Below are positions 1-62,786 of a stretch of 62,786 bases of DNA, in pieces. The stretch is from an uncultured Pelagibacteraceae bacterium (GTDB taxonomy: Bacteria; Pseudomonadota; Alphaproteobacteria; Pelagibacterales; Pelagibacteraceae), in NCBI GenBank assembly GCA_902603945.1, contig CACKWP010000005.1, forward strand, positions 1-62,786, written 5' to 3'. Made by a program: the position numbers and the translations under genes. The notes under the pieces were generated by a model. That model was not told the DNA's origin. It saw nothing but the letters and a program-made list of their open reading frames with translations, and ran no database searches. Position 1 is the first letter of the stretch; each line of letters starts with the position of its first letter.

Positions 1-217
1 AAAAGGCCAAAATTGTAACGCCTGGATTATGGAAAACGATAAAACGGTGAATGTTCCATCTGAAAATGAGGTTCCTTTAGGTCATAAAATCGCACTCAAG
101 AACTTAAAAGTTGGAGATACAATTTTTAAATATGGCCATGATATTGGAAAAGTTGTCAAAGAAATTAAAAAGGGTGAGCATGTCCATGTTCATAATGTAA
201 AAACAAAAAAGTGGTAA
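1..217 (+). CDS. suyA: (2R)-sulfolactate sulfo-lyase, alpha subunit (partial, 5' end cut by window)
   Basis: This is the small SAF-domain subunit of the UxaA/SuyA family. The reading frame stays open to the left edge (codons from position 2), so the ATG at 29 is probably internal. The visible C-terminal half carries the SAF hallmarks GHKIAL, KYGHDIGKV and GEHVHVHNVK. It ends in KTKKW, which I recall as close to the SuyA ending rather than that of altronate dehydratase fusions. A separate small subunit only 7 bp before a roughly 390-residue large subunit fits SuyAB. With SuyB it would split sulfolactate into pyruvate and sulfite in the cytoplasm. The nearby sulfite exporter and APS reductase genes support that reading. 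Altronate or galactarate dehydratase is the alternative. Confidence 0.75.
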   Translation, partial: KGQNCNAWIMENDKTVNVPSENEVPLGHKIALKNLKVGDTIFKYGHDIGKVVKEIKKGEHVHVHNVKTKKW

Positions 218-224
218 ATAGTTT

Positions 225-1391
225 ATGAATATTCCAAAAAGTTTTTTAGGTTATAAAAGGGAAAATGGTAGAGCAGGTACAAGAAATCATGTGATTATCC
301 TTCCTGTAGACGATATTTCAAATGCTTGCGCTGAGGCAGTAGCTAATAATATTAAAGGAACAATCGCACTACCTCACTCATATGGAAGATTACAATTTGG
401 AGCAGATTTAGAATTACATTTTAGAACCATGATTGGAACAGGTAGAAATCCAAATGTAGCAGCAGTAATAGTAATTGGAATTGAGCCTAAATGGACAAAA
501 AAAATAGTTGATGGCATTGCAGAAACAGGGAAGCCGGTTGAGGGTTTTCATATTGAAAGAAGTGGTGACATTCAAACAATTATGAAGGCCTCAAAAAAGG
601 CACAGGAGTTTTCTATGTGGGCGTCTGAGAAGCAAAGAGAAGAGTGCCCTCTCAGTGATTTATGGATTTCTGTAAAATGTGGTGAGTCCGATACCACTTC
701 TGGACTAGCCTCGAACCCTACTGTAGGAAATCTAATGGACAAACTTGAACCGCTAGGAGTTCATTTATGTTTTGGTGAAACTTCAGAATTGACTGGTGCA
801 GAGCAAGTTTGCGCAAAAAGGGGTGCTACGCCTGAAGCTCAGAAAAAATTCATGAAAACTTGGAGTGAATATAATGATTTTATCTTGAAAGAAGCCACTG
901 ATGATTTATCAGAAAGTCAACCTACAGCCGGAAATATTGCCGGAGGTCTTACAACTATTGAGGAAAAAGCTTTTGGAAATTTTCAAAAAATTGGTTCAAG
1001 AAAATTTATTGATGTATTAGAGCCTGCTGAAGAGCCAAAAAAAGGAAAAGGTTTATATTTTATGGATACTTCTTCTGCTGCAGCAGAATGTGTTACCCTA
1101 CAAGCAGCGGGTGGATTTAATATACATTTATTCCCTACTGGACAAGGAAACATTATAGGTAATCCGATAGAGCCAGTTGTAAAACTTACTGCTAATCCAT
1201 TAACTGCAAAACTAATGAGTGAACATGTAGATTGTGATGTTTCAAAAATATTATCTAGAGAAATGAATTTAGATCAAGCTGGAGATAAGCTGATTGAAAC
1301 AACTCTTAAAGTTGCTAATGGAAGATTGACTTGTGCAGAGGCCTTAGGACATAGAGAGTTTGTAATGACCAAACTTTATCGAAGTGCTTAA
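225..1391 (+). CDS. suyB: (2R)-sulfolactate sulfo-lyase, beta subunit (UxaA family)
   Basis: At 388 residues this has the usual length of the UxaA C-terminal domain or SuyB. Family landmarks are the early GRAGTRNHV segment (about residues 16-24), [11 protein letters not shown] in the middle, and [17 protein letters not shown] towards the C-terminus. The ATG follows the suyA stop by 7 bp, so the two subunits should be co-translated. The predicted reaction is sulfolactate to pyruvate plus sulfite. The gene converges on the sulfite-handling genes tauE and aprA across a 5 bp gap. Sequence alone does not exclude altronate or another hydroxy-acid dehydratase; the sulfur context decides the call. 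Confidence 0.75.
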
Positions 1392-1396
1392 TCAGA

Positions 1397-2500
1397 TTAT
1401 TTTACAGGGAATTTAACCTCTTCTTGTTTTGGTTTTTTGTTTCTAAGGTCATGAATAATTTTTCTAAACCAAGCCATTAATGCTCCAAGTGATACTGCAA
1501 GAATAATTGCAAAAGCTCCATATAAGAATGGTGCATCATTTGAAATTCTCACAATAAATTCTGCTAAACTATTTAATTCAGGTGCTGATACAGAAGTTCC
1601 ATCAAATCCTGTTTTTTCCCTAAAGAAAGAATCGTATGCAATCGCGATTGCAACAGTTATTAAAAGCATTGCAAACAATGATTTTAACTCTGTACTATCT
1701 AAAAATTGACCTATCTTTTGACCAACTTGAACACCGACAATTGATCCTAGTATCAAGGGCACAACTAAAAATAAGTCAATAGTACCATAATTAAATGAAT
1801 GTAATATAGTTACAACAGCACTTATAAAAACGGTTACAAATAAAGAAGTTCCCGGGATTAATTTTACGGGCATTCCAATAATATAAATCATAGCAGGAAC
1901 CATCAAAAAAGCACCTCCGATGCCCATCATCGAAGCCACAAATCCTACAATAAAACCTAAAAGTATTGGGGTAAAAGCGCTTTCATATAATCTAGATTTA
2001 TTAAATCTCATACGTAAAGGTAAACCTTGCAGCCAATTATGATCATGTAATTTTTTTTTAATGATAGTTTTAGATTTTAAACGATTTCTTTCTCGAATTC
2101 CTTCGATAAGCATAAGAGTTCCAACCATGGCTAATAAGTACATATATAATAATGAAATTATTAAACTTATTTTTCCTATTTCCGAAAAGAAAGTAAAGGT
2201 CATTATTCCAATTATAGTTCCAGCAACACCCCCAGAAACAATCATGAGACCCATTTTATAATCGAGAGTTTTTTTATACCAATGTGTTAAGGACCCAGAA
2301 ACTGATGTAGCAAGTATATTATTAACTTCGTTTGGAACTGCATATACTGGAGGTATGCCCATGAAAATTAAAAATGGAGTCATTAAAAAACCCCCGCCTA
2401 CTCCAAATAATCCTGATAGTACTCCGACTGCTAAACTTAGAAATAATAAGAGAAAAATGTCAATATTTACTTGTGCTATGGGTAGATAAATTTCAAGCAT
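1397..2500 (-). CDS. TauE/SafE family sulfite/sulfonate exporter
   Basis: A 367-residue polytopic inner-membrane protein with the internal repeat typical of TauE/SafE (DUF81). GLFGVGGGFLMTP lies near residues 30-42 and a second copy, MMGIGGAFLMVP, near 190-205. Each precedes a conserved small-loop IP/MP turn. A basic hydrophilic linker of about 45 residues (near 140-185, with several Arg/Lys) separates the halves and makes the protein longer than the usual 250-300 residues. Family members export sulfite or sulfoacetate. Being last in the aprMBA directon and convergent with suyAB suggests it removes excess sulfite from sulfolactate cleavage. The substrate is inferred from context. Confidence 0.8.
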   Translation of the reverse strand: MLEIYLPIAQVNIDIFLLLFLSLAVGVLSGLFGVGGGFLMTPFLIFMGIPPVYAVPNEVNNILATSVSGSLTHWYKKTLDYKMGLMIVSGGVAGTIIGIMTFTFFSEIGKISLIISLLYMYLLAMVGTLMLIEGIRERNRLKSKTIIKKKLHDHNWLQGLPLRMRFNKSRLYESAFTPILLGFIVGFVASMMGIGGAFLMVPAMIYIIGMPVKLIPGTSLFVTVFISAVVTILHSFNYGTIDLFLVVPLILGSIVGVQVGQKIGQFLDSTELKSLFAMLLITVAIAIAYDSFFREKTGFDGTSVSAPELNSLAEFIVRISNDAPFLYGAFAIILAVSLGALMAWFRKIIHDLRNKKPKQEEVKFPVK

Positions 2501-2539
2501 CTATGTTAGCAGTATGCTTGAAATACCAACTTGTCAATC

Positions 2540-2890
2540 TTAATAAATTGTTGCACCAAAGACTTTTACCATTTCACCTTCTTCACCAAGAACAAGCCTA
2601 CCTAAAAATTCCCCAGGAACTGTATTGCTTTTTTGTTTGTATAAAATAGTGATAAAATTATCTCTTCTAATACATCCTAAAAAATCTGGATTTTCCCTCA
2701 AACTTGTTAGAAGTTTATTGTTTGCCCACTGTTTGCCGAGCTCAACCTCGTTTGCCCCGTAGAGCATCTGTGAGGAAAAATCTTTGGTAAAACTACCATA
2801 GTCTTTGTTGTTTGATGATTTTATTAAATTTTCCCAAATAGGTTTAGCTATTTTGACGATTTCATCGTCAGTTTTTTTTAATAGGTTCAT
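2540..2890 (-). CDS. conserved hypothetical protein downstream of aprA
   Basis: A soluble 116-residue protein that I cannot assign. It has no signal peptide or membrane segment and a single Cys, in GCIRRDNF. An alpha-helical N-terminal half is followed by a segment alternating hydrophobic and polar residues, ending VKVFGATIY. The length and helix-then-sheet pattern could suit an NTF2-like (SnoaL) fold, but that is a guess. It starts 8 bp after aprA on the same strand and is followed by the tauE-type exporter, so it is very likely transcribed with APS reductase and may serve the sulfite pathway. Confidence 0.7.
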   Translation of the reverse strand: MNLLKKTDDEIVKIAKPIWENLIKSSNNKDYGSFTKDFSSQMLYGANEVELGKQWANNKLLTSLRENPDFLGCIRRDNFITILYKQKSNTVPGEFLGRLVLGEEGEMVKVFGATIY

Positions 2891-2898
2891 TTCTAGAA

Positions 2899-4758
2899 TT
2901 AAGAGGCTTTTTTCTCTTTCTCGTCACCAACAATATGATAAACAGGCATCTTTTCCATTGTAAATTTTCCTGTTGAAGGGTCTCTTCTTGAAACTGTAAG
3001 ACAATGCCAATTTTCATCATCAAGTTTAAGCTTATCACCTCTATAATAATATCCTGGCCATCGAGTTTCCTCCCTAAATAATGTGTGTTCCGTCACGCAT
3101 TGCGAGGTAAGTGTTCGATGTTTTAACTCCCACGCTCTCATTAATTGATGATAATCCTCTGCTCCAACGTTTTCTAAATCTTCTTGAAGCCAGTCTAAAA
3201 GTTCTAAACCTTTTTTAAGAAGATTGTCATTGGTCATATAATTTGCCGTAATACCACCTACATATTCATCCATAATTTTTTGTAGCCTTTGTAAACCTTG
3301 AATTGGAGAAATGTAGCTCGGAGAAACAGTGCCACCCGTAATCTCATTTCTATTAACGGTATAGTTGTCTAAAGGTTTATAAATTATTTCTTTAAACTCG
3401 TCACATTGCTTATCAGAAACTTTTAAATCAGTAGCTTTCTGATCTTCAATATATTTTACAGCTGCTTTAGCTGCTAATCTTCCTTCTGTAAAAGATCCTG
3501 AAGAAAATTTATGTGCACTTCCGCCGACAGTATCTCCTGCACCGAATAATCCATCGACCGTAGTCATTCTGTTATAACCCCAAAAATATTCCTTTGGAGC
3601 AATATCTTCTGGTCCGCTTACCCAAGCTCCAGAGCATGTTGCGTGAGATCCCATCACGTATGGTTCAGAAGTAGTTAATTCAGGATTAGTATACTTAGGA
3701 TCGATATTCTGTGATGCCCAAACTACTGCTTGGCCAACTGTCATTCCCAGAAAATTTTCCCATCCTACGGTTTCTAAATGGGGATCTTGAAAAGCTTCTT
3801 TGGTAACCATATGAATTGGCCCACCACCTGCCATTACCTCTTGTATAAATGCGTGATTTCTAAGACAAGTTGGAACCGGATGATGGTCAATATACTCTCC
3901 AACTAATTTCTTAGTTTGGTCGTACCATTTTTTTTCATAGTTCTCACCATTTGCATTTTGAGTGTAAGTTTTTAAATGCAAGAAGTAAGCACCAACCGGG
4001 CCATAACCATCTTTAAATCTACATAATACAATTCGATTTTCCATTTGAGTCATTTTAGCTCCAGCGGCAATTGGAAGAGCATACGCTGAACCATTGCTCC
4101 ACGGGGCGTACCAAGTTCTTCCCATTCCTTCTCCAACAGCTCTAGGTTTAAAAATATGAGAGGCTCCACCTGCAGCAACAATAACTGTTTTTGCTCTGAA
4201 CACATGATAGTCACCTGTTCTCATATTAAATCCTACTGCGCCACCAACTCTATTTTTTTTATTTTCATCCATCAATAAATGGGTAATCATTATTCTGTTA
4301 TATATTTTATCTGCGGATTTTTTTGCTGCCTCGGCAACTATTGGTTTATAACTCTCACCATGTATCATTATTTGCCATTTACCTTCCCTCTGGTATCTTC
4401 CAGTTTTTTTATCTTTCATCATTGGAAGTCCCCACTCATCAAACATATGAACTGTTGAGTCAACATGTCGAGCCATGTCATAACCTAAATCCTCTCTTAC
4501 CAATCCCATCAAATCATTTCTTGCGTATCTAACGTGATCTTCAGGTTGATTTTCGTTCCATCTCATGCCCATATAACAATTGATAGCATATAGTCCTTGC
4601 GCTACTGCTCCACTTCTATCTATGTTGGCTTTTTCAACGCAAATGATTTTAAGATCTCTTCCCCAATGTCTAGCTTCAAATGTTGCTCCGGTACCAGCCA
4701 TACCGCCACCTACAACTAAAATATCGCAGTCTTCATGAACTGTTTTATTTTTTGGCAT
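2899..4758 (-). CDS. aprA: adenylylsulfate (APS) reductase, alpha subunit
   Basis: A 619-residue flavoprotein of the fumarate reductase/succinate dehydrogenase superfamily. The N-terminal FAD-binding segment DILVVGGGMAGTGATFEA (about residues 13-30) and a second flavin-contacting region around GLFGAGDTVGGSAHKFSSG (about 405-425) are clear. Length matches AprA (about 610-660). It catalyses AMP + sulfite <-> APS + 2 electrons. In organisms without dissimilatory sulfate reduction it is thought to run towards sulfite oxidation, as proposed for SAR11. Its ATG overlaps the aprB stop by one base (TAATG), giving coupled translation of the heterodimer. Confidence 0.95.
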   Translation of the reverse strand: MPKNKTVHEDCDILVVGGGMAGTGATFEARHWGRDLKIICVEKANIDRSGAVAQGLYAINCYMGMRWNENQPEDHVRYARNDLMGLVREDLGYDMARHVDSTVHMFDEWGLPMMKDKKTGRYQREGKWQIMIHGESYKPIVAEAAKKSADKIYNRIMITHLLMDENKKNRVGGAVGFNMRTGDYHVFRAKTVIVAAGGASHIFKPRAVGEGMGRTWYAPWSNGSAYALPIAAGAKMTQMENRIVLCRFKDGYGPVGAYFLHLKTYTQNANGENYEKKWYDQTKKLVGEYIDHHPVPTCLRNHAFIQEVMAGGGPIHMVTKEAFQDPHLETVGWENFLGMTVGQAVVWASQNIDPKYTNPELTTSEPYVMGSHATCSGAWVSGPEDIAPKEYFWGYNRMTTVDGLFGAGDTVGGSAHKFSSGSFTEGRLAAKAAVKYIEDQKATDLKVSDKQCDEFKEIIYKPLDNYTVNRNEITGGTVSPSYISPIQGLQRLQKIMDEYVGGITANYMTNDNLLKKGLELLDWLQEDLENVGAEDYHQLMRAWELKHRTLTSQCVTEHTLFREETRWPGYYYRGDKLKLDDENWHCLTVSRRDPSTGKFTMEKMPVYHIVGDEKEKKAS

Positions 4759-5228
4759 TAATAATAAACACCTTTTTTAAATGATTCTTTGCTTATCGTT
4801 GGTAAGTCTTTTTTAGTATCTAAACCCTCTGGCTCTGAATATAAAACTTGAGAATTCATTTCTCCTTGTCTCGGTTTATCTCCCTCAGAGAGTTTTGGTA
4901 TGAATTTACCCCATGGTTTAGTTGTAATAGGAGAAACGAAATTTTTTTCAGTCCCATTTCGAAATTTTATTTTCCAAGAAATAGTTCCTTTTTCTTCTTC
5001 TCTTCTAACTCTCACACTATGACCCATTGGCGCAAAGTCAGCATAACCTCTAACATCTATTGCGTGATTTGGGCAAGCTTTTACACAAGAGTAGCACTCC
5101 CAACAGAAATTTGGCTCTATGTTCTTTGCTCTTCGTATCGTCTCATCTATATGCATGATATCCGATGGACAAATATCAACGCAATGACCGCAACCATCGC
5201 ATCTAGTCATGTAAACAAATGTAGACAT
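4758..5228 (-). CDS. aprB: adenylylsulfate (APS) reductase, beta subunit
   Basis: A 156-residue ferredoxin-type subunit with two [4Fe-4S] motifs: CDGCGHCVDICP (about residues 10-21) and CWECYSCVKACP (about 42-53). A C-terminal tail wraps the alpha subunit in known structures. It shuttles electrons between the AprA flavin and the membrane partner. It is preceded by an AAGGGAAG-like ribosome-binding sequence and lies between aprM and aprA in transcription order M-B-A. The 71 bp gap to aprM is AT-rich and contains TATACT-like sequence, so a secondary promoter is possible but unproven. Confidence 0.95.
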   Translation of the reverse strand: MSTFVYMTRCDGCGHCVDICPSDIMHIDETIRRAKNIEPNFCWECYSCVKACPNHAIDVRGYADFAPMGHSVRVRREEEKGTISWKIKFRNGTEKNFVSPITTKPWGKFIPKLSEGDKPRQGEMNSQVLYSEPEGLDTKKDLPTISKESFKKGVYY

Positions 5229-5299
5229 AAATAATTATCTTCCCTTAAATTTTCTTATAATAGTATAATGGTTTAATCCAGTTTTAAATTTCATATATC

Positions 5300-6091
5300 T
5301 TAATAGTGTTTAGGTTCCTCTCTTTTAATTCCAAGACCAAATTGCTCTGGGGCATCAGCAGGTGGTGGCAAATTGTCTCTAGATCCATCAGCCTCTGCTA
5401 AATTTTTTTGAATTGCCGCTCCAGGTTTATAGAACATGTGAGCAAATTTAGACCAGTAAACACCTCCAAATAAAACTAGGTTAGATATAATAAATAAAAT
5501 TAAAAAAAGATAACTTAAACCATTCATGCCTGCAGTTTGAGAGAATGACCAAGCTAATCCGAAAGTAGCACAAGCTAATAAAGCAAGCACAAATAAATCA
5601 GCTGTAATAATTCGATACCAAGGATGCGCTTCAGCAGAAACATCGACCCTTAAAAAAAACCAAAACCAATATCCCCCTAAACATGTCATAATTGCCCCGA
5701 CATGCCAAATGATCGGAAAAATTGAAGGAGCAACATTTCCCTCAGAGTATTTAAAAATTAAAATTACAGACCCTAACCAAAAAAGAATTGTCCCATACAT
5801 TCCTAAAACATGGGCAATTCTTCTTTTACCCATACCTAGTTCTGAAGTAGTTGCTATATCGTGTGCTACAGTTTTTAAAATAACTGCAGTTTTTTTTCCT
5901 GTGCTTAATTCAGTCTTTGCAGATTTTTTTGCTTTTTGTGCGTTTCTAAAAAAATAAACTACATTTTTTTTATGTAGCATATCTAAACCAGTGCCGATAA
6001 CTATCAAAAGTACCATCGCAATTACAAAGTATTGCATTAAAAAGGCTGGGATTACTGTAGCAAGATCTGCAAAAGGATTTATTGTTAACAT
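5300..6091 (-). CDS. aprM: AprM-type membrane partner of APS reductase
   Basis: A 263-residue inner-membrane protein with about five hydrophobic segments (near residues 15-38, 90-113, 121-147, 163-183 and 190-213) and a hydrophilic, proline-rich C-terminal tail. Histidines within or near membrane segments (e.g. in IIWHVGAI and the RIAHVLGM region) could ligate haem b, as in NarI/QmoC-like anchors. Immediate linkage to aprBA is the diagnostic feature of AprM in sulfite-oxidising lineages, where it is thought to pass electrons to the quinone pool. The name rests on context plus topology rather than a signature motif. Confidence 0.8.
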   Translation of the reverse strand: MLTINPFADLATVIPAFLMQYFVIAMVLLIVIGTGLDMLHKKNVVYFFRNAQKAKKSAKTELSTGKKTAVILKTVAHDIATTSELGMGKRRIAHVLGMYGTILFWLGSVILIFKYSEGNVAPSIFPIIWHVGAIMTCLGGYWFWFFLRVDVSAEAHPWYRIITADLFVLALLACATFGLAWSFSQTAGMNGLSYLFLILFIISNLVLFGGVYWSKFAHMFYKPGAAIQKNLAEADGSRDNLPPPADAPEQFGLGIKREEPKHY

Positions 6092-6143
6092 AAACGACTT
6101 TTATTAGTTTGATTAATACAGGTCAAGTGAGAACGTTTCTCAA

Positions 6144-6524
6144 CTATTTAAGTTTACCCTCTTTTCTCATTTGTTCGCGAATTTTAGTGGCTGAGATTTG
6201 TTGAGTCTTCTCGTCTAAAATTATCTCTTCAATTTTATAACCCACTCCTCTTCCATAGCAAATATTAGTAATATTTGGAACTAAAGTTACTTGAATTCTA
6301 TTTTTATAATCTTTAAGAGCATCAAAAATATTTTTTTTTACCGTTTCAAAATCAAATGGATTATCATCTACTCCTTTTACATCTCTGACCATTATATTGA
6401 CTTGTCCTGTTTTTTTTAAAGTTTCTTCAAAAAGTTTTTGATGTCCCTCGTGCCAAGGTTGCCAACGTCCTAACATTTGAGCAGTGGGATGTTTATTATC
6501 CCAAACGTGGTTATCGTTTTTCAT
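6144..6524 (-). CDS. small HxGH-type nucleotidyltransferase, aprMBA-linked
   Basis: A 126-residue protein of the nucleotidylyltransferase superfamily. It shows GRWQPWHEGHQ near residues 19-29, containing the HxGH nucleotide-binding motif (H25, H28), and ISATKIREQM near 110-119, matching the ISxTxxR signature. The family comprises NMN, pantetheine-phosphate and cytidylyl transferases, and ATP sulfurylase has a related fold. It lies 52 bp upstream of aprM on the same strand. Sulfite oxidation through AprBA yields APS and needs an enzyme that recovers ATP or ADP from it; no sat or aprt gene is visible here. A role in APS turnover is therefore attractive but inferred. NMN-type adenylyl transfer is the main alternative. 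Confidence 0.75.
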   Translation of the reverse strand: MKNDNHVWDNKHPTAQMLGRWQPWHEGHQKLFEETLKKTGQVNIMVRDVKGVDDNPFDFETVKKNIFDALKDYKNRIQVTLVPNITNICYGRGVGYKIEEIILDEKTQQISATKIREQMRKEGKLK

Positions 6525-6546
6525 TTAATTATTAAGTTATATAAAC

Positions 6547-7218
6547 TTAAGCAGCAACAGTCTGAAGTTTGTGCTTGGAAGTCATACCACTTAAAAAATT
6601 CCATAGATATCTTGCTGTTAGTAAAGATGCTGTTTCAGCTTTTTCTTGCTCCTCTTTAGATAAAGCATCTAATAACTTTTCACACTCAGCTCTATGAATT
6701 ACATCTGCTGATTTATGAGCTTCAAAAAACTCAAGACCCTCCTTGGAATTTACTCCATAAAATTTCTTTAATCCTTGGATTTTAGTTTCAGCGATTTCTG
6801 GAATTTGCCTTTCATACGTATACAGTGAGGCAAGTCCTTCAGCATATGATTTTCTAGCTTGAGAAAAAAAGTTATCAATCATATCTTTTGTAAACCAATC
6901 AAGCTTTACTTTTTCAATTTCTTTTTCATCTGCGCCTAAAGCTTTTGCAAAATTCTTCCATAATTTTGGATGATCGCCATCTTTATTTTCTTCATCTTGC
7001 AAATTTTCCAATAAGATTCTCCTTTTTTCTAAATCTTCACAAATAGAATGTGTTGCGCTTATGTATCTTGGAAAAGCTTTGACGTGTTGATAATATTGTT
7101 CAGCGTAATCTTTTATAATCTCTCGAGTCAATTTACCCTCATTCCAATATACCTGATAAAATGGGTGTTGAAGTAAATGAAACTTGTCTAATTTCTCTCC
7201 TAGTTTTTTTGAAAACAT
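6547..7218 (-). CDS. CADD/PqqC-like haem-oxygenase-fold protein
   Basis: The start is placed at the internal ATG (MFSKKLGE), which follows an AAAGGAGAAATA ribosome-binding site, giving 223 residues; the upstream ATG at 7236 lies before that site. The protein resembles the CADD / TenA / PqqC helical-bundle family: LLQHPFYQVYWNEGKLT at the N-terminus, EQYYQHVKAFPRYISATH, and the acidic/His residues (E, H) of a di-metal site in FFEAHKSADVIHRAECE. Chlamydial CADD makes p-aminobenzoate from tyrosine without PabABC, so a folate-precursor role is possible. It heads the leftward directon into aprMBA, though its link to sulfur metabolism is unclear. Confidence 0.75.
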   Translation of the reverse strand: MFSKKLGEKLDKFHLLQHPFYQVYWNEGKLTREIIKDYAEQYYQHVKAFPRYISATHSICEDLEKRRILLENLQDEENKDGDHPKLWKNFAKALGADEKEIEKVKLDWFTKDMIDNFFSQARKSYAEGLASLYTYERQIPEIAETKIQGLKKFYGVNSKEGLEFFEAHKSADVIHRAECEKLLDALSKEEQEKAETASLLTARYLWNFLSGMTSKHKLQTVAA

Positions 7219-7239
7219 TATTTCTCCTTTGTTCATTAA

Positions 7240-7380
7240 AGATTATTAAATAATTATAATTATTTAAATAAAAAATTATCCACACTTTTTAGTTGAGTGG
7301 TTTTAAATGTTCACGTTTTGATTCACTTTTGATTCACTAAGGGACTCAATTTACAACCCTAGATAGTGTTATCCACACGT
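7240..7380. other. DnaA-box / AT-palindrome / GANTC cluster
   Basis: Two perfect DnaA boxes TTATCCACA lie in the same orientation at 7276-7284 and 7369-7377. Just left of the first is an A/T-only stretch with a perfect 22 bp palindrome at 7246-7267 (arms TTAAATAATTA). Between the boxes is a tandem 11-mer TTTTGATTCAC (7316-7326 and 7327-7337), and GANTC sites fall at 7320-7324, 7331-7335 and 7343-7347. The right box lies inside the last codons of the MFS gene. The arrangement resembles a small replication-initiator binding region, but it could equally be the promoter/operator of the leftward gene at 7218. Confidence 0.45.
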
Positions 7381-8579
7381 TCTATCCTGCTTTCATTAAT
7401 TGGATAGTGAACTAGTGTGGCAAAGACTGACAGGGCAATTGCCATGTACCAAGCATAATCATAACTACCATAATTATCAAAAAAATAGCCTCCTAAAAAT
7501 GCTCCTGCAAAGGCGCCAAACTGATGGCATAAGAAAACGATACCAAATAAAGTACTTAAATATTTTGTCCCAAAAATTTGAGCAACGATTCCATTTGTCG
7601 GTGGTACTGTAGACAACCATAAAAGACCGAAAGTTATTCCAAAAATAATTGAGTTTAACATTGAAGGTGGTGAAAAAATAAAAATGCAGATACTTAGACC
7701 TCTTAAAAAGTAAAGAATGCTTAATAAGTTTTTTTTTTTATATTTTGTCCCAAGATAGCCCATTCCTAAAGTTCCAAATATATTAAAAAAACCGATCAAA
7801 GCTAATATTATAGTTGCTGACCAACCTCCCATACCTCTTTCTTGCATATAACCAGGAATATGAGTTCCAACCAATGTAATTTGGAAACCGCATACAAAAA
7901 AACCTAAAACTAATAAAACATATCCTTTGTGAGAAAAGGCCTCTTTGATTGCTGATATAAATGTTTGATCTCTATCTGCTTTAGACGATTGTATAATTGT
8001 TTTTGCTGGTAATAAAAAAAGTGAAGCTATAAGTCCAAAACCAATAAAAAACATAAAATATTTAAGTGTTTGAACCCAACCCACTTCACCAAGACTATAT
8101 TGCGTAAACAAAGGGGATAAAAAATAACCTACCGATGCTGCTGCTGTAACTAAACCAGTAGCTATAGTGCGCGTTTCATTGGGAAAATGTTTTCCAACCT
8201 CAGAAACTGGTACACCTATTGCAGTAGCACCTAACGCTATACCAACAAGAACACCTAAGCTTATTTGAAAAAAAATACCAGTATTAGGACCTGAATAAAG
8301 CATGTAAATACCCAATCCAAAAATAATAAAACCTAAAAATACAGCTTTATTACCACCAAATTTATCTGCAATTATTCCAAAAAGAGGAGCAAACATTCCC
8401 CAAAATAACATTTGTATTCCTATAGCTAAGCCAAACTCGGTTCTAGTGCATCCAATTCCTTCTTCAAAAGCTTTAAAAAATAATCCAAAGGTTTGTCGTA
8501 AACCCATGGATATCAAAATTATTGTACAAGCAGAAATAAGAGTTATCAGTGCAATTTTATTAGGAAAAAATTTCAACAT
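7359..8579 (-). CDS. MFS transporter, monocarboxylate/oxalate-antiporter-like
   Basis: A 406-residue protein with twelve predicted membrane helices and the MFS architecture. The loop 2-3 motif appears as GIIADKFGGNKAVFLG (about residues 66-81), and a related sequence in the second half is MGYLGTKYKKKN. The N-terminal SMGLRQTFGLFFKAF is reminiscent of MCT/OFA-type carriers of small carboxylates. Its ATG overlaps the stop of the upstream PLP lyase by one base, so the two are probably co-expressed. The substrate cannot be read from sequence; a sulfur amino acid breakdown product or keto-acid would suit the neighbour. Confidence 0.8.
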   Translation of the reverse strand: MLKFFPNKIALITLISACTIILISMGLRQTFGLFFKAFEEGIGCTRTEFGLAIGIQMLFWGMFAPLFGIIADKFGGNKAVFLGFIIFGLGIYMLYSGPNTGIFFQISLGVLVGIALGATAIGVPVSEVGKHFPNETRTIATGLVTAAASVGYFLSPLFTQYSLGEVGWVQTLKYFMFFIGFGLIASLFLLPAKTIIQSSKADRDQTFISAIKEAFSHKGYVLLVLGFFVCGFQITLVGTHIPGYMQERGMGGWSATIILALIGFFNIFGTLGMGYLGTKYKKKNLLSILYFLRGLSICIFIFSPPSMLNSIIFGITFGLLWLSTVPPTNGIVAQIFGTKYLSTLFGIVFLCHQFGAFAGAFLGGYFFDNYGSYDYAWYMAIALSVFATLVHYPINESRIERVDNTI

Positions 8580-9769
8580 TATTTTATATATTTAAGAGAT
8601 TTTTTAAGATCAGAAATTAAATCTTTAGGATCCTCTAAACCTATATGAAGTCTTACAATGTGTTCATCTTTATTAAAACGAAAGAAATGTCGCCCTTTAG
8701 TATATTCAGTTTGTTTTTTCAAATCTTGTAAAATTGCCAAACTTTCAAATCCTCCCCAGCTATATCCAATACCAAACAGCTCAAGAGAGTTTACAAATTT
8801 CATCACTAATGATTTTTTTTTACTTTTAATAACTATTGATAATAATCCAGTTGCACCAGAGTAATATTTTTTCCAAAGTTTATAGTTTTTGCTTGATGGT
8901 TCATATGGATAGAGAATTTCTTTTACTTTTTTTTGGTTTTTTAAAAAATCTATTACTTTTTTAGTATTCTCATAATGTTGTTTCAATCTTGTATCTAAAG
9001 TTCTTAAGCCTCTTATAATTAGGTATGCCTCGTCAGCAGACATTCTGTATCCTGAAAGTTTGTAAAAAAACATGATTTTTTTAAAAACTTTTTTATTCAC
9101 TGCTAATGACCCTCCCATTGCATCAGAATGGCCCGAGAAATATTTTGTAGCTGAAGAAAAAGACATGTCAAAACCAAGTTTTAAAGGCTTAAGATACAAA
9201 GGTGTTCCCCAAGTATTATCTAATAATGTGTAAATTTTTTTCTTCTTCGCTAAACTTACTATTTTAGATAAATCCTGAAATTCAAAAGTATTACTTCCAG
9301 GATTTTCAACAAGTATCAACTTGGTTTTTTTTGAAACCTTATTTTTAAGATCATCAAAAGACTCTGGATCATAAAAAATTGCCTTAACGTTAAATTCTTT
9401 TAATAATTTTTCAGAAATTTCCTTTGTTGGACCATATACATTATCTGAAACTAAAATTTCATCTCCTGGTCTGCAAATGCCCATGATTGCAAGGGCTACT
9501 CCCCCAAAGCCAGTACCAGTTAAAAAAACATGAAAAGCTTGCTCTAACTCTTTTAACATATTTTCTAGTTCAATGGTTGTTGAACTACCATATCGACCAT
9601 AACTATAATGACTTACTTTTTGATGGTTTTTAATTTTTTTTTCATGAGCATATAATTCTTGCATTGTATTAAATAAAATAGTGGATGCTCTTATTACTGG
9701 AGGGTTAGCTGATCTATTCGTGTTATCTTTTGTGGGGTGTTTTAAAAATGTGTTAATAGACTTTTTCAT
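8579..9769 (-). CDS. cystathionine beta-lyase-type PLP enzyme (Cys/Met metabolism family)
   Basis: A 396-residue fold-type I PLP enzyme of the trans-sulfuration family. The N-terminal HYSYGRYGSSTTIELE segment, the cofactor-contacting VFLTGTGFGGVALAIMG, and the Schiff-base lysine in SFSSATKYFSGHSD (around residue 205) are all present. Members cleave or join C-S bonds (cystathionine beta- or gamma-lyase, methionine gamma-lyase, homocysteine synthase). The GHSDAMGG segment after the lysine resembles MetC. It is first in a two-gene unit with the downstream MFS transporter. The exact reaction is not resolved. Confidence 0.8.
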   Translation of the reverse strand: MKKSINTFLKHPTKDNTNRSANPPVIRASTILFNTMQELYAHEKKIKNHQKVSHYSYGRYGSSTTIELENMLKELEQAFHVFLTGTGFGGVALAIMGICRPGDEILVSDNVYGPTKEISEKLLKEFNVKAIFYDPESFDDLKNKVSKKTKLILVENPGSNTFEFQDLSKIVSLAKKKKIYTLLDNTWGTPLYLKPLKLGFDMSFSSATKYFSGHSDAMGGSLAVNKKVFKKIMFFYKLSGYRMSADEAYLIIRGLRTLDTRLKQHYENTKKVIDFLKNQKKVKEILYPYEPSSKNYKLWKKYYSGATGLLSIVIKSKKKSLVMKFVNSLELFGIGYSWGGFESLAILQDLKKQTEYTKGRHFFRFNKDEHIVRLHIGLEDPKDLISDLKKSLKYIK

Positions 9770-9834
9770 AAAATAAGTGTATTTGAACTTTATATATAAT
9801 TTTACTAATTAAAATAAAATAAGGAGGCAAAAAT

Positions 9835-9918
9835 ATGGGATATCCCAAAAAACATCGCGGTAGAAGAAAAATTGGCTCAAAAAAGAGAAGAGCAAGAAAA
9901 AGAAATAAGAAAAAATAA
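9835..9918 (+). CDS. 27-residue highly basic small protein
   Basis: ATG at 9835 is preceded by a strong AAGGAGG ribosome-binding site, unusual in this window, at the right spacing. The frame encodes 27 residues starting MGYPKKHRGRRKIG and ending RNKKK before TAA at 9916-9918. More than half of the residues are Lys or Arg. Size and charge resemble tiny ribosome-associated proteins such as bTHX or the bacterial AURKAIP1/COX24-like family, but I see no firm match. It lies 14 bp before the membrane protein at 9933 and is divergent from the PLP lyase. Confidence 0.65.
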   Translation: MGYPKKHRGRRKIGSKKRRARKRNKKK

Positions 9919-9932
9919 TCAATAAAATTTTT

Positions 9933-10634
9933 ATGCGTGAAATAGCTCAAATAAGAAGGTTGAGTTTATGGATATTTTTTATTCCACTAATTGCAATAAA
10001 TCTTTGCTTATTTATTTCTCAAAATTATTCGTTATTGGAGAATACAATTTTTATTGTTGATCAAATTGGCAGATCAGGCTTTTCGATACCATATCTAGAT
10101 GGAAGTTTGTCAATCAGTAGAGCTTCTAGAACTTTCCCTCAGTATTTAATTTTTAAACCAGCAATGATTATAACTGCTGTAACTCTTTACTATTATTGGT
10201 CGAACAACAATAGTTTAGTAAACAAATTTAAATCTACAAATATTGATTATAAATTTAAAACCTTTGGAATTCTTTCAGCCATTTTTTTAGCTATTCACTC
10301 AATTTTTCTTGGTATAAAATTTGATATTCAAATTTATAAATTAATGAGACGTGTCGTTTTACTATTATTTATTATATTCGAAATTATTGCTCAGGGAATA
10401 CTAGTTTATCATTTCTTTAAAATTAAAGATAAAATTTCAAAATTTATAAACAAAAGAATATTAATTTTAAAAGCTTGTTTAGTTTCAATTTTAGCATCAG
10501 TAGCTATTTTGAGCCTACCAATACTTTTAAATAAAGGTAATACTCATTTCAAACATGCTCTTGAATGGAATTATTTTGTTGGAGTAATTCTGTTTTATTT
10601 ATTTACAAGATTTTTGTGGAAAAGAACCACATAA
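9933..10634 (+). CDS. polytopic membrane protein of unknown function
   Basis: A 233-residue protein with about six hydrophobic helices (near residues 11-29, 74-88, 110-128, 139-160, 178-199 and 211-228). Charged stretches such as KFKSTNIDYKFK and KIKDKISKFINKR lie between them. Topology loosely resembles Frag1/DUF998-like proteins, but I recognise no signature and leave it unassigned. It begins 14 bp after the 27-residue basic protein and would be co-transcribed with it. Its stop overlaps the end of the minus-strand structured RNA by two bases. Confidence 0.75.
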   Translation: MREIAQIRRLSLWIFFIPLIAINLCLFISQNYSLLENTIFIVDQIGRSGFSIPYLDGSLSISRASRTFPQYLIFKPAMIITAVTLYYYWSNNNSLVNKFKSTNIDYKFKTFGILSAIFLAIHSIFLGIKFDIQIYKLMRRVVLLLFIIFEIIAQGILVYHFFKIKDKISKFINKRILILKACLVSILASVAILSLPILLNKGNTHFKHALEWNYFVGVILFYLFTRFLWKRTT

Positions 10635-10802
10635 ATTTCCAGGCTTTCGCCTAGAAATTTAGTAGTTTTAGCTCGTCGTTTTAGGCGCTACCGCCAAGCC
10701 ATTTCGATGGACTATTCTAGCGCTACTAGGTCCACCTTTCTGCCCTTTAAGCTTGAACCTCTCGGTTTTTCCTTAAATGGCCAGTTAAGAGTTGCCTCTT
10801 AA
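10633..10802 (-). ncRNA. candidate structured RNA of unknown class, about 170 nt
   Basis: This gap is clearly richer in G+C than its surroundings and lacks a credible ORF. Read on the minus strand it folds into successive hairpins. A 5' stem UUAAGAG/CUCUUAA closes on GCAA (10785-10802). A long stem CUGGCC..UUUAAG / CUUAAA..GGGCAG encloses AACC-GAGA-GGUU. GGUGGAC pairs with GUCCAUC. Short hairpins CCAU-CGAA-AUGG and GGCG-GUAG-CGCC follow. A 3' stem AAAUUUCUAGGC/GCCUGGAAAUUU closes on GAAA (10633-10660). Three loops are GNRA only on this strand, and a C-A mismatch on the plus strand becomes a U-G pair here, so the minus strand is favoured. It does not match tmRNA, RNase P, SRP or 6S landmarks I know. 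Confidence 0.6.
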
Positions 10803-10872
10803 TTAATTAAATTAAATCATATATGAAAAAAATTGTTATCACTTAAAACGTGCAGATAATTTTAGCTGTTAA

Positions 10873-12003
10873 TTAAGTGGATAAATTTTTATTGTGGGTC
10901 TTATGTATCCACCCCCCTCCAAGCACTTTATCCCCAATTTTATCTTTTGAATAAAATACGCATGCTTGACCTGGAGAAATTCCAGTTTCTTTGTCTAAAA
11001 TTTCTACATTAGCAGTTGTTTCTTGTAAATCAATTTTAGCTTTTAAAAGCCTACCTGTTGACCTTACTTTAATGTGTATTATTTCTTTCAATTCTTTTTG
11101 CGATCCAAGAATATTTAGATCTCTCAACTTAATTTGTTTAACTTCTAAACAATCTTTGTTGCCAACAATTATTGTATTGTTGTCTGCATCTATATTTACA
11201 ACATATAATGGATTATTACTTGCTATTTTAATTCCCTTTCTTTGACCTATTGTGTAATTTATAATTCCTTCGTGTACTCCTATTTGGTTTCCTTTAATAT
11301 CAAGAATTTTCCCAGGCTTAAATGACTCTGGTCTAAATTTCTTTATTACAGAGGCATAATCTCCATTTGGAACAAAACAAATATCTTGGCTATCTGGTTT
11401 CGAAGCAACATTTAATTTTAATTTTTCAGCTATCGCTCTTGTTTCAGATTTATCTATTTGACCAAGAGGAAATCTAAGATAATCTAACTGTTCCTGGGTA
11501 GTACTAAATAAAAAATATGTTTGGTCTCTATTTTGATCTTTTGCTCTATACATGTTAGCGTGACCATTTACTTGAACTCTAGAAACGTAATGTCCTGTAA
11601 TAAGCGCATCAGCTTTTAAATCTTTTGCATATTTGAACAGATCTCTGAATTTAACAGTTTGATTACATTGAACACATGGTATTGGAGTTTCTCCTGCTGC
11701 ATAACTATCTATGAATGAGTCAATTACTTCTGATTTAAATTTTTTTTGATAGAATAAAATTTTATGATTAATATTAATATTTTCTGATACTCTTTTTGCA
11801 TCTAAAATATCTTGGCCAGCACAGCATTGTCTTCCCTCTTTTGATTTTTTAGCATCATCATATAGTTTAAGAGTAATACCTGTAACATCATAACCTTCTT
11901 CTTTCATCATTGCAGCCACAACAGATGAGTCAACACCTCCCGACATTGCCACAACAACTTTTGTCTCTTTTTTTGGTTTATTAATTCCTAGTGAATTCAT
12001 CAT
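10873..12003 (-). CDS. mnmA: tRNA-specific 2-thiouridylase
   Basis: A 376-residue enzyme that thiolates U34 of Lys, Glu and Gln tRNAs with ATP and relayed persulfide sulfur. Landmarks are the PP-loop [12 protein letters not shown] (about residues 19-30), the catalytic-cysteine region [14 protein letters not shown] (about 107-120), [17 protein letters not shown] with the second catalytic Cys, and the GQRKGI motif starting the C-terminal domain. Length is normal. It is divergent from the DUF3553 gene across a 36 bp gap. Downstream on the same strand, about 70 bp after its stop, lies the structured RNA. Confidence 0.95.
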
Positions 12004-12039
12004 TAAAGTGTATAATCGAAAAAAAAGAAATTTTCCATA

Positions 12040-12216
12040 ATGCTTATTGATTTTGAACCAGGAGATTATGTGACAAATCCATTAAAAAAAGAGTGGGGGG
12101 TAGGACAAGTTCAGTCAATTATTGGTAATAAAGTAACAGTAAATTTTGAAAATTTCGGAAAAAGAGTGATTAATATAGAAAATGTTAGTTTAGAAAAAAT
12201 AAACAATGAAAATTAA
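12040..12216 (+). CDS. DUF3553 small protein
   Basis: A 58-residue protein starting [14 protein letters not shown], with the DUF3553 pattern: W-G-x-G-Q-V-Q-S-I-I-G in the middle followed by [14 protein letters not shown]. The compact beta-rich sequence resembles the CarD/TRCF or Tudor-like small barrels seen in RNA-polymerase-interacting domains, but function is unknown. Its stop lies inside the cysQ start region (11 bp overlap), so it is coupled to cysQ. Confidence 0.8.
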
Positions 12217-12985
12217 TGAGTTAAAATCAATTAGCGAAAATTTGATTGATACATTCAATATAGCGGGAAAAGAGTCTATTGATCTTTATTCTAAAGGTTT
12301 GATAATTAAGACGAAAGAGGACGGCTCTCCGGTAAGTAATGGAGATATTAAAGTTAATGAACTAATTACTGGTAAAATAAAAGAACTTACTCCAAATATC
12401 CCAATAGTTTCCGAAGAAACAGTAAATTTAAAAATAAAAAATAGTGCTAATATTTTTTGGTTAATTGATCCAATAGATGGAACCAAAGAGTACATTGCAG
12501 GCAAAGATGAATATACTTTAAATGCTGCACTAGTTATTGATACAGTTCCAGTGATTGGTGTTGTTGGTGTGCCTAAAAAAAATAGACTTTTTTATACTTA
12601 TAATCCTGGCGAAAGTTACTTAATTGAAAATGGCAAAAGTAAAAAAATTAATTGTGAAAAACAACAACCTAAAGGAAAAGTAGTTGCACTATCTAGTGTA
12701 TTAAAACCATCAGATATGATTTTGAATAAACTAAAAGAGTTTAATGTTACTTCTATAGTAAAGATGGCTAGTTCATACAAATTCTGTGTTATAGCGACTG
12801 GCGAGTATGATATTTATGCAGCAAAAGAAAGAGCTAACGAATGGGATTATGCTGCTGGACACGCCGTAGCTCAGAATGCTGGAGCCATTATAAAAACTCT
12901 TGATGGAAAACCCTTTTTATACGGTAAAGAGGATTACAAAAATCCAAGTCTTCTTATGAAGCGTGCTGAAAACTTAAATGATTAA
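12206..12985 (+). CDS. cysQ: 3'(2'),5'-bisphosphate nucleotidase
   Basis: A 259-residue member of the Li-sensitive inositol monophosphatase superfamily. Metal-binding motifs are PIVSEET (about residues 70-76), WLIDPIDGTKEYIAG (about 89-103) and WDYAAGHAVAQNAGA near 215-229. The KEYI sequence after DPIDGT is typical of CysQ, which degrades 3'-phosphoadenosine 5'-phosphate from PAPS-using reactions. It overlaps DUF3553 by 11 bp and the downstream membrane microprotein by 8 bp, so the three genes form a tight operon. Confidence 0.88.
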   Translation: MKINELKSISENLIDTFNIAGKESIDLYSKGLIIKTKEDGSPVSNGDIKVNELITGKIKELTPNIPIVSEETVNLKIKNSANIFWLIDPIDGTKEYIAGKDEYTLNAALVIDTVPVIGVVGVPKKNRLFYTYNPGESYLIENGKSKKINCEKQQPKGKVVALSSVLKPSDMILNKLKEFNVTSIVKMASSYKFCVIATGEYDIYAAKERANEWDYAAGHAVAQNAGAIIKTLDGKPFLYGKEDYKNPSLLMKRAENLND

Positions 12986-13121
12986 AACTATTTTAATAAT
13001 TATATTGTCAGTAACTTTTTTTGGGGTTTTATTTTTTATTTTGGTAAGAAATGCGCTTAAGAGAAAACTTGATATTTTAGTGGAGGAAGAAAAAAAAAGA
13101 AAATTAGATAATTTGGATTAA
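12978..13121 (+). CDS. 47-residue single-pass membrane microprotein
   Basis: ATG at 12978 overlaps the cysQ end by 8 bp. The frame gives one hydrophobic helix (about residues 4-23) followed by a Lys/Glu-rich cytoplasmic tail (LVEEEKKRK) likely to be helical. It ends at 13121, overlapping the 3' end of recX on the other strand by 18 bp. No family is recognised. The design, one membrane anchor plus a charged coil, is common among small bacterial membrane proteins that bind larger partners. Confidence 0.6.
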   Translation: MIKTILIIILSVTFFGVLFFILVRNALKRKLDILVEEEKKRKLDNLD

Positions 13122-13664
13122 TTTATTAAATTCTTTTTTTTCTAAATCTAAAACTCTTTTTGATAAGTCAAAACTAAAACCACCTCTTGCTAAAATCCCC
13201 ATATCCTTTTTGTAAAATAATACTCGATTTTCATCAGGCCGTAATGGACCTATTCTTCTTCTTTTACATAGTTTTAGAGCTGAAACAAAATCTGGCTCTA
13301 TATTTTCATCTTTAATTTTTTCAATACTTTTTTTAATAAATTTATTTTCTACACCTTTATTTCTTAAAGATTGATTTATCTTATTTAATGAATAGCCCCT
13401 TCTTAAATACATTCTTGCTTTAGAGTCTGAATACATCTCATCATTTAAAATTTTATTTTTTTCAAGATTAACAACTATCTCGTCAATAATTGATGACACT
13501 TCTTTTTTTGATTTGGTACCTTTGATTTTTGTTAAATATTTTTTTAATAAAAATACTTTTAATTGTTGTTTAGAGGGACTATATTTTTCTAGGTATGAGT
13601 ACGCAAGGTCTCTTAGATGAGTAGTTAAATCTTCAAAATCATTTTTATTAGATGTGGGATTCAT
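13104..13664 (-). CDS. recX: RecX family regulatory protein
   Basis: A 186-residue helical, Lys/Arg-rich protein with the RecX three-helix repeats: LRDLAYSYLEKYSPSKQQL at the start, ARMYLRRGYSLNKINQSL in the middle and a C-terminal repeat ending RGGFSFDLSKRVLD. RecX binds RecA filaments and limits recombination activity. recA is not in the window. Slightly longer than typical (about 150), mainly from extra charged residues between repeats. Confidence 0.8.
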   Translation of the reverse strand: MNPTSNKNDFEDLTTHLRDLAYSYLEKYSPSKQQLKVFLLKKYLTKIKGTKSKKEVSSIIDEIVVNLEKNKILNDEMYSDSKARMYLRRGYSLNKINQSLRNKGVENKFIKKSIEKIKDENIEPDFVSALKLCKRRRIGPLRPDENRVLFYKKDMGILARGGFSFDLSKRVLDLEKKEFNKLIQII

Positions 13665-13690
13665 TAAACTAATATACTATATTATTTTTT

Positions 13691-14161
13691 ATGATAAATA
13701 ATTTATTGTCATTTCTAACTTATGAAAATATTTATTTGGTCGCAAACTGGGGTGTTATCCCTTTTTGGTTGTTGCTTATATTTCTGCCTTACAATCAAAT
13801 CACAAATTTTTTTACTCAATCTATTATAGTTCCTCTTCTTTTAGCTGTAGGTTACGCTTATTTATCTTACGTCGTTTACTTAGATGGAAATATCTTTGAT
13901 GGATTTGAACTTTACAGAGGTTTAGAGGGTTTATATTCAATGTTTGCAAATGAAGCATTGCTACTTCTTTTTTGGCTTCATTTTTTAGCTATAAGTTTAT
14001 TTGCTGGCGCATGGATAGTGCGAGATAGTAAAAAATATTTAATTCCAAAAATTATCACTATTCCATCTTTGTTTTTAACTTATTTCACTGGCCCAATTGG
14101 ATTAGTTATATATTGGTTTGTAAGAATTTTCTTTGCTAAGAAAATTAGTTTTAATGATTAA
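13691..14161 (+). CDS. ABA4-like (DUF4281) membrane protein
   Basis: A 156-residue protein with about four membrane helices. The conserved pattern of the ABA4-like family is present: N-W-G-V-I-P-F-W-L-L near residues 19-28, FWLHFLAISLFAGAWIVRD near 98-116, and LTYFTGPIGLVIYWFVR near 133-149. The plant homologue ABA4 acts in neoxanthin formation; bacterial members have no settled role but suggest carotenoid or retinoid chemistry. It overlaps the next gene by 8 bp (ATGATTAA). Confidence 0.75.
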   Translation: MINNLLSFLTYENIYLVANWGVIPFWLLLIFLPYNQITNFFTQSIIVPLLLAVGYAYLSYVVYLDGNIFDGFELYRGLEGLYSMFANEALLLLFWLHFLAISLFAGAWIVRDSKKYLIPKIITIPSLFLTYFTGPIGLVIYWFVRIFFAKKISFND

Positions 14162-14741
14162 ACCTTTTGATTTTTATTTTGATTTCGTGAGCCCTTACTC
14201 ATTTCTTGCCCATAAACAAATAAAAAAAATTGAGATGAATGAAGGTATCAAAATAAGGTACAATCCTATTCTTCTCGGGGGACTACACAATCTTCACGGA
14301 ATTAAGGCTCCTGCTTTTATACCAGCAAAAGCAAAGCATATGATTAGAGATTGCAAACTCTTAGCTGAAAAAAACAATGTAAGATTTAAATTTAATTCAT
14401 ACTTCCCTATAAGAAGTTTAAATTTAATGCGCGGTGTATTAGTTGCAGAAGAAGATAATATTAAAAGTTATTATATAGATGTAATTTTCAATACAATTTG
14501 GCAAGATGGTTTGAACATGAATGATGAGACTGTAATTCAAAAAGTACTAAAAAATTTGAACGTAAACCCGAAAACTTTTGCATTAAGATCGACATCATCT
14601 TTAATTAAAGACTCATTACGAAAAAAAACCAGTGATGCTTACTCCAAAGGTATTTTTGGTGCACCAACATTTGTTGCTAATAATAAAATCTTTTGGGGAC
14701 AAGATAGAATTGAATTCGCCTTAAAAGAGGCTAGTAAATAA
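14154..14741 (+). CDS. 2-hydroxychromene-2-carboxylate isomerase / DsbA-like (GST kappa) protein
   Basis: The chosen ATG (14154) lies in the ATGATTAA overlap with the ABA4-like gene, giving 195 residues; a TTG at 14133 is less likely. The DsbA-fold signature starts FDFYFDFVSPYSFLAHK with Ser where DsbA has its active Cys. The family landmark GIFGAPTFVANNKIFWGQDR lies near the C-terminus. Members are glutathione-dependent isomerases of aromatic degradation, or kappa-class GSTs. No aromatic pathway is visible here, so the true substrate is unknown. Confidence 0.8.
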   Translation: MIKPFDFYFDFVSPYSFLAHKQIKKIEMNEGIKIRYNPILLGGLHNLHGIKAPAFIPAKAKHMIRDCKLLAEKNNVRFKFNSYFPIRSLNLMRGVLVAEEDNIKSYYIDVIFNTIWQDGLNMNDETVIQKVLKNLNVNPKTFALRSTSSLIKDSLRKKTSDAYSKGIFGAPTFVANNKIFWGQDRIEFALKEASK

Positions 14742-14742
14742 T

Positions 14743-15141
14743 CTATTTTTTTTCCTTAGTAACAATCTTAAAACCATTTTTTTTTAAAGCATCAAATCCA
14801 CCGTCAACGTGTGCAACATTTTGAAACCCCATTTCAATAAGAGATTTTGTGGCAAGAGCAGAACGCCAACCTAAAGCACAAAACAAAACCATTTTTTTTA
14901 TATCTTTAATTTTGTTTGCTTTATAATAAGAACTTTCAGGATCTAGCCAAAATTCTAACATTCCTCTAGGTATATGCTTTGAATTTTCTATTGTTCCATC
15001 TTTCCATAACTCTCTAATATCTCTAACGTCTATTAAAGTGACTTCATTTTTTTGTACTAAGTTTTTAACTTCTTCTGGGGTAAGAGTTTGAATTTTTTTC
15101 TGCGCTTCTTCGACTAATAATTGAGAGGATTTAATACTCAT
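14743..15141 (-). CDS. rhodanese-like domain protein
   Basis: A single-domain rhodanese of 132 residues. TLIDVRDIRELWKDGTI (about residues 35-51) and the active-site loop LFCALGWRSA (about 86-95, Cys 88) are clear. Downstream, GFQNVAHVDGGFDALKKNG is the usual C-terminal segment. Such proteins transfer or carry persulfide sulfur. It converges on the isomerase gene across one base and is divergent from the glycosyltransferase gene. Confidence 0.85.
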   Translation of the reverse strand: MSIKSSQLLVEEAQKKIQTLTPEEVKNLVQKNEVTLIDVRDIRELWKDGTIENSKHIPRGMLEFWLDPESSYYKANKIKDIKKMVLFCALGWRSALATKSLIEMGFQNVAHVDGGFDALKKNGFKIVTKEKK

Positions 15142-15179
15142 AGATGTAATTATTAAACTAATATATATATTTTACCATA

Positions 15180-16199
15180 ATGAAAAATATAAGAAATTCT
15201 AATAAATCAAGTTTTTTAAAAAAAATCTTTATTAAGATTTGTAGAAAAATGGGATACGAAATTATTGACCAAAATAATTATGAGATACCTACATTAAAAA
15301 AACCTCTTAATGAAAATTTAAGTCAACTTGGTTACAGTTCTATCAATCTTCCTTTGGGTGAGGTAAAAATTACAAGAAAAGTTAAAGCATTAGATATAAT
15401 TTTAAGGTCGTGTTCTAGTGTAAATATGTTAACCCAGAATAAATCAAGATTATTTGAAAAAGAAAAAATTGAATATACTTTAAGAACAATTAAATCTTTA
15501 TTGAATTCATCGTCAGATTCGCAATTAGAAAATTTAAAAATAAATTTTAAAATAATTGATCATAATTCATCTGACGATAATCTTAAAAAAATTGATAATA
15601 TTTTCAAAAATTTTGGAAAAGATTACGTATTAATAAAACTTGACGTTTCAAAATTTAATGACCAAATTAAAAAAACTAATCAACGTGGTGACGAAGTTTC
15701 ATTAAATCAAATATCTAATATGGCTAATATTCACCAATCTCTTTTAGAATCCAAACAAAGCGAGGATTTAATATACTTTGTGGAAGATGATTATATTCAT
15801 AATAAAGACTCAATAAGTGAGATGATTTTTACTTACGAGAGAATTGCGTCTCAAATAAAAAATGAATTAATTATCTGTCCTACTGATTATCCATATTTAT
15901 ATACTAAAGCAGAGGCAACTCAGAATTTTTTAGGACATAAATATCATTGGAGAAGAATTAATGAAACTTTATGTACCTTTTTAACAAGTAAGGAAATTAT
16001 AGAAAAATATTGGGATAACTATACGAATATGTGTGAATTTGAACACGCGCCTTTTGAAAAACCCATGCACGATATTTATGAAAAAGAATTATGTATATCT
16101 CCAATACCTTCATTAGCTTTGCATTTCACTAATATTAATTCAATCTTTGGTCTATCACCTAATATTAATTGGAAAAAAATTTGGGAAGAAAGCAAATAA
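15180..16199 (+). CDS. putative glycosyltransferase (GT-A-like), orphan
   Basis: A 339-residue soluble protein. A basic N-terminus is followed by an alpha/beta region and the acidic segment LIYFVEDDYIHN (about residues 198-209), which looks like the metal-binding DxD-like turn of GT-A glycosyltransferases with the EDD pattern at the end of a strand. C-terminal Trp/His-rich segments (HKYHWRR, HAPFEKPMHDIYEK) could form an acceptor site. Assignment is by pattern only. The gene stands alone and ends at a strong bidirectional terminator. Codon use is very A/T-biased. Confidence 0.5.
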   Translation: MKNIRNSNKSSFLKKIFIKICRKMGYEIIDQNNYEIPTLKKPLNENLSQLGYSSINLPLGEVKITRKVKALDIILRSCSSVNMLTQNKSRLFEKEKIEYTLRTIKSLLNSSSDSQLENLKINFKIIDHNSSDDNLKKIDNIFKNFGKDYVLIKLDVSKFNDQIKKTNQRGDEVSLNQISNMANIHQSLLESKQSEDLIYFVEDDYIHNKDSISEMIFTYERIASQIKNELIICPTDYPYLYTKAEATQNFLGHKYHWRRINETLCTFLTSKEIIEKYWDNYTNMCEFEHAPFEKPMHDIYEKELCISPIPSLALHFTNINSIFGLSPNINWKKIWEESK

Positions 16200-16201
16200 C
16201 A

Positions 16202-16225
16202 AAAGGCCCGGATAACCGGGCCTTT
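16202..16225. terminator. bidirectional intrinsic terminator
   Basis: A perfect 7 bp G/C stem GGCCCGG / CCGGGCC (16205-16211 and 16216-16222) has an ATAA loop and is flanked by A and T runs on both sides. It sits between the convergent glycosyltransferase and the first amt gene and can stop transcription from both. Confidence 0.9.
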
Positions 16226-16246
16226 AATGTTTGATTAAAAAAATAA

Positions 16247-17536
16247 TTAATCTCGTATTGAGTAAGCAGTAACACCAACTTCAGCTTTATCAGTTCCTAA
16301 TTTCTCGGCCGCTTTACTAATTCTTAGACCTATTGTTGATTTAAGAGCAGTAAAAGTAATCCAAGATAATACGAAACTAAATATGCAAACAGATGCTGTG
16401 CCTATAAATTGAGTTCCAAATGATGTCTCAGGATTTGTTAAAGGAACTACTAATGTTCCAAAGATACCTGCAAACATATGTACAGGAATAGCTCCGACGA
16501 CATCGTCTAAACCATAGCTTTCTAACATCTTAGTGCCAAAATACATTATGATGGCTCCGATTGATCCAATAAACATCGCTGTAATTGGCCCAGGAGTTAA
16601 AGGTTCTGCAGTTATAGCTACCAAACCTGCCAACGCACCGTTAAGCATCATTACAATATCAGTTTTGCCACCAATTAATCTAGTAATTGCTGCACCAGTA
16701 AAGGTTCCTGCCGCTCCAGCTAAATGAGTGTTTACTGCTATTTTAGAAATAGCATTTACATCATCAAATGTACCCATTGCTAATTGACTGAAACCATTAA
16801 ATCCGAACCAGCCAAACCAGAGTAGAAAAGTTCCCAATGTCACTAAAGGAATACTTGAAGCAGCAAAAGGTTGCATAGATTTCTTTTCACCTTTTCTTCC
16901 AAATCTTCCCTCTCTAGCGCCTAAAACTATTACTCCAGCAAGTGCAGCTGCTCCTCCACATCCATGAACTAAAGTTGAGCCAGCGAAGTCCGAAAATCCA
17001 CCACTTGATAACCAGCCACCTCCCCATTGCCATCCCATAGAGATTGGATAAATAATTCCAGCCATGATTGCTGCGAAAATAAAGAATGGCCAGATCTTAA
17101 TTCTCTCTGCTACTGCTCCAGATACAATTGAAGCTGTTGCACACACAAACATTGTTTGAAAAAACCAATCAGAATAACCTGAGTAACCTGTTTCGGCGTC
17201 TGATGAGTCAGTCCAGATAGTAAATGAACCTACATAACCACCTTCGGGCACCCCATAGGCTAAATTATAGCCTACTAAAAAGAATACCAGTGAACATATA
17301 GCGAATTTACCTATATTTTTCGCGGCAATTGTCGATACACTTTTTGTGGTCACTAAACCACTTTCAAGCATACAGAAACCTGCAGCCATGAAAGCAACTA
17401 GTACTCCACCTATATAAAAGCCTAATGAGTTAAAAATATATTGTCCCTCTTGAGACATTGTAGTTTCTGCGAAGCTTTGAGAGCTAATGAGTAAAGCAGA
17501 AATACAACCTAATAAAATGAAAGTTAATTTTTTCAT
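16247..17536 (-). CDS. amt: ammonium transporter (first of two tandem paralogues)
   Basis: The start is set at the ATG following a GGGGGAAAC ribosome-binding site, giving 429 residues; the upstream in-frame ATG at 17569 lies before it. A cleavable signal (MKKLTFILLGCISALLISS to SFA) is followed by 11 membrane helices. The twin pore histidines are in DFAGSTLVHGCGGAAAL and GAIPVHMFAGIFGTL, and the Trp-rich GWQWGGGWLSSGG is present. The C-terminal cytoplasmic tail is short. It moves ammonium/ammonia inward. No glnK is adjacent. A separate leader and terminators on both sides suggest independent control from the second copy. Confidence 0.93.
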   Translation of the reverse strand: MKKLTFILLGCISALLISSQSFAETTMSQEGQYIFNSLGFYIGGVLVAFMAAGFCMLESGLVTTKSVSTIAAKNIGKFAICSLVFFLVGYNLAYGVPEGGYVGSFTIWTDSSDAETGYSGYSDWFFQTMFVCATASIVSGAVAERIKIWPFFIFAAIMAGIIYPISMGWQWGGGWLSSGGFSDFAGSTLVHGCGGAAALAGVIVLGAREGRFGRKGEKKSMQPFAASSIPLVTLGTFLLWFGWFGFNGFSQLAMGTFDDVNAISKIAVNTHLAGAAGTFTGAAITRLIGGKTDIVMMLNGALAGLVAITAEPLTPGPITAMFIGSIGAIIMYFGTKMLESYGLDDVVGAIPVHMFAGIFGTLVVPLTNPETSFGTQFIGTASVCIFSFVLSWITFTALKSTIGLRISKAAEKLGTDKAEVGVTAYSIRD

Positions 17537-17621
17537 GTTTCCCCCTTTTTTTGGATGACTTGATATCAAATTTAAGAGATTTGAAGCATGAATTTAATGC
17601 ATACGAGCTTTGAAAATAAAT

Positions 17622-17653
17622 AAGGCCTGAACGGGGGAACCGAAACAGGCCTT
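17622..17653 (-). terminator. terminator after the second amt gene
   Basis: Inverted repeat AAGGCCTG / CAGGCCTT (17622-17629 and 17646-17653) with a 16-base loop. On the minus strand it is followed by UAUUUAUUUUC. It lies just after the stop of the amt gene at 17690 and before the leader of the first amt gene, so it separates the two transcripts. Confidence 0.75.
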
Positions 17654-17689
17654 ATAATTTTTCCCAACTAACGAGGGAGGGAATTTTAT

Positions 17690-18982
17690 TTAGTCTCTTA
17701 TACCGTAAGCTATTACACCAACTTCTGCTTTGTCGGTTCCTAGTCTTTCAGCTTCTTTGCTTATTCTTAATCCAATTGTATTTTTGATAATTTGGAAAAC
17801 AATAAACGAGACTATGAATACGAATACCACTACTGAGATAGTTCCTAGGAATTGTGCTCCAAAAGAAACATCACCGTTTGTAAATGGCACTGCTAATGTA
17901 CCCCATACTCCAGCCACTAAATGCGCTGGGATAGCTCCAACTACGTCATCAATTTTCATTTTGAACAATAGTTTTGTTGAGAAGTACATTAATACTCCTG
18001 CTATTGCTCCAATGAAGATTGCAGCTAATGGACTTGGTGTTAATGGTTCTGCCGTAATACCTACTAGACCAGCTATCGCGCCGTTTAGCATCATCACTAC
18101 GTCAGTTTTTCCACCAATAACCCTTGATACTGTTGCAGCGGCTAATACTCCACCACCTGCAGCTAAGTTCGTATTGATATAAATTGTTGCAACTGCTGAA
18201 ACATCTTCTAACGTTCCAGAAGCTAACTGAGATCCACCATTAAATCCGAACCAACCTAACCAAAGTATAAATACTCCTAATGTTGCTAACGGAATTGATG
18301 ATGCAGCAAATGGTGCCATCGGTTTAGCTTCGCCTTTTCCTGAGAATCTACCAGTTCTAGCACCTAATACGATTGCACCTGCAAGAGCAGCAGCTCCTCC
18401 AGCAGCATGTACTAATGTTGAACCAGCAAAGTCTGAAAATCCAGCAACCGATAACCATCCACCACCCCACTGCCAACCCATTGAAATTGGATAGATAATT
18501 CCAGTTAAAATTGCGGCAAATAAGAAAAATGGCCAGATCTTAATTCTTTCAGCTAACGTACCAGACACGATTGACATTGTAGTGGCACAGAACACCATTT
18601 GGAAAAACCAATCAGAACCATCAGAATATCCTGTCTCTAATGAAGAATTGTCACTCCACGGTGTGAATGAGCCTATATATCCGCCTTCTGGGATACCGTA
18701 AGCTAAATTGTAACCAACCAACCAGAACATTACTCCGGCGATTGAATATAAACCTATGTTTTTAGCACAGATTGCTGATACAGATTTTGATGTTACTAAT
18801 CCCGACTCTAACATTGCGAAACCTGCGGCCATCCACATGACCAAGAAACCTGACATTAAAAATAATAGGGTATTAAAAATGTATTGTACTTCTGCAGACA
18901 CTGTAGTCTCAGCGTATCCAAGACCAGCAAAACCAAAGTATATGGCTGTTCCTGCAAAAAAGTATCCTAAGTATTTTTTCAT
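17690..18982 (-). CDS. amt: ammonium transporter (second tandem paralogue)
   Basis: 430 residues, with an N-terminal signal (MKKYLGYFFAG to GYAE) and 11 helices as in its neighbour. Pore histidines are in STLVHAAGGAAALAG and GAIPAHLVAGVWGTL; GWQWGGGWLSVAGF is present. The ATG follows AAGGGAGTTAGTT, a good ribosome-binding site. It is similar to the other copy along its full length, so the pair is a duplication. Base composition is slightly richer in G+C than neighbouring genes, consistent with a highly expressed gene. PII (GlnK) control cannot be judged, as no glnK is present. Confidence 0.93.
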   Translation of the reverse strand: MKKYLGYFFAGTAIYFGFAGLGYAETTVSAEVQYIFNTLLFLMSGFLVMWMAAGFAMLESGLVTSKSVSAICAKNIGLYSIAGVMFWLVGYNLAYGIPEGGYIGSFTPWSDNSSLETGYSDGSDWFFQMVFCATTMSIVSGTLAERIKIWPFFLFAAILTGIIYPISMGWQWGGGWLSVAGFSDFAGSTLVHAAGGAAALAGAIVLGARTGRFSGKGEAKPMAPFAASSIPLATLGVFILWLGWFGFNGGSQLASGTLEDVSAVATIYINTNLAAGGGVLAAATVSRVIGGKTDVVMMLNGAIAGLVGITAEPLTPSPLAAIFIGAIAGVLMYFSTKLLFKMKIDDVVGAIPAHLVAGVWGTLAVPFTNGDVSFGAQFLGTISVVVFVFIVSFIVFQIIKNTIGLRISKEAERLGTDKAEVGVIAYGIRD

Positions 18983-19077
18983 AACTAACTCCCTTGTTAA
19001 GCGTGCCTTATAGGAGTTTAAAAACTTAAAAAGAATTGATTTGTCTTAAATTGAGCTATGCAGTTTTTGCAAGTGGT

Positions 19078-19112
19078 TTAGCCCTTATTTGATGTTTTCA
19101 AATAAGGGCTAA
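19078..19112. terminator. hairpin between HU and amt genes
   Basis: A 15 bp perfect inverted repeat (arms TTAGCCCTTATTTGA at 19078-19092 and its complement at 19098-19112) encloses five bases. It follows the HU gene stop on the minus strand by 9 bp. The uridine tract is weak on both strands, so it may act as a 3' end stabiliser as much as a terminator. Confidence 0.7.
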
Positions 19113-19121
19113 ATAATAGGT

Positions 19122-19397
19122 TTAACGATTAAACATTTCTTTTAAGCTTTTAGCTGGTAAAAACTTAACTTTTTGAGATGCAGCAATTTGAATTGACTCC
19201 CCTGTTCTAGGGTTTCTGCCTACTCTAGCTTTTCTTTTGGCTACTTTATAAGTTCCAAAACCAGCTATTTTAACAGTATCGTCATTCTTTAGCGCATCAA
19301 GAATAATAGTCGTAATTGAATCAAAAGTTCTTTCAGCATCAGCTTTACTTTGACCCAAAGTTGACGATATTTTTGCTACTAGTTGTTTTTTATTCAT
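19122..19397 (-). CDS. hup: HU family DNA-binding protein
   Basis: A 91-residue histone-like protein with the classical signature GFGTYKVAKRKARVGRNPRTG (cut here to the core GRNPRTGE) near residues 47-68 and the N-terminal MNKKQLVAKISS. It bends DNA and organises the nucleoid. It has a strong ribosome-binding site (AAAAGGGGCACAAA) and stands as a single gene with a hairpin after its stop. Which of HU-alpha, HU-beta or IHF it corresponds to cannot be told. Confidence 0.93.
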   Translation of the reverse strand: MNKKQLVAKISSTLGQSKADAERTFDSITTIILDALKNDDTVKIAGFGTYKVAKRKARVGRNPRTGESIQIAASQKVKFLPAKSLKEMFNR

Positions 19398-19543
19398 TTT
19401 GTGCCCCTTTTTTGGTTACCTCTAATCTGCAAAAAAATGCAGTAAAATCAATGTTTTTTTAGTGTTTCACGTAAATGTTAACACTATATATTGTAGGCTA
19501 AAAAGTGTTGATTTTATTGAGTTTTTTAATATAAAAAAGTGGC

Positions 19544-20662
19544 TTAAAACAAGCCTAAATCCTTTAAGTCATTAAATGTTGTAAAAAACATTAAAGAAAG
19601 TAACAAAAACAACCCGATTCGAAAAAAACCCTCTTGGGTCCTTTGTGTTAAAGGACGACCTAATACCTTTTCAAAAGCATAAAACATCAAATGACCCCCA
19701 TCTAACATCGGAATAGGTAAAAGATTAATAAATCCAAGACTTATTGAAATATAAGCCATAATACTCAGAAACGCTATAAAGCCTAATTTTGCAACTTGGC
19801 CAGTGATTTTTGCGATTTTAATTGGTCCACCTAATTGAGTGGTGTCACCAGTGCCTTTGAACATTGAAATAATGAAACTCCAAGAAGCATCAATTACAAA
19901 CCAAGTTTCTTTTACTGCGTAAAATAATGCCGTTGCTGGACCTAATCTTTTCTTATTAATTTCATCATTCAAAGGAGCAACTTTAATTCCGATAATTTTT
20001 TTATTAGCCTTATTACCCAAAGCATCTTCACCTAATATTGTTTTGGGTTTAACTAAAAAATTCATCTCTTTATTGTTTCTGACTATACCAATATCAATTG
20101 TTTCAGTTGTTGATGAATTGATAAACGTAGAAACTTCCATGATACTTTTAACTTCCTTACCATTTATAGATTTAATTATATCTCCTGATTTTATTCCGAC
20201 ATCGTAAGCAGGGGTCTCTAATTGAACTTCTTGAATTTGAGCCGGGGTAAAATCTTTGCCAGAAAACATGTAGATAAAAGCAAAAATTAATATTGCTAAT
20301 AAAAAATTTGCAAATGGTCCTGCTGCAACAATTATGGATCTTTGATATAAAGGTTTTACAACAAAAAGTTTTTCTTGATCTTCTTTGTTGTATCTTTTTA
20401 ATAGTTCCTCTTGCTCAGCTTGGCTAAAAACATTTCTATCTCCAAAAAATTTTACGTATCCTCCTAGTGGAATGGCACAAAATTTCCACCTTGTTCCTGA
20501 TTTGTCATTAAAACCAAAAATCTCTTTTCCAAAACCAATAGAAAAATCAGTAACACCAACTCCATATTTTTTTGCATAGTAATAATGGCCATATTCATGA
20601 ATAAATACTACAACTGTAAGTAGTATTATAAATGGTATTATAAAAGATATTAAAATTTCCAT
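19544..20662 (-). CDS. rseP: site-2 zinc metalloprotease RseP/EcfE
   Basis: A 372-residue intramembrane protease. The catalytic HEYGH (residues 22-26) is in the first helix, a single PDZ domain around residues 115-200 includes the GIKSGDIIKSINGKEV loop, and the second metal-binding motif PIPMLDGGHL is near residue 320 in a late helix. It cleaves membrane-bound anti-sigma factors or signal peptides. E. coli RseP has two PDZ domains and about 450 residues, so this is a compact form. Its usual neighbours (dxr, bamA) are absent; it overlaps the upstream LysR gene by 13 bp. Confidence 0.9.
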   Translation of the reverse strand: MEILISFIIPFIILLTVVVFIHEYGHYYYAKKYGVGVTDFSIGFGKEIFGFNDKSGTRWKFCAIPLGGYVKFFGDRNVFSQAEQEELLKRYNKEDQEKLFVVKPLYQRSIIVAAGPFANFLLAILIFAFIYMFSGKDFTPAQIQEVQLETPAYDVGIKSGDIIKSINGKEVKSIMEVSTFINSSTTETIDIGIVRNNKEMNFLVKPKTILGEDALGNKANKKIIGIKVAPLNDEINKKRLGPATALFYAVKETWFVIDASWSFIISMFKGTGDTTQLGGPIKIAKITGQVAKLGFIAFLSIMAYISISLGFINLLPIPMLDGGHLMFYAFEKVLGRPLTQRTQEGFFRIGLFLLLSLMFFTTFNDLKDLGLF

Positions 20663-21540
20663 TCGTTTACCTTGCTAAAAAGAAAATTTCTGAATGCTAT
20701 TAGTCTTGCATTATTTTTTAAAGATGCAGGATATACAAAATGTGTCTCAGTAGGTTTACCTGGCTCGCTAGGTAAAACTTTTGTAATGCCGCCAATATTA
20801 TGGGCTATATAATCTGGTAGAGCAGCTAGACCAACTCCACTTTGTACAGCTAACAATAGACCGTAAACACTGTTAACCTTCATTAAAGACTTTCGTTTCT
20901 TTCCATCTTTTGCACCAACTTTTAGAACCCAGTCAGGATTATAAACAGGGGAAGGTGCTCCTTTGCCATAAGTAATAAACTTGTGTTTATCTAAATCTTT
21001 CAAAGTTTTAGGATATCCATTTTTTTCTAAATACTCATTAGATCCGTAAATATGATAATTAAAATCAACGAACTTTTTTTGAATTAAATTTAATTGCTTA
21101 GGTCTTCTCATTCTAATAGCAACGTCAGCTTGTCGGGTAGCTAGATCAAGTTCTTTATCATCAAAAATTAGTTCAATTTCTATATCTGGATGAAGATCCA
21201 TAAACTCTTTAATTCTAGGTGTTAACCATGTTGTACCAAAACTGACAACAGTTGTGACTGTTAGTTTTCCATCAAGTTTATCTTTTTGACCACTAAGATT
21301 TGACTCTACATCTTTAAATTTGCTAATAATTTCATGAGCAGATTTAAATAAGTACTCACCATTTTCAGTTAAAACTAATCCTCTAGCATGACGTTCAAAT
21401 AGCTGAACTTTTAATTCGCTTTCTAATCCTTGAATTTGGCGACTAATAGCAGATTGGCTGAGATTAAGTATGGTAGATGCCTTAGTAAAACTAGAAGCTT
21501 CAGCAACAGTATGAAATATTTTCAATTTATCCCAATCCAT
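20650..21540 (-). CDS. LysR-type transcriptional regulator
   Basis: 296 residues: N-terminal winged helix-turn-helix (MDWDKLKIFHTVAEASSFT, then LNLSQSAISRQIQGLE, residues 1-60), then the effector-binding domain from about residue 90. It lies between an acuI-like gene upstream and rseP downstream, all leftward, with a 13 bp overlap into rseP and an 18 bp gap after acuI. Unlike many LysR genes it is not divergent from a target, so its regulon is unclear; the acuI-type reductase is the natural candidate. Confidence 0.9.
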   Translation of the reverse strand: MDWDKLKIFHTVAEASSFTKASTILNLSQSAISRQIQGLESELKVQLFERHARGLVLTENGEYLFKSAHEIISKFKDVESNLSGQKDKLDGKLTVTTVVSFGTTWLTPRIKEFMDLHPDIEIELIFDDKELDLATRQADVAIRMRRPKQLNLIQKKFVDFNYHIYGSNEYLEKNGYPKTLKDLDKHKFITYGKGAPSPVYNPDWVLKVGAKDGKKRKSLMKVNSVYGLLLAVQSGVGLAALPDYIAHNIGGITKVLPSEPGKPTETHFVYPASLKNNARLIAFRNFLFSKVNEWKF

Positions 21541-21558
21541 CTACAATATGATTATAGT

Positions 21559-22560
21559 TTATTTATTCGGATTTACTATAGCTCTTCCAAAAAACTCACC
21601 TTTTAATAGCTTTGGATAGGTTTCTAAAAGTTCAGAAAATGATAGCTCTTTAGTGAAAGATTTTACTTTTGAAAAATCTATTAATTTTGTAGCCTCACCC
21701 CAAACAAACTCTCTTCTCTTAATTGAAGATCCAGACGAATCGATACCCCACAGTTTCACCCCTCTAATGATAAAAGGCATTACATTTGTATTTATTTTAA
21801 TACCGCCGGCATTACCGCAGGCTGCTACAATTCCACCAGGTCTAGTTTGTGCAAAAATTTTTGTTAAAGCAGCGCCTCCAACAGTATCAACAACACCATC
21901 CCAAATACCCTTTTCAAGAAGTTTGCTTTCACCTTCAAATTCTTTTCTATCAATTATATTTTTCGCGCCTAAATTTTTAAGATATTCGTTTTTATCTTTT
22001 TTTCCAGTTACAGCATGAACATCATATCCCATTTTTGATAAAATCATTACTGCAATGCTTCCAACACCGCCAGTGGCTCCTGTAACTAAAACATCTTTTA
22101 CTTTTTCGCCGAGTAATAATTCTTCCTTAGCTTTAACAGCGAAAGAGCACAGTAAAGCGGTAAACCCCGCAGTTCCTAACATCATCGATTTATGTGCATC
22201 TAAATCTTTAGGCATTTTTATTAAAAAATTAGAGTCCACTTTTGCATATTGAGCAAAACCACCAAAATAAGCTTCTCCTACTCTAAAACCTGTGAGAATT
22301 ACTTTATCATCTTTTTTAAATTTACTATCTTCACTTTCAACAACTGTGCCTGAGAAATCAATTCCTGGAACAAATGGAAATTTTCTTACAATTTTACCGC
22401 CATTATTTAATATTAAAGCATCTTTAAAATTAAGACTTGAATAATCAACTTTGACTAAAACATTTCCATCTTTAAGATGGCTTGTGTCGATTTCTTTTAT
22501 TTCTCTAGAGAATTTTTCGTTTTGATTATCTATAACAATAGCTTTAAATTTTTGTGACAT
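21559..22560 (-). CDS. acuI: acrylyl-CoA reductase (AcuI/YhdH-type MDR enzyme)
   Basis: A 333-residue zinc-free medium-chain dehydrogenase of the YhdH/AcuI subfamily. DYSSLNFKDALILNNGG (about residues 39-55), FVPGIDFSGTVVES, and the NADPH-binding VTGATGGVGSIAV (about 158-170) are characteristic. In marine bacteria AcuI reduces toxic acrylyl-CoA from DMSP breakdown to propionyl-CoA. No DMSP lyase or demethylase is visible here, so a housekeeping detoxification role is equally likely. It starts directly after the folE stop on the same strand (no gap). Confidence 0.8.
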   Translation of the reverse strand: MSQKFKAIVIDNQNEKFSREIKEIDTSHLKDGNVLVKVDYSSLNFKDALILNNGGKIVRKFPFVPGIDFSGTVVESEDSKFKKDDKVILTGFRVGEAYFGGFAQYAKVDSNFLIKMPKDLDAHKSMMLGTAGFTALLCSFAVKAKEELLLGEKVKDVLVTGATGGVGSIAVMILSKMGYDVHAVTGKKDKNEYLKNLGAKNIIDRKEFEGESKLLEKGIWDGVVDTVGGAALTKIFAQTRPGGIVAACGNAGGIKINTNVMPFIIRGVKLWGIDSSGSSIKRREFVWGEATKLIDFSKVKSFTKELSFSELLETYPKLLKGEFFGRAIVNPNK

Positions 22561-23169
22561 TTATTTTTTAATATATCTTAAATATCTATTTTGAATACTT
22601 AAGTCTTCTCTAAAAGAACCTAAAAAATAGTTAGTAACTGTCGTTGCTTTTTCTTTTTTAACACCTCTCATCGTCATACATTGGTGTGCTGCATCAATTG
22701 TAACTGCTACTCCTTTAGCGTCTAATGATTTCATAAGAGTTTTTGCAATTTGCATTGTTAGTCTTTCCTGAGTTTGTAGTCTTTTCGAGAAAATCTCAAC
22801 TGTTCTTGCTAACTTACTCAAACCTACTACTTTTTTATTAGGAATATAGGCGACATGCGCAACTCCGATGATTGGCGCCATATGATGCTCACAGTGACTT
22901 TCGAGTGTAATATTCTTTTCAACCACCATATCATCGTATCCTTCGACATCACCAAATGTTTTAGATAAATCAGCATGTGCATCTTGATGATAACCTTTAA
23001 AATACTCTTTAAATGCTTTAATTACTCTCTTTGGAGTCTCAATAAGCCCCTCTCTATTTGGATCTTCGCCAATCCATTTCAGTATTGTTCTAAAGGCCTC
23101 TTCAGCCTGTTTGTCAGAAACTTCAGGCTTTTTTGAAGAACTTTTATTGATGTCTTTAACTAATTTCAT
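22561..23169 (-). CDS. folE: GTP cyclohydrolase I
   Basis: A 202-residue type I enzyme converting GTP to dihydroneopterin triphosphate, the first step to folate and pterins. The zinc ligands lie in LESHCEHHMAP (about residues 88-98) and AHQCMTMRG (about 160-168); QERLTMQIA and VVGLSKLARTVE are the other active-site strings. Length is normal for a bacterial FolE with a short N-terminal extension. It heads the leftward unit folE-acuI-lysR-rseP. In some bacteria folE is light-induced together with photolyase genes like those a few kilobases away. Confidence 0.95.
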   Translation of the reverse strand: MKLVKDINKSSSKKPEVSDKQAEEAFRTILKWIGEDPNREGLIETPKRVIKAFKEYFKGYHQDAHADLSKTFGDVEGYDDMVVEKNITLESHCEHHMAPIIGVAHVAYIPNKKVVGLSKLARTVEIFSKRLQTQERLTMQIAKTLMKSLDAKGVAVTIDAAHQCMTMRGVKKEKATTVTNYFLGSFREDLSIQNRYLRYIKK

Positions 23170-23243
23170 TGTATCGAAGTTCTATAGGACATATTTAATT
23201 AATGCAAATTGCTATTTTGTCTTTTTTTCATTATTTTACATAC

Positions 23244-23711
23244 ATGTTTAAAAAGAGAGAAAGCGTATTTGAGGTAGAGGAAGGAAAACTTTTATCTCCT
23301 AAATTTGATAAAGAGGGACTTATTCCTGTTACTACATCTGATAGTAGCTCAGGAGATTTATTAATGCACGGTTATATGAATGAAGAAGCGTTAAAAAAAA
23401 CTATCGAAACTAAAGAAGCTCATTATTGGAGTAGGTCTAGGAAAGATATATGGCACAAAGGGAAAACAAGCGGTTTTGTGCAAAAAGTTATAGATTTAAG
23501 AATAGATGATGATCAAGATGCTTTATGGATGTCAGTTGATATCGGTAATGGCGCTAGCTGTCACGTTGGTTATAAATCATGTTTTTATAGATCAATACCT
23601 TTAGGGCCAATCAAAAATGCTGAAAATATAAAGTTAGAATTTAAAGAAAAAGAAAAAAAGTTTGATCCTGAAAAAGTTTATAAAGGGCAACCAAATCCAA
23701 CTAAATTATAA
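23244..23711 (+). CDS. hisI: phosphoribosyl-AMP cyclohydrolase
   Basis: Third step of histidine biosynthesis, opening the purine ring of PR-AMP. HYWSRSRKDIWHKGKTSG, the metal-binding DDDQDALWMSVD and the Cys-rich GASCHVGYKSCFYR are full matches to the family. The start is put at the ATG giving MFKKRESVFE (155 residues) because the upstream ATG at 23202 adds a hydrophobic, unconserved 14 residues. No ribosome-binding site is obvious for either. No other clustered his gene is nearby, except a HisN-like phosphatase at 31.0 kb. The next gene begins 2 bp later. Confidence 0.93.
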   Translation: MFKKRESVFEVEEGKLLSPKFDKEGLIPVTTSDSSSGDLLMHGYMNEEALKKTIETKEAHYWSRSRKDIWHKGKTSGFVQKVIDLRIDDDQDALWMSVDIGNGASCHVGYKSCFYRSIPLGPIKNAENIKLEFKEKEKKFDPEKVYKGQPNPTKL

Positions 23712-23713
23712 CA

Positions 23714-24322
23714 ATGAGAGTAATAAGTCCTTTTGGTCCAAAAATAGCTAAATTAAAATTTTCAAGTAAATTGATTGATATTATCAATAAAGAAGTTGAT
23801 CAAATTTCAAATAAAAAAAAATTGTTAAAAAAACTTGATTATTCAAAAAAATTGGTAGGTCAGGTAAAGCAAGAATTTCAACTTCCAAAAAAATTTTTAA
23901 AAAAATATTTAGAAAAAGTTATTTCTAGAGAAGTTAAAAATTATATTTACCAAACTCTTGGAAAAAAAATAAAAAAAGTTTCAATCAAAAATTTTTGGGT
24001 AGTAAGACAATTTAATAATGAGTATAATCCTGTTCATTATCACGATGGACATATATCTGGGGTAGGATATTTAAAAGTTCCAAAATTTATTTCAGAAAAT
24101 AATAAAAAAGCAAAAACCGATGGAACTATTGATTTTATTAATGGAAATAAGATGTTTTTAAGTGAAAGTATCTATAATCATCAACCAAAAGTTGGGGATG
24201 TTATTCTTTTCCCTAATTACCTTATGCATACGGCTTATCCATTTAGATCAAATGGTGAAAGGAGATCCTTCTCATTTAATTTAGAGATAGATGATAAAGT
24301 GGCAAATGTTTTTTCGAGATGA
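23714..24322 (+). CDS. putative 2-oxoglutarate/Fe(II) oxygenase
   Basis: A 202-residue protein with the pattern of the phage-type 2OG-Fe(II) oxygenase family: NPVHYHDGHISGVGYLKVP (about residues 109-127) supplies the first metal ligands. HTAYPFRSNGERRSFSFNL (about 176-194) supplies the distal His and the Arg that binds 2-oxoglutarate. The N-terminal 80 residues are lysine-rich and helical. The substrate is unknown. It follows hisI by 2 bp and overlaps the DUF2237 gene by 4 bp (ATGAGTGA), forming a three-gene unit. Confidence 0.75.
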   Translation: MRVISPFGPKIAKLKFSSKLIDIINKEVDQISNKKKLLKKLDYSKKLVGQVKQEFQLPKKFLKKYLEKVISREVKNYIYQTLGKKIKKVSIKNFWVVRQFNNEYNPVHYHDGHISGVGYLKVPKFISENNKKAKTDGTIDFINGNKMFLSESIYNHQPKVGDVILFPNYLMHTAYPFRSNGERRSFSFNLEIDDKVANVFSR

Positions 24323-24696
24323 GTGATAAAATTCAACAAAATGTTTTTGGTGAACCTTTAGAACCGTGTTCTAACGATCCTGTTACTGGTTGGTTTAGAG
24401 ATGGGTGTTGTAACACAGATAAAAATGATAGAGGTGTTCATACTGTTTGTGCAAAAGTAACAGATAAATTTTTACTTTGGTCAAAAAAAGTAGGAAATGA
24501 TTTAATTACTCCACATCCAGAGTTTGGTTTTCCGGGTTTAAAAGATGGAGATTGTTGGTGCGTTTGTGCTTCTTGGTATGCAAGAGCTATAGAGGAAGAT
24601 GTGGCATGCTCTATTTTTTTAAAAAAAACTAACATCAAGACCTTAGAACTAATACCTATCGAAAAATTAAAAAAATTTGCTGTTGACTTATCTTAA
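24319..24696 (+). CDS. DUF2237 family protein
   Basis: A 125-residue soluble protein with a near-complete DUF2237 signature: NVFGEPLEPCSNDPVTGW, RDGCCNTDKNDRGVHTVCA, PHPEFGFPGLKDGDCWCVC. Many conserved Cys residues suggest metal or disulfide chemistry, but the function is not known. Last of the hisI-oxygenase-DUF2237 unit; it converges on the TPR gene with a 4 bp overlap. Confidence 0.85.
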   Translation: MSDKIQQNVFGEPLEPCSNDPVTGWFRDGCCNTDKNDRGVHTVCAKVTDKFLLWSKKVGNDLITPHPEFGFPGLKDGDCWCVCASWYARAIEEDVACSIFLKKTNIKTLELIPIEKLKKFAVDLS

Positions 24697-25184
24697 TATA
24701 CTTTTGTTCCTCGAGTTTTTATAATTAACTCAAGTTCTCCATACTCTTTACAATTACAATTTTTTAGTACTTCAAGCCTTTCGTTAGCTTTGTCTATTCT
24801 ATTAGTTTGAACGTAAAGCTCACCAAGATATTCATTTATTCCATTATGATTAGGTTTTATATTCAGACCTTTTAGATAAAATTTCTCAGCTTGATCAAAA
24901 TTCCCAACTTTTCTAGAAGTAAATCCCATATAATTAAGTATATCTGGATTTTTTTTATCTGATTTATGTGCTTTTTCTAATTTATTAAAAGCTTCAGTGT
25001 AAAGTTTTTTTGCTTTTTCAGTTTTTTCTTTCTTTTCAAACTTACCTGCTCTTTTTACTAACTTAACAGCATCTTCGTATAAAGATGTTTCGCTAGAAGA
25101 ACTGCTACTATTATCGCTTCCTGCTGCCATTAAGCTTGAGCTTATTATAAGAGAGGTAAGTATTATAAATAGTTTTTTCATCAT
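24693..25184 (-). CDS. secreted TPR-repeat protein
   Basis: 163 residues with a signal peptide (MKKLFIILTSLIISSSLMAA) and then a Ser-rich linker. Tetratricopeptide repeats follow: AKKLYTEAFNKLEKAHKSDK, ILNYMGFTSRKVGNFDQAEK and INEYLGELYVQTNRIDKANE, about residues 60-140. A C-terminal pair of Cys lies in LKNCNCKEYGE. Probably periplasmic, acting as an assembly scaffold; partner unknown. ATG at 25184 or 25181 is possible. Confidence 0.8.
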   Translation of the reverse strand: MMKKLFIILTSLIISSSLMAAGSDNSSSSSSETSLYEDAVKLVKRAGKFEKKEKTEKAKKLYTEAFNKLEKAHKSDKKNPDILNYMGFTSRKVGNFDQAEKFYLKGLNIKPNHNGINEYLGELYVQTNRIDKANERLEVLKNCNCKEYGELELIIKTRGTKVY

Positions 25185-25212
25185 ACTTATTTAACAATCT
25201 AATCAAAAATTG

Positions 25213-25923
25213 TTATGCGACAGATGATCTTCCTCCATCTACACCTAATATTTGACCTGTTATCCATGAACTTTCATCTGTGAGCAGAAACTTAGCAACT
25301 GATGCGGAGTCATCACCCTCACCTATTCTTTTCATAGGATGCATTTTAGCAATACCTTCGGCAACTTTTTCATTTTTTAGTAAAAAATTAGAAATTTTAG
25401 AATTCGTCAAACTTGGTGCAATACAATTAACTCTTACATTAGGTGCAAACTCAGCCGCTAAAGCTAAAGTAAGACCTTCAATGGCACCTTTCGCTGATGA
25501 TACAATCGCATGATTTGGAAAGCCTTGCTTTACAGCTACTGTTGAAAATAAAACGATTGAACCTTTATTTTTTTTTAGATTATCTGCAAGTGACTTTATT
25601 ATTTCTGTTGCAGAAATAAGGTTTAAATTAAATGATTGCATGAAATCACTTTTTTTTGTTAGCTTTAATGGTTTTAAATCTATTGAACCAATACAAAAAG
25701 CCAAACCATTTATTGGTTCTTCTTTTAAGTCAGTTAAAATTTTTTCAGAAAAATTTTCCTCAAGAACATCGCAGACAGTAAATGTCGAGTTTAAATCATT
25801 GGCTAGTGCTGACACACTAGGCTCGTCCCTACCAACTAAGTGAACTTCCTCTCCACTTTCTACTAATTTTTTTGCTAAAGATGTGCCAATCGATCCTGTT
25901 GCTCCTAAAATTACTTTTTTCAT
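25213..25923 (-). CDS. SDR-family protein with substituted catalytic Tyr
   Basis: The start is set at the ATG giving MKKVILGATGSIG (236 residues), which begins directly at the nucleotide-binding strand. The Rossmann motif GATGSIGTSLAKKL and a C-terminal GQILGVDGGRSS are clear. In the YxxxK active site, however, the Tyr position holds Val (HAIVSSAKGAIEGL), while the Lys and an upstream Ser (LFSTVA) remain. The enzyme may use another acid/base, bind nucleotide without reduction, or act differently. It is divergent from the photolyase-family gene with an 84 bp gap, as seen for SDRs in light-stress clusters. Confidence 0.8.
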   Translation of the reverse strand: MKKVILGATGSIGTSLAKKLVESGEEVHLVGRDEPSVSALANDLNSTFTVCDVLEENFSEKILTDLKEEPINGLAFCIGSIDLKPLKLTKKSDFMQSFNLNLISATEIIKSLADNLKKNKGSIVLFSTVAVKQGFPNHAIVSSAKGAIEGLTLALAAEFAPNVRVNCIAPSLTNSKISNFLLKNEKVAEGIAKMHPMKRIGEGDDSASVAKFLLTDESSWITGQILGVDGGRSSVA

Positions 25924-26007
25924 AATTAAAAATATCATTATTAAAGGTTATTTACATGCAAATAATGACGCGTGTAATATCTAAATAAAATATGTATTTT
26001 GTTACTT

Positions 26008-27489
26008 ATGAAGCTTTTTATAATTTTAGGCAATCAACTTTTTAACCCAAAATATCTTTCTAATTACAAAGATCATACTTTTTTTATGGCAGAAGACTAT
26101 GGTTTATGTACCTTTGAAAAACATCACAAATTAAAAATATTGTTATTTTTATCTTCAATGAGATCATTTAAGGATGAGCTTAAATCAAAAAATTTTAATT
26201 TAATATATAAAGATGTAAATAAAGATTTTAAATTATCCTACGAAAAAAAACTAGAAAAGACTATTAAAGAAAAAAAGATAAGAGAAATTTCCTTTTTCGA
26301 AATTGAGGATAAATTTTTTGAAAAAAAAATCTTGAATTTAGGAAAAAAAAATTCACTTAAAATTAATCAAGTTAGGTCTCCAATGTTTTTAATAGAGAGA
26401 CAGGAATTTAAAGATTACCTTTCTAAAAATAAACGACCTTTCATGGCAAATTTCTATAAAATTGTGAGAACAAAAATGAATTTATTAATGAATAAGAACG
26501 GAACTCCAAAAGGAAATAAATGGAGTTTCGATGAAGAAAATAGAAAAAAACTTCCGAATACTATTAAGCTACCTGTAATTTCTAAGGTTAAAGAGACAAA
26601 GGAAACTACTACTCTTAAAAAATTTATAAATTCTAATTTTAAAGATCATCCAGGAAATACTGATAATTTTTGGTTTCCAACAACACGAAAAGACGCAAGT
26701 AAGTGGCTAGATGAGTTTTTGAAAGAGAGAATAAAGCTTTTTGGAGATTATGAGGATGCAGTAACAGACAAATCTAATACTGTTTTCCATAGCGCGCTTA
26801 GTCCACTTATAAATTTAGGTTTAATAGCCCCGGAAGAGATAATAGAGAAGTTAAGAAAGATTGAAAATAAAGTACCTATGAATTCCCTAGAAGGTTACAT
26901 TAGACAGATAATAGGTTGGAGAGAGTTTATGAGAGGAATTTACCAAAACTATGATCAACGATTAGATAATACAAATTTTTTTAATCATAAGAGAAAAATG
27001 AAAAAATCTTGGTATGACGGAGATACTGGATTAGATCCGTTAGATCATGCAATTAATAATGCTAAAAACTACGGCTGGTCACATCATATAGAAAGACTAA
27101 TGATATTAGCTAACATAATGAATCTTTGTGAGATAAATCCTAAACAAGTTTACAAATGGTTTATGGAAATGTTCGTAGATTCATCTGACTGGGTAATGGC
27201 GCCAAACGTTTATGGAATGGGATTATTTAGTGACGGCGGAATATTTGCAACTAAACCTTATATTTGTGGGTCTAGTTATTTTCTTAAAATGATGCATTTT
27301 AAAAAAGGTCCTTGGTGCGATGTAATGGACGGATTATATTGGAAATTTATAGATAGGCATAAGAAATTTTTCTTAAAAAATCCACGTCTTGCAATGATGG
27401 TTAGAGTTTCTGAAAAAATGAATAAAGAGAGAAAAACAAGAATTTTCAAAGCCGCAAATAATTTTATTAAAGAAAATACCAATGGTTAA
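26008..27489 (+). CDS. photolyase/cryptochrome of the prokaryotic (6-4)/FeS-BCP type
   Basis: 493 residues from the ATG at 26008 (an in-frame TTG at 25999 is less likely). The N-terminal MKLFIILGNQLF and FFMAEDYGL are typical of the deoxyribodipyrimidine photolyase-related family; the FAD domain contains GYIRQIIGWREFMRGIY and MILANIMNLCEINPKQVYKWF, and ends GPWCDVMDGLYWKF. Members repair (6-4) photoproducts or act as light sensors and usually hold a 4Fe-4S cluster on four Cys. Only C374, C420 and C437 are visible in that part, so cluster binding is uncertain. It overlaps the DCC gene by 8 bp. Confidence 0.88.
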   Translation: MKLFIILGNQLFNPKYLSNYKDHTFFMAEDYGLCTFEKHHKLKILLFLSSMRSFKDELKSKNFNLIYKDVNKDFKLSYEKKLEKTIKEKKIREISFFEIEDKFFEKKILNLGKKNSLKINQVRSPMFLIERQEFKDYLSKNKRPFMANFYKIVRTKMNLLMNKNGTPKGNKWSFDEENRKKLPNTIKLPVISKVKETKETTTLKKFINSNFKDHPGNTDNFWFPTTRKDASKWLDEFLKERIKLFGDYEDAVTDKSNTVFHSALSPLINLGLIAPEEIIEKLRKIENKVPMNSLEGYIRQIIGWREFMRGIYQNYDQRLDNTNFFNHKRKMKKSWYDGDTGLDPLDHAINNAKNYGWSHHIERLMILANIMNLCEINPKQVYKWFMEMFVDSSDWVMAPNVYGMGLFSDGGIFATKPYICGSSYFLKMMHFKKGPWCDVMDGLYWKFIDRHKKFFLKNPRLAMMVRVSEKMNKERKTRIFKAANNFIKENTNG

Positions 27490-27841
27490 AGTTTTTTTTA
27501 ACAATTCATGTAATATTTGTAGAGCTGAAATCAATCATTACAAAAAATTTAGCGATAATAGTGTAGAATGGATAGATATAACTAATAATACAGAAGCTCA
27601 GAAAGTTACCTCAAAATCATATAAAGAACTTTTAAGAAGAATGCATGTTATACAAGATGGTAAAGTAATTGATGGAGCGGAGTCTTTTTTAATAATTTGG
27701 AAAAATGTACCAAAATATAATTTTTTATATAAAATATTTAAAAATAAACCTCTATTTTTCTTACTAAATATTTTTTATGAAGTTGCAGCTTATTTCCTTT
27801 TTATGAAGAATAGGCATCTACTTAATGATGAAAAAAGCTAA
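27482..27841 (+). CDS. DCC-family (DUF393) thiol-disulfide protein
   Basis: A 119-residue small thioredoxin-like protein with the N-terminal CxxC of the DCC family (NNSCNICRAEINHY, about residues 7-20) and the later RRMHVIQDGKVIDGAESF, also diagnostic. A C-terminal hydrophobic stretch may associate with the membrane. Function unknown; often found beside photolyase genes. It overlaps the photolyase by 8 bp and the DUF2256 gene by 17 bp. Confidence 0.85.
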   Translation: MVKVFFNNSCNICRAEINHYKKFSDNSVEWIDITNNTEAQKVTSKSYKELLRRMHVIQDGKVIDGAESFLIIWKNVPKYNFLYKIFKNKPLFFLLNIFYEVAAYFLFMKNRHLLNDEKS

Positions 27842-27953
27842 TTTACCAAAAAAGATTTGTCCGATTTGTAACAAACCTTTTGTTTGGAGAAAAAAATGGA
27901 GACTAACTTGGGATAAGGTAAAATACTGTTCAAAAAGGTGCTCTTCTAAATAA
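27825..27953 (+). CDS. DUF2256 zinc-ribbon-like microprotein
   Basis: A 42-residue protein (41 if the second ATG is used) with the whole DUF2256 signature: LPKKICPICNKPFVWRKKW followed by WDKVKYCSKRC. Four Cys in two pairs should bind one zinc ion. DUF2256 genes are very often next to photolyase/cryptochrome genes, as here. It is too short for usual ORF cut-offs and overlaps the DCC gene by 17 bp. Its stop lies one base before the 3' end of the photolyase gene on the other strand. Confidence 0.85.
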   Translation: MMKKANLPKKICPICNKPFVWRKKWRLTWDKVKYCSKRCSSK

Positions 27954-27954
27954 A

Positions 27955-29091
27955 TTATTGTAAATTAAAACTATTTAAAATTTTAGGAATGTTATTTTTA
28001 AAATTAAAATATCCTCTATTAGAAAATTGCCAAGAGTATCGGTCTTCCTCACTCAAAATAAAGTTAAATTCTAAATTTCGCTTTTTTCTCATAATATTTA
28101 AAAAAGAAAAATTCTCTCCAATACATGGGTAAATAACATCAAAAGATTTAATCTTATCTGTTACAGTTTGAAATTTTGACTCATCTATGATTTGTATATC
28201 TTTAAATCTTTTTTTTTGGTCACTAATTAATTGTGACTTATAGTCTAGTACTTTTTGCTCCAACTTTAAATTTCTGACCTCATTGCTTAATAAAATTAAG
28301 TAAATATTTTCATATTTTTTTAAATTTTTATTTTCTAAACTTAATTCATTCTCAAAAACTATTAAGTTTTCATTTGAATTATCTCCATTAATAAAATTAA
28401 TTGGATTTAGTTTGTATTCTCTTTTGTCTGTTATAGGTAAAACATTTTCATTTAAATTTACATTTTTATATTTATTATTTGTGAACTTACTTATATTCCA
28501 TGACTGAGCAACGTAGTGTTTGCCTTTGGTTTGTAAACCTGCAACCCATCTCCAACTTAAAGTATTAGAGGCTGCGTCACCGTCGTATAAATATTTCATA
28601 AAGAACTCTGCACCTTTTTGCCAAGGTAAGTTTAAAGTAAATATCCAAATGCTAGCAAACCACATTCTAGTATGATTATGCAGATAGTTATTTTCTTTAA
28701 GTTCTTTGACCCAATCATTAAAACATTCAATTTGAGTATCTCCATTAATTGCTTTCTTATAATTATCATCTTCTTTAAATCCTTTTAAGTCATCTATAAA
28801 GTCAGACCAAACTTGGGGTCTAAGTTCTAACCAACCTTTCCAATAAACTCTCCAAAAAATTTCTTGAATATACTTTTCAACTTTTTGATAAGGAAATTTG
28901 GCTAATACAGTTTTGGCAACCTCATATTCAGTTATCAGTCTATGGGAAATATAAGGAGATAAACAAGATACGTTTGATTTATCATCGGGTCCTAAATCAA
29001 AATTTCTTTTGAAACTATAATTTTTTAGCTCAGAATTAGTAAAATTATTGAGCTGTTTCAAAGCTCTTTCTCTTGAGATTTCGAATTTCAT
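27955..29091 (-). CDS. photolyase-like FAD-binding protein with rearranged domain order
   Basis: 378 residues. The first about 215 match the photolyase FAD-binding domain directly: CLSPYISHRLITEYEVA, FWRVYWKGWLE, NHTRMWFASIWI and DGDAASNTLSWRWVAGLQT. The roughly 200-residue alpha/beta antenna domain that should come first is missing. Instead, residues about 230-378 form an alternating strand/helix region (NLIVFENEL, IYLILLSN, VIYPCIGENF) ending in FSNRGYFNFKNNIP. The order thus looks swapped or the antenna is a different domain. DNA repair or light sensing is plausible. It ends one base past the DUF2256 gene and overlaps the next upstream gene by one base. Confidence 0.8.
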   Translation of the reverse strand: MKFEISRERALKQLNNFTNSELKNYSFKRNFDLGPDDKSNVSCLSPYISHRLITEYEVAKTVLAKFPYQKVEKYIQEIFWRVYWKGWLELRPQVWSDFIDDLKGFKEDDNYKKAINGDTQIECFNDWVKELKENNYLHNHTRMWFASIWIFTLNLPWQKGAEFFMKYLYDGDAASNTLSWRWVAGLQTKGKHYVAQSWNISKFTNNKYKNVNLNENVLPITDKREYKLNPINFINGDNSNENLIVFENELSLENKNLKKYENIYLILLSNEVRNLKLEQKVLDYKSQLISDQKKRFKDIQIIDESKFQTVTDKIKSFDVIYPCIGENFSFLNIMRKKRNLEFNFILSEEDRYSWQFSNRGYFNFKNNIPKILNSFNLQ

Positions 29092-29291
29092 TAATCTTCG
29101 TCATCCCTCCAACCATCGATGAAAAGTTTCCAACAAGCAAATGAAACACAAATTATACCAACGCAAAAACCTAAAAGCACTCCATTGTGCTCACCTAAAT
29201 AAATAGTTCCATAGTGTGTACTTAGAATTGGTGGCAAAACCAATATTGCTCCTAAAATGAGGTATCTAACTACGAATGGTGGTCTTTTCAA
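29091..29291 (-). CDS. small two-helix membrane protein
   Basis: A 66-residue protein with two predicted membrane helices (about residues 9-24 and 34-56) and an acidic C-terminus (DGWRDDED). No family is recognised. It overlaps the photolyase-like gene by one base and the DUF4864 gene by 4 bp, so it belongs to the leftward unit msrA - DUF4864 - this gene - photolyase-like. Confidence 0.65.
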   Translation of the reverse strand: MKRPPFVVRYLILGAILVLPPILSTHYGTIYLGEHNGVLLGFCVGIICVSFACWKLFIDGWRDDED

Positions 29292-29743
29292 ATTGAATTA
29301 CCTTGGTCAGTAGGCATAGATACTCCAGAGGTAAACCAACAACTTTTACAATCCTTATCGTTACCTTTTTCGACATGCCATACATAATAAAATTGTTTTT
29401 TTTCTTCACTTAAAACTTTTACTCCATAAACAAATTTATTATCTGTATTCGTAATTAAATCTATTTTATGAGAAAAATGATTGAGTAGAATTCTATAATG
29501 GACATCATATAACATTATTCTAAACCTTGCATAAGGCCCGGTCATTTTTTTATTATCTGGATGTGCAAACAACCAGGTTTGTTTAATACCTGTATCATTA
29601 TCATCGTTATTTTTTAAAGCGTCTAATTGAATCTTAATAACATCATAAGCAGATAAATTTTCAGTCGGTTTTATCATCTCTGCATTTGCTGAATTAATAA
29701 AACCTAGAAAAAAAATTAATATTAATATTTTTTTTAATTCCAT
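29288..29743 (-). CDS. secreted DUF4864-like protein
   Basis: 151 residues with a signal peptide (MELKKILILIFFLGFINSANA). The mature part has the family pattern: SAYDVIKIQLDALKNNDD, TWLFAHPDNKKMTGPYARF, LLNHFSHKI. The fold is probably NTF2-like and the function unknown. It overlaps msrA upstream by 10 bp. A Cys pair in DKDCKSCWFTSGV could be redox-active in the periplasm, which would suit the msrA neighbour, but that is inference. Confidence 0.75.
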   Translation of the reverse strand: MELKKILILIFFLGFINSANAEMIKPTENLSAYDVIKIQLDALKNNDDNDTGIKQTWLFAHPDNKKMTGPYARFRIMLYDVHYRILLNHFSHKIDLITNTDNKFVYGVKVLSEEKKQFYYVWHVEKGNDKDCKSCWFTSGVSMPTDQGNSI

Positions 29744-30306
29744 ATTTTTCTCAAGATATCCTCTCTTTTACACGCCTTTTTATACATAAGATAACGAATA
29801 AAATTTTTTTCGTAATAATCTTGGTGATAATCTTCAGCTGGGTAGAAATTCTCAAACCCCCAAATTAAAGTAACTATTTTATTATTAAATTTTCTCTCTA
29901 AATTCTTTAAAGACTTATCGATAATTTCTTTTTCTAGTTGTGTTTGAAAAAAAATTACCGATCTATAGCTTTTTCCTTTATCACAAAATTGCCCTTGAGA
30001 ATCAAAAGGGTCTATATTTCTCCAATAAATATTTAATAATTTTGTGTAACTAACAATGTTAGCATCGTAGGTAATTTCAATAGCTTCTACATGGCCAGTA
30101 TCTTTATAAATTACATCTTGGTAAGTTGGATTTTTTAAATGACCTCCAGAATATCCAGAAATAGAGGAAATCACTCCCTCTACTTGATCAAAAGACTCCT
30201 CCATGCACCAAAAACATCCACCCGCAAAATAGGCTTTTTTTAGTTCTTGTGATTGAGCAAAGGAGCTTGCAAAAAAAATTATAGTTATAATAAAAAAATT
30301 TCTCAT
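29734..30306 (-). CDS. msrA: peptide-methionine (S)-S-oxide reductase
   Basis: A 190-residue MsrA with the catalytic motif FAGGCFWCMEESF (about residues 29-41) and GVISSISGYSGGH. An N-terminal signal (MRNFFIITIIFFASSFAQSQ) predicts export, so this copy repairs oxidised Met in periplasmic proteins. The HVEAIEITYD and EDYHQDYYEKN motifs complete the active site. First gene of the leftward unit into the photolyase-like gene, consistent with a photo-oxidative stress theme. Confidence 0.93.
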   Translation of the reverse strand: MRNFFIITIIFFASSFAQSQELKKAYFAGGCFWCMEESFDQVEGVISSISGYSGGHLKNPTYQDVIYKDTGHVEAIEITYDANIVSYTKLLNIYWRNIDPFDSQGQFCDKGKSYRSVIFFQTQLEKEIIDKSLKNLERKFNNKIVTLIWGFENFYPAEDYHQDYYEKNFIRYLMYKKACKREDILRKIWN

Positions 30307-30329
30307 TTTTTTATGATATATTAAACTTC

Positions 30330-30494
30330 ATGAAAAACGACGACCATTTTGTCATAGATGCAGAAAATGAAATTGTAGATAATATTTGTGAAGAATGCAA
30401 AAAAGAAGATGTAACTGTTAAACAAAACTTAATTATGCATAGTTATAAGATTTGTAATAGTTGCAATCTTTCAAAAAGGCTATTCCCTCTTTAA
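30330..30494 (+). CDS. 54-residue four-cysteine (zinc-ribbon-like) microprotein
   Basis: ATG at 30330 opens a 54-residue frame ending 30494. It has an acidic N-terminus (MKNDDHFVIDAENEIVD) and two CxxC pairs, ICEECKKED and KICNSCNLSK, 19 residues apart, a spacing suited to one zinc ion. It is divergent from msrA (23 bp gap) and overlaps the 3' end of the Yip1-like gene by 4 bp. No ribosome-binding site is obvious. No family recognised. Confidence 0.55.
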   Translation: MKNDDHFVIDAENEIVDNICEECKKEDVTVKQNLIMHSYKICNSCNLSKRLFPL

Positions 30495-31012
30495 TTTCCT
30501 ATAAATGGAAGAAGTATCAAAGATAACAAAAAAGCTTGAGCTAAAGATGAAAGAACAATAACTCCAAATGCTTTCCATAAACTGTCGTAATCTAAAGCAG
30601 ATTTTACTGCTACCACCATACATGCTAACATCCATAAAGCTGACCCAATAAATGTAACAGCCATAAGCTCTGGTGTAATCCCAAAAACTCTTATCATCCC
30701 AGGAGCGCTTGAAAATCCTATTGTTCTTAATAGTTCGCCGTGATCACTTTTGGTTTTATTGTTTCCAAATAATTTAACACCAACAAAATAAATTATATAA
30801 GACAACACATACCAGCTTAACAATGATAGAGCAGGCGCTGTCAAAAAATTTGTTGCTCCTAAATGTATCGATCCAACTCCAGCAGCTAAACTCGATAAAA
30901 CAACCACTGAACCTGCTTGAAATGTTGCTTTTTTATCTTTTTCAACTTCCTCAAAAAGCTCAATGTCAATTTTTATTGCTCTATAAATTCTACTTAAAAA
31001 TAAATTAATCAT
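30491..31012 (-). CDS. Yip1-like membrane protein
   Basis: 173 residues with about five membrane helices after an amphipathic N-terminus (MINLFLSRIYRAIKID). GSVVVLSSLAAGVGSIHLG, LRTIGFSSAPGMIRVFGI and ALWMLACMVVAVKSALDYDS match the Yip1 domain pattern of bacterial proteins with no settled function. It overlaps the upstream HisN-like gene by 4 bp. Confidence 0.75.
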   Translation of the reverse strand: MINLFLSRIYRAIKIDIELFEEVEKDKKATFQAGSVVVLSSLAAGVGSIHLGATNFLTAPALSLLSWYVLSYIIYFVGVKLFGNNKTKSDHGELLRTIGFSSAPGMIRVFGITPELMAVTFIGSALWMLACMVVAVKSALDYDSLWKAFGVIVLSSLAQAFLLSLILLPFIGN

Positions 31013-31803
31013 TTTTTTGCAAATGGTTTGAGCAACTTCAATATTTTTTTGTGTAAAACTTTGTTAGAAGTTGCCAAAATATTTCCACCATTTTCGGCGG
31101 GTTCATTTCTCCAATTAGTTATAATAGCTCCTGAATTTTTTAATATTGGTATTAAAGGAAGTATATCATAAGGTTTTAAATTGGCTTCAATAACTGCATC
31201 CACTGTTCCTTCAGCGAGTAAGCAATAATTTAACGCATCAAACCCAGCTAATCTAAAAGACCATCCAAATTTTTTTATAACTTTTCTTTGTCTTTCATAG
31301 CTTAAGGTGCCGTGAAAATTACCGATTATCTTAATTTTTCTTAAATTATTATTATTCGATGACCTTAAAATAAATCTTTTATTATTTTTGAAAACATAAG
31401 AATTTTTTTTGTCGTTAATATAATATTTATTTAGTTCAGGGAAATTTGCTAACCCGATTAAAGATTTATCATAATAAGATAAACTTATTAAATTAGACCA
31501 AGTAGGCGCTCCTATTACAAAAGCTCTAGTTCCATCTATCGGGTCTATGGACCATTTAAAATTATTTGATGAAAATTTGTCATTGAATTCTTCTCCAATA
31601 ATTGAGTCTTTTGGAAACTTTTTAATTATTAATGATCTTATATATTTTTCAAAGGCTTTATCAAAATTAGTGACGGGATCAAAATCTTTTTTAGATTTTG
31701 ATTTATTGTTAATTATTATCCCCGATTTTGATTTTTTTTTATAAAATGAGTTTAATTTAAATGGTAATTTTTTTAAAAAGTTGAATGATTTTTTATAATT
31801 CAT
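31009..31803 (-). CDS. hisN: inositol-monophosphatase-family phosphatase, probably histidinol-phosphatase
   Basis: 264 residues of the IMPase superfamily: DPVTNFDKAFEKYIRSLI, IIGEEF, WSIDPIDGTRAFVIG with the metal-binding DPIDGT, and FDALNYCLLAEGTVDAVIE then YDILPLIPIL. RAF after DPIDGT and the WxD-less KPYDILP segment fit HisN-type histidinol-phosphatases, which complete histidine synthesis in alphaproteobacteria. Sugar-phosphate or inositol phosphatase cannot be excluded. It shares a leftward pair with the Yip1-like gene. Confidence 0.75.
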   Translation of the reverse strand: MNYKKSFNFLKKLPFKLNSFYKKKSKSGIIINNKSKSKKDFDPVTNFDKAFEKYIRSLIIKKFPKDSIIGEEFNDKFSSNNFKWSIDPIDGTRAFVIGAPTWSNLISLSYYDKSLIGLANFPELNKYYINDKKNSYVFKNNKRFILRSSNNNNLRKIKIIGNFHGTLSYERQRKVIKKFGWSFRLAGFDALNYCLLAEGTVDAVIEANLKPYDILPLIPILKNSGAIITNWRNEPAENGGNILATSNKVLHKKILKLLKPFAKK

Positions 31804-31838
31804 TATGTGTATATAGCTTAATTTAAAAAAAAATATAT

Positions 31839-32309
31839 ATGAAAATATCGAAAAAAATTGAACCTTTAATTATTGGTGTAGCTGCATCAATAATTATTGG
31901 TGTTCTATCATTCTTAAGCTTTGAAACATCCACAGGGTTTTGGCTAATGTTCTCCTTTGGATCAACAACATTAATCGTATTAATATTTTATGAAAGTCAG
32001 TTTGCTCAACCATCAAATATTTTTTTTGGCCATTTATCAGGGATAATAATTGGTATTTTGTTTAATGAATTTTTTGGAGTTTCATTTATTACGCTTGGAT
32101 TATCTGTCGGCGTCACTGTTTCATTTATGATGTATTTTAAAGTTATACATCCACCTGCTGCTGCTAATCCTTTAATAGCACTATTCGCTGATGTCTCGTT
32201 AAATTATATTATTTTTCCAGTGGTAGTTGGAAGTCTTATGATTATCTTTCTATCAGTTTTGATTAACAAAGTAATTTTAAAAAGACTTTATCCAAAAAAA
32301 TGGTTTTAA
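31839..32309 (+). CDS. HPP-family membrane protein
   Basis: A 156-residue inner-membrane protein with four helices and the eponymous HPPAAANPL motif (about residues 106-114). ESQFAQPSNIFFGH is near residues 52-65. HPP proteins are implicated in nitrite transport in plant chloroplasts and cyanobacteria; bacterial roles are not settled. It converges on tspO with a 4 bp overlap. Confidence 0.85.
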   Translation: MKISKKIEPLIIGVAASIIIGVLSFLSFETSTGFWLMFSFGSTTLIVLIFYESQFAQPSNIFFGHLSGIIIGILFNEFFGVSFITLGLSVGVTVSFMMYFKVIHPPAAANPLIALFADVSLNYIIFPVVVGSLMIIFLSVLINKVILKRLYPKKWF

Positions 32310-32770
32310 TTCAGTGCATATATAAAACTATTAAGTAAGAGTGCATAGCTGGACCATGCTAGATAAGGCACCATCAAATATAAACTTATTTTATCTATTT
32401 TAAAAAATTTTTTCATTAAAATTAAAATAAAAATAAGAATAATTACTAAATTTAATAAAGCTAATCCTATTTGGTGAAAACCAAAAAATACAATGCTCCA
32501 GGTACTGTTGAAAAATAAATGGACAAAATATAATTTAAGTATTTCTTTGTCAAAGTTATTTACCCATACTCTCCAAATCGCAACGGACATCATGAAATAT
32601 AAAATTGACCAAACAGGAGCAAATACCCAGCTAGGTGGATTAAAACTTGGTAATATGATTTGTGAATACCAAGGTTCTTTAAATGCAGATGTCGCATAAC
32701 TTCCTATAGTAGGTGCTATAAAGGTTATAGAAATTATTAAAATCAAAGATAAGTATTTATTCTTTGTCAT
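32306..32770 (-). CDS. tspO: TspO/MBR family tryptophan-rich sensory protein
   Basis: 154 residues with five helices and the diagnostic PSFNPPSWVFAPVWSILYFMM segment, here quoted as NPPSWVFAPVW, and the WRVW sequence. TspO binds porphyrins and, in Rhodobacter, tunes photopigment genes to oxygen and light. Presence inside a photolyase/oxidative-stress block is suggestive. Divergent from the next SDR gene by 21 bp. Confidence 0.9.
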   Translation of the reverse strand: MTKNKYLSLILIISITFIAPTIGSYATSAFKEPWYSQIILPSFNPPSWVFAPVWSILYFMMSVAIWRVWVNNFDKEILKLYFVHLFFNSTWSIVFFGFHQIGLALLNLVIILIFILILMKKFFKIDKISLYLMVPYLAWSSYALLLNSFIYALN

Positions 32771-32791
32771 AATTTAAGATATAACTAATTA

Positions 32792-33544
32792 ATGTCAGAA
32801 AATCAGAAAAAAATATGGATAACAGGTGCAAGTAGTGGAATTGGAAAGGCAGTAGCTGAAAAATTTGCTAAAGAGGGATGGAAAGTTGCTGTATCTGCAA
32901 GAAGAAAAGAACTTTTAGATGAATTAGCTAAACATAACAACATATACTCATTTCCCTTGGATATAACCAACCAGTCCCAAATAAATAATGTTTTTAAAGA
33001 TGTTTTAAATGCTTTCGGTGATATTGACATTTGTTTATTCTCCAGTGGAACTTACGAGCCAAAAGATGAACAAAATATAGATCCAGAAAAAATTAAAAAT
33101 GTAATTAATGTTAATTTTTTAGGAGTTATTGATTGTGTAAAAGTTGTTGAAGATTATTTTAAAAACAAGAAATCTGGACACATTTCGATAGTTTCTTCAA
33201 TTGCAGGTTACAGAGGTCTACCAAATTCAAGTGGTTATGGTCCCTCAAAAGCTGCTCTAACTAATTTTAGTGAAAGTATTTACTTTGATTTTAAAAAATT
33301 TGGAGTGAGGATCTCAGTTGTATCACCAGGTTTTATCAAAACTCCTTTGACCGATAAAAATGAGTTTCCTATGCCATTTTTGAAAACTCCTGAATACGCT
33401 GCAGATAAAATTTATAATGGCTTGGTAAAAGGAAATGCTTTTGAAATTCATTTCCCTAAAGGGTTAACTTTAACTTTAAAATTTTTGAGAATATTACCTT
33501 ATAGACTTTATTTATTTTTAGTAGACAAACTTGTGAAACGATAA
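32792..33544 (+). CDS. short-chain dehydrogenase/reductase (canonical active site)
   Basis: 250 residues: TGASSGIGKAVAEKF at the N-terminus binds NAD(P), NVNFLG follows, and the catalytic S...YxxxK is intact (SSIAGYRG and SGYGPSKAALTN). A C-terminal hydrophobic segment suggests membrane association and a lipophilic substrate. It converges on sodB with no gap. Similar SDRs occur in clusters with cyclopropane-synthase-like genes, as just downstream here. Confidence 0.88.
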   Translation: MSENQKKIWITGASSGIGKAVAEKFAKEGWKVAVSARRKELLDELAKHNNIYSFPLDITNQSQINNVFKDVLNAFGDIDICLFSSGTYEPKDEQNIDPEKIKNVINVNFLGVIDCVKVVEDYFKNKKSGHISIVSSIAGYRGLPNSSGYGPSKAALTNFSESIYFDFKKFGVRISVVSPGFIKTPLTDKNEFPMPFLKTPEYAADKIYNGLVKGNAFEIHFPKGLTLTLKFLRILPYRLYLFLVDKLVKR

Positions 33545-34129
33545 TTAAAGAAGAGACTCAATATATTCCCAATTAATCAGTTTATCAAAAAAATTTTCTA
33601 AATAAGCAGGTCTTTTATTTCTATAATCTAAATAGTAGGAATGCTCCCAAACATCACAACCTAATATTGGTTTCATATTGTAGATAATAGGATTTTCAGC
33701 ATTAGGTAATTTAGAGACTACAAGTTTATCCTGTTTTAAAGATAACCAACACCATCCAGATCCAAACTGAGTAACTCCAGCATTGATGAATTCTTCTCTA
33801 AATTTTTCAAAACTTCCAAAGTCTTGTTTTATCTTATTTTCAAGTTTAGAAGGAACATTTCCTCCACCATTAGGTTTCATGCACTTCCAAAAAAGATTAT
33901 GATTCCAGTGTTGGCTTGCATTGTTAAAAATGCCTGCTTTTTTTTCAATAGATGATTTTTTAATTATATCTTCTAAAGACAATTCTTCATAATCAGAACC
34001 TTTTATAAAATTATTAAGATTTGTGATATAAGTTTGGTGATGTTTACCGTGGTGTAAATCTAAAGTTTGCTCTGACATTATTGGAGAAAGAGCTGAATTA
34101 GCGTAATCTAATTTAGGTAGTTCAAACAT
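33545..34129 (-). CDS. sodB: superoxide dismutase (Fe/Mn)
   Basis: 194 residues. Metal ligands: His in LDLHHGKHHQTYI (H26 or H27), HWNHNLFW (about residue 75), and DVWEHSYYLDYRNKR (Asp about 158, His about 162). Sequence around QFGSGWCWL fits an iron enzyme, but metal choice cannot be settled by reading. Cytoplasmic (no signal). Last gene in the long leftward directon that starts at the glycine riboswitch; only one base separates it from the DUF3833 gene. Confidence 0.93.
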   Translation of the reverse strand: MFELPKLDYANSALSPIMSEQTLDLHHGKHHQTYITNLNNFIKGSDYEELSLEDIIKKSSIEKKAGIFNNASQHWNHNLFWKCMKPNGGGNVPSKLENKIKQDFGSFEKFREEFINAGVTQFGSGWCWLSLKQDKLVVSKLPNAENPIIYNMKPILGCDVWEHSYYLDYRNKRPAYLENFFDKLINWEYIESLL

Positions 34130-34130
34130 T

Positions 34131-34655
34131 TTAATCTTTTACAAACATTACTGTTAATTCAGCGACTTTAATTCCAAATTTAGTCATTGTCGCTCTGTTA
34201 ATTGCCACACGTTCATCTTGCATGAAAATCCAATCATCAAAAGTAATTTTAATATTTTTGCCTTTGACCGGCACAAGTAATACATATTCAAATTTAAAAG
34301 CTGGGCCATATGAATATCCTTTTGCGGTGCCAACTACATCAGAGGCTGTTCCTTCATAGTTATGTTCATCAATTTTTTTAATAGTCCATTGACGAGTTTG
34401 TCTTTCCCCATCATTCCAATCAAAAACTTCGTCTAAAATTAACTGGGAACCATCCCATTTTCCGTTTAAATCAGCTTTAAATTGTCTCGTAACTTTTCCA
34501 GACCTATTTTGTAACACACCCCAAGCTTTAACATTGCCTGATAAATAATTTTCAATGACTAGTCTTGGTTTTTGGTCTTTAAAATCAGTTGGTTTCATTT
34601 TATTTGCACATCCTGTTATTATAATTAATAAAAAAAGTCCTAAAATTTTTTTCAT
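34131..34655 (-). CDS. DUF3833 lipoprotein
   Basis: 174 residues with a lipoprotein signal (MKKILGLFLLIIITGC, lipobox ITGC, Cys 16). The mature beta-rich domain has the DUF3833 landmarks: FKADLNGKWDG, LDEVFDWNDGERQTRQW and DDWIFMQDERVAINRA. It is usually found with the cfa/DUF1365/FAD-oxidoreductase cassette, as here. Probably periplasmic, perhaps lipid-binding (lipocalin-like). It overlaps cfa by 4 bp. Confidence 0.85.
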   Translation of the reverse strand: MKKILGLFLLIIITGCANKMKPTDFKDQKPRLVIENYLSGNVKAWGVLQNRSGKVTRQFKADLNGKWDGSQLILDEVFDWNDGERQTRQWTIKKIDEHNYEGTASDVVGTAKGYSYGPAFKFEYVLLVPVKGKNIKITFDDWIFMQDERVAINRATMTKFGIKVAELTVMFVKD

Positions 34656-35842
34656 GACGAATATCTATTAGACATAGAGAATTGAATCAAGTTAATGTTT
34701 TTTGACTTGAAGCCACCCTCACAATAAGAAAGATAAAATTCCCACATACGTTTAAAATAATCATCAAAACCAAGAGGGCCTATTTTATCCCAAACGCCTA
34801 AAAAGTTTTTTCTCCAAGTTGCTAAAGTTCTAGCGTAATCTCCAGAGTAAGTATTAACTTTCTCTAATTTCATTTCATTTTTTTTTATAAGATTTTCAAT
34901 AAATTTAATTGAAGGTAAAAATCCACCTGGAAATATATATTTTTGTATAAAGTCCTCATTTGCTCTATATCTCTCAAATAATTCATTTTTAATAACGATA
35001 CCTTGAATAGCAGCGGTGCCATTATCATTTAGAACTTTTTTAATTGTACCAAAATATTGATCCATATATTTTTCACCAACTGCCTCTATCATTTCTATTG
35101 AAGCAACATGGTCATATTTATCTTTAAGATCCCTATAATCTAAAAACTTTACATTTACTTTATTGTTCAATCCTGAATTAAATATTTTTTTTTTAGTGAA
35201 GTCGTATTGATTTTTTGAAATCGTTATACAATCAACACTTACATCATAGTTTTTGGCCAAATACTCAGCAAAACCACCCCAACCACATCCTATCTCTAAA
35301 ACCTTATTTCCATCTTTAATATTTAGTAAATTTATTAGCTCTTGAAATTTATTTCTTTGAGCACTTTCTAAATTATCTATCCCATTTTTATAGACAGCAC
35401 TTGAATAAGTAAGGGTTTTATCAAGCCATAATGAAAAGAACTCGTTGCCTAAGTCGTAATGTTTTGAGATATATTTAATACTTTTAGATTTTGTATTCGA
35501 TGCAAATATTTTTTTTAAAAAATTTTTGATTTTTTGCAATTTTAAACTGCCTGAAAAAGAATAAATAGTATTGATGTTTCTTGCAGTGAGTTCTATTAAA
35601 TTTGTCAAGTTAGAAGTATAAAAATCTTTTTTCATATACGCTTCACCTAAAGCTGAGCTCCCCCCCATCACAACATTAAAATAAAAGTGAGGGTTATTTA
35701 TTTTTATATCTGAGGATAATTTACTTTCTAAATCACCAAAATGAAAAACTTTTCCGTCATAATTAATTAATTTTAAATTACCTTTTGAGACATTTTTTAA
35801 TTTATTTAAGACAAATTTTTCTGAAATTTTAAATAAACTCAT
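34652..35842 (-). CDS. cyclopropane-fatty-acyl-phospholipid synthase family methyltransferase
   Basis: 396 residues with an N-terminal lipid-binding domain and a SAM methyltransferase domain from about 130: LDKTLTYSSAVYKNG, VLEIGCGWGGFAEYLA (about 185-200), SIEMIEAVGEKYM and IFPGGFLPS are family strings. It transfers a methyl group from SAM to unsaturated acyl chains in membranes. In the cassette with DUF1365 and the FAD oxidoreductase it may be the UfaM-type enzyme of furan fatty acid synthesis rather than classical Cfa. It overlaps DUF1365 by one base. Confidence 0.88.
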   Translation of the reverse strand: MSLFKISEKFVLNKLKNVSKGNLKLINYDGKVFHFGDLESKLSSDIKINNPHFYFNVVMGGSSALGEAYMKKDFYTSNLTNLIELTARNINTIYSFSGSLKLQKIKNFLKKIFASNTKSKSIKYISKHYDLGNEFFSLWLDKTLTYSSAVYKNGIDNLESAQRNKFQELINLLNIKDGNKVLEIGCGWGGFAEYLAKNYDVSVDCITISKNQYDFTKKKIFNSGLNNKVNVKFLDYRDLKDKYDHVASIEMIEAVGEKYMDQYFGTIKKVLNDNGTAAIQGIVIKNELFERYRANEDFIQKYIFPGGFLPSIKFIENLIKKNEMKLEKVNTYSGDYARTLATWRKNFLGVWDKIGPLGFDDYFKRMWEFYLSYCEGGFKSKNINLIQFSMSNRYSS

Positions 35843-36603
35843 TAATATTCCTCATAACTTAAATTATTTTTAAATTTAACATTTCTTTTTCTATATATTG
35901 CTCCTTTTTTCCACAAAAGTAATGCTTCATAATGTATCGAACTAATAATCTTGATTGTCATTAAAGGATATTTGAAAAAATTTTTTATAAGTTGATTAAG
36001 ATTAAAATCTTTTTTTTCTCCAGTTTGGGTGGCTGTTAAAATTGTTCCTAATGAGTCTGTTTGTTTAATAAAAACTGAAAGCTTGTTATTTGGATTGATT
36101 AATTTAAAATTATAGTAAGTTTCCATATCCATAAAAGGCGATACATAAAATTTTTTTTTACATTTTTGAGTTATTTTCTCATTATTTTTAATTTTAAAAA
36201 TATAAGTATGTTGCTCATTAAAAGTGTTTTTAACTTCATAAAAAATTGCTTTCAATTTATCATTCTCGTAACAATAAAAAATACTTAAAGGATTAAATAC
36301 GTATCCAAATATTCTTGGGTAACAAAGTATTTTGATCTTATTAATTTTTCCCTCGATATTGAACTTTCTTATATTTGTAAGCACCCACTCTTTTAAGTTG
36401 CTTCCATCGCGTTCACCGTGATCCTTATCATAAAAGCTGAAAACATTAAATTTATTATGTGAAAAAATACTAATTTTACTATCTAATTCATTTATCTCAT
36501 CTAAATCAATTAGTAATGAAAAAGTTTTGTATTTTAAAAAATGTCTGACTGGTTTAAATCTTGTATGAGTTACTTCACCGTTATAAATGCAAGAGTTCAT
36601 CAA
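35842..36603 (-). CDS. DUF1365 protein of the cfa cassette
   Basis: 253 residues; the N-terminal segment YNGEVTHTRFKPVRHFLKY and the later CYPRIFGYVFNPLSIFYCYE and FYVSPFMDMETYY are diagnostic of DUF1365. Function not established, but the gene almost always sits between a FAD oxidoreductase and a cyclopropane-synthase homologue. Here it overlaps both (4 bp and 1 bp). ATG at 36603 or the next codon. Confidence 0.88.
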   Translation of the reverse strand: MMNSCIYNGEVTHTRFKPVRHFLKYKTFSLLIDLDEINELDSKISIFSHNKFNVFSFYDKDHGERDGSNLKEWVLTNIRKFNIEGKINKIKILCYPRIFGYVFNPLSIFYCYENDKLKAIFYEVKNTFNEQHTYIFKIKNNEKITQKCKKKFYVSPFMDMETYYNFKLINPNNKLSVFIKQTDSLGTILTATQTGEKKDFNLNQLIKNFFKYPLMTIKIISSIHYEALLLWKKGAIYRKRNVKFKNNLSYEEY

Positions 36604-37826
36604 ATTTTAAAATTATTCATTAAATCAATAGATGATTTTAATCCATCTTCATGAAAACCGTAACCAAAATAACTTCCACAAAACCATGTTCTTTTTTTAC
36701 CTTGAATTAGTTTTAGATCCTTCTGAAGTGCAGTATTTTCTGAATTTAAATAGGGGTGAGTGAAATTAATTTTTTTAATGACATAATTATTATTAATTTT
36801 AAAAACAGGATTTAAAGTTAAAAAATAGTTTTTATTAGTTTGTAAATTTTGCAGTTTATTTAACCAATAGGTAATACATGTCTTATCTCCATCTGACACA
36901 GAATTCCAACTAGACCAAGCTCTTTTTTTTTGAGGCATTAATCTTTCATCGGTATGTAAATAAGCATCATTTTTAACATAATTAAATTTTTCTAATAGAC
37001 TCTTTTCTTCTTCAGTTGGCTTTTCTAGTATTCTTAGACTTTGATCTGCATGAGACGCTAAAACTACTTGATCATAGTCAACATACTCATTGCCAATAAT
37101 TACCCTGATATTGTCATCACTCCGAACTAACTTTTCTACTTTGTAATTTTTATAGATTTCTCCACTAATTTTATCTGTGACCTTTTTAACATAGGCTCTA
37201 CTTCTGTTTGAAACTGTGTACCATTGAGGTCTATTTTTAAATTTAAATAAACCATGATTAATAAAAAAATTTAAAAAAAATTTTAATGGCATTTCCTTAG
37301 CTTTATTAAATGGCATAGACCAAATAGCAGCGACCATTGGTATTAAGTGATATTCAATAAAGTATTTAGATAGTTTTTTTTGTTTTAAAAAATCCCCTAG
37401 CGTTTTTTCTTTAATTTCACCTTCAAGTAATTTTGGTGCTGTTTTATAGAATGAGATTATTTCTTTAATCATATATAAAAACTTAAAATTAAATAGATTT
37501 AGTTTGTTAGCAAAAATACCTCCTAAACCACTTCCGCTGTATTCAACATTGGTATTTTTGATTGACACAGAGAAAGACATGTCACTTTTTTCATATGGAA
37601 CGCTTAGTTCATTAAAAAATTTTACTAAATTTGGATAGGTAGTTTTATTAAAAACAATAAAACCAAGATCTACTGGAACAATCTTGTCACCCTCTATTAT
37701 ATCATAAGTGAAGGAATGGCCGCCAAAATGATCATCTTTTTCGTATAGATCTACTTTATATTTTTTTGAAAGAAAATATGCAGAGGATAATCCAGATATT
37801 CCGGAGCCGATAACTGCAATTTTCAT
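36600..37826 (-). CDS. FAD-dependent amine-oxidase/desaturase-like protein
   Basis: 408 residues with an N-terminal dinucleotide-binding motif (IAVIGSGISGLSSAYFLS) followed by YEKDDHFGGHSF, the second FAD contact, and the C-terminal FCGSYFGYGFHEDG closing the site. Related to phytoene desaturases and amine oxidases. In the cfa/DUF1365 cassette it is the likely oxidoreductase acting on the methylated acyl chain (furan fatty acid pathway in Rhodobacter), though this is inference. Begins 9 bp after gcvP on the same strand. Confidence 0.85.
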   Translation of the reverse strand: MKIAVIGSGISGLSSAYFLSKKYKVDLYEKDDHFGGHSFTYDIIEGDKIVPVDLGFIVFNKTTYPNLVKFFNELSVPYEKSDMSFSVSIKNTNVEYSGSGLGGIFANKLNLFNFKFLYMIKEIISFYKTAPKLLEGEIKEKTLGDFLKQKKLSKYFIEYHLIPMVAAIWSMPFNKAKEMPLKFFLNFFINHGLFKFKNRPQWYTVSNRSRAYVKKVTDKISGEIYKNYKVEKLVRSDDNIRVIIGNEYVDYDQVVLASHADQSLRILEKPTEEEKSLLEKFNYVKNDAYLHTDERLMPQKKRAWSSWNSVSDGDKTCITYWLNKLQNLQTNKNYFLTLNPVFKINNNYVIKKINFTHPYLNSENTALQKDLKLIQGKKRTWFCGSYFGYGFHEDGLKSSIDLMNNFKI

Positions 37827-37835
37827 TAAAAGAGA

Positions 37836-40703
37836 TTAAGCGGCTTCATCTTTATATTCATCCATTGAAGGACATGAACATACTAAATTTCTATCGCCAA
37901 AAACGTTATCAACTCTTGCAACTGGTGCCCAATATTTATTATTTTTTACGTACTCGGTTGGAAAAGCTGCTTCCTCTCTCGAATAAGCATGTTTCCACTC
38001 GGTTGAAGCTAATTCAACATACGTATGAGGAGCATTTTTAAGTGGGTTATCTATTTTATCAAATCTAGATGATTCAACTGAATTAATTTCTTTTTTAATT
38101 TTAATAAATGCATTACAAAATTTATCGATTTCCTCTAAATTTTCACTTTCTGTTGGCTCAATCATAATTGTACCAGCAACAGGCCATGACATAGTTGGTG
38201 CGTGGTAACCAAAATCAATTAATCTCTTTGCTAGATCCTCTTCAGAGATTCCTGAGCTTGCTTTAATTGGTCTAATATCAATTATGCATTCGTGCGCGAC
38301 ATTGCCATTTTTTCCAGTATAAAGAACTTTGTAATCTTTAGATAATTTTTTTGAAATGTAATTTGCATTCAATATTGAAACTTGTGAAGCTTTTTTCAAC
38401 CCTTCCGCACCCATCATTTTAATGTACATCCAAGATATTGGAAGTATACTTGAACTACCCCAAGGAGCAGCTGATACAGCTCCCATTCCATTCTTAGGAC
38501 CGGCTTCTTTAATAATTTCGTGTGTTGGTAAAAAATCAGCTAAATGCTTAGCACAAGCAATAGGACCCATTCCTGGTCCACCTCCACCGTGAGGTATACA
38601 AAATGTTTTGTGTAAATTAATATGACAAACATCCGGTCCAAATTTTCCTGGTTTTGCAACGCCAACTAGTGCGTTTAGATTTGCTCCATCCATATAAACT
38701 TGCCCACCGTGCTTATGAATAATTTCACAAATATCAATAATTTTTTCCTCAAATACTCCATGAGTAGATGGGTATGTAACCATTAAAGCAGCTAAATCTT
38801 TTGAGTGTTTTTCAACTTTATTTTTAAGATCATCTATGTCGACGTTTCCATCATCGTCACAATTTACTACAACCACTTTCATACCACACATTTGGGCACT
38901 AGCTGGATTAGTTCCATGAGCTGAGTCTGGAATTAGGCAAACGTTACGATTGTCTTGTTTATTATTCTTATGGAATTTTCTTATAGTCATTAGACCTGCA
39001 TACTCTCCTTGTGCACCAGAATTAGGCTGCAAAGAGACTGCGTCATATCCGGTAATTTCTTTTAAATCATTTATTAAATCATTAAAAAGAATCTTATAAC
39101 CTTCCATTTGATTTGTAGGAACGAAAGGATGAGGAAGTGAGAACTCTTTCCAAGTAATTGGAATTAATTCAGCTGTAGCATTAAGTTTCATTGTACAAGA
39201 TCCTAGAGCAATCATTGACCTATTTAGCGCAATATCACAATCTTCAAGTTTCTTTAAATATCTTAGCATTTCAGTTTCAGAATGATATTTGTTAAAAACT
39301 GGATGAGTTAAGTATTTTGAGGTTCTTAAAAGATTTTTTGGAAGATTGTCTAGTTCAACCTTAACATCTTGCCTAATTGTTTTAGAAATTCCAAATAGTT
39401 TTAATAATAAATTTACGTCATCAAGTTTTTTTGCTTCATCAAAAGCAACTGATAAATGCTCTCCATCAACTTTTCTTAAATTAATATTTTCTTTTAGTGC
39501 AGCCTCATAAACAGAATTTGTTTTTTCATTGGTTTTGATCGTAACGGTATCAAAAAAATGATCTGATAAAATCTTGTAACCTCCAGCTTTAATATTATCA
39601 GCAAATATTTTAGCTAATTTAGAGGTTCTATTAGCTATTTTAAGTATTCCTTCAGGTCCGTGATAAATTGCAAAAGCAGCTGAGATGATAGCTAATAGAG
39701 CTTGAGCGGTGCAAATGTTACTTGTAGCTTTATCTCTTCTAATGTGCTGCTCCCTAGTTTGTAAAGAGAGTCTGTAAGCTTTTTTTCCATGTCTATCTTT
39801 TGATACACCTATGATTCTCCCTGGCATAGATCTTTTAAATTCTTCTTTAGTAGCAAAAAATGCTGCGTGCGGGCCACCATATCCCATTGGTATTCCAAAT
39901 CTTTGAGCACTACCGACAGCTATATCAGCACCAAGTTCTGCTGGGGTTTTTAATCTAGCAAGCGCCAATAAATCACAAACTAAAATAGCTTTTCCGTTTT
40001 TTTTATGTATTTGACTAATACTTTCACTTGGATCATTTATCTCACCTAAAGTTCCCGGGTAAGATAAAACTCCACAAATTATATCTTCATTAATTTTTGT
40101 TAGATCTTTTTTTTCATCACCAATGATCAGTTCTAAACCGAAAGGATTTGTTCTCGTTTTAATAAGATCAATCGTTTGAGGATTACAATTACTTGAAATA
40201 AATATTTTTTTTGAGTTAGTCTTATCTAGTCTTTGGCTTAATCCTACTGCCTCAGCTGTTGCTGTAGCTTCATCCAATAGTGAAGCATTAGCAATATCCA
40301 TACCCGTTAAGTCAATTATTGATTGTTGAAAATTTAAAAGCATTTCAAGTCGACCTTGCGCTACTTCAGGCTGATAAGGTGTATACGATGTGTACCATCC
40401 TGGATTTTCTAAAATATTTCTTAGTATTACATTAGGTGTGATAGAGTTATAGTATCCCATTCCAATAAAATTTCTGAAGATTTTATTTTTTTTAGAAATA
40501 GATTTTAGTTTTTTCAAAGCATCATTTTCTGACATTGGTTGATCAATCTTAAGATCTTCTTTTAATAAGATCTTTTCCGGTACAGTATTTTCCATCAGAT
40601 CTTCAAGTGACTTATATCCAACGTATTGCAACATTTTAGATTGCTCCTCCTTGGATGGGCCGATATGTCTTTTAATAAATTCTTTTGAATTATCGTCAAT
40701 CAT
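37836..40703 (-). CDS. gcvP: glycine dehydrogenase (decarboxylating), P protein
   Basis: A full-length 955-residue P protein combining both halves of the homodimeric type. The N-terminal FIKRHIGPSKEEQSKML is typical, and the C-terminal half contains the PLP lysine in INLHKTFCIPHGGGGPG. Catalyses glycine decarboxylation with transfer of aminomethyl to lipoyl-GcvH, feeding one-carbon units. gcvP follows gcvH with no gap. The downstream FAD oxidoreductase starts only 9 bp later. Confidence 0.97.
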   Translation of the reverse strand: MIDDNSKEFIKRHIGPSKEEQSKMLQYVGYKSLEDLMENTVPEKILLKEDLKIDQPMSENDALKKLKSISKKNKIFRNFIGMGYYNSITPNVILRNILENPGWYTSYTPYQPEVAQGRLEMLLNFQQSIIDLTGMDIANASLLDEATATAEAVGLSQRLDKTNSKKIFISSNCNPQTIDLIKTRTNPFGLELIIGDEKKDLTKINEDIICGVLSYPGTLGEINDPSESISQIHKKNGKAILVCDLLALARLKTPAELGADIAVGSAQRFGIPMGYGGPHAAFFATKEEFKRSMPGRIIGVSKDRHGKKAYRLSLQTREQHIRRDKATSNICTAQALLAIISAAFAIYHGPEGILKIANRTSKLAKIFADNIKAGGYKILSDHFFDTVTIKTNEKTNSVYEAALKENINLRKVDGEHLSVAFDEAKKLDDVNLLLKLFGISKTIRQDVKVELDNLPKNLLRTSKYLTHPVFNKYHSETEMLRYLKKLEDCDIALNRSMIALGSCTMKLNATAELIPITWKEFSLPHPFVPTNQMEGYKILFNDLINDLKEITGYDAVSLQPNSGAQGEYAGLMTIRKFHKNNKQDNRNVCLIPDSAHGTNPASAQMCGMKVVVVNCDDDGNVDIDDLKNKVEKHSKDLAALMVTYPSTHGVFEEKIIDICEIIHKHGGQVYMDGANLNALVGVAKPGKFGPDVCHINLHKTFCIPHGGGGPGMGPIACAKHLADFLPTHEIIKEAGPKNGMGAVSAAPWGSSSILPISWMYIKMMGAEGLKKASQVSILNANYISKKLSKDYKVLYTGKNGNVAHECIIDIRPIKASSGISEEDLAKRLIDFGYHAPTMSWPVAGTIMIEPTESENLEEIDKFCNAFIKIKKEINSVESSRFDKIDNPLKNAPHTYVELASTEWKHAYSREEAAFPTEYVKNNKYWAPVARVDNVFGDRNLVCSCPSMDEYKDEAA

Positions 40704-41084
40704 TTAATTTGGGTTCTCCTTGCAAAATTTATCATATTCATCTTTTGACATTAGGGAGTCAAACTCGCCTTTGTCCTTAATCTTTAGCTTAAAAAACCAA
40801 CTTGCTCCTTCCGGATCGGTGTTAACGCTCCCTGGGTCGTCTGCTATAGCTTTATTTCCCTCAGTAATTTCTCCAGATAGCGGGGAGTAAACGTCGCTCG
40901 CAGCTTTAGTGGACTCTACAACAGCAGCTTGACCTTCTTTTTCTACGGCTTTTCCTGCTTCAGGCACTTCCACAAACACAATATCACCTAGCATCTCAGT
41001 TGCATGTTTAGTTATTCCAACTGTAGCCAATTCACCTTCCAGTGAAACCCACTCATGTTTTTTAGAAAATTTTTTTTCACTCAT
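40704..41084 (-). CDS. gcvH: glycine cleavage system H protein
   Basis: 126 residues; the lipoyl-lysine is K60 in [17 protein letters not shown]. The flanking [20 protein letters not shown] is the usual H-protein strand. Carries the aminomethyl group between GcvP and GcvT. Between gcvT (11 bp gap) and gcvP (adjacent), in the riboswitch-led operon. An AAGGAGATAAATT ribosome-binding site precedes the ATG. Confidence 0.96.
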
Positions 41085-41095
41085 AATTTATCTCC

Positions 41096-42190
41096 TTATT
41101 TAACATAACTTTTTTTATAAAATGGAAGTTCAGAAATCTTACCCCCATATTTTTTCCCTCTTACCTCAAGCTGAATAGATGTGCCTATTTCAGAAAATTC
41201 TGATTTTACGTATCCCATTGCAACTGGCGCGTTTACACTTGGGCCGAAAGTACCGCTAGTAACGAGCCCAATTTCATTATTATCTGATGAAAAGATTTTC
41301 GTATTTTCTCTAGCTATAACTTTTCCATCTGGCTTAATACCAACTCTAATTTTTTCACTTCCTTTAATTAATAAAACTTTTATTTTTTCCCATCCATTAA
41401 AGCCACCAACTTCTTTTCTTTTTTTTGCTATAGCCCATTTTAAATTAGCCTCAATTGGATTTATTTTTTCATTTAAATCGTGGCCATATAAGCATAGACC
41501 AGCTTCTAATCTTAGTGTGTCTCGAGCTCCCAAACCAATTGGTTTCACTTCATTTGAAATTAAGTAATCGATTAACTTTTCAACTTTTTTGTTAGAAATT
41601 GAGATTTCAAATCCATCTTCACCTGTATATCCCGATCTTGTTACATAAAGTTTTTCACCGTCATAATCAAAATTATTTCCGGTCATGAATTTTAAATTTG
41701 CAACACCAGGTATTAATTTATCTAAAATCTCTACAGATTTAGGACCTTGTAATGCTATTAAAGATAAATCGTTGTTTAAAAGATGCTTATGATCTTTTGT
41801 TAAAAATTGTGAAATTTGTTTTATATCATTTTCCTTACAGGCAGCATTTAAAATTATACAGAAACCTTTTTCTGTTCTTGTAATAATTAAATCATCAATT
41901 ATTCCACCTTCGCCATTGAGTAAAAATGAATACTTTGAATGATTGATTTTTAAATTTTTTAAATCTGCTGGTATAATTTTTTCTAGAGACTCAATTAATG
42001 TTTCATCACCTTCTAAAAAGAATTGCCCCATATGCGAAACATCAAAAAATCCAGCATGTGTTCTTGTAGAAATATGCTCTTTTACAATGCCATCTTTATA
42101 TTGAATAGGCATTTCATATCCAGCAAACGGAACAAACTTTGCTCCTAAGTTTTTATGATAATTATATAAAGCTGTTTTTTGTATTTCCAT
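41096..42190 (-). CDS. gcvT: glycine cleavage system T protein (aminomethyltransferase)
   Basis: The start is set at 42190 (MEIQKTALYNYHKNLG), giving 364 residues, the normal length. The frame is open further upstream to 42334, but that stretch is the glycine riboswitch. Landmarks: FVPFAGYEMPIQY, FDVSHMGQFFLEG, SGYTGEDGFEI and LGARDTLRLEAGLCLYG. Releases ammonia from the aminomethyl-lipoyl group and forms methylene-tetrahydrofolate. First gene of gcvTHP. Confidence 0.96.
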   Translation of the reverse strand: MEIQKTALYNYHKNLGAKFVPFAGYEMPIQYKDGIVKEHISTRTHAGFFDVSHMGQFFLEGDETLIESLEKIIPADLKNLKINHSKYSFLLNGEGGIIDDLIITRTEKGFCIILNAACKENDIKQISQFLTKDHKHLLNNDLSLIALQGPKSVEILDKLIPGVANLKFMTGNNFDYDGEKLYVTRSGYTGEDGFEISISNKKVEKLIDYLISNEVKPIGLGARDTLRLEAGLCLYGHDLNEKINPIEANLKWAIAKKRKEVGGFNGWEKIKVLLIKGSEKIRVGIKPDGKVIARENTKIFSSDNNEIGLVTSGTFGPSVNAPVAMGYVKSEFSEIGTSIQLEVRGKKYGGKISELPFYKKSYVK

Positions 42191-42204
42191 AATAACTCTT
42201 TTTC

Positions 42205-42376
42205 TAAAACCCCATCTGTCTATGTACCTGAGAGATTTAATCCTTCGGTGAGGCTTACGCCTGCTTTCCAGAGTTATTACGGTAACGGTCCTTTTGCCTG
42301 AGAGTTTCCGGGGTGGTTGCTCCTTCGGCGCCAAATAAATGGTCTCTCCCGTTACACTTGGACTCTCCTCTAAAAG
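42205..42376 (-). promoter_or_regulatory. tandem glycine riboswitch upstream of gcvT
   Basis: Read on the minus strand, two aptamers are seen. The first contains GGGAGAGACC, GCCGAAGGAGCAA and CUCUCAGGCAAAAGGACC. The second contains ACUCUGGAAAGCAGG, CACCGAAGGAUUAAA and CUCUCAGGUACAUAGACAG. These are the conserved elements of the tandem glycine riboswitch. It ends about 15 bases before the gcvT start codon. In SAR11 relatives glycine riboswitches activate gcvT and malate synthase. No separate terminator stem is obvious, so control may be on translation initiation. Confidence 0.95.
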
Positions 42377-42396
42377 ATCAAAAAAGTCAAATATTT

Positions 42397-43263
42397 TTAA
42401 GTTGATGTGACCTTATTTTTATCAAAACTTTTGAGTATTATAGCAGTAATTATAATTGCACCTCCAATAATCACACTAAATGGTGGTATTTCGTTTAAAA
42501 ATAACCATACCCATAAAGGAGCGAATAATGTTTCAGTGAGCATTAAAAGTCCAATGGTTGCAGAAGGTGTTGTTCTCGAACCAATAGTAATACATATAAA
42601 ACCAAAAGCTAATTGTGGTACTCCTAGTAAAAATCCCATCAAAATATCATGGCTATTAAAAACGAAAGACTCTGACAAAACTAATCCGTAAATAATACTA
42701 AAAATTCCTGAATAAAAAATTGCTGGAACCATATCTAAGTTTTTATTCTTTCTAATAATCATAACTAATATTGAGAAATTTATAGGAATAGCTAAGGCTA
42801 CAATGTTACCGAAAAATGATCCTGATGAAAGGGAGTCGCCAACCATGATTGTTATTCCACCCATAGCTAATACGATAGAAAAAAAACTTATAAGTGAAAC
42901 TTTTTCACTGAGATAAAAATAACCAAAAATTGCTAGAAACATTGTTTGTGTACTAATTATAAATACAACATTTGCTACTGAAGTATTGCTCATTGAAACT
43001 ACAAAAGCAATGAAACTTAGAGACATTACTAATCCACCGAGTACAGCAGGCAAACCAGAGTCTTTAATAATCTTAATAGTATTTTTTTTATATGTAACAA
43101 CTAAAAAAACAATTAATGCAATCATGAAGAAAACTGATCTTAACAATAATATTTGCCAAACACTTGCCTCTTGGAAAGACCTAATTATAAAACCTCCCCA
43201 GCTTAGACAAAAACCTCCAAAAAGGAGTAAGATATAACCTGGAACTCTATATAAAAATTGCAT
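42397..43263 (-). CDS. EamA/DMT-superfamily transporter
   Basis: 288 residues with ten predicted helices in two EamA repeats; SWGGFIIRSFQEASVWQILLLRS begins the first (quoted core FIIRSFQEAS), and PSATIGLLMLTETLFAPLW is the end of the second. Substrate unknown; such carriers export amino acids or metabolites. Follows the MATE gene directly. Its stop is 20 bp upstream of the glycine riboswitch, so the gcv promoter may lie inside this gene. Confidence 0.85.
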   Translation of the reverse strand: MQFLYRVPGYILLLFGGFCLSWGGFIIRSFQEASVWQILLLRSVFFMIALIVFLVVTYKKNTIKIIKDSGLPAVLGGLVMSLSFIAFVVSMSNTSVANVVFIISTQTMFLAIFGYFYLSEKVSLISFFSIVLAMGGITIMVGDSLSSGSFFGNIVALAIPINFSILVMIIRKNKNLDMVPAIFYSGIFSIIYGLVLSESFVFNSHDILMGFLLGVPQLAFGFICITIGSRTTPSATIGLLMLTETLFAPLWVWLFLNEIPPFSVIIGGAIIITAIILKSFDKNKVTST

Positions 43264-44589
43264 TTAAAACTTTCTTAATATTTTATTAAAATAAAACTTT
43301 AAAGTTAATGATCTAAATATCATAAAAAGCATCAAAGAGAACCATAAACCATGATTACCAAAATTTTTTGAAAAATAAATTGAAGCAAGAATAAAACCAA
43401 TTACAGAAACTATCATAGCATTTCTAATTTCTTTTGTTTGTGCTGCACCAATAAATATACCATCGAGTTGATAGCAAAATGAGGCAATCGGTGGAATTAA
43501 AATAATCCAAATGAAGTGCTGGTAAGAAATAAATCTTAAAATCTCTATGTCAGTAATAATATTTATAATTTCCTTAAAAAAAATAAGATAGAGAAAAGCT
43601 ACAATTAAAGCTGTAAGAAAACTTACTTGAATAGAATTAGTTACTATAGTCAAAAAAGAAGATCTATTTTTTTTGCCAATTGTAAAACCAACTATTCCCT
43701 CAGTAGAAAATGCGTAGGCATCAAGAAAAAAAGCAGCTAAAATTATAAATTGTATTAAAATAGTATTTACAGCTAAATAATCTTCTCCAAGCTTAGCACT
43801 TTGATAGGTTACCCATAAGAATGAAAAAGTTAATAATAAAGTTCTAATAAAAATATCTAGATTAATATTTAAAAGTTTTATTAACTTAGATTTATTAATT
43901 ATCTTTTCGAATTTAGGAATGATTTTAAACTTTTTTAAAATAAAATTGTAAGTATAAATTGTAAATATAATACAACTTATATAACTAGCAAATAATGTCC
44001 CTAAGGCGACGCCAAAAATATTTAAATCATAAGATAAAACAAATACAGAACTAAACACAATATTCAAAATGGACAAAACTACTATTAGCAAACTAGAAAT
44101 TTTAGTCTTTTGTATTCCAAGATAAAAACCAACTAGAATATAAATAGATAACTCAGCCGGAACTGAAAAAACTCTTACATTTAAATAAGTATTTATTAAA
44201 TTTTGTGTTTCAACTGACGTTTTAAAAAAGTTTTGTATTAAAAAATATATTAAAGGTTTAAAAACAATTATTAAAAAGGCAATTATAATTGCAATTATAA
44301 AGTTTCTTAATAATGTTTTTACTATTTCTCTATAGTCTCCTCTTCCAAGAGCTTGAGAAACAATACCTACCGTTCCCATTCTTAAAAAACCAAAGCTCCA
44401 AATTATCATTGTCATTACTGATGTAGCGATGCTTGTAGCTGCTAAGTATTTCGTTTCTCCAAGATTTCCCATCAAGCCAGTATCAACTACTCCAACCAAG
44501 GGGATAGCTAGGTTTGAAAAAAAAACCGGTATGGACAACAAAATTAAATGTTTTTTTGAAAATTTTGATGGGCTTTTTAATAGATCCAT
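43264..44589 (-). CDS. MATE-family efflux transporter (DinF-like)
   Basis: 441 residues with twelve helices. The N-terminal VFFSNLAIPLVGVVDTGLMG (shortened: LVGVVDTGLMG) and RMGTVGIVSQALGRGD are MATE/DinF landmarks, as is DAYAFSTEGIVGFTIG in the second half. Probably exports cationic compounds with Na+ or H+. First gene of the leftward pair with the EamA transporter and divergent from the TerC gene. Confidence 0.88.
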   Translation of the reverse strand: MDLLKSPSKFSKKHLILLSIPVFFSNLAIPLVGVVDTGLMGNLGETKYLAATSIATSVMTMIIWSFGFLRMGTVGIVSQALGRGDYREIVKTLLRNFIIAIIIAFLIIVFKPLIYFLIQNFFKTSVETQNLINTYLNVRVFSVPAELSIYILVGFYLGIQKTKISSLLIVVLSILNIVFSSVFVLSYDLNIFGVALGTLFASYISCIIFTIYTYNFILKKFKIIPKFEKIINKSKLIKLLNINLDIFIRTLLLTFSFLWVTYQSAKLGEDYLAVNTILIQFIILAAFFLDAYAFSTEGIVGFTIGKKNRSSFLTIVTNSIQVSFLTALIVAFLYLIFFKEIINIITDIEILRFISYQHFIWIILIPPIASFCYQLDGIFIGAAQTKEIRNAMIVSVIGFILASIYFSKNFGNHGLWFSLMLFMIFRSLTLKFYFNKILRKF

Positions 44590-44638
44590 TTTTATTCTTT
44601 AATATATCCTAAGAACCTTATATACATTGATTCTATCA

Positions 44639-45256
44639 ATGTTAGAGCAAGTAATAATCTCAATACAAATTATCCTCATAGATATAGTAATGGCTGCCGA
44701 TAACGCGATCATTATAGGTTTGATTGCTGCAGGTTTTGCAACAGAAAATAGAAGAAAAATTATAGCTTGGGGTGTAGCTGCTGCATTCTTGTTTAGAATA
44801 ATTTTTGCTTCAGGAGCAAATTATTTGTTTGAATTTGCTTGGATTAAAATTCTTGGAGGAGTTTTACTTTTATGGGTAATTAATAATTTAAGACAAGATT
44901 TTTTTGGAAAAAACAAAATCAAAACTCCTCAATTAAAATCAAATGAAACTAAAAGTTTTAGCATGGGGGTTTATCAGGTACTAATTGCAGATCTTACTTT
45001 AAGTTTTGATAATACTATCGCTGTGGTAGCTGCATCGAAAGGTAATTTTCATTTGATGGTAATAGGATTATTGTTATCAGTATTTTTAATTGCTACTCTT
45101 GCGAGTTATTTTGCTGATTACATAAAAAAACATATGTGGCTGGGTTATCTTGGCTTATTTGTAATTTTAATAATTTCAATTCAATTAATAATTGGCGGGC
45201 TTGTAAGTTATGAAGTTCTTTCAATAAACGAAAAGTATAAATTTTTATTCTTATAA
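44639..45256 (+). CDS. TerC-family membrane protein (YjbE type)
   Basis: 205 residues from ATG 44639 (an in-frame TTG at 44627 is less likely). Seven helices, with the two symmetric acidic motifs DIVMAADNAIIIG (about 15-27) and DLTLSFDNTIAVVAA (about 117-131) that bind metal in TerC-like proteins. Linked to manganese export and metal loading of exoenzymes. Its stop overlaps the next ATG by one base. Confidence 0.88.
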   Translation: MLEQVIISIQIILIDIVMAADNAIIIGLIAAGFATENRRKIIAWGVAAAFLFRIIFASGANYLFEFAWIKILGGVLLLWVINNLRQDFFGKNKIKTPQLKSNETKSFSMGVYQVLIADLTLSFDNTIAVVAASKGNFHLMVIGLLLSVFLIATLASYFADYIKKHMWLGYLGLFVILIISIQLIIGGLVSYEVLSINEKYKFLFL

Positions 45257-46218
45257 TGTTGGACTTTTGTATTATAGGGTCAGGAATTGCTGGCTCTACA
45301 ATAGCAAATCTTTTATCTAAAAAATACTCAGTTCATGTCTTTGATAAGGCTAGAGGTCCAGGGGGGAGATCATCAAATAAAAAATTTAAACATAATTTAA
45401 GCTTTGATCATGGTGTTCAGTATATATCTCCAAAATCAACACTTTTTACGAAATACATAAATAAGCTTTATAGAAAAAAAGTATTAAAAAATTGGGATAG
45501 TAATCACTTAGACTTTACATTTGAGAAAAAAAGTTTTTCGTCGAAATATATTGGTAGAAGAGCTAATAATGATTTAGTTAAATATAATTTAAAAAATATC
45601 AAACAGTCATTTGCCTCACCAATTGAAAAAATTTACTTTAAAAAATATTTTTGGGAAATTACTATGCAAAATAAATCTAAACATCAATTTAAATCGTTAA
45701 TAATTACTTGCCCTTTTCCTCAATTAAAAAAGTTAGCAAAACAATATTTAAATAAAAAAATATTAAAACTTAAAGTTCAAATGCAACCTAATATTACAGT
45801 TATGATAGCTTTTAAAAATCAAAAAAACCTTCCTATTAGTTCAATAAAATTTAATGACGATATTTTGGCGTGGGCTGCTAATGAAAATAGTAAAAAAAGA
45901 TTTAAATCAAATATAAATTTATGGACTATTCAGGCTTCGCTTAATTGGTCAAAAAAAACTATTAACAAATATAAAACTGATAAATCAATTATGAATCAGC
46001 TGATTTCACGCTTTATAAAGTTAACAGGATTTAAAAAAAATAAAATTATCTTTAAAAAAATTCATGGTTGGAAATATTCATATAATTATGAAAAAACACC
46101 TTACCTTAGTATTTGGGATAAAAAAATTAATTTAGGTGTTTGTGGAGATTGGTTTAATGGACCAAAAGTTGAAAACGCATGGTTAAGCGCCAACGATCTT
46201 GCTAGAAAAATAAAATAA
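45256..46218 (+). CDS. renalase-like FAD/NAD(P)-binding oxidoreductase
   Basis: 320 residues: DFCIIGSGIAGSTIANLL, then FDKARGPGGRSSNKKF, and the C-terminal CGDWFNGPKVENAWLSAND are typical of the renalase/NAD(P)-dependent flavoprotein family. A very Lys/Asn-rich middle region. Bacterial renalases oxidise aberrant dihydro-NAD(P) isomers; the role here is inferred. Coupled to the TerC gene by a one-base overlap; converges on prpD. Confidence 0.82.
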   Translation: MLDFCIIGSGIAGSTIANLLSKKYSVHVFDKARGPGGRSSNKKFKHNLSFDHGVQYISPKSTLFTKYINKLYRKKVLKNWDSNHLDFTFEKKSFSSKYIGRRANNDLVKYNLKNIKQSFASPIEKIYFKKYFWEITMQNKSKHQFKSLIITCPFPQLKKLAKQYLNKKILKLKVQMQPNITVMIAFKNQKNLPISSIKFNDDILAWAANENSKKRFKSNINLWTIQASLNWSKKTINKYKTDKSIMNQLISRFIKLTGFKKNKIIFKKIHGWKYSYNYEKTPYLSIWDKKINLGVCGDWFNGPKVENAWLSANDLARKIK

Positions 46219-47724
46219 TTAGAAAATACCTTTACTGCTTTTAGATTTGTCTTTTATTGAACTTTTTACCTCTACGTTTAAACCCACTAAATCTTTAGCT
46301 TTTAATTTAGGAAGATTTTGCACACATTTTAAAAATCGATCTGACTCTTTTTTAGAGATGATCCCATCAGTTAAAGTTTTAAATTTATTAATATACTCTT
46401 TTCGTGTGAAAGGTCTTTTGCCTGCTGGATGAGCGTCAGCAACATTTATTTCCTCTGAAATTGTAGATCCGTCTTTCATTGTTATAATTACTTTTCCACC
46501 AAAACATTTATTTTCAGGATTAGGATCGTGGTATTTTTCTGTCCATCTTGCGTCTTCTCTTGTTGAAATTTTTTGCCAAAGTTCAACTGTGCTTTTTCTT
46601 TGCGCCCTTTGTGGCGTATAGGATTTCACATGATGCCATACTCCATCTTCAAGGGCTACTGCAAAAATATACATTATGGAATGATCTAAGGTTTCCCTAC
46701 TTGCATTTGGATCCATTTTTTGAGGATCGTTTGCTCCAGTACCGATCACGTAGTGAGTATGATGACTTGTTTCAATTACAATATTATCGATGTCACTAAC
46801 ACTAGAAATCTTTTTATGTAAGCTTCTCGCTAGATCAATTAAAGCTTGAGATTGGTATTCTGCTGAATGCTCTTTAGTATAAGTTTCTAGAATTGCTCTT
46901 TTAGGCTCATTAATATCTGGTAATGGGACTACATATTCTTTATCTGGTCCTGACAAAACATAGGCGATAACACTATCTTCTCCCTCGTAAATCGGTGATG
47001 GTGCACCCTCACCTCTCATACATCTATCTACTGCCTCTACTGCAAGCTTACCGGCATGAGCTGGTGCAAATGCTTTCCAGCTAGAGATTTCTCCTTTTCT
47101 AGATTGTCTTGTTGAGACTGTAATATGTAATGCTTGTTGGACAGATTGATAAATCACATCTGTTTTTAAATTTAATAAACTTCCTAAACCAGCTGCAACA
47201 CTTGGACCTAGATGTGCTATATGATCAATTTTATGTTCATGTAAGCAAATACCTTTTACTAAGTTTACTTGCACTTCGTAACCTGTAAGTATTCCTTTAA
47301 TTAAATCTTTACCATTGCAACCTTTTTGTTGTGCTACTGCTAGTATGGCAGGAATATTGTCACCTGGGTGACTATAATCTGCTGCTAAAAAAGTATCGTG
47401 ATAATCTAATTCTCTTACAGCAGTTCCGTTAGCCCATGCGGCCCATTCGCAATCCACTTTAATTTTTGGATTTAAACCAAAGACAGTTGCTCCTGATTTT
47501 CTAAAGTGAGCTAAAGCCATTGCTCTCGCTGAAATAACAGGTGCTCTATTAAACGAAGCGATAGCAACTGATGCATTATCAATTATTCTATTGATAACCA
47601 TATCAATTGCACGTTTATCTATTTTTGCTTTATCTGATGCTATCTCTGCTATTTTCCAGGCTAATTGATCTTCTTTTTTTAGATTTGATTTCGATGGATG
47701 AACTTTTACTCTTATATCTCTCAT
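46219..47724 (-). CDS. prpD: MmgE/PrpD family protein (2-methylcitrate dehydratase-like)
   Basis: A 501-residue protein with PrpD landmarks: [46 protein letters not shown] (core RELDYHDTF and YSHPGD), and [19 protein letters not shown]. Catalyses dehydration of 2-methylcitrate or, in relatives, citrate/aconitate chemistry. It begins directly after the acnA stop, so aconitase and PrpD are made together, which suits the methylcitrate cycle; prpB and prpC are not in the window. Confidence 0.88.
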
Positions 47725-50400
47725 TTAATTGGCAAGCATGTTTCTTAAAACATACTGCAAAATTCCTCCATTTTTATAGTACTCAACTTCATTAGCGGTA
47801 TCAATTCTACAAAGCATTTGAATTTTTTTACTAGTTCCGTCTTGATATTTAATCTCACAAGTTATCTCTTGTCTTGGCTTTACGCCTTTATCAATATCAA
47901 TAACTGAAACTAATTCTGCACCAGTGATATTTAGTTTCTTTCGATCAAAACCTTCTTTGAATTGAAGAGGTAAAACACCCATTCCTATTAAATTCGATCT
48001 ATGAATTCTCTCAAAACTCTCTGCTAAAACAGCTTTAATTCCTAAAAGTTTAGTTCCTTTTGCTGCCCAATCTCTAGATGAACCTGTTCCGTATTCTTTA
48101 CCGGCGATTACAACTAAATCATTATTTCTTTTTTTGTATTTCATTGCAGCTTCGTAAACGCTCATTACTTTTCCATCTGGCTGTAACGTTGTAAATCCAC
48201 CTTCAGTGCCGGGAGCCATTTCATTTCTAATTTTTATATTTCCAAATGTTCCTCTCATCATTACTTCATGATTTCCCCTTCTTGCACCATATGAATTAAA
48301 ATCTTTTTGTTGTATTTGGTGCTTCATAAAATAATCACCTGTTGGACTTTCTTTTTTAATACTTCCTGCTGGTGAAATATGATCTGTTGTTACTGAGTCA
48401 GCTAATAGTAAAAGAATCCTAGCATCATTAATTGGCTTAAATCCCTCTGGTTTATCGGGTAAATCATCAAAGAATGGTGGTCTTTTTACGTATGTAGAAT
48501 TTGCTTCCCAATTATAAATATCACTATCTGTTGTGTTAATAGCTTGCCATTCTTTAGGTCCTTCTGAAACATTTGAATATCTTTGCTTAAACATATCTGC
48601 ATTTAAAGAGCTTAACATTAAATCTTCAATCTCTTTATTAGTCGGCCAAATATCTTTTAAGAAAACATCTTTACCATCTCTATCTTTTCCAAGTGCAGAC
48701 TTATACATATCAAAATTCATGTTACCTGCTAAAGCATAAGCAACAACAAGTGGAGGTGAGGCTAAGTAATTAGCTTTTACATCTGGATTAATTCTTCCTT
48801 CAAAGTTTCTATTTCCAGATAAAACTGAAACGGCGTAAAGATCATTTTTATTAATAGCATCTGATATATTTTGATTTAAAGGTCCGGAGTTACCAATACA
48901 AGTAGTGCAGCCATAGCCTACTAAATTAAAACCAAGTTCATCTAAATATTTATTTAAACCTGCTTTTTCTAAATAATCAGTAACAACTTGCGAACCAGGA
49001 GCTAAAGAGGTTTTTACCCATGGTTTAACTTTTAGTCCTATTTCATGAGCTTTCTTCGCTAAAAGACCTGCGCCAATCATTACACTTGGGTTAGAGGTAT
49101 TTGTGCAAGATGTTATTGCTGCAATTACTATATCGCCATCTTTAACATTAAAGTCAGCACCTTCAACTTTAGCTTCGATAACCTTATCTCTTTTTGTATT
49201 TTCTTTATAAACTTTTGCAAAAGCAGTTGAAGCCTCGGTTAGTAAAACTTTATCCTGTGGTCTTTTAGGTCCAGAAATGCTTGTCACTACACTACTAACA
49301 TCTAATGAAAGAGTATCAGTAAACACAACATCATTGCTTGCCCAAAGTCCTTGTTCTTTTGAATATTTCTCGACTAAATCTATTGTTTTTTGGTCTCTAC
49401 CAGATAATTTTAAATATTTTAGAGTTTCATCATCAACTGGGAAGAAACCACATGTAGCTCCGTATTCAGGAGCCATGTTTGCAATAGTTGCCCTATCAGC
49501 TAAAGTTAAATTTTTTAAACCTTCACCATAAAATTCCACAAATTTTCCGACCACACCTTTTTTTCTTAGCATTTCAACAATGACTAATACTAGGTCTGTT
49601 GCAGTTGTTCCTTCTTTTAATTTTCCTTTAAGTTCAACACCAACGACTTCTGGAATTAACATTGAAATAGGCTGACCTAACATTGCAGCTTCTGCTTCTA
49701 TTCCACCAACACCCCAACCTAAAACTGATAAACCATTCACCATTGTTGTATGACTATCGGTTCCAACCAATGTATCTGGATAAGCATATAAATCACTTCC
49801 ACTTTTTGATGACCAAACAACTTTTGATAAATATTCTAAATTCACTTGGTGACAAATTCCTGTTCCAGGAGGTACAACTCTAAAATTATCAAATGCTTTT
49901 TGTCCCCACTTTAAAAAAGAATATCTTTCACCGTTTCTTGAAAATTCTCTTTCAACATTTTGATTAAATGATTTTCCTGAAGCATATTCATCGACCATAA
50001 CTGAATGATCTATAACCAAATCTACTGTAGATAATGGATTAATTTTATCTGGATTTTTATTTTTATCTTTTACAGCATCTCTCATTGCTGCAAGGTCTGC
50101 AATTGCAGGAATTCCTGTATAATCCTGTAATAAAGTACGCGCAGGTCTGTAAGCTATTTCTGTATTTGATTTTTTGTTTTTAAGCCAATCTTTAATTGCC
50201 AAGATCTGCTTCTTGTCTACTGTTAAGTTATCCTCATATCTTAGTAAATTTTCCAATAAAACTTTCAGGGATTTTGGTAGTTTTGAAATTCCTTCTAATC
50301 CATTCTTTTCAGCTTTTTTTAAATTGAAAATTTTATATTCTTCTCCGGATGATGAAATATTATCTAGTGATTTAAAGGAATTTTTACTATTAAATTTCAT
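47725..50400 (-). CDS. acnA: aconitate hydratase A
   Basis: 891 residues, normal for AcnA/IRP-type aconitase. Cluster cysteines are in AAITSCTNTSNPSVM and GYGCTTCIGNSGPL; the substrate-binding VGTDSHTTMVNGLSVLGWGVGG and the C-terminal GKEYGTGSSRDWAAKGT are clear. TCA cycle isomerisation of citrate; may also hydrate 2-methyl-cis-aconitate with the adjacent PrpD. Leftward, followed at once by prpD. Confidence 0.97.
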   Translation of the reverse strand: MKFNSKNSFKSLDNISSSGEEYKIFNLKKAEKNGLEGISKLPKSLKVLLENLLRYEDNLTVDKKQILAIKDWLKNKKSNTEIAYRPARTLLQDYTGIPAIADLAAMRDAVKDKNKNPDKINPLSTVDLVIDHSVMVDEYASGKSFNQNVEREFSRNGERYSFLKWGQKAFDNFRVVPPGTGICHQVNLEYLSKVVWSSKSGSDLYAYPDTLVGTDSHTTMVNGLSVLGWGVGGIEAEAAMLGQPISMLIPEVVGVELKGKLKEGTTATDLVLVIVEMLRKKGVVGKFVEFYGEGLKNLTLADRATIANMAPEYGATCGFFPVDDETLKYLKLSGRDQKTIDLVEKYSKEQGLWASNDVVFTDTLSLDVSSVVTSISGPKRPQDKVLLTEASTAFAKVYKENTKRDKVIEAKVEGADFNVKDGDIVIAAITSCTNTSNPSVMIGAGLLAKKAHEIGLKVKPWVKTSLAPGSQVVTDYLEKAGLNKYLDELGFNLVGYGCTTCIGNSGPLNQNISDAINKNDLYAVSVLSGNRNFEGRINPDVKANYLASPPLVVAYALAGNMNFDMYKSALGKDRDGKDVFLKDIWPTNKEIEDLMLSSLNADMFKQRYSNVSEGPKEWQAINTTDSDIYNWEANSTYVKRPPFFDDLPDKPEGFKPINDARILLLLADSVTTDHISPAGSIKKESPTGDYFMKHQIQQKDFNSYGARRGNHEVMMRGTFGNIKIRNEMAPGTEGGFTTLQPDGKVMSVYEAAMKYKKRNNDLVVIAGKEYGTGSSRDWAAKGTKLLGIKAVLAESFERIHRSNLIGMGVLPLQFKEGFDRKKLNITGAELVSVIDIDKGVKPRQEITCEIKYQDGTSKKIQMLCRIDTANEVEYYKNGGILQYVLRNMLAN

Positions 50401-50403
50401 GCG

Positions 50404-50991
50404 CTATACATAGAACAAAATTACGCAAACGATAAGTAAAAAAGACATTGTATAATTAAAATTCTTTATAAATTTATCACTTGTGGCGAATTTTCTCATG
50501 TATTTTCCCATTAAACACCAAGTTGTTTGGCTTCCAACAGCCATTAAAAACCACACAAATGTTAAAACAATCGAGTCTCTTAAATAATTGTTTTGCGTGT
50601 CAATAAATAATGAAATTGAAGTTAAGCCAACGATAATGCTTTTAGGATTTACAAATTGAAACCAAAAAGTATTTAAAAAAGTCACTGGTTTTGGATCAAT
50701 TTTTTTATCTCTTGATTGTCCTGCGAAGGATAATTTATAAGCCATATACAATAGATAAACTGATCCTAATATTTTAATTGTGGTTTGAATAAATGCATAC
50801 TTTTGAAAAATAGCCCCGGAAGTAAGTTGCAAAAGAATAATTAAAAGCGTCCATCCAATAATAACTCCAAGCATCGTAGGAATTGCTTTTCTAAAGCCAA
50901 AATTAAAAGCTGTATAAGATGTCATAATGTTATTTGGACCAGGAGAAAACGCGGTCGCAATACCAAATAATATTAATGGAAGAAGTTGCAT
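50404..50991 (-). CDS. LysE-family exporter
   Basis: 195 residues with six helices and the LysE/RhtB N-terminal PGPNNIMTSYTAFNFGFRKA (core SPGPNNIM) followed by MLGVIIGW. Exports amino acids or related compounds; substrate unknown. It lies between acnA and the cytochrome c' gene, same strand, with short gaps. Confidence 0.88.
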   Translation of the reverse strand: MQLLPLILFGIATAFSPGPNNIMTSYTAFNFGFRKAIPTMLGVIIGWTLLIILLQLTSGAIFQKYAFIQTTIKILGSVYLLYMAYKLSFAGQSRDKKIDPKPVTFLNTFWFQFVNPKSIIVGLTSISLFIDTQNNYLRDSIVLTFVWFLMAVGSQTTWCLMGKYMRKFATSDKFIKNFNYTMSFLLIVCVILFYV

Positions 50992-50997
50992 TTAAAT

Positions 50998-51447
50998 TTA
51001 ATGAGGCGCTCTAAATCTACTATGACAGGCTGTGCAGTTACTCCACATCAGTTCTTTTTGTACTGCTCTAAGGTCTTCTGCAGTATCAATAGCTTTTGCA
51101 AGTTTAATCATATCATCTGAGGCTTTTTTCATTAAAGCATTGAATTCATCTTTATTTTCCCAAATGCTCGGTAGTGCCCCTGTTTTAAACCCCTCTTTTG
51201 CATTTTCAGGAAAATAATCTAATAATTTTATATAATTATCTGAAATTTTTTTCATTAAAGGTTTAGCCTCTTCAATTCTTTTAGACTTAAGTAATATAGA
51301 TATTTTTTTTGCGTTTTGATAATTTTCGCTAAACATTGCTTTTCTACCTTTTATGATTTCTTCTACAGTCATAGCGTTTGCAGAAAAGGGAAAGCTAATG
51401 GAAAAAATAAAAATAATTGTTTGTATTATTTTTATTTTTTGTTTCAT
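50998..51447 (-). CDS. cytochrome c'
   Basis: 149 residues with a signal peptide (MKQKIKIIQTIIFIFSISFPFSANA). The four-helix-bundle pattern has the haem attachment motif CTACHSRF at the extreme C-terminus (about residues 138-145), as in class II cytochromes c. Periplasmic; members bind NO or carry electrons. Precedes the LysE gene (6 bp) and follows the DUF411 gene (5 bp), with b561 nearby. Confidence 0.88.
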   Translation of the reverse strand: MKQKIKIIQTIIFIFSISFPFSANAMTVEEIIKGRKAMFSENYQNAKKISILLKSKRIEEAKPLMKKISDNYIKLLDYFPENAKEGFKTGALPSIWENKDEFNALMKKASDDMIKLAKAIDTAEDLRAVQKELMWSNCTACHSRFRAPH

Positions 51448-51452
51448 AAGAT

Positions 51453-51935
51453 TTATATTGTCATGAATACTGAAGATTTCCCATCTTTAAGTTGATAAAT
51501 AACATAGGGTTCGTCTTTATCACCTGGCATTCCTGGTGTGCCAATCGGCATTCCGGGCAAAGCTATACCATCAATATCAGGTTGCTCTTTTAATAATTTT
51601 TCAACCGCTTCAAAAGGGACATGTCCTTCAATAAAGTATTTACCCATAATAGTAGTATGGCAAGACTGCATTTCGACTGGGATATTATATTTTTGTTTTA
51701 TTGTATGAAGGCTTCTCATATCTGTTTGTTTAACTTTAAATTTTTTTTCCTCTAAAAATAAAACATAACCATAACAACATCCGCACGAAGGAGTTTTAAA
51801 AACTTCAACGACTTGTTTGGTGTTAATATTGGCTAGAGCATCTTTTTTATCTGTGACAAAATTAAAGATACTAAAAACAAAGAATAATACTACTGTAAAA
51901 ACAATGAATTTAGATATGGTGTTTTTAAATAACAT
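51453..51935 (-). CDS. DUF411 metal-binding-like protein
   Basis: 160 residues: an N-terminal hydrophobic anchor or signal (about residues 8-24) and a periplasmic domain with VFKTPSCGCCYGYVLFLE (Cys-rich, about residues 45-62) and MQSCHTTIMGKYFIEGHVP. DUF411 proteins are associated with copper or mercury handling. First of the leftward group DUF411 - cytochrome c' - LysE; divergent from b561 by 18 bp. Confidence 0.88.
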   Translation of the reverse strand: MLFKNTISKFIVFTVVLFFVFSIFNFVTDKKDALANINTKQVVEVFKTPSCGCCYGYVLFLEEKKFKVKQTDMRSLHTIKQKYNIPVEMQSCHTTIMGKYFIEGHVPFEAVEKLLKEQPDIDGIALPGMPIGTPGMPGDKDEPYVIYQLKDGKSSVFMTI

Positions 51936-51953
51936 GTCTAATTATAATTAATA

Positions 51954-52484
51954 ATGAGATTTTTTAACAGTCAAAATAAATATGGGCTATTGGCCATATT
52001 GTTCCACTGGGTTACATTTATTGTCTTAATAGCCCAAGTTCCTTTCGGATTTTATTTAGTAGGGCTTGAATTTTCTGATGAAAGAATTGAACTTGAAAAT
52101 ATACATATCCTAGTTGGGATAACTGTTTTTTATCTTACTTTGTTTAGACTAATTTGGAAATTTTTTAACTCAAGTCCATCTGAAACTAAAAGTTTTTTTA
52201 AAGGACAAGTCTTTATTGGAAAGGCTAATCATTTCTTACTTTATTTAAGTATTTTTACTATAACTATCTCTGGAATTCTTAAGAAACTTTATATGGGAGA
52301 AACACTTAATTTTATATTTTTTAAATATGGATTTGAGAAAGATAATTTTGTTTTAGCTGATGCTTATTATGAAGTTCATATTTACGCTAATTACTTATTA
52401 TTAGCACTCGTAAGTCTGCATATACTTGCGGTAATTGTTCATCATTTTATTTTTAAGGATAAAATCTTAAACAAAATTACTTAA
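51954..52484 (+). CDS. cytochrome b561 family protein
   Basis: 176 residues with four helices. Haem-ligand His candidates are in AILFHWVTFIVL, ENIHILVG, KANHFLLYLS and EVHIYANYLLLALVSLH. Inner membrane, accepting or donating electrons to the quinone pool; some members oxidise superoxide. Converges on the DUF4396 gene with a 4 bp overlap; divergent from DUF411. Confidence 0.88.
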   Translation: MRFFNSQNKYGLLAILFHWVTFIVLIAQVPFGFYLVGLEFSDERIELENIHILVGITVFYLTLFRLIWKFFNSSPSETKSFFKGQVFIGKANHFLLYLSIFTITISGILKKLYMGETLNFIFFKYGFEKDNFVLADAYYEVHIYANYLLLALVSLHILAVIVHHFIFKDKILNKIT

Positions 52485-52918
52485 TGGCAAGCTTCGTTGA
52501 ATTTTTTAAGTCTCCAATAATTATATGGCCAAGGCGTGACAAAACCAACAGCTAACATTATCGGCACAACCCACCAAGTTAAAATAGCTCCTCCTGTTAA
52601 AAAATAATCAGTAGCGTTCATTGCAATTTCCATACTTACCATTGAGATTAAACTCATTCCAACAGCTGTTTTAAAAGCTAATTTTAAAGAAAAATTTTGT
52701 CTTAATAAGATAATCGTTTCTAAAATTATACTAGTAATAATTCCGTTGATTATCGCTAGAACCATTATTGCTAAAACAGGAAAGGGAATTTTAGTTAATT
52801 GAAAAAATAAAATAGTTCCAAAATCACCAATAGAACAACCAAGTAAACACCAAAATGTATTTTTGGCACTCCTAGACCAAGTGTGTTTACAACTCCAAGT
52901 AAATGTTTCAGAACTCAT
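52481..52918 (-). CDS. DUF4396 membrane protein
   Basis: 145 residues with four helices after a Cys/His-containing N-terminus (WSCKHTWSRSAKNTFWCLLGCSIGD). The family string MEIAMNATDYFLTGGAILTW lies near residues 93-112, quoted core EIAMNATDYF. DUF4396 genes often accompany copper or haem proteins; function unknown. Overlaps the CsaA-like gene by one base. Confidence 0.8.
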   Translation of the reverse strand: MSSETFTWSCKHTWSRSAKNTFWCLLGCSIGDFGTILFFQLTKIPFPVLAIMVLAIINGIITSIILETIILLRQNFSLKLAFKTAVGMSLISMVSMEIAMNATDYFLTGGAILTWWVVPIMLAVGFVTPWPYNYWRLKKFNEACH

Positions 52919-53253
52919 TATGCAATATCTAAACCATTATCAGTTTTCTGAGACGGGTGCACTAGGACAACTTTTCCGTCTTTTTCTATAGCTCCAAGCA
53001 CTAATATTTCTGATACAACACCAGCTATATTCTTTGTCGGAAAATTACAAACTCCAATAACTTGTTTGCCAACTAAATTTTCTGGGGTGTAATAGTGAGT
53101 AATCTGAGCTGAGGATTGCTTAATACCTATTTCTTTTCCAAAATCTACCTTAACTACTAATGAAGGTTTTCTTGCTTTTTCATTCACTTTTACTTCTAAG
53201 ACAGTACCAACTTTAATCTGCACTTTTTTAAAATCATCATAAGTTATTTCCAT
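52918..53253 (-). CDS. CsaA-like tRNA-binding (OB-fold) protein
   Basis: 111 residues, a single EMAP/Trbp111 OB domain: DFKKVQIKVGTVLEVKVNEKAR (core QIKVGTVLEV), SAQITHYYTPENLVGKQVIGVCNFP and the ending LVHPSQKTDNGLDIA. Secretion chaperone CsaA and tRNA structure-binding proteins share this fold; the tRNA role is the more certain biochemical property. Upstream gene of a leftward pair with DUF4396. Confidence 0.88.
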   Translation of the reverse strand: MEITYDDFKKVQIKVGTVLEVKVNEKARKPSLVVKVDFGKEIGIKQSSAQITHYYTPENLVGKQVIGVCNFPTKNIAGVVSEILVLGAIEKDGKVVLVHPSQKTDNGLDIA

Positions 53254-53271
53254 AAATTCCTTTCTATAAAT

Positions 53272-53297
53272 AAAAAAGGGGGCCTAAGCCCCCTTTT
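53272..53297 (-). terminator. intrinsic terminator after livK
   Basis: Perfect stem GGGGGC / GCCCCC (53278-53283 and 53288-53293) with a CTAA loop. On the minus strand it is followed by a run of six U, a textbook terminator for livK. Confidence 0.92.
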
Positions 53298-53317
53298 AAA
53301 TTAGTTAAGCAATTGAA

Positions 53318-54421
53318 TTACAGTTCTTTGTAATTACCTTTGCTCCACTCATAAAATACGTAACCTGGTAAGCTCACGTCACCTTTTTTATCAAAGCTTA
53401 ATGAACCAATTACAGTATCAAACTTACCTTTTCTCATTACTTTAAGAACTTTAGCAGGATCATTTGTTCCAGCTTGGTTAGCAGCTTGTTCAAATACTTG
53501 TAACGCAGCATATGAGTAAAGAACATAGCCTTCTGGCTCAATACCAGCAGCTTTAAATTCTTTTACAACATCTGCAGCTGCAGGATTATTTCTTGGATCT
53601 GGAGAGAAAGTCATTAACGTACCTTCACCTGCATCACCTGTAATATCCCAATATTCAGCTGTTACTAATGCATCTCCACTAATTAACTTAGTAGACATAC
53701 CTTGGTCTCTCATTTGTCTTACGATCAAACCACCTTCTGTGTGGTAACCACCAAGATAAACTGCATCGATGTTATTAGATTTTAGTTTTGAAACTAAAGC
53801 AGAGTAATCTTTTTCACCTGCTGTATAAGCTTCGTACATAGCTTCTTTAAGGCCAGCTTTCTTCATGTTCTTTCTTGTAGCGTCTGCTAAACCTTTTCCG
53901 TAAGCAGTTTTGTCATGAAGTATAGCTACTTTTTTACCTTTGTAGTTGTCAGCTAAGAATTTACCAGCAACTTCACCTTGCTGATCATCTCTACCACAAA
54001 CTCTAAAAGTATATTTTCCACCTTTATCCGTTAACGCTGGATTTGTTGAAGCTGGTGAAACTTGTATAATTCCTTCTTCATTGTATACCGCTGAAGCTGG
54101 AATTGAAGAACCAGAGCAGAAGTGACCTGCAACATAAGCTACACCTTGACCAGCAAATTTGTTGGCTACAGCAACAGCTTGTTTAGGATCGCAAGCATCG
54201 TCTCCGATTTCTAATTTAACTTTCTCACCATTAATTCCACCTTTTTTATTAACGTGCTTTAACCACATTTCAGCACCAGCTTTTAACTGAGCACCAAAAG
54301 AAGCATACTGGCCTGACATAGGTCCAGCAGAAGCAACAACAACGTCAGCTTTAGCTGATACTGTTGCAAGCATTAATGTTCCGGCAATTAATGAAAGAAG
54401 TTTATTGAACGTTCTTAACAT
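53318..54421 (-). CDS. livK: branched-chain amino acid ABC transporter, substrate-binding protein
   Basis: 367 residues with a signal peptide (MLRTFNKLLSLIAGTLMLATVSAKA). The mature LivJ/LivK fold begins VVVASAGPMSGQYASFGAQL and includes VAVANKFAGQGVAYVAGHFCSG and YTFRVCGRDDQQG. Binds Leu/Ile/Val or related solutes in the periplasm. Slightly more G+C-rich than neighbours, as often for abundant proteins. Last in the liv run, after a 78 bp AT-rich leader with the inverted repeat TTACAA-TC-TTGTAA (54473-54486), and followed by a strong terminator. Confidence 0.95.
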   Translation of the reverse strand: MLRTFNKLLSLIAGTLMLATVSAKADVVVASAGPMSGQYASFGAQLKAGAEMWLKHVNKKGGINGEKVKLEIGDDACDPKQAVAVANKFAGQGVAYVAGHFCSGSSIPASAVYNEEGIIQVSPASTNPALTDKGGKYTFRVCGRDDQQGEVAGKFLADNYKGKKVAILHDKTAYGKGLADATRKNMKKAGLKEAMYEAYTAGEKDYSALVSKLKSNNIDAVYLGGYHTEGGLIVRQMRDQGMSTKLISGDALVTAEYWDITGDAGEGTLMTFSPDPRNNPAAADVVKEFKAAGIEPEGYVLYSYAALQVFEQAANQAGTNDPAKVLKVMRKGKFDTVIGSLSFDKKGDVSLPGYVFYEWSKGNYKEL

Positions 54422-54499
54422 ATTATTTCCCTTTGTTGTTAATTAATTAATTATTGATATTGAACACCTTAATTACAATCTTGTAAATATGAAAAAAAG

Positions 54500-55219
54500 T
54501 TAATTTTTTGCCCCACCTTCGAGATAAGCGGCTTGTATATCTTTATTTTTGAGCAACTCTTGACCTGAACCCTTAATGGTCACTTTGCCATTTACTAAAA
54601 CATATGCTCTGTCAGCAAGCTCTAAAGCTTTTTTGGCATTTTGCTCAACTAAAAAAATAGTTACATTTTTTTCCTTATTAATATTTTTTATTGAAACAAA
54701 TATTTGATTAACTAATTTAGGTGCTATTCCAAGTGAAGGTTCATCTAATAAAAGTACTTTGGGTTTACTCATTAAAGCTCTTCCAATTGCTAACATTTGC
54801 TGTTCTCCTCCAGAAAGTGTTCCCCCTCTTTGCGTTTTTCTATCACTCAATACAGGAAATAAATCATAAACTTCCTTAATATCATTTTCAAAATACTTTC
54901 CTTTTTCGTTGGCATGAGCACCTAATCTTAAATTTTCTTCTACAGTTAATCTTGAAAAAATTCTTCTGCCTTCTGGTACTTGGCAAATACCCAAATCAAC
55001 AATTTTATGGGGCTGTTTGTTTTCAATATTCTCACCGTTAAAAACTATATTTCCTCTTTTAGCTTTATTCACGCCACTAATAGTCATTAGCAAAGTTGAT
55101 TTACCCGCTCCGTTAGATCCAATTAAAGAAACAATTTCACCATCATTCACATCAAGATCTACACCTCTAAGAGCTTGGATTTTTCCGTAAAAAGTTTCAA
55201 CATTAGAAATTTTAAGCAT
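54500..55219 (-). CDS. livF: branched-chain amino acid ABC transporter, ATPase LivF
   Basis: 239 residues with Walker A GSNGAGKST (about 33-41), the signature LSGGEQQMLAIGRAL (about 134-148) and Walker B VLLLDEPSLG. LivF-type from the QVPEGRRIFSRLTVEENLRLGA string. Starts one base overlapping the end of livG. Precedes livK by a 78 bp gap. Confidence 0.95.
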   Translation of the reverse strand: MLKISNVETFYGKIQALRGVDLDVNDGEIVSLIGSNGAGKSTLLMTISGVNKAKRGNIVFNGENIENKQPHKIVDLGICQVPEGRRIFSRLTVEENLRLGAHANEKGKYFENDIKEVYDLFPVLSDRKTQRGGTLSGGEQQMLAIGRALMSKPKVLLLDEPSLGIAPKLVNQIFVSIKNINKEKNVTIFLVEQNAKKALELADRAYVLVNGKVTIKGSGQELLKNKDIQAAYLEGGAKN

Positions 55220-56010
55220 TATTCATCAACTCCAAGATAAGCCTCAATAACTTCTTTGCTATTTTTAGTTTGATTAGCTGTTCCTTCAAATATTTTCTTA
55301 CCATAGTTTAAAACAACAACATGATCAGAAATTCCCATCACTACACTCATGTCATGTTCAATTAATAAAATTCCTGTTTGTTTCTCGGTTTTAATGAATT
55401 TTAATAGTTTATTTAATTCAGCAGACTCTTTTGGATTTAATCCTGCGGCTGGTTCATCTAAACACAATAACCTTGGTTCAATACACATTGCACGAACAAT
55501 TTCTAATTTTCTTTGATCCCCATAAGGTAGGTCTCCTGCATTATCATCAGCTCGGTGTGTTAAACCAATAATATCTAACCAGTATTTTGCTTTATCAACG
55601 GCCAACTGTTCTTTATCTCTGTAAGATTTAAGGTTAAGTAAGCCATACAAAGAATAACCAGAAGCAACCATTAATTCATTATGCTGAGCAACTAACAAAT
55701 TCTCAAGAACTGACATTGCTGGGAACAGTCTAATATTTTGAAAAGTTCTAGCTACCTTTGCTACATAAGCAATTTTAAAGTCTGTATATTTTCTTAATGA
55801 AATTTTGCTATCCTCTTTATGTAAAAACATTTGACCATTAGTAGGTTTATAAAATCCTGTTAGACAATTAAATACAGTAGTCTTTCCTGCTCCGTTAGGT
55901 CCAATGATAGAAGTTATTTGGTTATTCTTTGCATCAAAACTTAAATCATCAATTGCAGTCAAACCACCAAACTTCATTGTTAAATTTTCTACTGATAATA
56001 AGTTGCTCAT
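55219..56010 (-). CDS. livG: branched-chain amino acid ABC transporter, ATPase LivG
   Basis: 263 residues with Walker A GPNGAGKTT (about 37-45), the variant signature DLPYGDQRKLEIVRA, and Walker B LLCLDEPAAGLNPKE with the LivG hallmark AAGLNPKE. ARTFQNIRLFPAMSVLENLLVAQHN is also typical. Overlaps livM by 4 bp and livF by one base. Confidence 0.95.
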   Translation of the reverse strand: MSNLLSVENLTMKFGGLTAIDDLSFDAKNNQITSIIGPNGAGKTTVFNCLTGFYKPTNGQMFLHKEDSKISLRKYTDFKIAYVAKVARTFQNIRLFPAMSVLENLLVAQHNELMVASGYSLYGLLNLKSYRDKEQLAVDKAKYWLDIIGLTHRADDNAGDLPYGDQRKLEIVRAMCIEPRLLCLDEPAAGLNPKESAELNKLLKFIKTEKQTGILLIEHDMSVVMGISDHVVVLNYGKKIFEGTANQTKNSKEVIEAYLGVDE

Positions 56011-57275
56011 TTCTTGTCTCCATGCATAAGAATAGTTGGCTTCCTATTTGCTAAAATTCCTTTTGGTTTAAACACCATAATTAAAACCATCGCTCCACCA
56101 AAAGCGATCATCCTATATTGTTCTAAATCTCTAAACATTTCTGTAATTCCTATTAAGAAAATTGATGCGAGAACTACTCCAGTTTGTGAACCCATACCGC
56201 CTAATACAACAATTGCAACAATGATAGCTGACTCAATAAATGTAAAACTTTCTGGGCTTATAAATGCTTGTCGTGTTGCAAAAAAAGAACCTGCAAAACC
56301 GCCAAACATAGCACCAATTGCAAAAGCAGTTAATTTTGTATTTGTAGGATTTACACCTAAAGATTTGCAAGCGATCTCATCTTCTCTTAAAGCCTCCCAG
56401 GCTCTACCAACAGGAAGTTTTCTTATCTTCAGCGTAAAGTAATTTGTAATTAAGGCTAATACTAAAATTAAATAGTATAGAAATATTATTCGGTGCATTG
56501 TTGAATATTCAAGATTGAAAAACAAATGAAAACTTGTTTCCCCTTCATCAGGAGATCTTTTAAAAGGTAATCCAAAAAAAGATGGTCGTGGTATTCCAGT
56601 AATACCATCAGGTCCATTAGTTACTTCATACCAATTGATTAAAATAATTCTTATAATTTCTCCAAAACCTAAAGTAACAATGGCAAGATAATCTCCTCTT
56701 AATCGTAAAACAGGAAAGCCAAGTAAGATTCCAAAAAAAGCTGCAAATAATCCTGCCAAAGGTAAACAAATCCAAAAGGACCAACCAAAAGTTGTTGCGA
56801 TCAAAGCATAAGAATATGCACCAACTGCATAGAAAGCCACATAACCTAAATCGAGAAGACCTGCTAAACCAACTACAATATTTAAACCCCAACCAAGCAT
56901 GATGTAGGTTAAAATCATTATAGCAACATCCATAAAGTATCTGTCGGTAAAAGGTAGAAACGGAAACACAACAGCAAATAAAATTGCAGTAATAGCAAAG
57001 TGTTTTGCTTTATCTTCAGTTATCGCTGAGAACTTAGATGTGAACTTTGAAAAAAAAGTAATTTCATTTTTTCTTGCGGAATTTAAATTTATTAAAAATC
57101 GTCCTAAAATACAAAGTCCAACTAATAAAAAAACTATGCCCCATTGAGGAGTAATATATAAACCTTCTCCTTTAGATGCAGTTCTGAGACCAACTATCGG
57201 GCCGAACAAAGCTAAAGCAATTAAACCTGTGAATAAACTATCTTTAAATGATTGAATGATATCTTTCTTTTCCAT
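56007..57275 (-). CDS. livM: branched-chain amino acid ABC transporter, permease LivM
   Basis: 422 residues with about ten helices; longer than average through an N-terminal extra hydrophobic pair before the conserved core. Core strings: GWGLNIVVGLAGLLDLGYVAFYAVGAYSYAL (core GLAGLLDLGYVAFYAVGAY), LRLRGDYLAIVTLGFGEI and REDEIACKSLGVNPTNTKL, the EAA-like coupling region. Overlaps livH by one base. Confidence 0.95.
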   Translation of the reverse strand: MEKKDIIQSFKDSLFTGLIALALFGPIVGLRTASKGEGLYITPQWGIVFLLVGLCILGRFLINLNSARKNEITFFSKFTSKFSAITEDKAKHFAITAILFAVVFPFLPFTDRYFMDVAIMILTYIMLGWGLNIVVGLAGLLDLGYVAFYAVGAYSYALIATTFGWSFWICLPLAGLFAAFFGILLGFPVLRLRGDYLAIVTLGFGEIIRIILINWYEVTNGPDGITGIPRPSFFGLPFKRSPDEGETSFHLFFNLEYSTMHRIIFLYYLILVLALITNYFTLKIRKLPVGRAWEALREDEIACKSLGVNPTNTKLTAFAIGAMFGGFAGSFFATRQAFISPESFTFIESAIIVAIVVLGGMGSQTGVVLASIFLIGITEMFRDLEQYRMIAFGGAMVLIMVFKPKGILANRKPTILMHGDKK

Positions 57276-58186
57276 TAAACTTTCTCGATATCAGGTTTTC
57301 CAAGAAATCCAGTTGGAAAGAAAATTAAAACTACAATTAATACACTAAAAGCTGCAACATCTTTATATTCAAGTGAAACATATCCAGCCCAGAAGGTTTC
57401 TATAAGTCCGATTAATAAGCCACCTAACATTGCTCCAGGCAATGATCCAATTCCTCCTAACACTGCTGCAGTAAAAGCTTTTATTCCAGCTAAGAACCCA
57501 ATGTAAAAATCAATTACACCGTAATAAAGGACAAACATCATTCCAGCTACTGATGCTAATGAGGAACCAATAATAAACGTAATTGATATTGTTCTGTCTA
57601 CATTTATTCCTAACAATGCAGTCATTGTTCTATCTTGTTCACAAGCTCTTTGAGCTCTACCTAAATCTGTTTTTGTAATAAGATAAGTAAAAATACCCAT
57701 TAAAATTATTGTTAAGATAACGATAAAAATTTGAAGATAACTAACTGTAACAATAAAATCAGAATTCTTAAAAAATTCTAAACCACCGCTAATCATAGGC
57801 TGCATAGGCTTTACTCTAGCCCCTTGAGCTACTTGAACGTAATTTTGTAAAACGATTGACATACCTAATGCAGAAATAAGTGGAGCTAATCTGAAAGATC
57901 CTCTTAATGGTTTGTAAGCTAATTTCTCAACTGTCCATCCATAGCAAGCCGTGAAAAGCATAGCTATTAATAAAACTAAAAGTAAAATAATTGGTAATGC
58001 TACTCCAGTTAAACCAAAAATAATAAATGAAATTAAAGCAACAAAAGCTCCTATCATAAAAATATCACCATGTGCAAAATTAATCATTCCAATAATTCCA
58101 TAAACCATGGTGTAACCTATCGCGATAAGTCCGTAGATTGAACCTAAAGTAATCCCGTTTACTAATTGTTGTATAAAATATTCCAT
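57275..58186 (-). CDS. livH: branched-chain amino acid ABC transporter, permease LivH
   Basis: 303 residues with eight to nine helices. N-terminal GITLGSIYGLIAIGYTMVYG and INFAHGDIFMIGAFVA are LivH hallmarks; RACEQDRTMTALLGINVDRT is the coupling loop. First gene in the leftward livHMGFK series; the P5C-reductase-like gene lies 3 bp upstream on the same strand and may share its promoter. Confidence 0.95.
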   Translation of the reverse strand: MEYFIQQLVNGITLGSIYGLIAIGYTMVYGIIGMINFAHGDIFMIGAFVALISFIIFGLTGVALPIILLLVLLIAMLFTACYGWTVEKLAYKPLRGSFRLAPLISALGMSIVLQNYVQVAQGARVKPMQPMISGGLEFFKNSDFIVTVSYLQIFIVILTIILMGIFTYLITKTDLGRAQRACEQDRTMTALLGINVDRTISITFIIGSSLASVAGMMFVLYYGVIDFYIGFLAGIKAFTAAVLGGIGSLPGAMLGGLLIGLIETFWAGYVSLEYKDVAAFSVLIVVLIFFPTGFLGKPDIEKV

Positions 58187-58189
58187 GAT

Positions 58190-58954
58190 TTATTTACTTA
58201 CTCTTTTATTTACATTTTCAAGAGCTTTGGTGAACTTAGTAAAGAATTTTCCTTTTTTCAATTCATTAAGAACCTGCATATTTAGGCCTTTTGGTGTCTG
58301 TGAGTCCGCTACTAGTTTTTTAAATCCTTGAGATGATTTATTTAGAGCATCCTGGCTTAAGGACAAAAATAATTCAGCTACATATGTATCTGCTAGTTTT
58401 TTGTTTATACCCTTTTTACTTAACCATTTAGAGCTTGTATAAAGTATCTCATAATATGTTGCCATTAAAGAGGCAGTAGACCAAAACTTATAGCTTAGTT
58501 TTTCATTTCTCACTTCTAGAACTTGCCCTACATGTTTAAAAATATTCTTAGCAAATTTACTTGGCGGGCAAACAATAACTGGTCCTTTTTTAATTTCAAT
58601 TGGAGGTAAAGGTATAGCTCTTACAATATTCTTGCTCTTTGTAATTTTTTTAAGTTTATCCAAATTAATTGTTGAAATAAGACTTATTATTTTTTTATTT
58701 TTTGAAAATTTTAATTTAGGTAATATTTTATAACCAACATTTGGCGTTACACCCAATAGTACTACTGAGGATTTATCTATTATATCTTGATTATTGTTCA
58801 ATATTTTTATTTTTCCGTAACTTTTAGATAGTTTTTTAGCTATGTTTCTATTTCTTGAAGATATATAAATTCTCTTAATTTTTAGCTTTGATTTAAAAAT
58901 ACCAAAAATAATTGATGATGAAATTTTACCAGTTCCAATAAATCCTAAAATCAT
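58190..58954 (-). CDS. pyrroline-5-carboxylate reductase-like protein
   Basis: 254 residues: GFIGTGKISSSIIFGI (NADPH-binding) and VLLGVTPNVGYKIL, then the helical domain with SQTPKGLNMQVL near residue 225, corresponding to the P5CR SPGGTT segment but altered. The sequence is divergent and Lys-rich, so it may be a paralogue rather than the proline-synthesis ProC. It sits just ahead of livH on the same strand. Confidence 0.75.
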   Translation of the reverse strand: MILGFIGTGKISSSIIFGIFKSKLKIKRIYISSRNRNIAKKLSKSYGKIKILNNNQDIIDKSSVVLLGVTPNVGYKILPKLKFSKNKKIISLISTINLDKLKKITKSKNIVRAIPLPPIEIKKGPVIVCPPSKFAKNIFKHVGQVLEVRNEKLSYKFWSTASLMATYYEILYTSSKWLSKKGINKKLADTYVAELFLSLSQDALNKSSQGFKKLVADSQTPKGLNMQVLNELKKGKFFTKFTKALENVNKRVSK

Positions 58955-58956
58955 GA

Positions 58957-60036
58957 ATGATGCAGAATAACCAAGCTATTCCTTTTAATAAAGAAAATTT
59001 TAAACAGATATTTTCAATACCGTTTATATCTGTCATCATAATATCAATACCAAGTGCAATAATAGCTGAATATTTTAATATTCCTTTAGCTTGGTTCTTG
59101 GGACCAATGCTAATAACTTCTTTGGCTTCATTAATGGGTCTTAAAACTAAAATGCCGAGATTGGTATTATCTTCTATATTAATAATTCTTGGTCTTTATA
59201 TTGGTAACTACATAGACAAAGATTTATTCAGTCAAATGCAAGATTGGATTTGGACTTCTTTTATTATGTTAATTTATATAATTTTAAGTGTTCTAATTGT
59301 TTCAAAATATTTAGAAAAGTTTTCTAAATATGAGAAAAAAACATCTATTTTTTCGGCAGCTCCAGGTGCGTTAGGGCCATTAATGATTTTAGCTGAAGAT
59401 GAAAAGAGTGATTTAAGTCAAGTAGCAACTTCTCATTTAATTAGACTAATTATAATCATTACTGTTTTTCCTTTTATTGTTAATAGTTTTTATAGTGTAG
59501 AAAATATAAAAATTACTCAAGACTTAGCGGCTAATCAAAATTTATCTCAATTGTTAATTTTAGTAGTATCTTCAATCTTCTTAGTTTTGATTTTTGAAAA
59601 AGTAAAAGTACCGGCAGCTTTATTAACTGGGACGTTAGTTGCTAGTGGATTTCTTCAAATTACAGAAGTAGCGAGTTATGAAGTTTCTCCAGATATCATT
59701 GATTATTGTTTGTTGATTTTAGGATCGTCGGTAGGATGCAGATTTGCTGATAAGACTTTTGGTGAAATTGGAAGAAATGCTTTACATAGTTTTGTTGCTA
59801 CATTCTTACTTGTAGTACTAGGAGTTGTTGCAGCGGTGGTAGCAAGTTTAGTGATTAATAAAAACTTTTTTACTTTACTCCTTTCGTATTGTCCTGGAGG
59901 AATCTATGAGGTGGCAGTTATTGCTATATTTTTTGATCTTGATCCTGAATTTGTCTCGTTTCACCATATAATAAGATTATTAATGATCTTATTTACTGTC
60001 CCGGTGATATTGAAAATTGTTTCTAAAAAAGCCTAA
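58957..60036 (+). CDS. AbrB-family (PF05145-type) membrane transporter
   Basis: 359 residues with about ten helices in two repeats: FNIPLAWFLGPMLITSLASL near residues 46-65 and the related VKVPAALLTGTLVASGFLQI near 222-241, plus YCPGGIYEVAVIAIFFDLDP. Once misnamed ammonia monooxygenase; members are putative metabolite transporters or regulators. The start is 2 bases from the divergent P5CR-like gene. Substrate unknown. Confidence 0.85.
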   Translation: MMQNNQAIPFNKENFKQIFSIPFISVIIISIPSAIIAEYFNIPLAWFLGPMLITSLASLMGLKTKMPRLVLSSILIILGLYIGNYIDKDLFSQMQDWIWTSFIMLIYIILSVLIVSKYLEKFSKYEKKTSIFSAAPGALGPLMILAEDEKSDLSQVATSHLIRLIIIITVFPFIVNSFYSVENIKITQDLAANQNLSQLLILVVSSIFLVLIFEKVKVPAALLTGTLVASGFLQITEVASYEVSPDIIDYCLLILGSSVGCRFADKTFGEIGRNALHSFVATFLLVVLGVVAAVVASLVINKNFFTLLLSYCPGGIYEVAVIAIFFDLDPEFVSFHHIIRLLMILFTVPVILKIVSKKA

Positions 60037-60087
60037 ATTAATCTCTTCTATTTTTGACTCAAAGGTTTCAATCAAGTACAAATTCGT

Positions 60088-60474
60088 ATGGCAAACTTAT
60101 TAGACCTTGTTGGAAGAATTCTAATCTCAGCACTATTTCTTATCTCAGCTTACGATAAAATATTTAGTATTGATGGGACTATGAGCTGGATGGAGGGGTT
60201 TGGAATGCCTGGATTTCTATTATATCCAACAATAGCTATCGAGATAATTTTACCATTATTTGTAATAATCGGATATCAAGCAAGAATATCAGCAGGACTA
60301 CTTGCTATCTTTTGTATAGCAACTGCGTTTATATTCCATTATGATTTTGTCGACCAAATGCAGACGATTAGTTTTCTTAAAAATCTTGGATTAGCAGGTG
60401 GTTTCTTTTTCATTGTTGTAAATGGCACTAAAGAGTGGTCAGTGGATAGAGAAAAAAAATACGTCAGATTATAA
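60088..60474 (+). CDS. DoxX-family membrane protein
   Basis: 128 residues with four helices: LVGRILISALFLISAYDKI and IAIEIILPLFVIIGYQARISA are DoxX landmarks. Family members include subunits of thiosulfate:quinone oxidoreductase and membrane redox partners of SodA and SseA, but most are unassigned. Downstream of AbrB on the same strand and terminated at 60479-60507. Confidence 0.85.
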   Translation: MANLLDLVGRILISALFLISAYDKIFSIDGTMSWMEGFGMPGFLLYPTIAIEIILPLFVIIGYQARISAGLLAIFCIATAFIFHYDFVDQMQTISFLKNLGLAGGFFFIVVNGTKEWSVDREKKYVRL

Positions 60475-60478
60475 AAAA

Positions 60479-60507
60479 AAACCCACTATAATTAATATAG
60501 TGGGTTT
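60479..60507. terminator. bidirectional intrinsic terminator
   Basis: Perfect 12 bp inverted repeat AAACCCACTATA / TATAGTGGGTTT (60479-60490 and 60496-60507) with an ATTAA loop; A-run on the left, AAATTTTTC on the right. Serves both the convergent doxX and outer-membrane-protein genes. Confidence 0.88.
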
Positions 60508-60527
60508 AAATTTTTCTTTAACTTAAA

Positions 60528-61184
60528 TTAAAACGCGTATGATAATTTAAACTGAAGTGTATCTAGGTCTGCTTCGATTTTATTATTAGTCGTTACTCCT
60601 GTTCTAGCTACTGAAGATGTTAATGAAATATCTTCATAGTCAGTGTAAAGTAACTCAACTCTAATATTATCGTTTTTAGCACCTATTCCAACTACAGCAC
60701 CGTAGATATCATCAGATCCGTACTTTGATCCAGTTCCTAATGACTCATTAGTGTCTAGTTCTACGAAAGCAACACCAGCTTTTAAAAACATAGTGTCAGA
60801 TAACATATAGTTTGAATATAATGTTACGTGATTGTTTAATTCTGCTTGAGCTTCGTTAGTTCTACTAGTAGAAGTTGTTGTTGTCGTACCACTTACAGAA
60901 GATTCAACATCAGTTCTTTTCTTTGTTGATTTGCTTACATCAGCACTTAATGGGATGTAATCTAAACCAACTGAAATTGTATCTGAATATGCATATTCTA
61001 CGAATAGTGAAGGGATTACAACTAAGTTGTCCGCTTCACCAGCAGTAGACTCTGTACCTTCTGTCTCAGTACCAGACGCATCAATTTGAGTTAATGCAGC
61101 AGAAACACCGAAAGATATATCTGCATAAGCTTTACCGACAAAAGTCAGCATGCTTATCATTAATACAAAAATTGTTTTTTTCAT
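60528..61184 (-). CDS. small outer-membrane beta-barrel protein
   Basis: 218 residues with a signal peptide (MKKTIFVLMISMLTFVGKAYA). The mature part has alternating hydrophobic strands (e.g. LVVIPSLFVEYAYSD, SVGLDYIPLSAD, LQFKLSYAF) and ends in Phe, the usual recognition signal for barrel assembly. Two Ser/Thr/Glu-rich loops (about residues 36-50 and 90-112) should face outside. OmpW-like or general 8-strand porin; ligand unknown. Composition is richer in G+C than flanking genes, consistent with high expression. Confidence 0.8.
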   Translation of the reverse strand: MKKTIFVLMISMLTFVGKAYADISFGVSAALTQIDASGTETEGTESTAGEADNLVVIPSLFVEYAYSDTISVGLDYIPLSADVSKSTKKRTDVESSVSGTTTTTSTSRTNEAQAELNNHVTLYSNYMLSDTMFLKAGVAFVELDTNESLGTGSKYGSDDIYGAVVGIGAKNDNIRVELLYTDYEDISLTSSVARTGVTTNNKIEADLDTLQFKLSYAF

Positions 61185-61318
61185 TGTGTACCTTAATTTA
61201 TAAATTAACGTTAAAGCACAAATACCATAATAGACCTAAGGGTCAATCTAAAAATTGTCATAATTTATCGAAAAATATTGATTTTATTGACTTTTTTTGT
61301 TGTATTTTTACAACAAGC

Positions 61319-62786
61319 TCATTTTTTTGAAAGCTTAAAGCTATTATAAATCTGCCAAAACACAATTAATAGAATCGTGATCATTATGCATAATGTGAGC
61401 GGCCTATCCCAAAGAAAAGCCCACGACCCATCGCTAATTAGAAGAGATCTCCTCAAGTTTTCCTCCATCAAGCCTCCTAAGACAAAAGCTAAAATTAGAG
61501 GCGGCATAGGGAAATCATAAAGTCTTAAGATAGTTGCAACTACCGCTATCCCAATCATTAAAAAAATATCAAAATTGTTAAATGACATTAAATAGATACC
61601 AGTTACAGAAAAAAATAAAATCATTGGTATTAAAAATGTTCTCGGCACTGCGAGTATTCTTGCAATGTAAGGGATAAGTGGAAGATTTAATATTAAAAGA
61701 ACCACCATTCCAATATACATCGACATTATAACTGACCAAAATATATCTGGATTTGTCTCATACAATCTTGGCCCTGGTTGAATACCAAAGCCTAATAAAG
61801 CACCAAGCATTACTGCTGTAGTTCCACTGCCGGGTATGCCTAAAGTAAGTAACGGTACAAAAGATCCAGAGCAGGCAGCATTATTGGCAGTTTCTGGTGC
61901 TGATAATCCTTGTACACTTCCTTTCCCAAACTTTTCTTTCTCCTCATTTTTAACAAAGTTTCTCTCCATTCCATAAGCTAAAAAAGATGCTATTGTTGCA
62001 CCTGCTCCAGGTAATACTCCAACAATAAATCCTAGAATCGATGAACGAGGAATAGTAACTGCCATTTGTTTAGTTTCTTCTTTACTTACCTTAATAGATC
62101 CTAAGTCCGTTAAAGAAATTTGTTTTGCAGCTTTAGATGGATCATTTCCCTTTATAATAATAGTTAAAGCTTCACTCATTGCAAAGGTTGCCATAACTAC
62201 TAAAACGAAACTAATACCATCTGACAAATTCATATTATTAAAGGTAAATCTTGGAATATCAGACAATGTATCTTGACCTACAGATGCCAACATTAAGCCT
62301 AATACGCACATCATCATTGCTTTTAAAAAATTGCCTTTTGAAGAAAAGGCAGCAACAGCAGTTAGTCCTAAAATCATTAAACCAAAATAGTCTGGAGATC
62401 TAAAAGATAAACTTACTTTTGACAAACTTGGTGCCGCAATTAATAAAAATATCGCAGAAATAGTTCCTCCCGCAAAAGAGCTGTATGCGGCGATAGCTAA
62501 AGCTTTACCCGCTTTACCTTGTTGGGCCATTGGATAACCATCGAAAGATGTTGCAACTGTTCCCGGAACACCAGGAGCATTAATTAAAATAGAGGAAGTT
62601 GAGCCACCAAATACAGCGCCATAGTATACTCCAGCCATCAAAATTAAACCTGTTGCTGGATCAAAACCATAAGTAATTGGTATCATTAAAGCAATAGCTG
62701 TCATTGGACCTAAACCGGGAAGCATTCCAATAATAGTTCCAGCAAAACATCCTATCATTACCATAAGGAGGTTTTGAAAAGATAAA
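61319..62786 (-). CDS. tctA: tripartite tricarboxylate transporter permease TctA (partial, 5' end cut by window)
   Basis: About 488 visible residues; the frame remains open past the ATG at 62764 (upstream codons read LSFQNLL), so the true start lies outside. Family strings: GTIIGMLPGLGPMTAIALM (about the second helix), GAVFGGSTSSILINAPGVPG, and ETANNAACSGSFVPLLTLGIPGSGTTA. Multi-pass permease that works with TctB and a periplasmic TctC to import citrate or other carboxylates; those partners would be upstream, outside the window. No good terminator seen after the stop. Confidence 0.93.
   Translation of the reverse strand, partial: LSFQNLLMVMIGCFAGTIIGMLPGLGPMTAIALMIPITYGFDPATGLILMAGVYYGAVFGGSTSSILINAPGVPGTVATSFDGYPMAQQGKAGKALAIAAYSSFAGGTISAIFLLIAAPSLSKVSLSFRSPDYFGLMILGLTAVAAFSSKGNFLKAMMMCVLGLMLASVGQDTLSDIPRFTFNNMNLSDGISFVLVVMATFAMSEALTIIIKGNDPSKAAKQISLTDLGSIKVSKEETKQMAVTIPRSSILGFIVGVLPGAGATIASFLAYGMERNFVKNEEKEKFGKGSVQGLSAPETANNAACSGSFVPLLTLGIPGSGTTAVMLGALLGFGIQPGPRLYETNPDIFWSVIMSMYIGMVVLLILNLPLIPYIARILAVPRTFLIPMILFFSVTGIYLMSFNNFDIFLMIGIAVVATILRLYDFPMPPLILAFVLGGLMEENLRRSLLISDGSWAFLWDRPLTLCIMITILLIVFWQIYNSFKLSKK

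Follow-up and report, generated by a model that had tools for sequence, protein, structure and literature searches.

What kind of gene occupies the G+C-rich island that separates mnmA from a convergent open reading frame in this SAR11 contig? The first-pass annotation of the window (i.e., the whole stretch of 62,786 nucleotides, from an uncultured member of the Pelagibacteraceae) had described a structured RNA, and the physical basis of that description is sound. G+C content is 0.45–0.46 in the 100-base windows at 10650–10799 and 0.16–0.39 in the remaining windows of 9500–12000, and no ORF of 40 or more amino acids lies between 10634, where the convergent ORF ends, and 10873, where mnmA ends, such that a G+C-rich island without a credible ORF is real. 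When folded, the minus strand of 10815–10620 reaches −70.4 kcal/mol (z = −7.52) and the plus strand −51.9 kcal/mol (z = −3.82), none of 200 shuffles being as good in either case. The minus-strand fold contains P1 (GCAA loop), P2 (GAGA), P3, P4 and a 3′ hairpin (GAAA), which are the five stems and three GNRA loops that had been read from the letters. The minus polarity proposed with them is backed by an Rfam match on that strand, a conserved promoter-like block and a terminator-like stem. The island had also been placed correctly, but its span of 10633–10802 was slightly short for a gene that extends from about 10809 to about 10620.

This RNA had been called unassigned, a label that no longer applies: there is a clear match to a known class, the very outcome that the annotation had named as telling against it. 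By cmscan, positions 10668–10809 of the minus strand match the IMES-2 family (RF02035) over the full model (1–141) with all of its stems, at 151.2 bits and thus far above the gathering score of 54.7, and this is the sole Rfam match at the site under curated cut-offs. The nested hairpins P1–P4 are all formed, with one non-standard consensus pair (two marks) flagged in the cmscan alignment. That the RNA was not a tmRNA, RNase P, SRP, 6S or riboswitch RNA had been judged correctly, in that none of these has an Rfam match here; 6S RNA (RF00013) matched neither in the window at gathering scores nor at 10550–10900 up to an E-value of 10. From its sequence and predicted structure, we regard membership of the window RNA in IMES-2 as practically certain.

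To our knowledge, IMES-2 is a marine RNA family with no known function, whose discovery reportedly included transcription in marine samples. Our search of a limited literature collection returned no study devoted to it; the portion of the giant squid genome report that was available lists IMES-2 among non-animal RNA matches, possibly from environmental contamination (PMC6962438). To the family, the present analysis adds a gene unit (a promoter-like block and a terminator), a loop-loop pairing that the consensus line printed by cmscan does not show, alternative 3′ modules and a host assignment.

Conservation and covariation, for which the annotation had recommended a check, were both found among SAR11 relatives. 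From 67 loci with 52 distinct motif sequences, we built a main alignment (A1) of 44, leaving out near-duplicates as well as L052, which is truncated, and L059, which has unread bases; L090 had been dropped from the loci since its stretch stops inside the RNA. A1 was purposely enriched for low-scoring members and is therefore unfit for reading module frequencies. Across A1, 31 of 45 pairs changed on both sides and 92.7% of cells are paired (the six kissing pairs described below included), while one P4 position of the Rfam stem forms a standard pair in none of the 44 sequences. The features of the locus, all on the minus strand, are as follows.

10620–10809, minus: whole RNA gene, T-rich tail of the terminator included (ends inferred from the -10-like hexamer and the terminator-like stem)
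10668–10809, minus: IMES-2 RNA, RF02035 model positions 1–141 (cmscan)
10866–10884, minus: conserved upstream block TTATCCAC..ATTNACA, overlapping the last mnmA codons (alignment of 64 distinct upstream regions)
10837–10844, minus: -35-like part of the conserved block CAAC.A.AAAGTGATA (upstream alignment)
10816–10821, minus: -10-like hexamer TATGAT (upstream alignment)
10785–10802, minus: hairpin P1 with GNRA loop GCAA (fold, Rfam; 100% of A1 cells paired)
10740–10784, minus: hairpin P2 with an internal loop and a GAGA end loop (fold, Rfam, A1)
10706–10736, minus: hairpin P3, beginning of the swappable 3′ module (Rfam, A1, module comparison)
10718–10723, minus: kissing strand GCGCUA in loop L3 (pairs with L4, covariation)
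10670–10700, minus: hairpin P4 (Rfam, A1)
10685–10690, minus: kissing strand UAGCGC in loop L4 (pairs with L3, covariation)
10620–10667, minus: terminator hairpin (GAAA loop) with T-rich tail, outside the Rfam model (fold, terminator scan)

Upstream of the RNA, the -35-like GTGATA and TATGAT are separated by 15 nt in the window copy; over the 67 loci the spacing is 16 nt in 31 and 15 nt in 6, the other 30 being unmatched by our search expression. A simple promoter scan, which covers spacers of 16–18 nt, did not list a promoter on the minus strand here, and since the spacer of 15 nt falls outside that range, the promoter claim rests on conservation. Downstream, a terminator-like stem (10661–10632) is followed by a T-rich tail on the minus strand, the hairpin and tail overlapping the end of the convergent ORF (9933–10634); within 10550–11000 there are two terminator-like sites, this stem and one on the plus strand, compared with 0.3 (sd 0.6) in shuffles. 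The island would thus represent a single-copy IMES-2 gene with a promoter and a terminator of its own, its product being about 190 nt long.

In the consensus line printed by cmscan, the loops of P3 and P4 are unpaired, and it is here that our structure departs from that line: covariation makes it highly likely that L3 and L4 are joined by a kissing helix, conserved through compensatory changes and at most 6 bp long. The core pairs take the forms GCGC/GCGC, GUGC/GCAC, GUAC/GUAC, GAAC/GUUC, GUUC/GAAC and GCAC/GUGC. Among the 44 sequences, alignment columns 93/133 are CG in 31, UA in 12 and AU in 1, and columns 94/132 are GC in 26, AU in 16 and UA in 2, with none unpaired at either position. Double-change cells number 31 against 9.1 (sd 2.2) in shuffles, a count matched in 0 of 500 and higher than in slid controls. 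A second alignment (A2), built from 96 loci that we chose out of 187 RNAs and with a structure annotation that holds nested stems only, gave 91 distinct rows with central pairs CG in 80, UA in 10 and AU in 1, and GC in 78, AU in 11 and UA in 2; its double-change cells number 26 against 3.2 (sd 1.6), again with 0 of 500 shuffles as high. Counted instead by pairs that show any double change, or by further pair types, neither alignment showed an excess over its 500 shuffles (for the 44 sequences, 485 and 495 shuffles were as high; for the 91 rows, 159 and 169).

Complementarity is also commoner between the two loops of one sequence than between loops of different cores. With L052, L059, L118 and L130 left out, the Watson–Crick run between an RNA's own L3 and L4 reaches at least 6 in 52 of 64 distinct combinations, the remaining 12 reaching only 4–5 consecutive pairs, as compared with 96 of 2154 when L4 is taken from another core. 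The exact four-base partner is missing from 4 of 43 distinct combinations in one loop-core group and from 2 of 4 in another (L049 was misread by the loop-core script), and at the two outer positions the kissing pair is lost in 2 and 5 of the 44 sequences and in 17 and 6 of the 91. Several core types cannot pair with themselves; an L3–L3 dimer would not account for them, whereas pairing between L3 and L4, either within one molecule or between two, would. The lowest-energy fold of the window copy pairs L3 and L4 locally and not together, so in this copy such local pairs are predicted to compete with the kissing form.

The two halves of the RNA appear to have different histories. We divided the sequences into forms A and B after inspecting them, with form B taking in diverged variants of two genera; between the two forms in the same genus, the P1–P2 half is 94.8% identical (mean of 20 pairs) and the P3–P4 half 46.0%, while the same form of P3–P4 compared between genera has a mean identity of 72.5% and a maximum of 89%. 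With a B-form relative, L040, the window RNA shares an identical P1–P2 half. Neighboring proteins follow genus rather than form: within a genus and across forms, MnmA is 79.6% and the product of the convergent ORF 72.2% identical, whereas between genera and within a form these values are lower, at 68.5% and 53.4%. In the window's genus, the three B-form loci also lie closest to each other in MnmA and in the product of the convergent ORF. On the best MnmA tree, which takes the 22 of 25 MnmA-bearing loci that are also in A1, a minimum of 7 changes is needed to explain form and of 9 to explain loop core, counts that are soft in that 6 of 19 inner branches are open; B as a single clade is rejected on this tree (p-AU = 1.5e-47). 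The commonest B pattern has an exact match in only 9 of 397 genomes. It is therefore very likely, as judged from these comparisons, that P3–P4 has been swapped as a module between lineages by recombination, independently of P1–P2 and mnmA. By eye, the terminator frequently travels with P3–P4; since the B module of L046 is followed by a terminator resembling the one in L032, an A-form locus, and the A module of L044 by one that is B-like, the exchange can apparently stop at P3–P4 alone.

How might such an RNA act? The explanation that best combines these observations, and toward which we incline with moderate confidence, is that IMES-2 is an independent gene for an Hfq-independent, protein-binding RNA with a lock between L3 and L4 and a swappable 3′ half. 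The comparisons support four hairpins P1–P4 in series, with L3–L4 pairing tying P3 to P4, and this lock would make of the two a rigid platform; the platform would bind a protein or protein complex in trans, and the constant P1–P2 half would serve stability or a shared partner. The RNA would then act as a regulator or scaffold without Hfq and not through antisense pairing, and its 3′ half is very probably replaced between lineages as a module through recombination. Protein binding itself is a serious possibility that we would place somewhat short of probable, and we reach it by exclusion rather than from a positive result. A more tentative extension is that the RNA has two parts, a constant P1–P2 and a P3–P4 kissing module serving as a specificity cassette, which is exchanged horizontally among SAR11 genera and whose diversity is kept by selection on what the module recognizes (e.g., a varying partner or attacker).

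The exclusion concerns base pairing with messenger RNAs. L3 and L4 carry a related motif, GUAG-NNC, and could be open to pair with target mRNAs, much as two loops of OxyS pair with fhlA; such short motifs are exposed in both loops, which stay partly unpaired in local folds. With Hfq-dependent antisense sRNAs, IMES-2 shares a promoter-like block and a terminator-like hairpin of its own. In contrast to those sRNAs, the loops of IMES-2 pair mutually: their cores change in step, as expected of self-pairing and not of conserved targets, and a module swap exchanges both together. Once the kissing pairs are counted, few conserved unpaired stretches in A1 would, by eye, suffice for an antisense seed. 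Moreover, and presuming that the models reach SAR11, at a threshold of E≤0.01 Hfq matched in 5 of 14 controls but in none of 26 SAR11 genomes, among them the genome of the window (76% complete); CsrA exceeded its cut-off in none of the 26, with two weak matches below it; and the Rfam 6S model at E≤1 matched in none of the 26 but in 6 of the 14 controls, Caulobacter among them. (Caulobacter is a control that matches both Hfq and 6S.) Because the loops covary mutually, the swap replaces both of them and matches to Hfq, CsrA and 6S are lacking, we favor protein binding over antisense action, which we consider unlikely.

The missing 6S matches invite the thought that IMES-2 takes the place of 6S RNA as a similar ligand of RNA polymerase, and the two are indeed both free-standing, structured and similar in length. 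Their architectures differ, though: 6S RNA is shaped as one long hairpin with an open central bubble, and IMES-2 as four hairpins in series. Near-complete SAR11 genomes without IMES-2 are, where searched, also without a 6S match, and we consider this role very unlikely.

Within the window's family, 204 of 297 genomes, from 12 of 14 genera, have IMES-2 in one copy each, and it is present in 72 of the 127 family genomes of at least 90% completeness; among 297 genomes drawn from the order (a draw that overlaps the family set), it occurs in 140, from 4 of 11 genera, both searches having used strict filters by which weak matches are lost. It occurs in none of the 14 control genomes. An exact pattern scan over named genomes gave at least 120 stretches, and among the matches listed all are Pelagibacterales, 119 of them labelled Pelagibacteraceae. 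By these genome counts and the pattern scan, the hosts seen are SAR11.

Some complete or near-complete SAR11 genomes are without IMES-2, and our own model (R1) found nothing in the complete ones. In one genus, all 11 genomes without the RNA have an empty site, where no more than 14 bases separate the end of the preceding ORF from the beginning of the ogt match. In the window's genus, MnmA is also missing: of eight genomes without IMES-2 (83–94% complete), seven have no MnmA match and the eighth a partial one, such that absence there is probably an assembly gap, as if the mnmA/IMES-2 region dropped out of these assemblies systematically. For the cultured strain HTCC1062, the accessible part of a table of intergenic regions lists no such RNA (PMC2704228), and this strain presumably lacks IMES-2. 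As for distant homologs, R1 gave three weak matches (E = 0.12–0.2) in 23 genomes lacking IMES-2, and over 385 genomes of the class it gave 3 matches, all in SAR11, in a search that is insensitive since 8 candidates were scored per genome.

The neighborhoods bear on whether the RNA might be a processed tail of the mnmA transcript or the leader of a following gene. Downstream of mnmA, as the annotation had placed it, is correct for the window but not in general: over the 67 loci, mnmA precedes the RNA on the same strand in 25 and an ogt-like gene follows it on the same strand in 32, while SelO is the neighbor in 3 loci, an SRAP-type gene together with a nuclease-type gene in 6, and one locus (L052) ends at a contig border with other ORFs only, each neighbor type being named by Pfam from one member. 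The first two figures are what a tail or a leader would call for, but neighbors vary by genus while the upstream block and the RNA stay constant (the first half of the block being looser in many ogt-type loci), no one gene lies downstream throughout, and in the window the ORF beyond the RNA is convergent and the terminator-like hairpin ends the RNA. With an upstream block common to different gene neighborhoods and a terminator-like hairpin, IMES-2 at this locus is very probably a free-standing gene and neither leader nor tail of mnmA, which also upholds the free-standing minus-strand RNA that had been suggested from the letters; either alternative seems to us most improbable.

Equally improbable, and argued from analogy with the tRNA and tmRNA genes that serve as insertion sites of mobile elements, is a role as an integration site, the swapped 3′ ends being what inserting elements leave behind. 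In its favor, the part that swaps is the 3′ half, and each of the 32 ogt-type loci has a recombinase-family gene (PF00589 by Pfam in the one member tested) at most 1.5 kb from the RNA. Yet 11 of 11 genomes that lack the RNA also have that gene close to ogt, and it was not seen at mnmA-type loci, to which the swaps belong. Four RNA patterns had no exact match in viral contigs, phage and plasmid records gave no match, and no second partial copy of the RNA occurs in the loci examined, save for recombinase matches due to a chimeric query, L118. In the first 900 bases of L118 (single-cell genome AG-365-E11), the 5′ half of IMES-2 is fused to a tyrosine recombinase gene, joining sequences that are otherwise close together but oppositely oriented; this is probably a chimera of single-cell amplification, and it was left out.

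Several other elements of the window deserve mention. The convergent ORF adjoining IMES-2 (9933–10634, plus strand) is hydrophobic, has no Pfam or NCBIfam match, and recurs next to IMES-2 in most mnmA-type loci. Before it lies a very basic ORF of 27 residues (9835–9918, plus strand; start MGYPKKHRGRR), likewise with no Pfam or NCBIfam match; comparable short ORFs, convergent to mnmA, follow mnmA by eye in the SAR11 loci L071, L073 and L074. A glycine riboswitch aptamer (RF00504; 42276–42361, minus strand, 69.5 bits) is a known element. Two perfect copies of TTATCCACA, which we take to be a DnaA-box-like motif, occur on the plus strand at 7276 and 7369, 93 bases apart, out of 5 in the 863 kb scanned. 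The conserved block upstream of the RNA likewise looks to us like DnaA boxes; a replication origin was considered and rejected, in that a noisy GC skew in two complete genomes (20 stretches of 20 kb per genome, about one third of each) did not put the RNA at the origin.

SAR11 is called the most abundant bacterial group in the ocean by several abstracts, and finding no match to Hfq or 6S, and none to CsrA over its cut-off, sharpens the question of how RNA regulation works in these bacteria. The kissing loop and the swapping of modules are the additions that merit the attention of specialists. By placing IMES-2 in SAR11, delimiting its gene and pointing to a contact between two of its loops, to modules that swap and to genomes that naturally lack it, the analysis turns what had been an entry in a list into a testable system.
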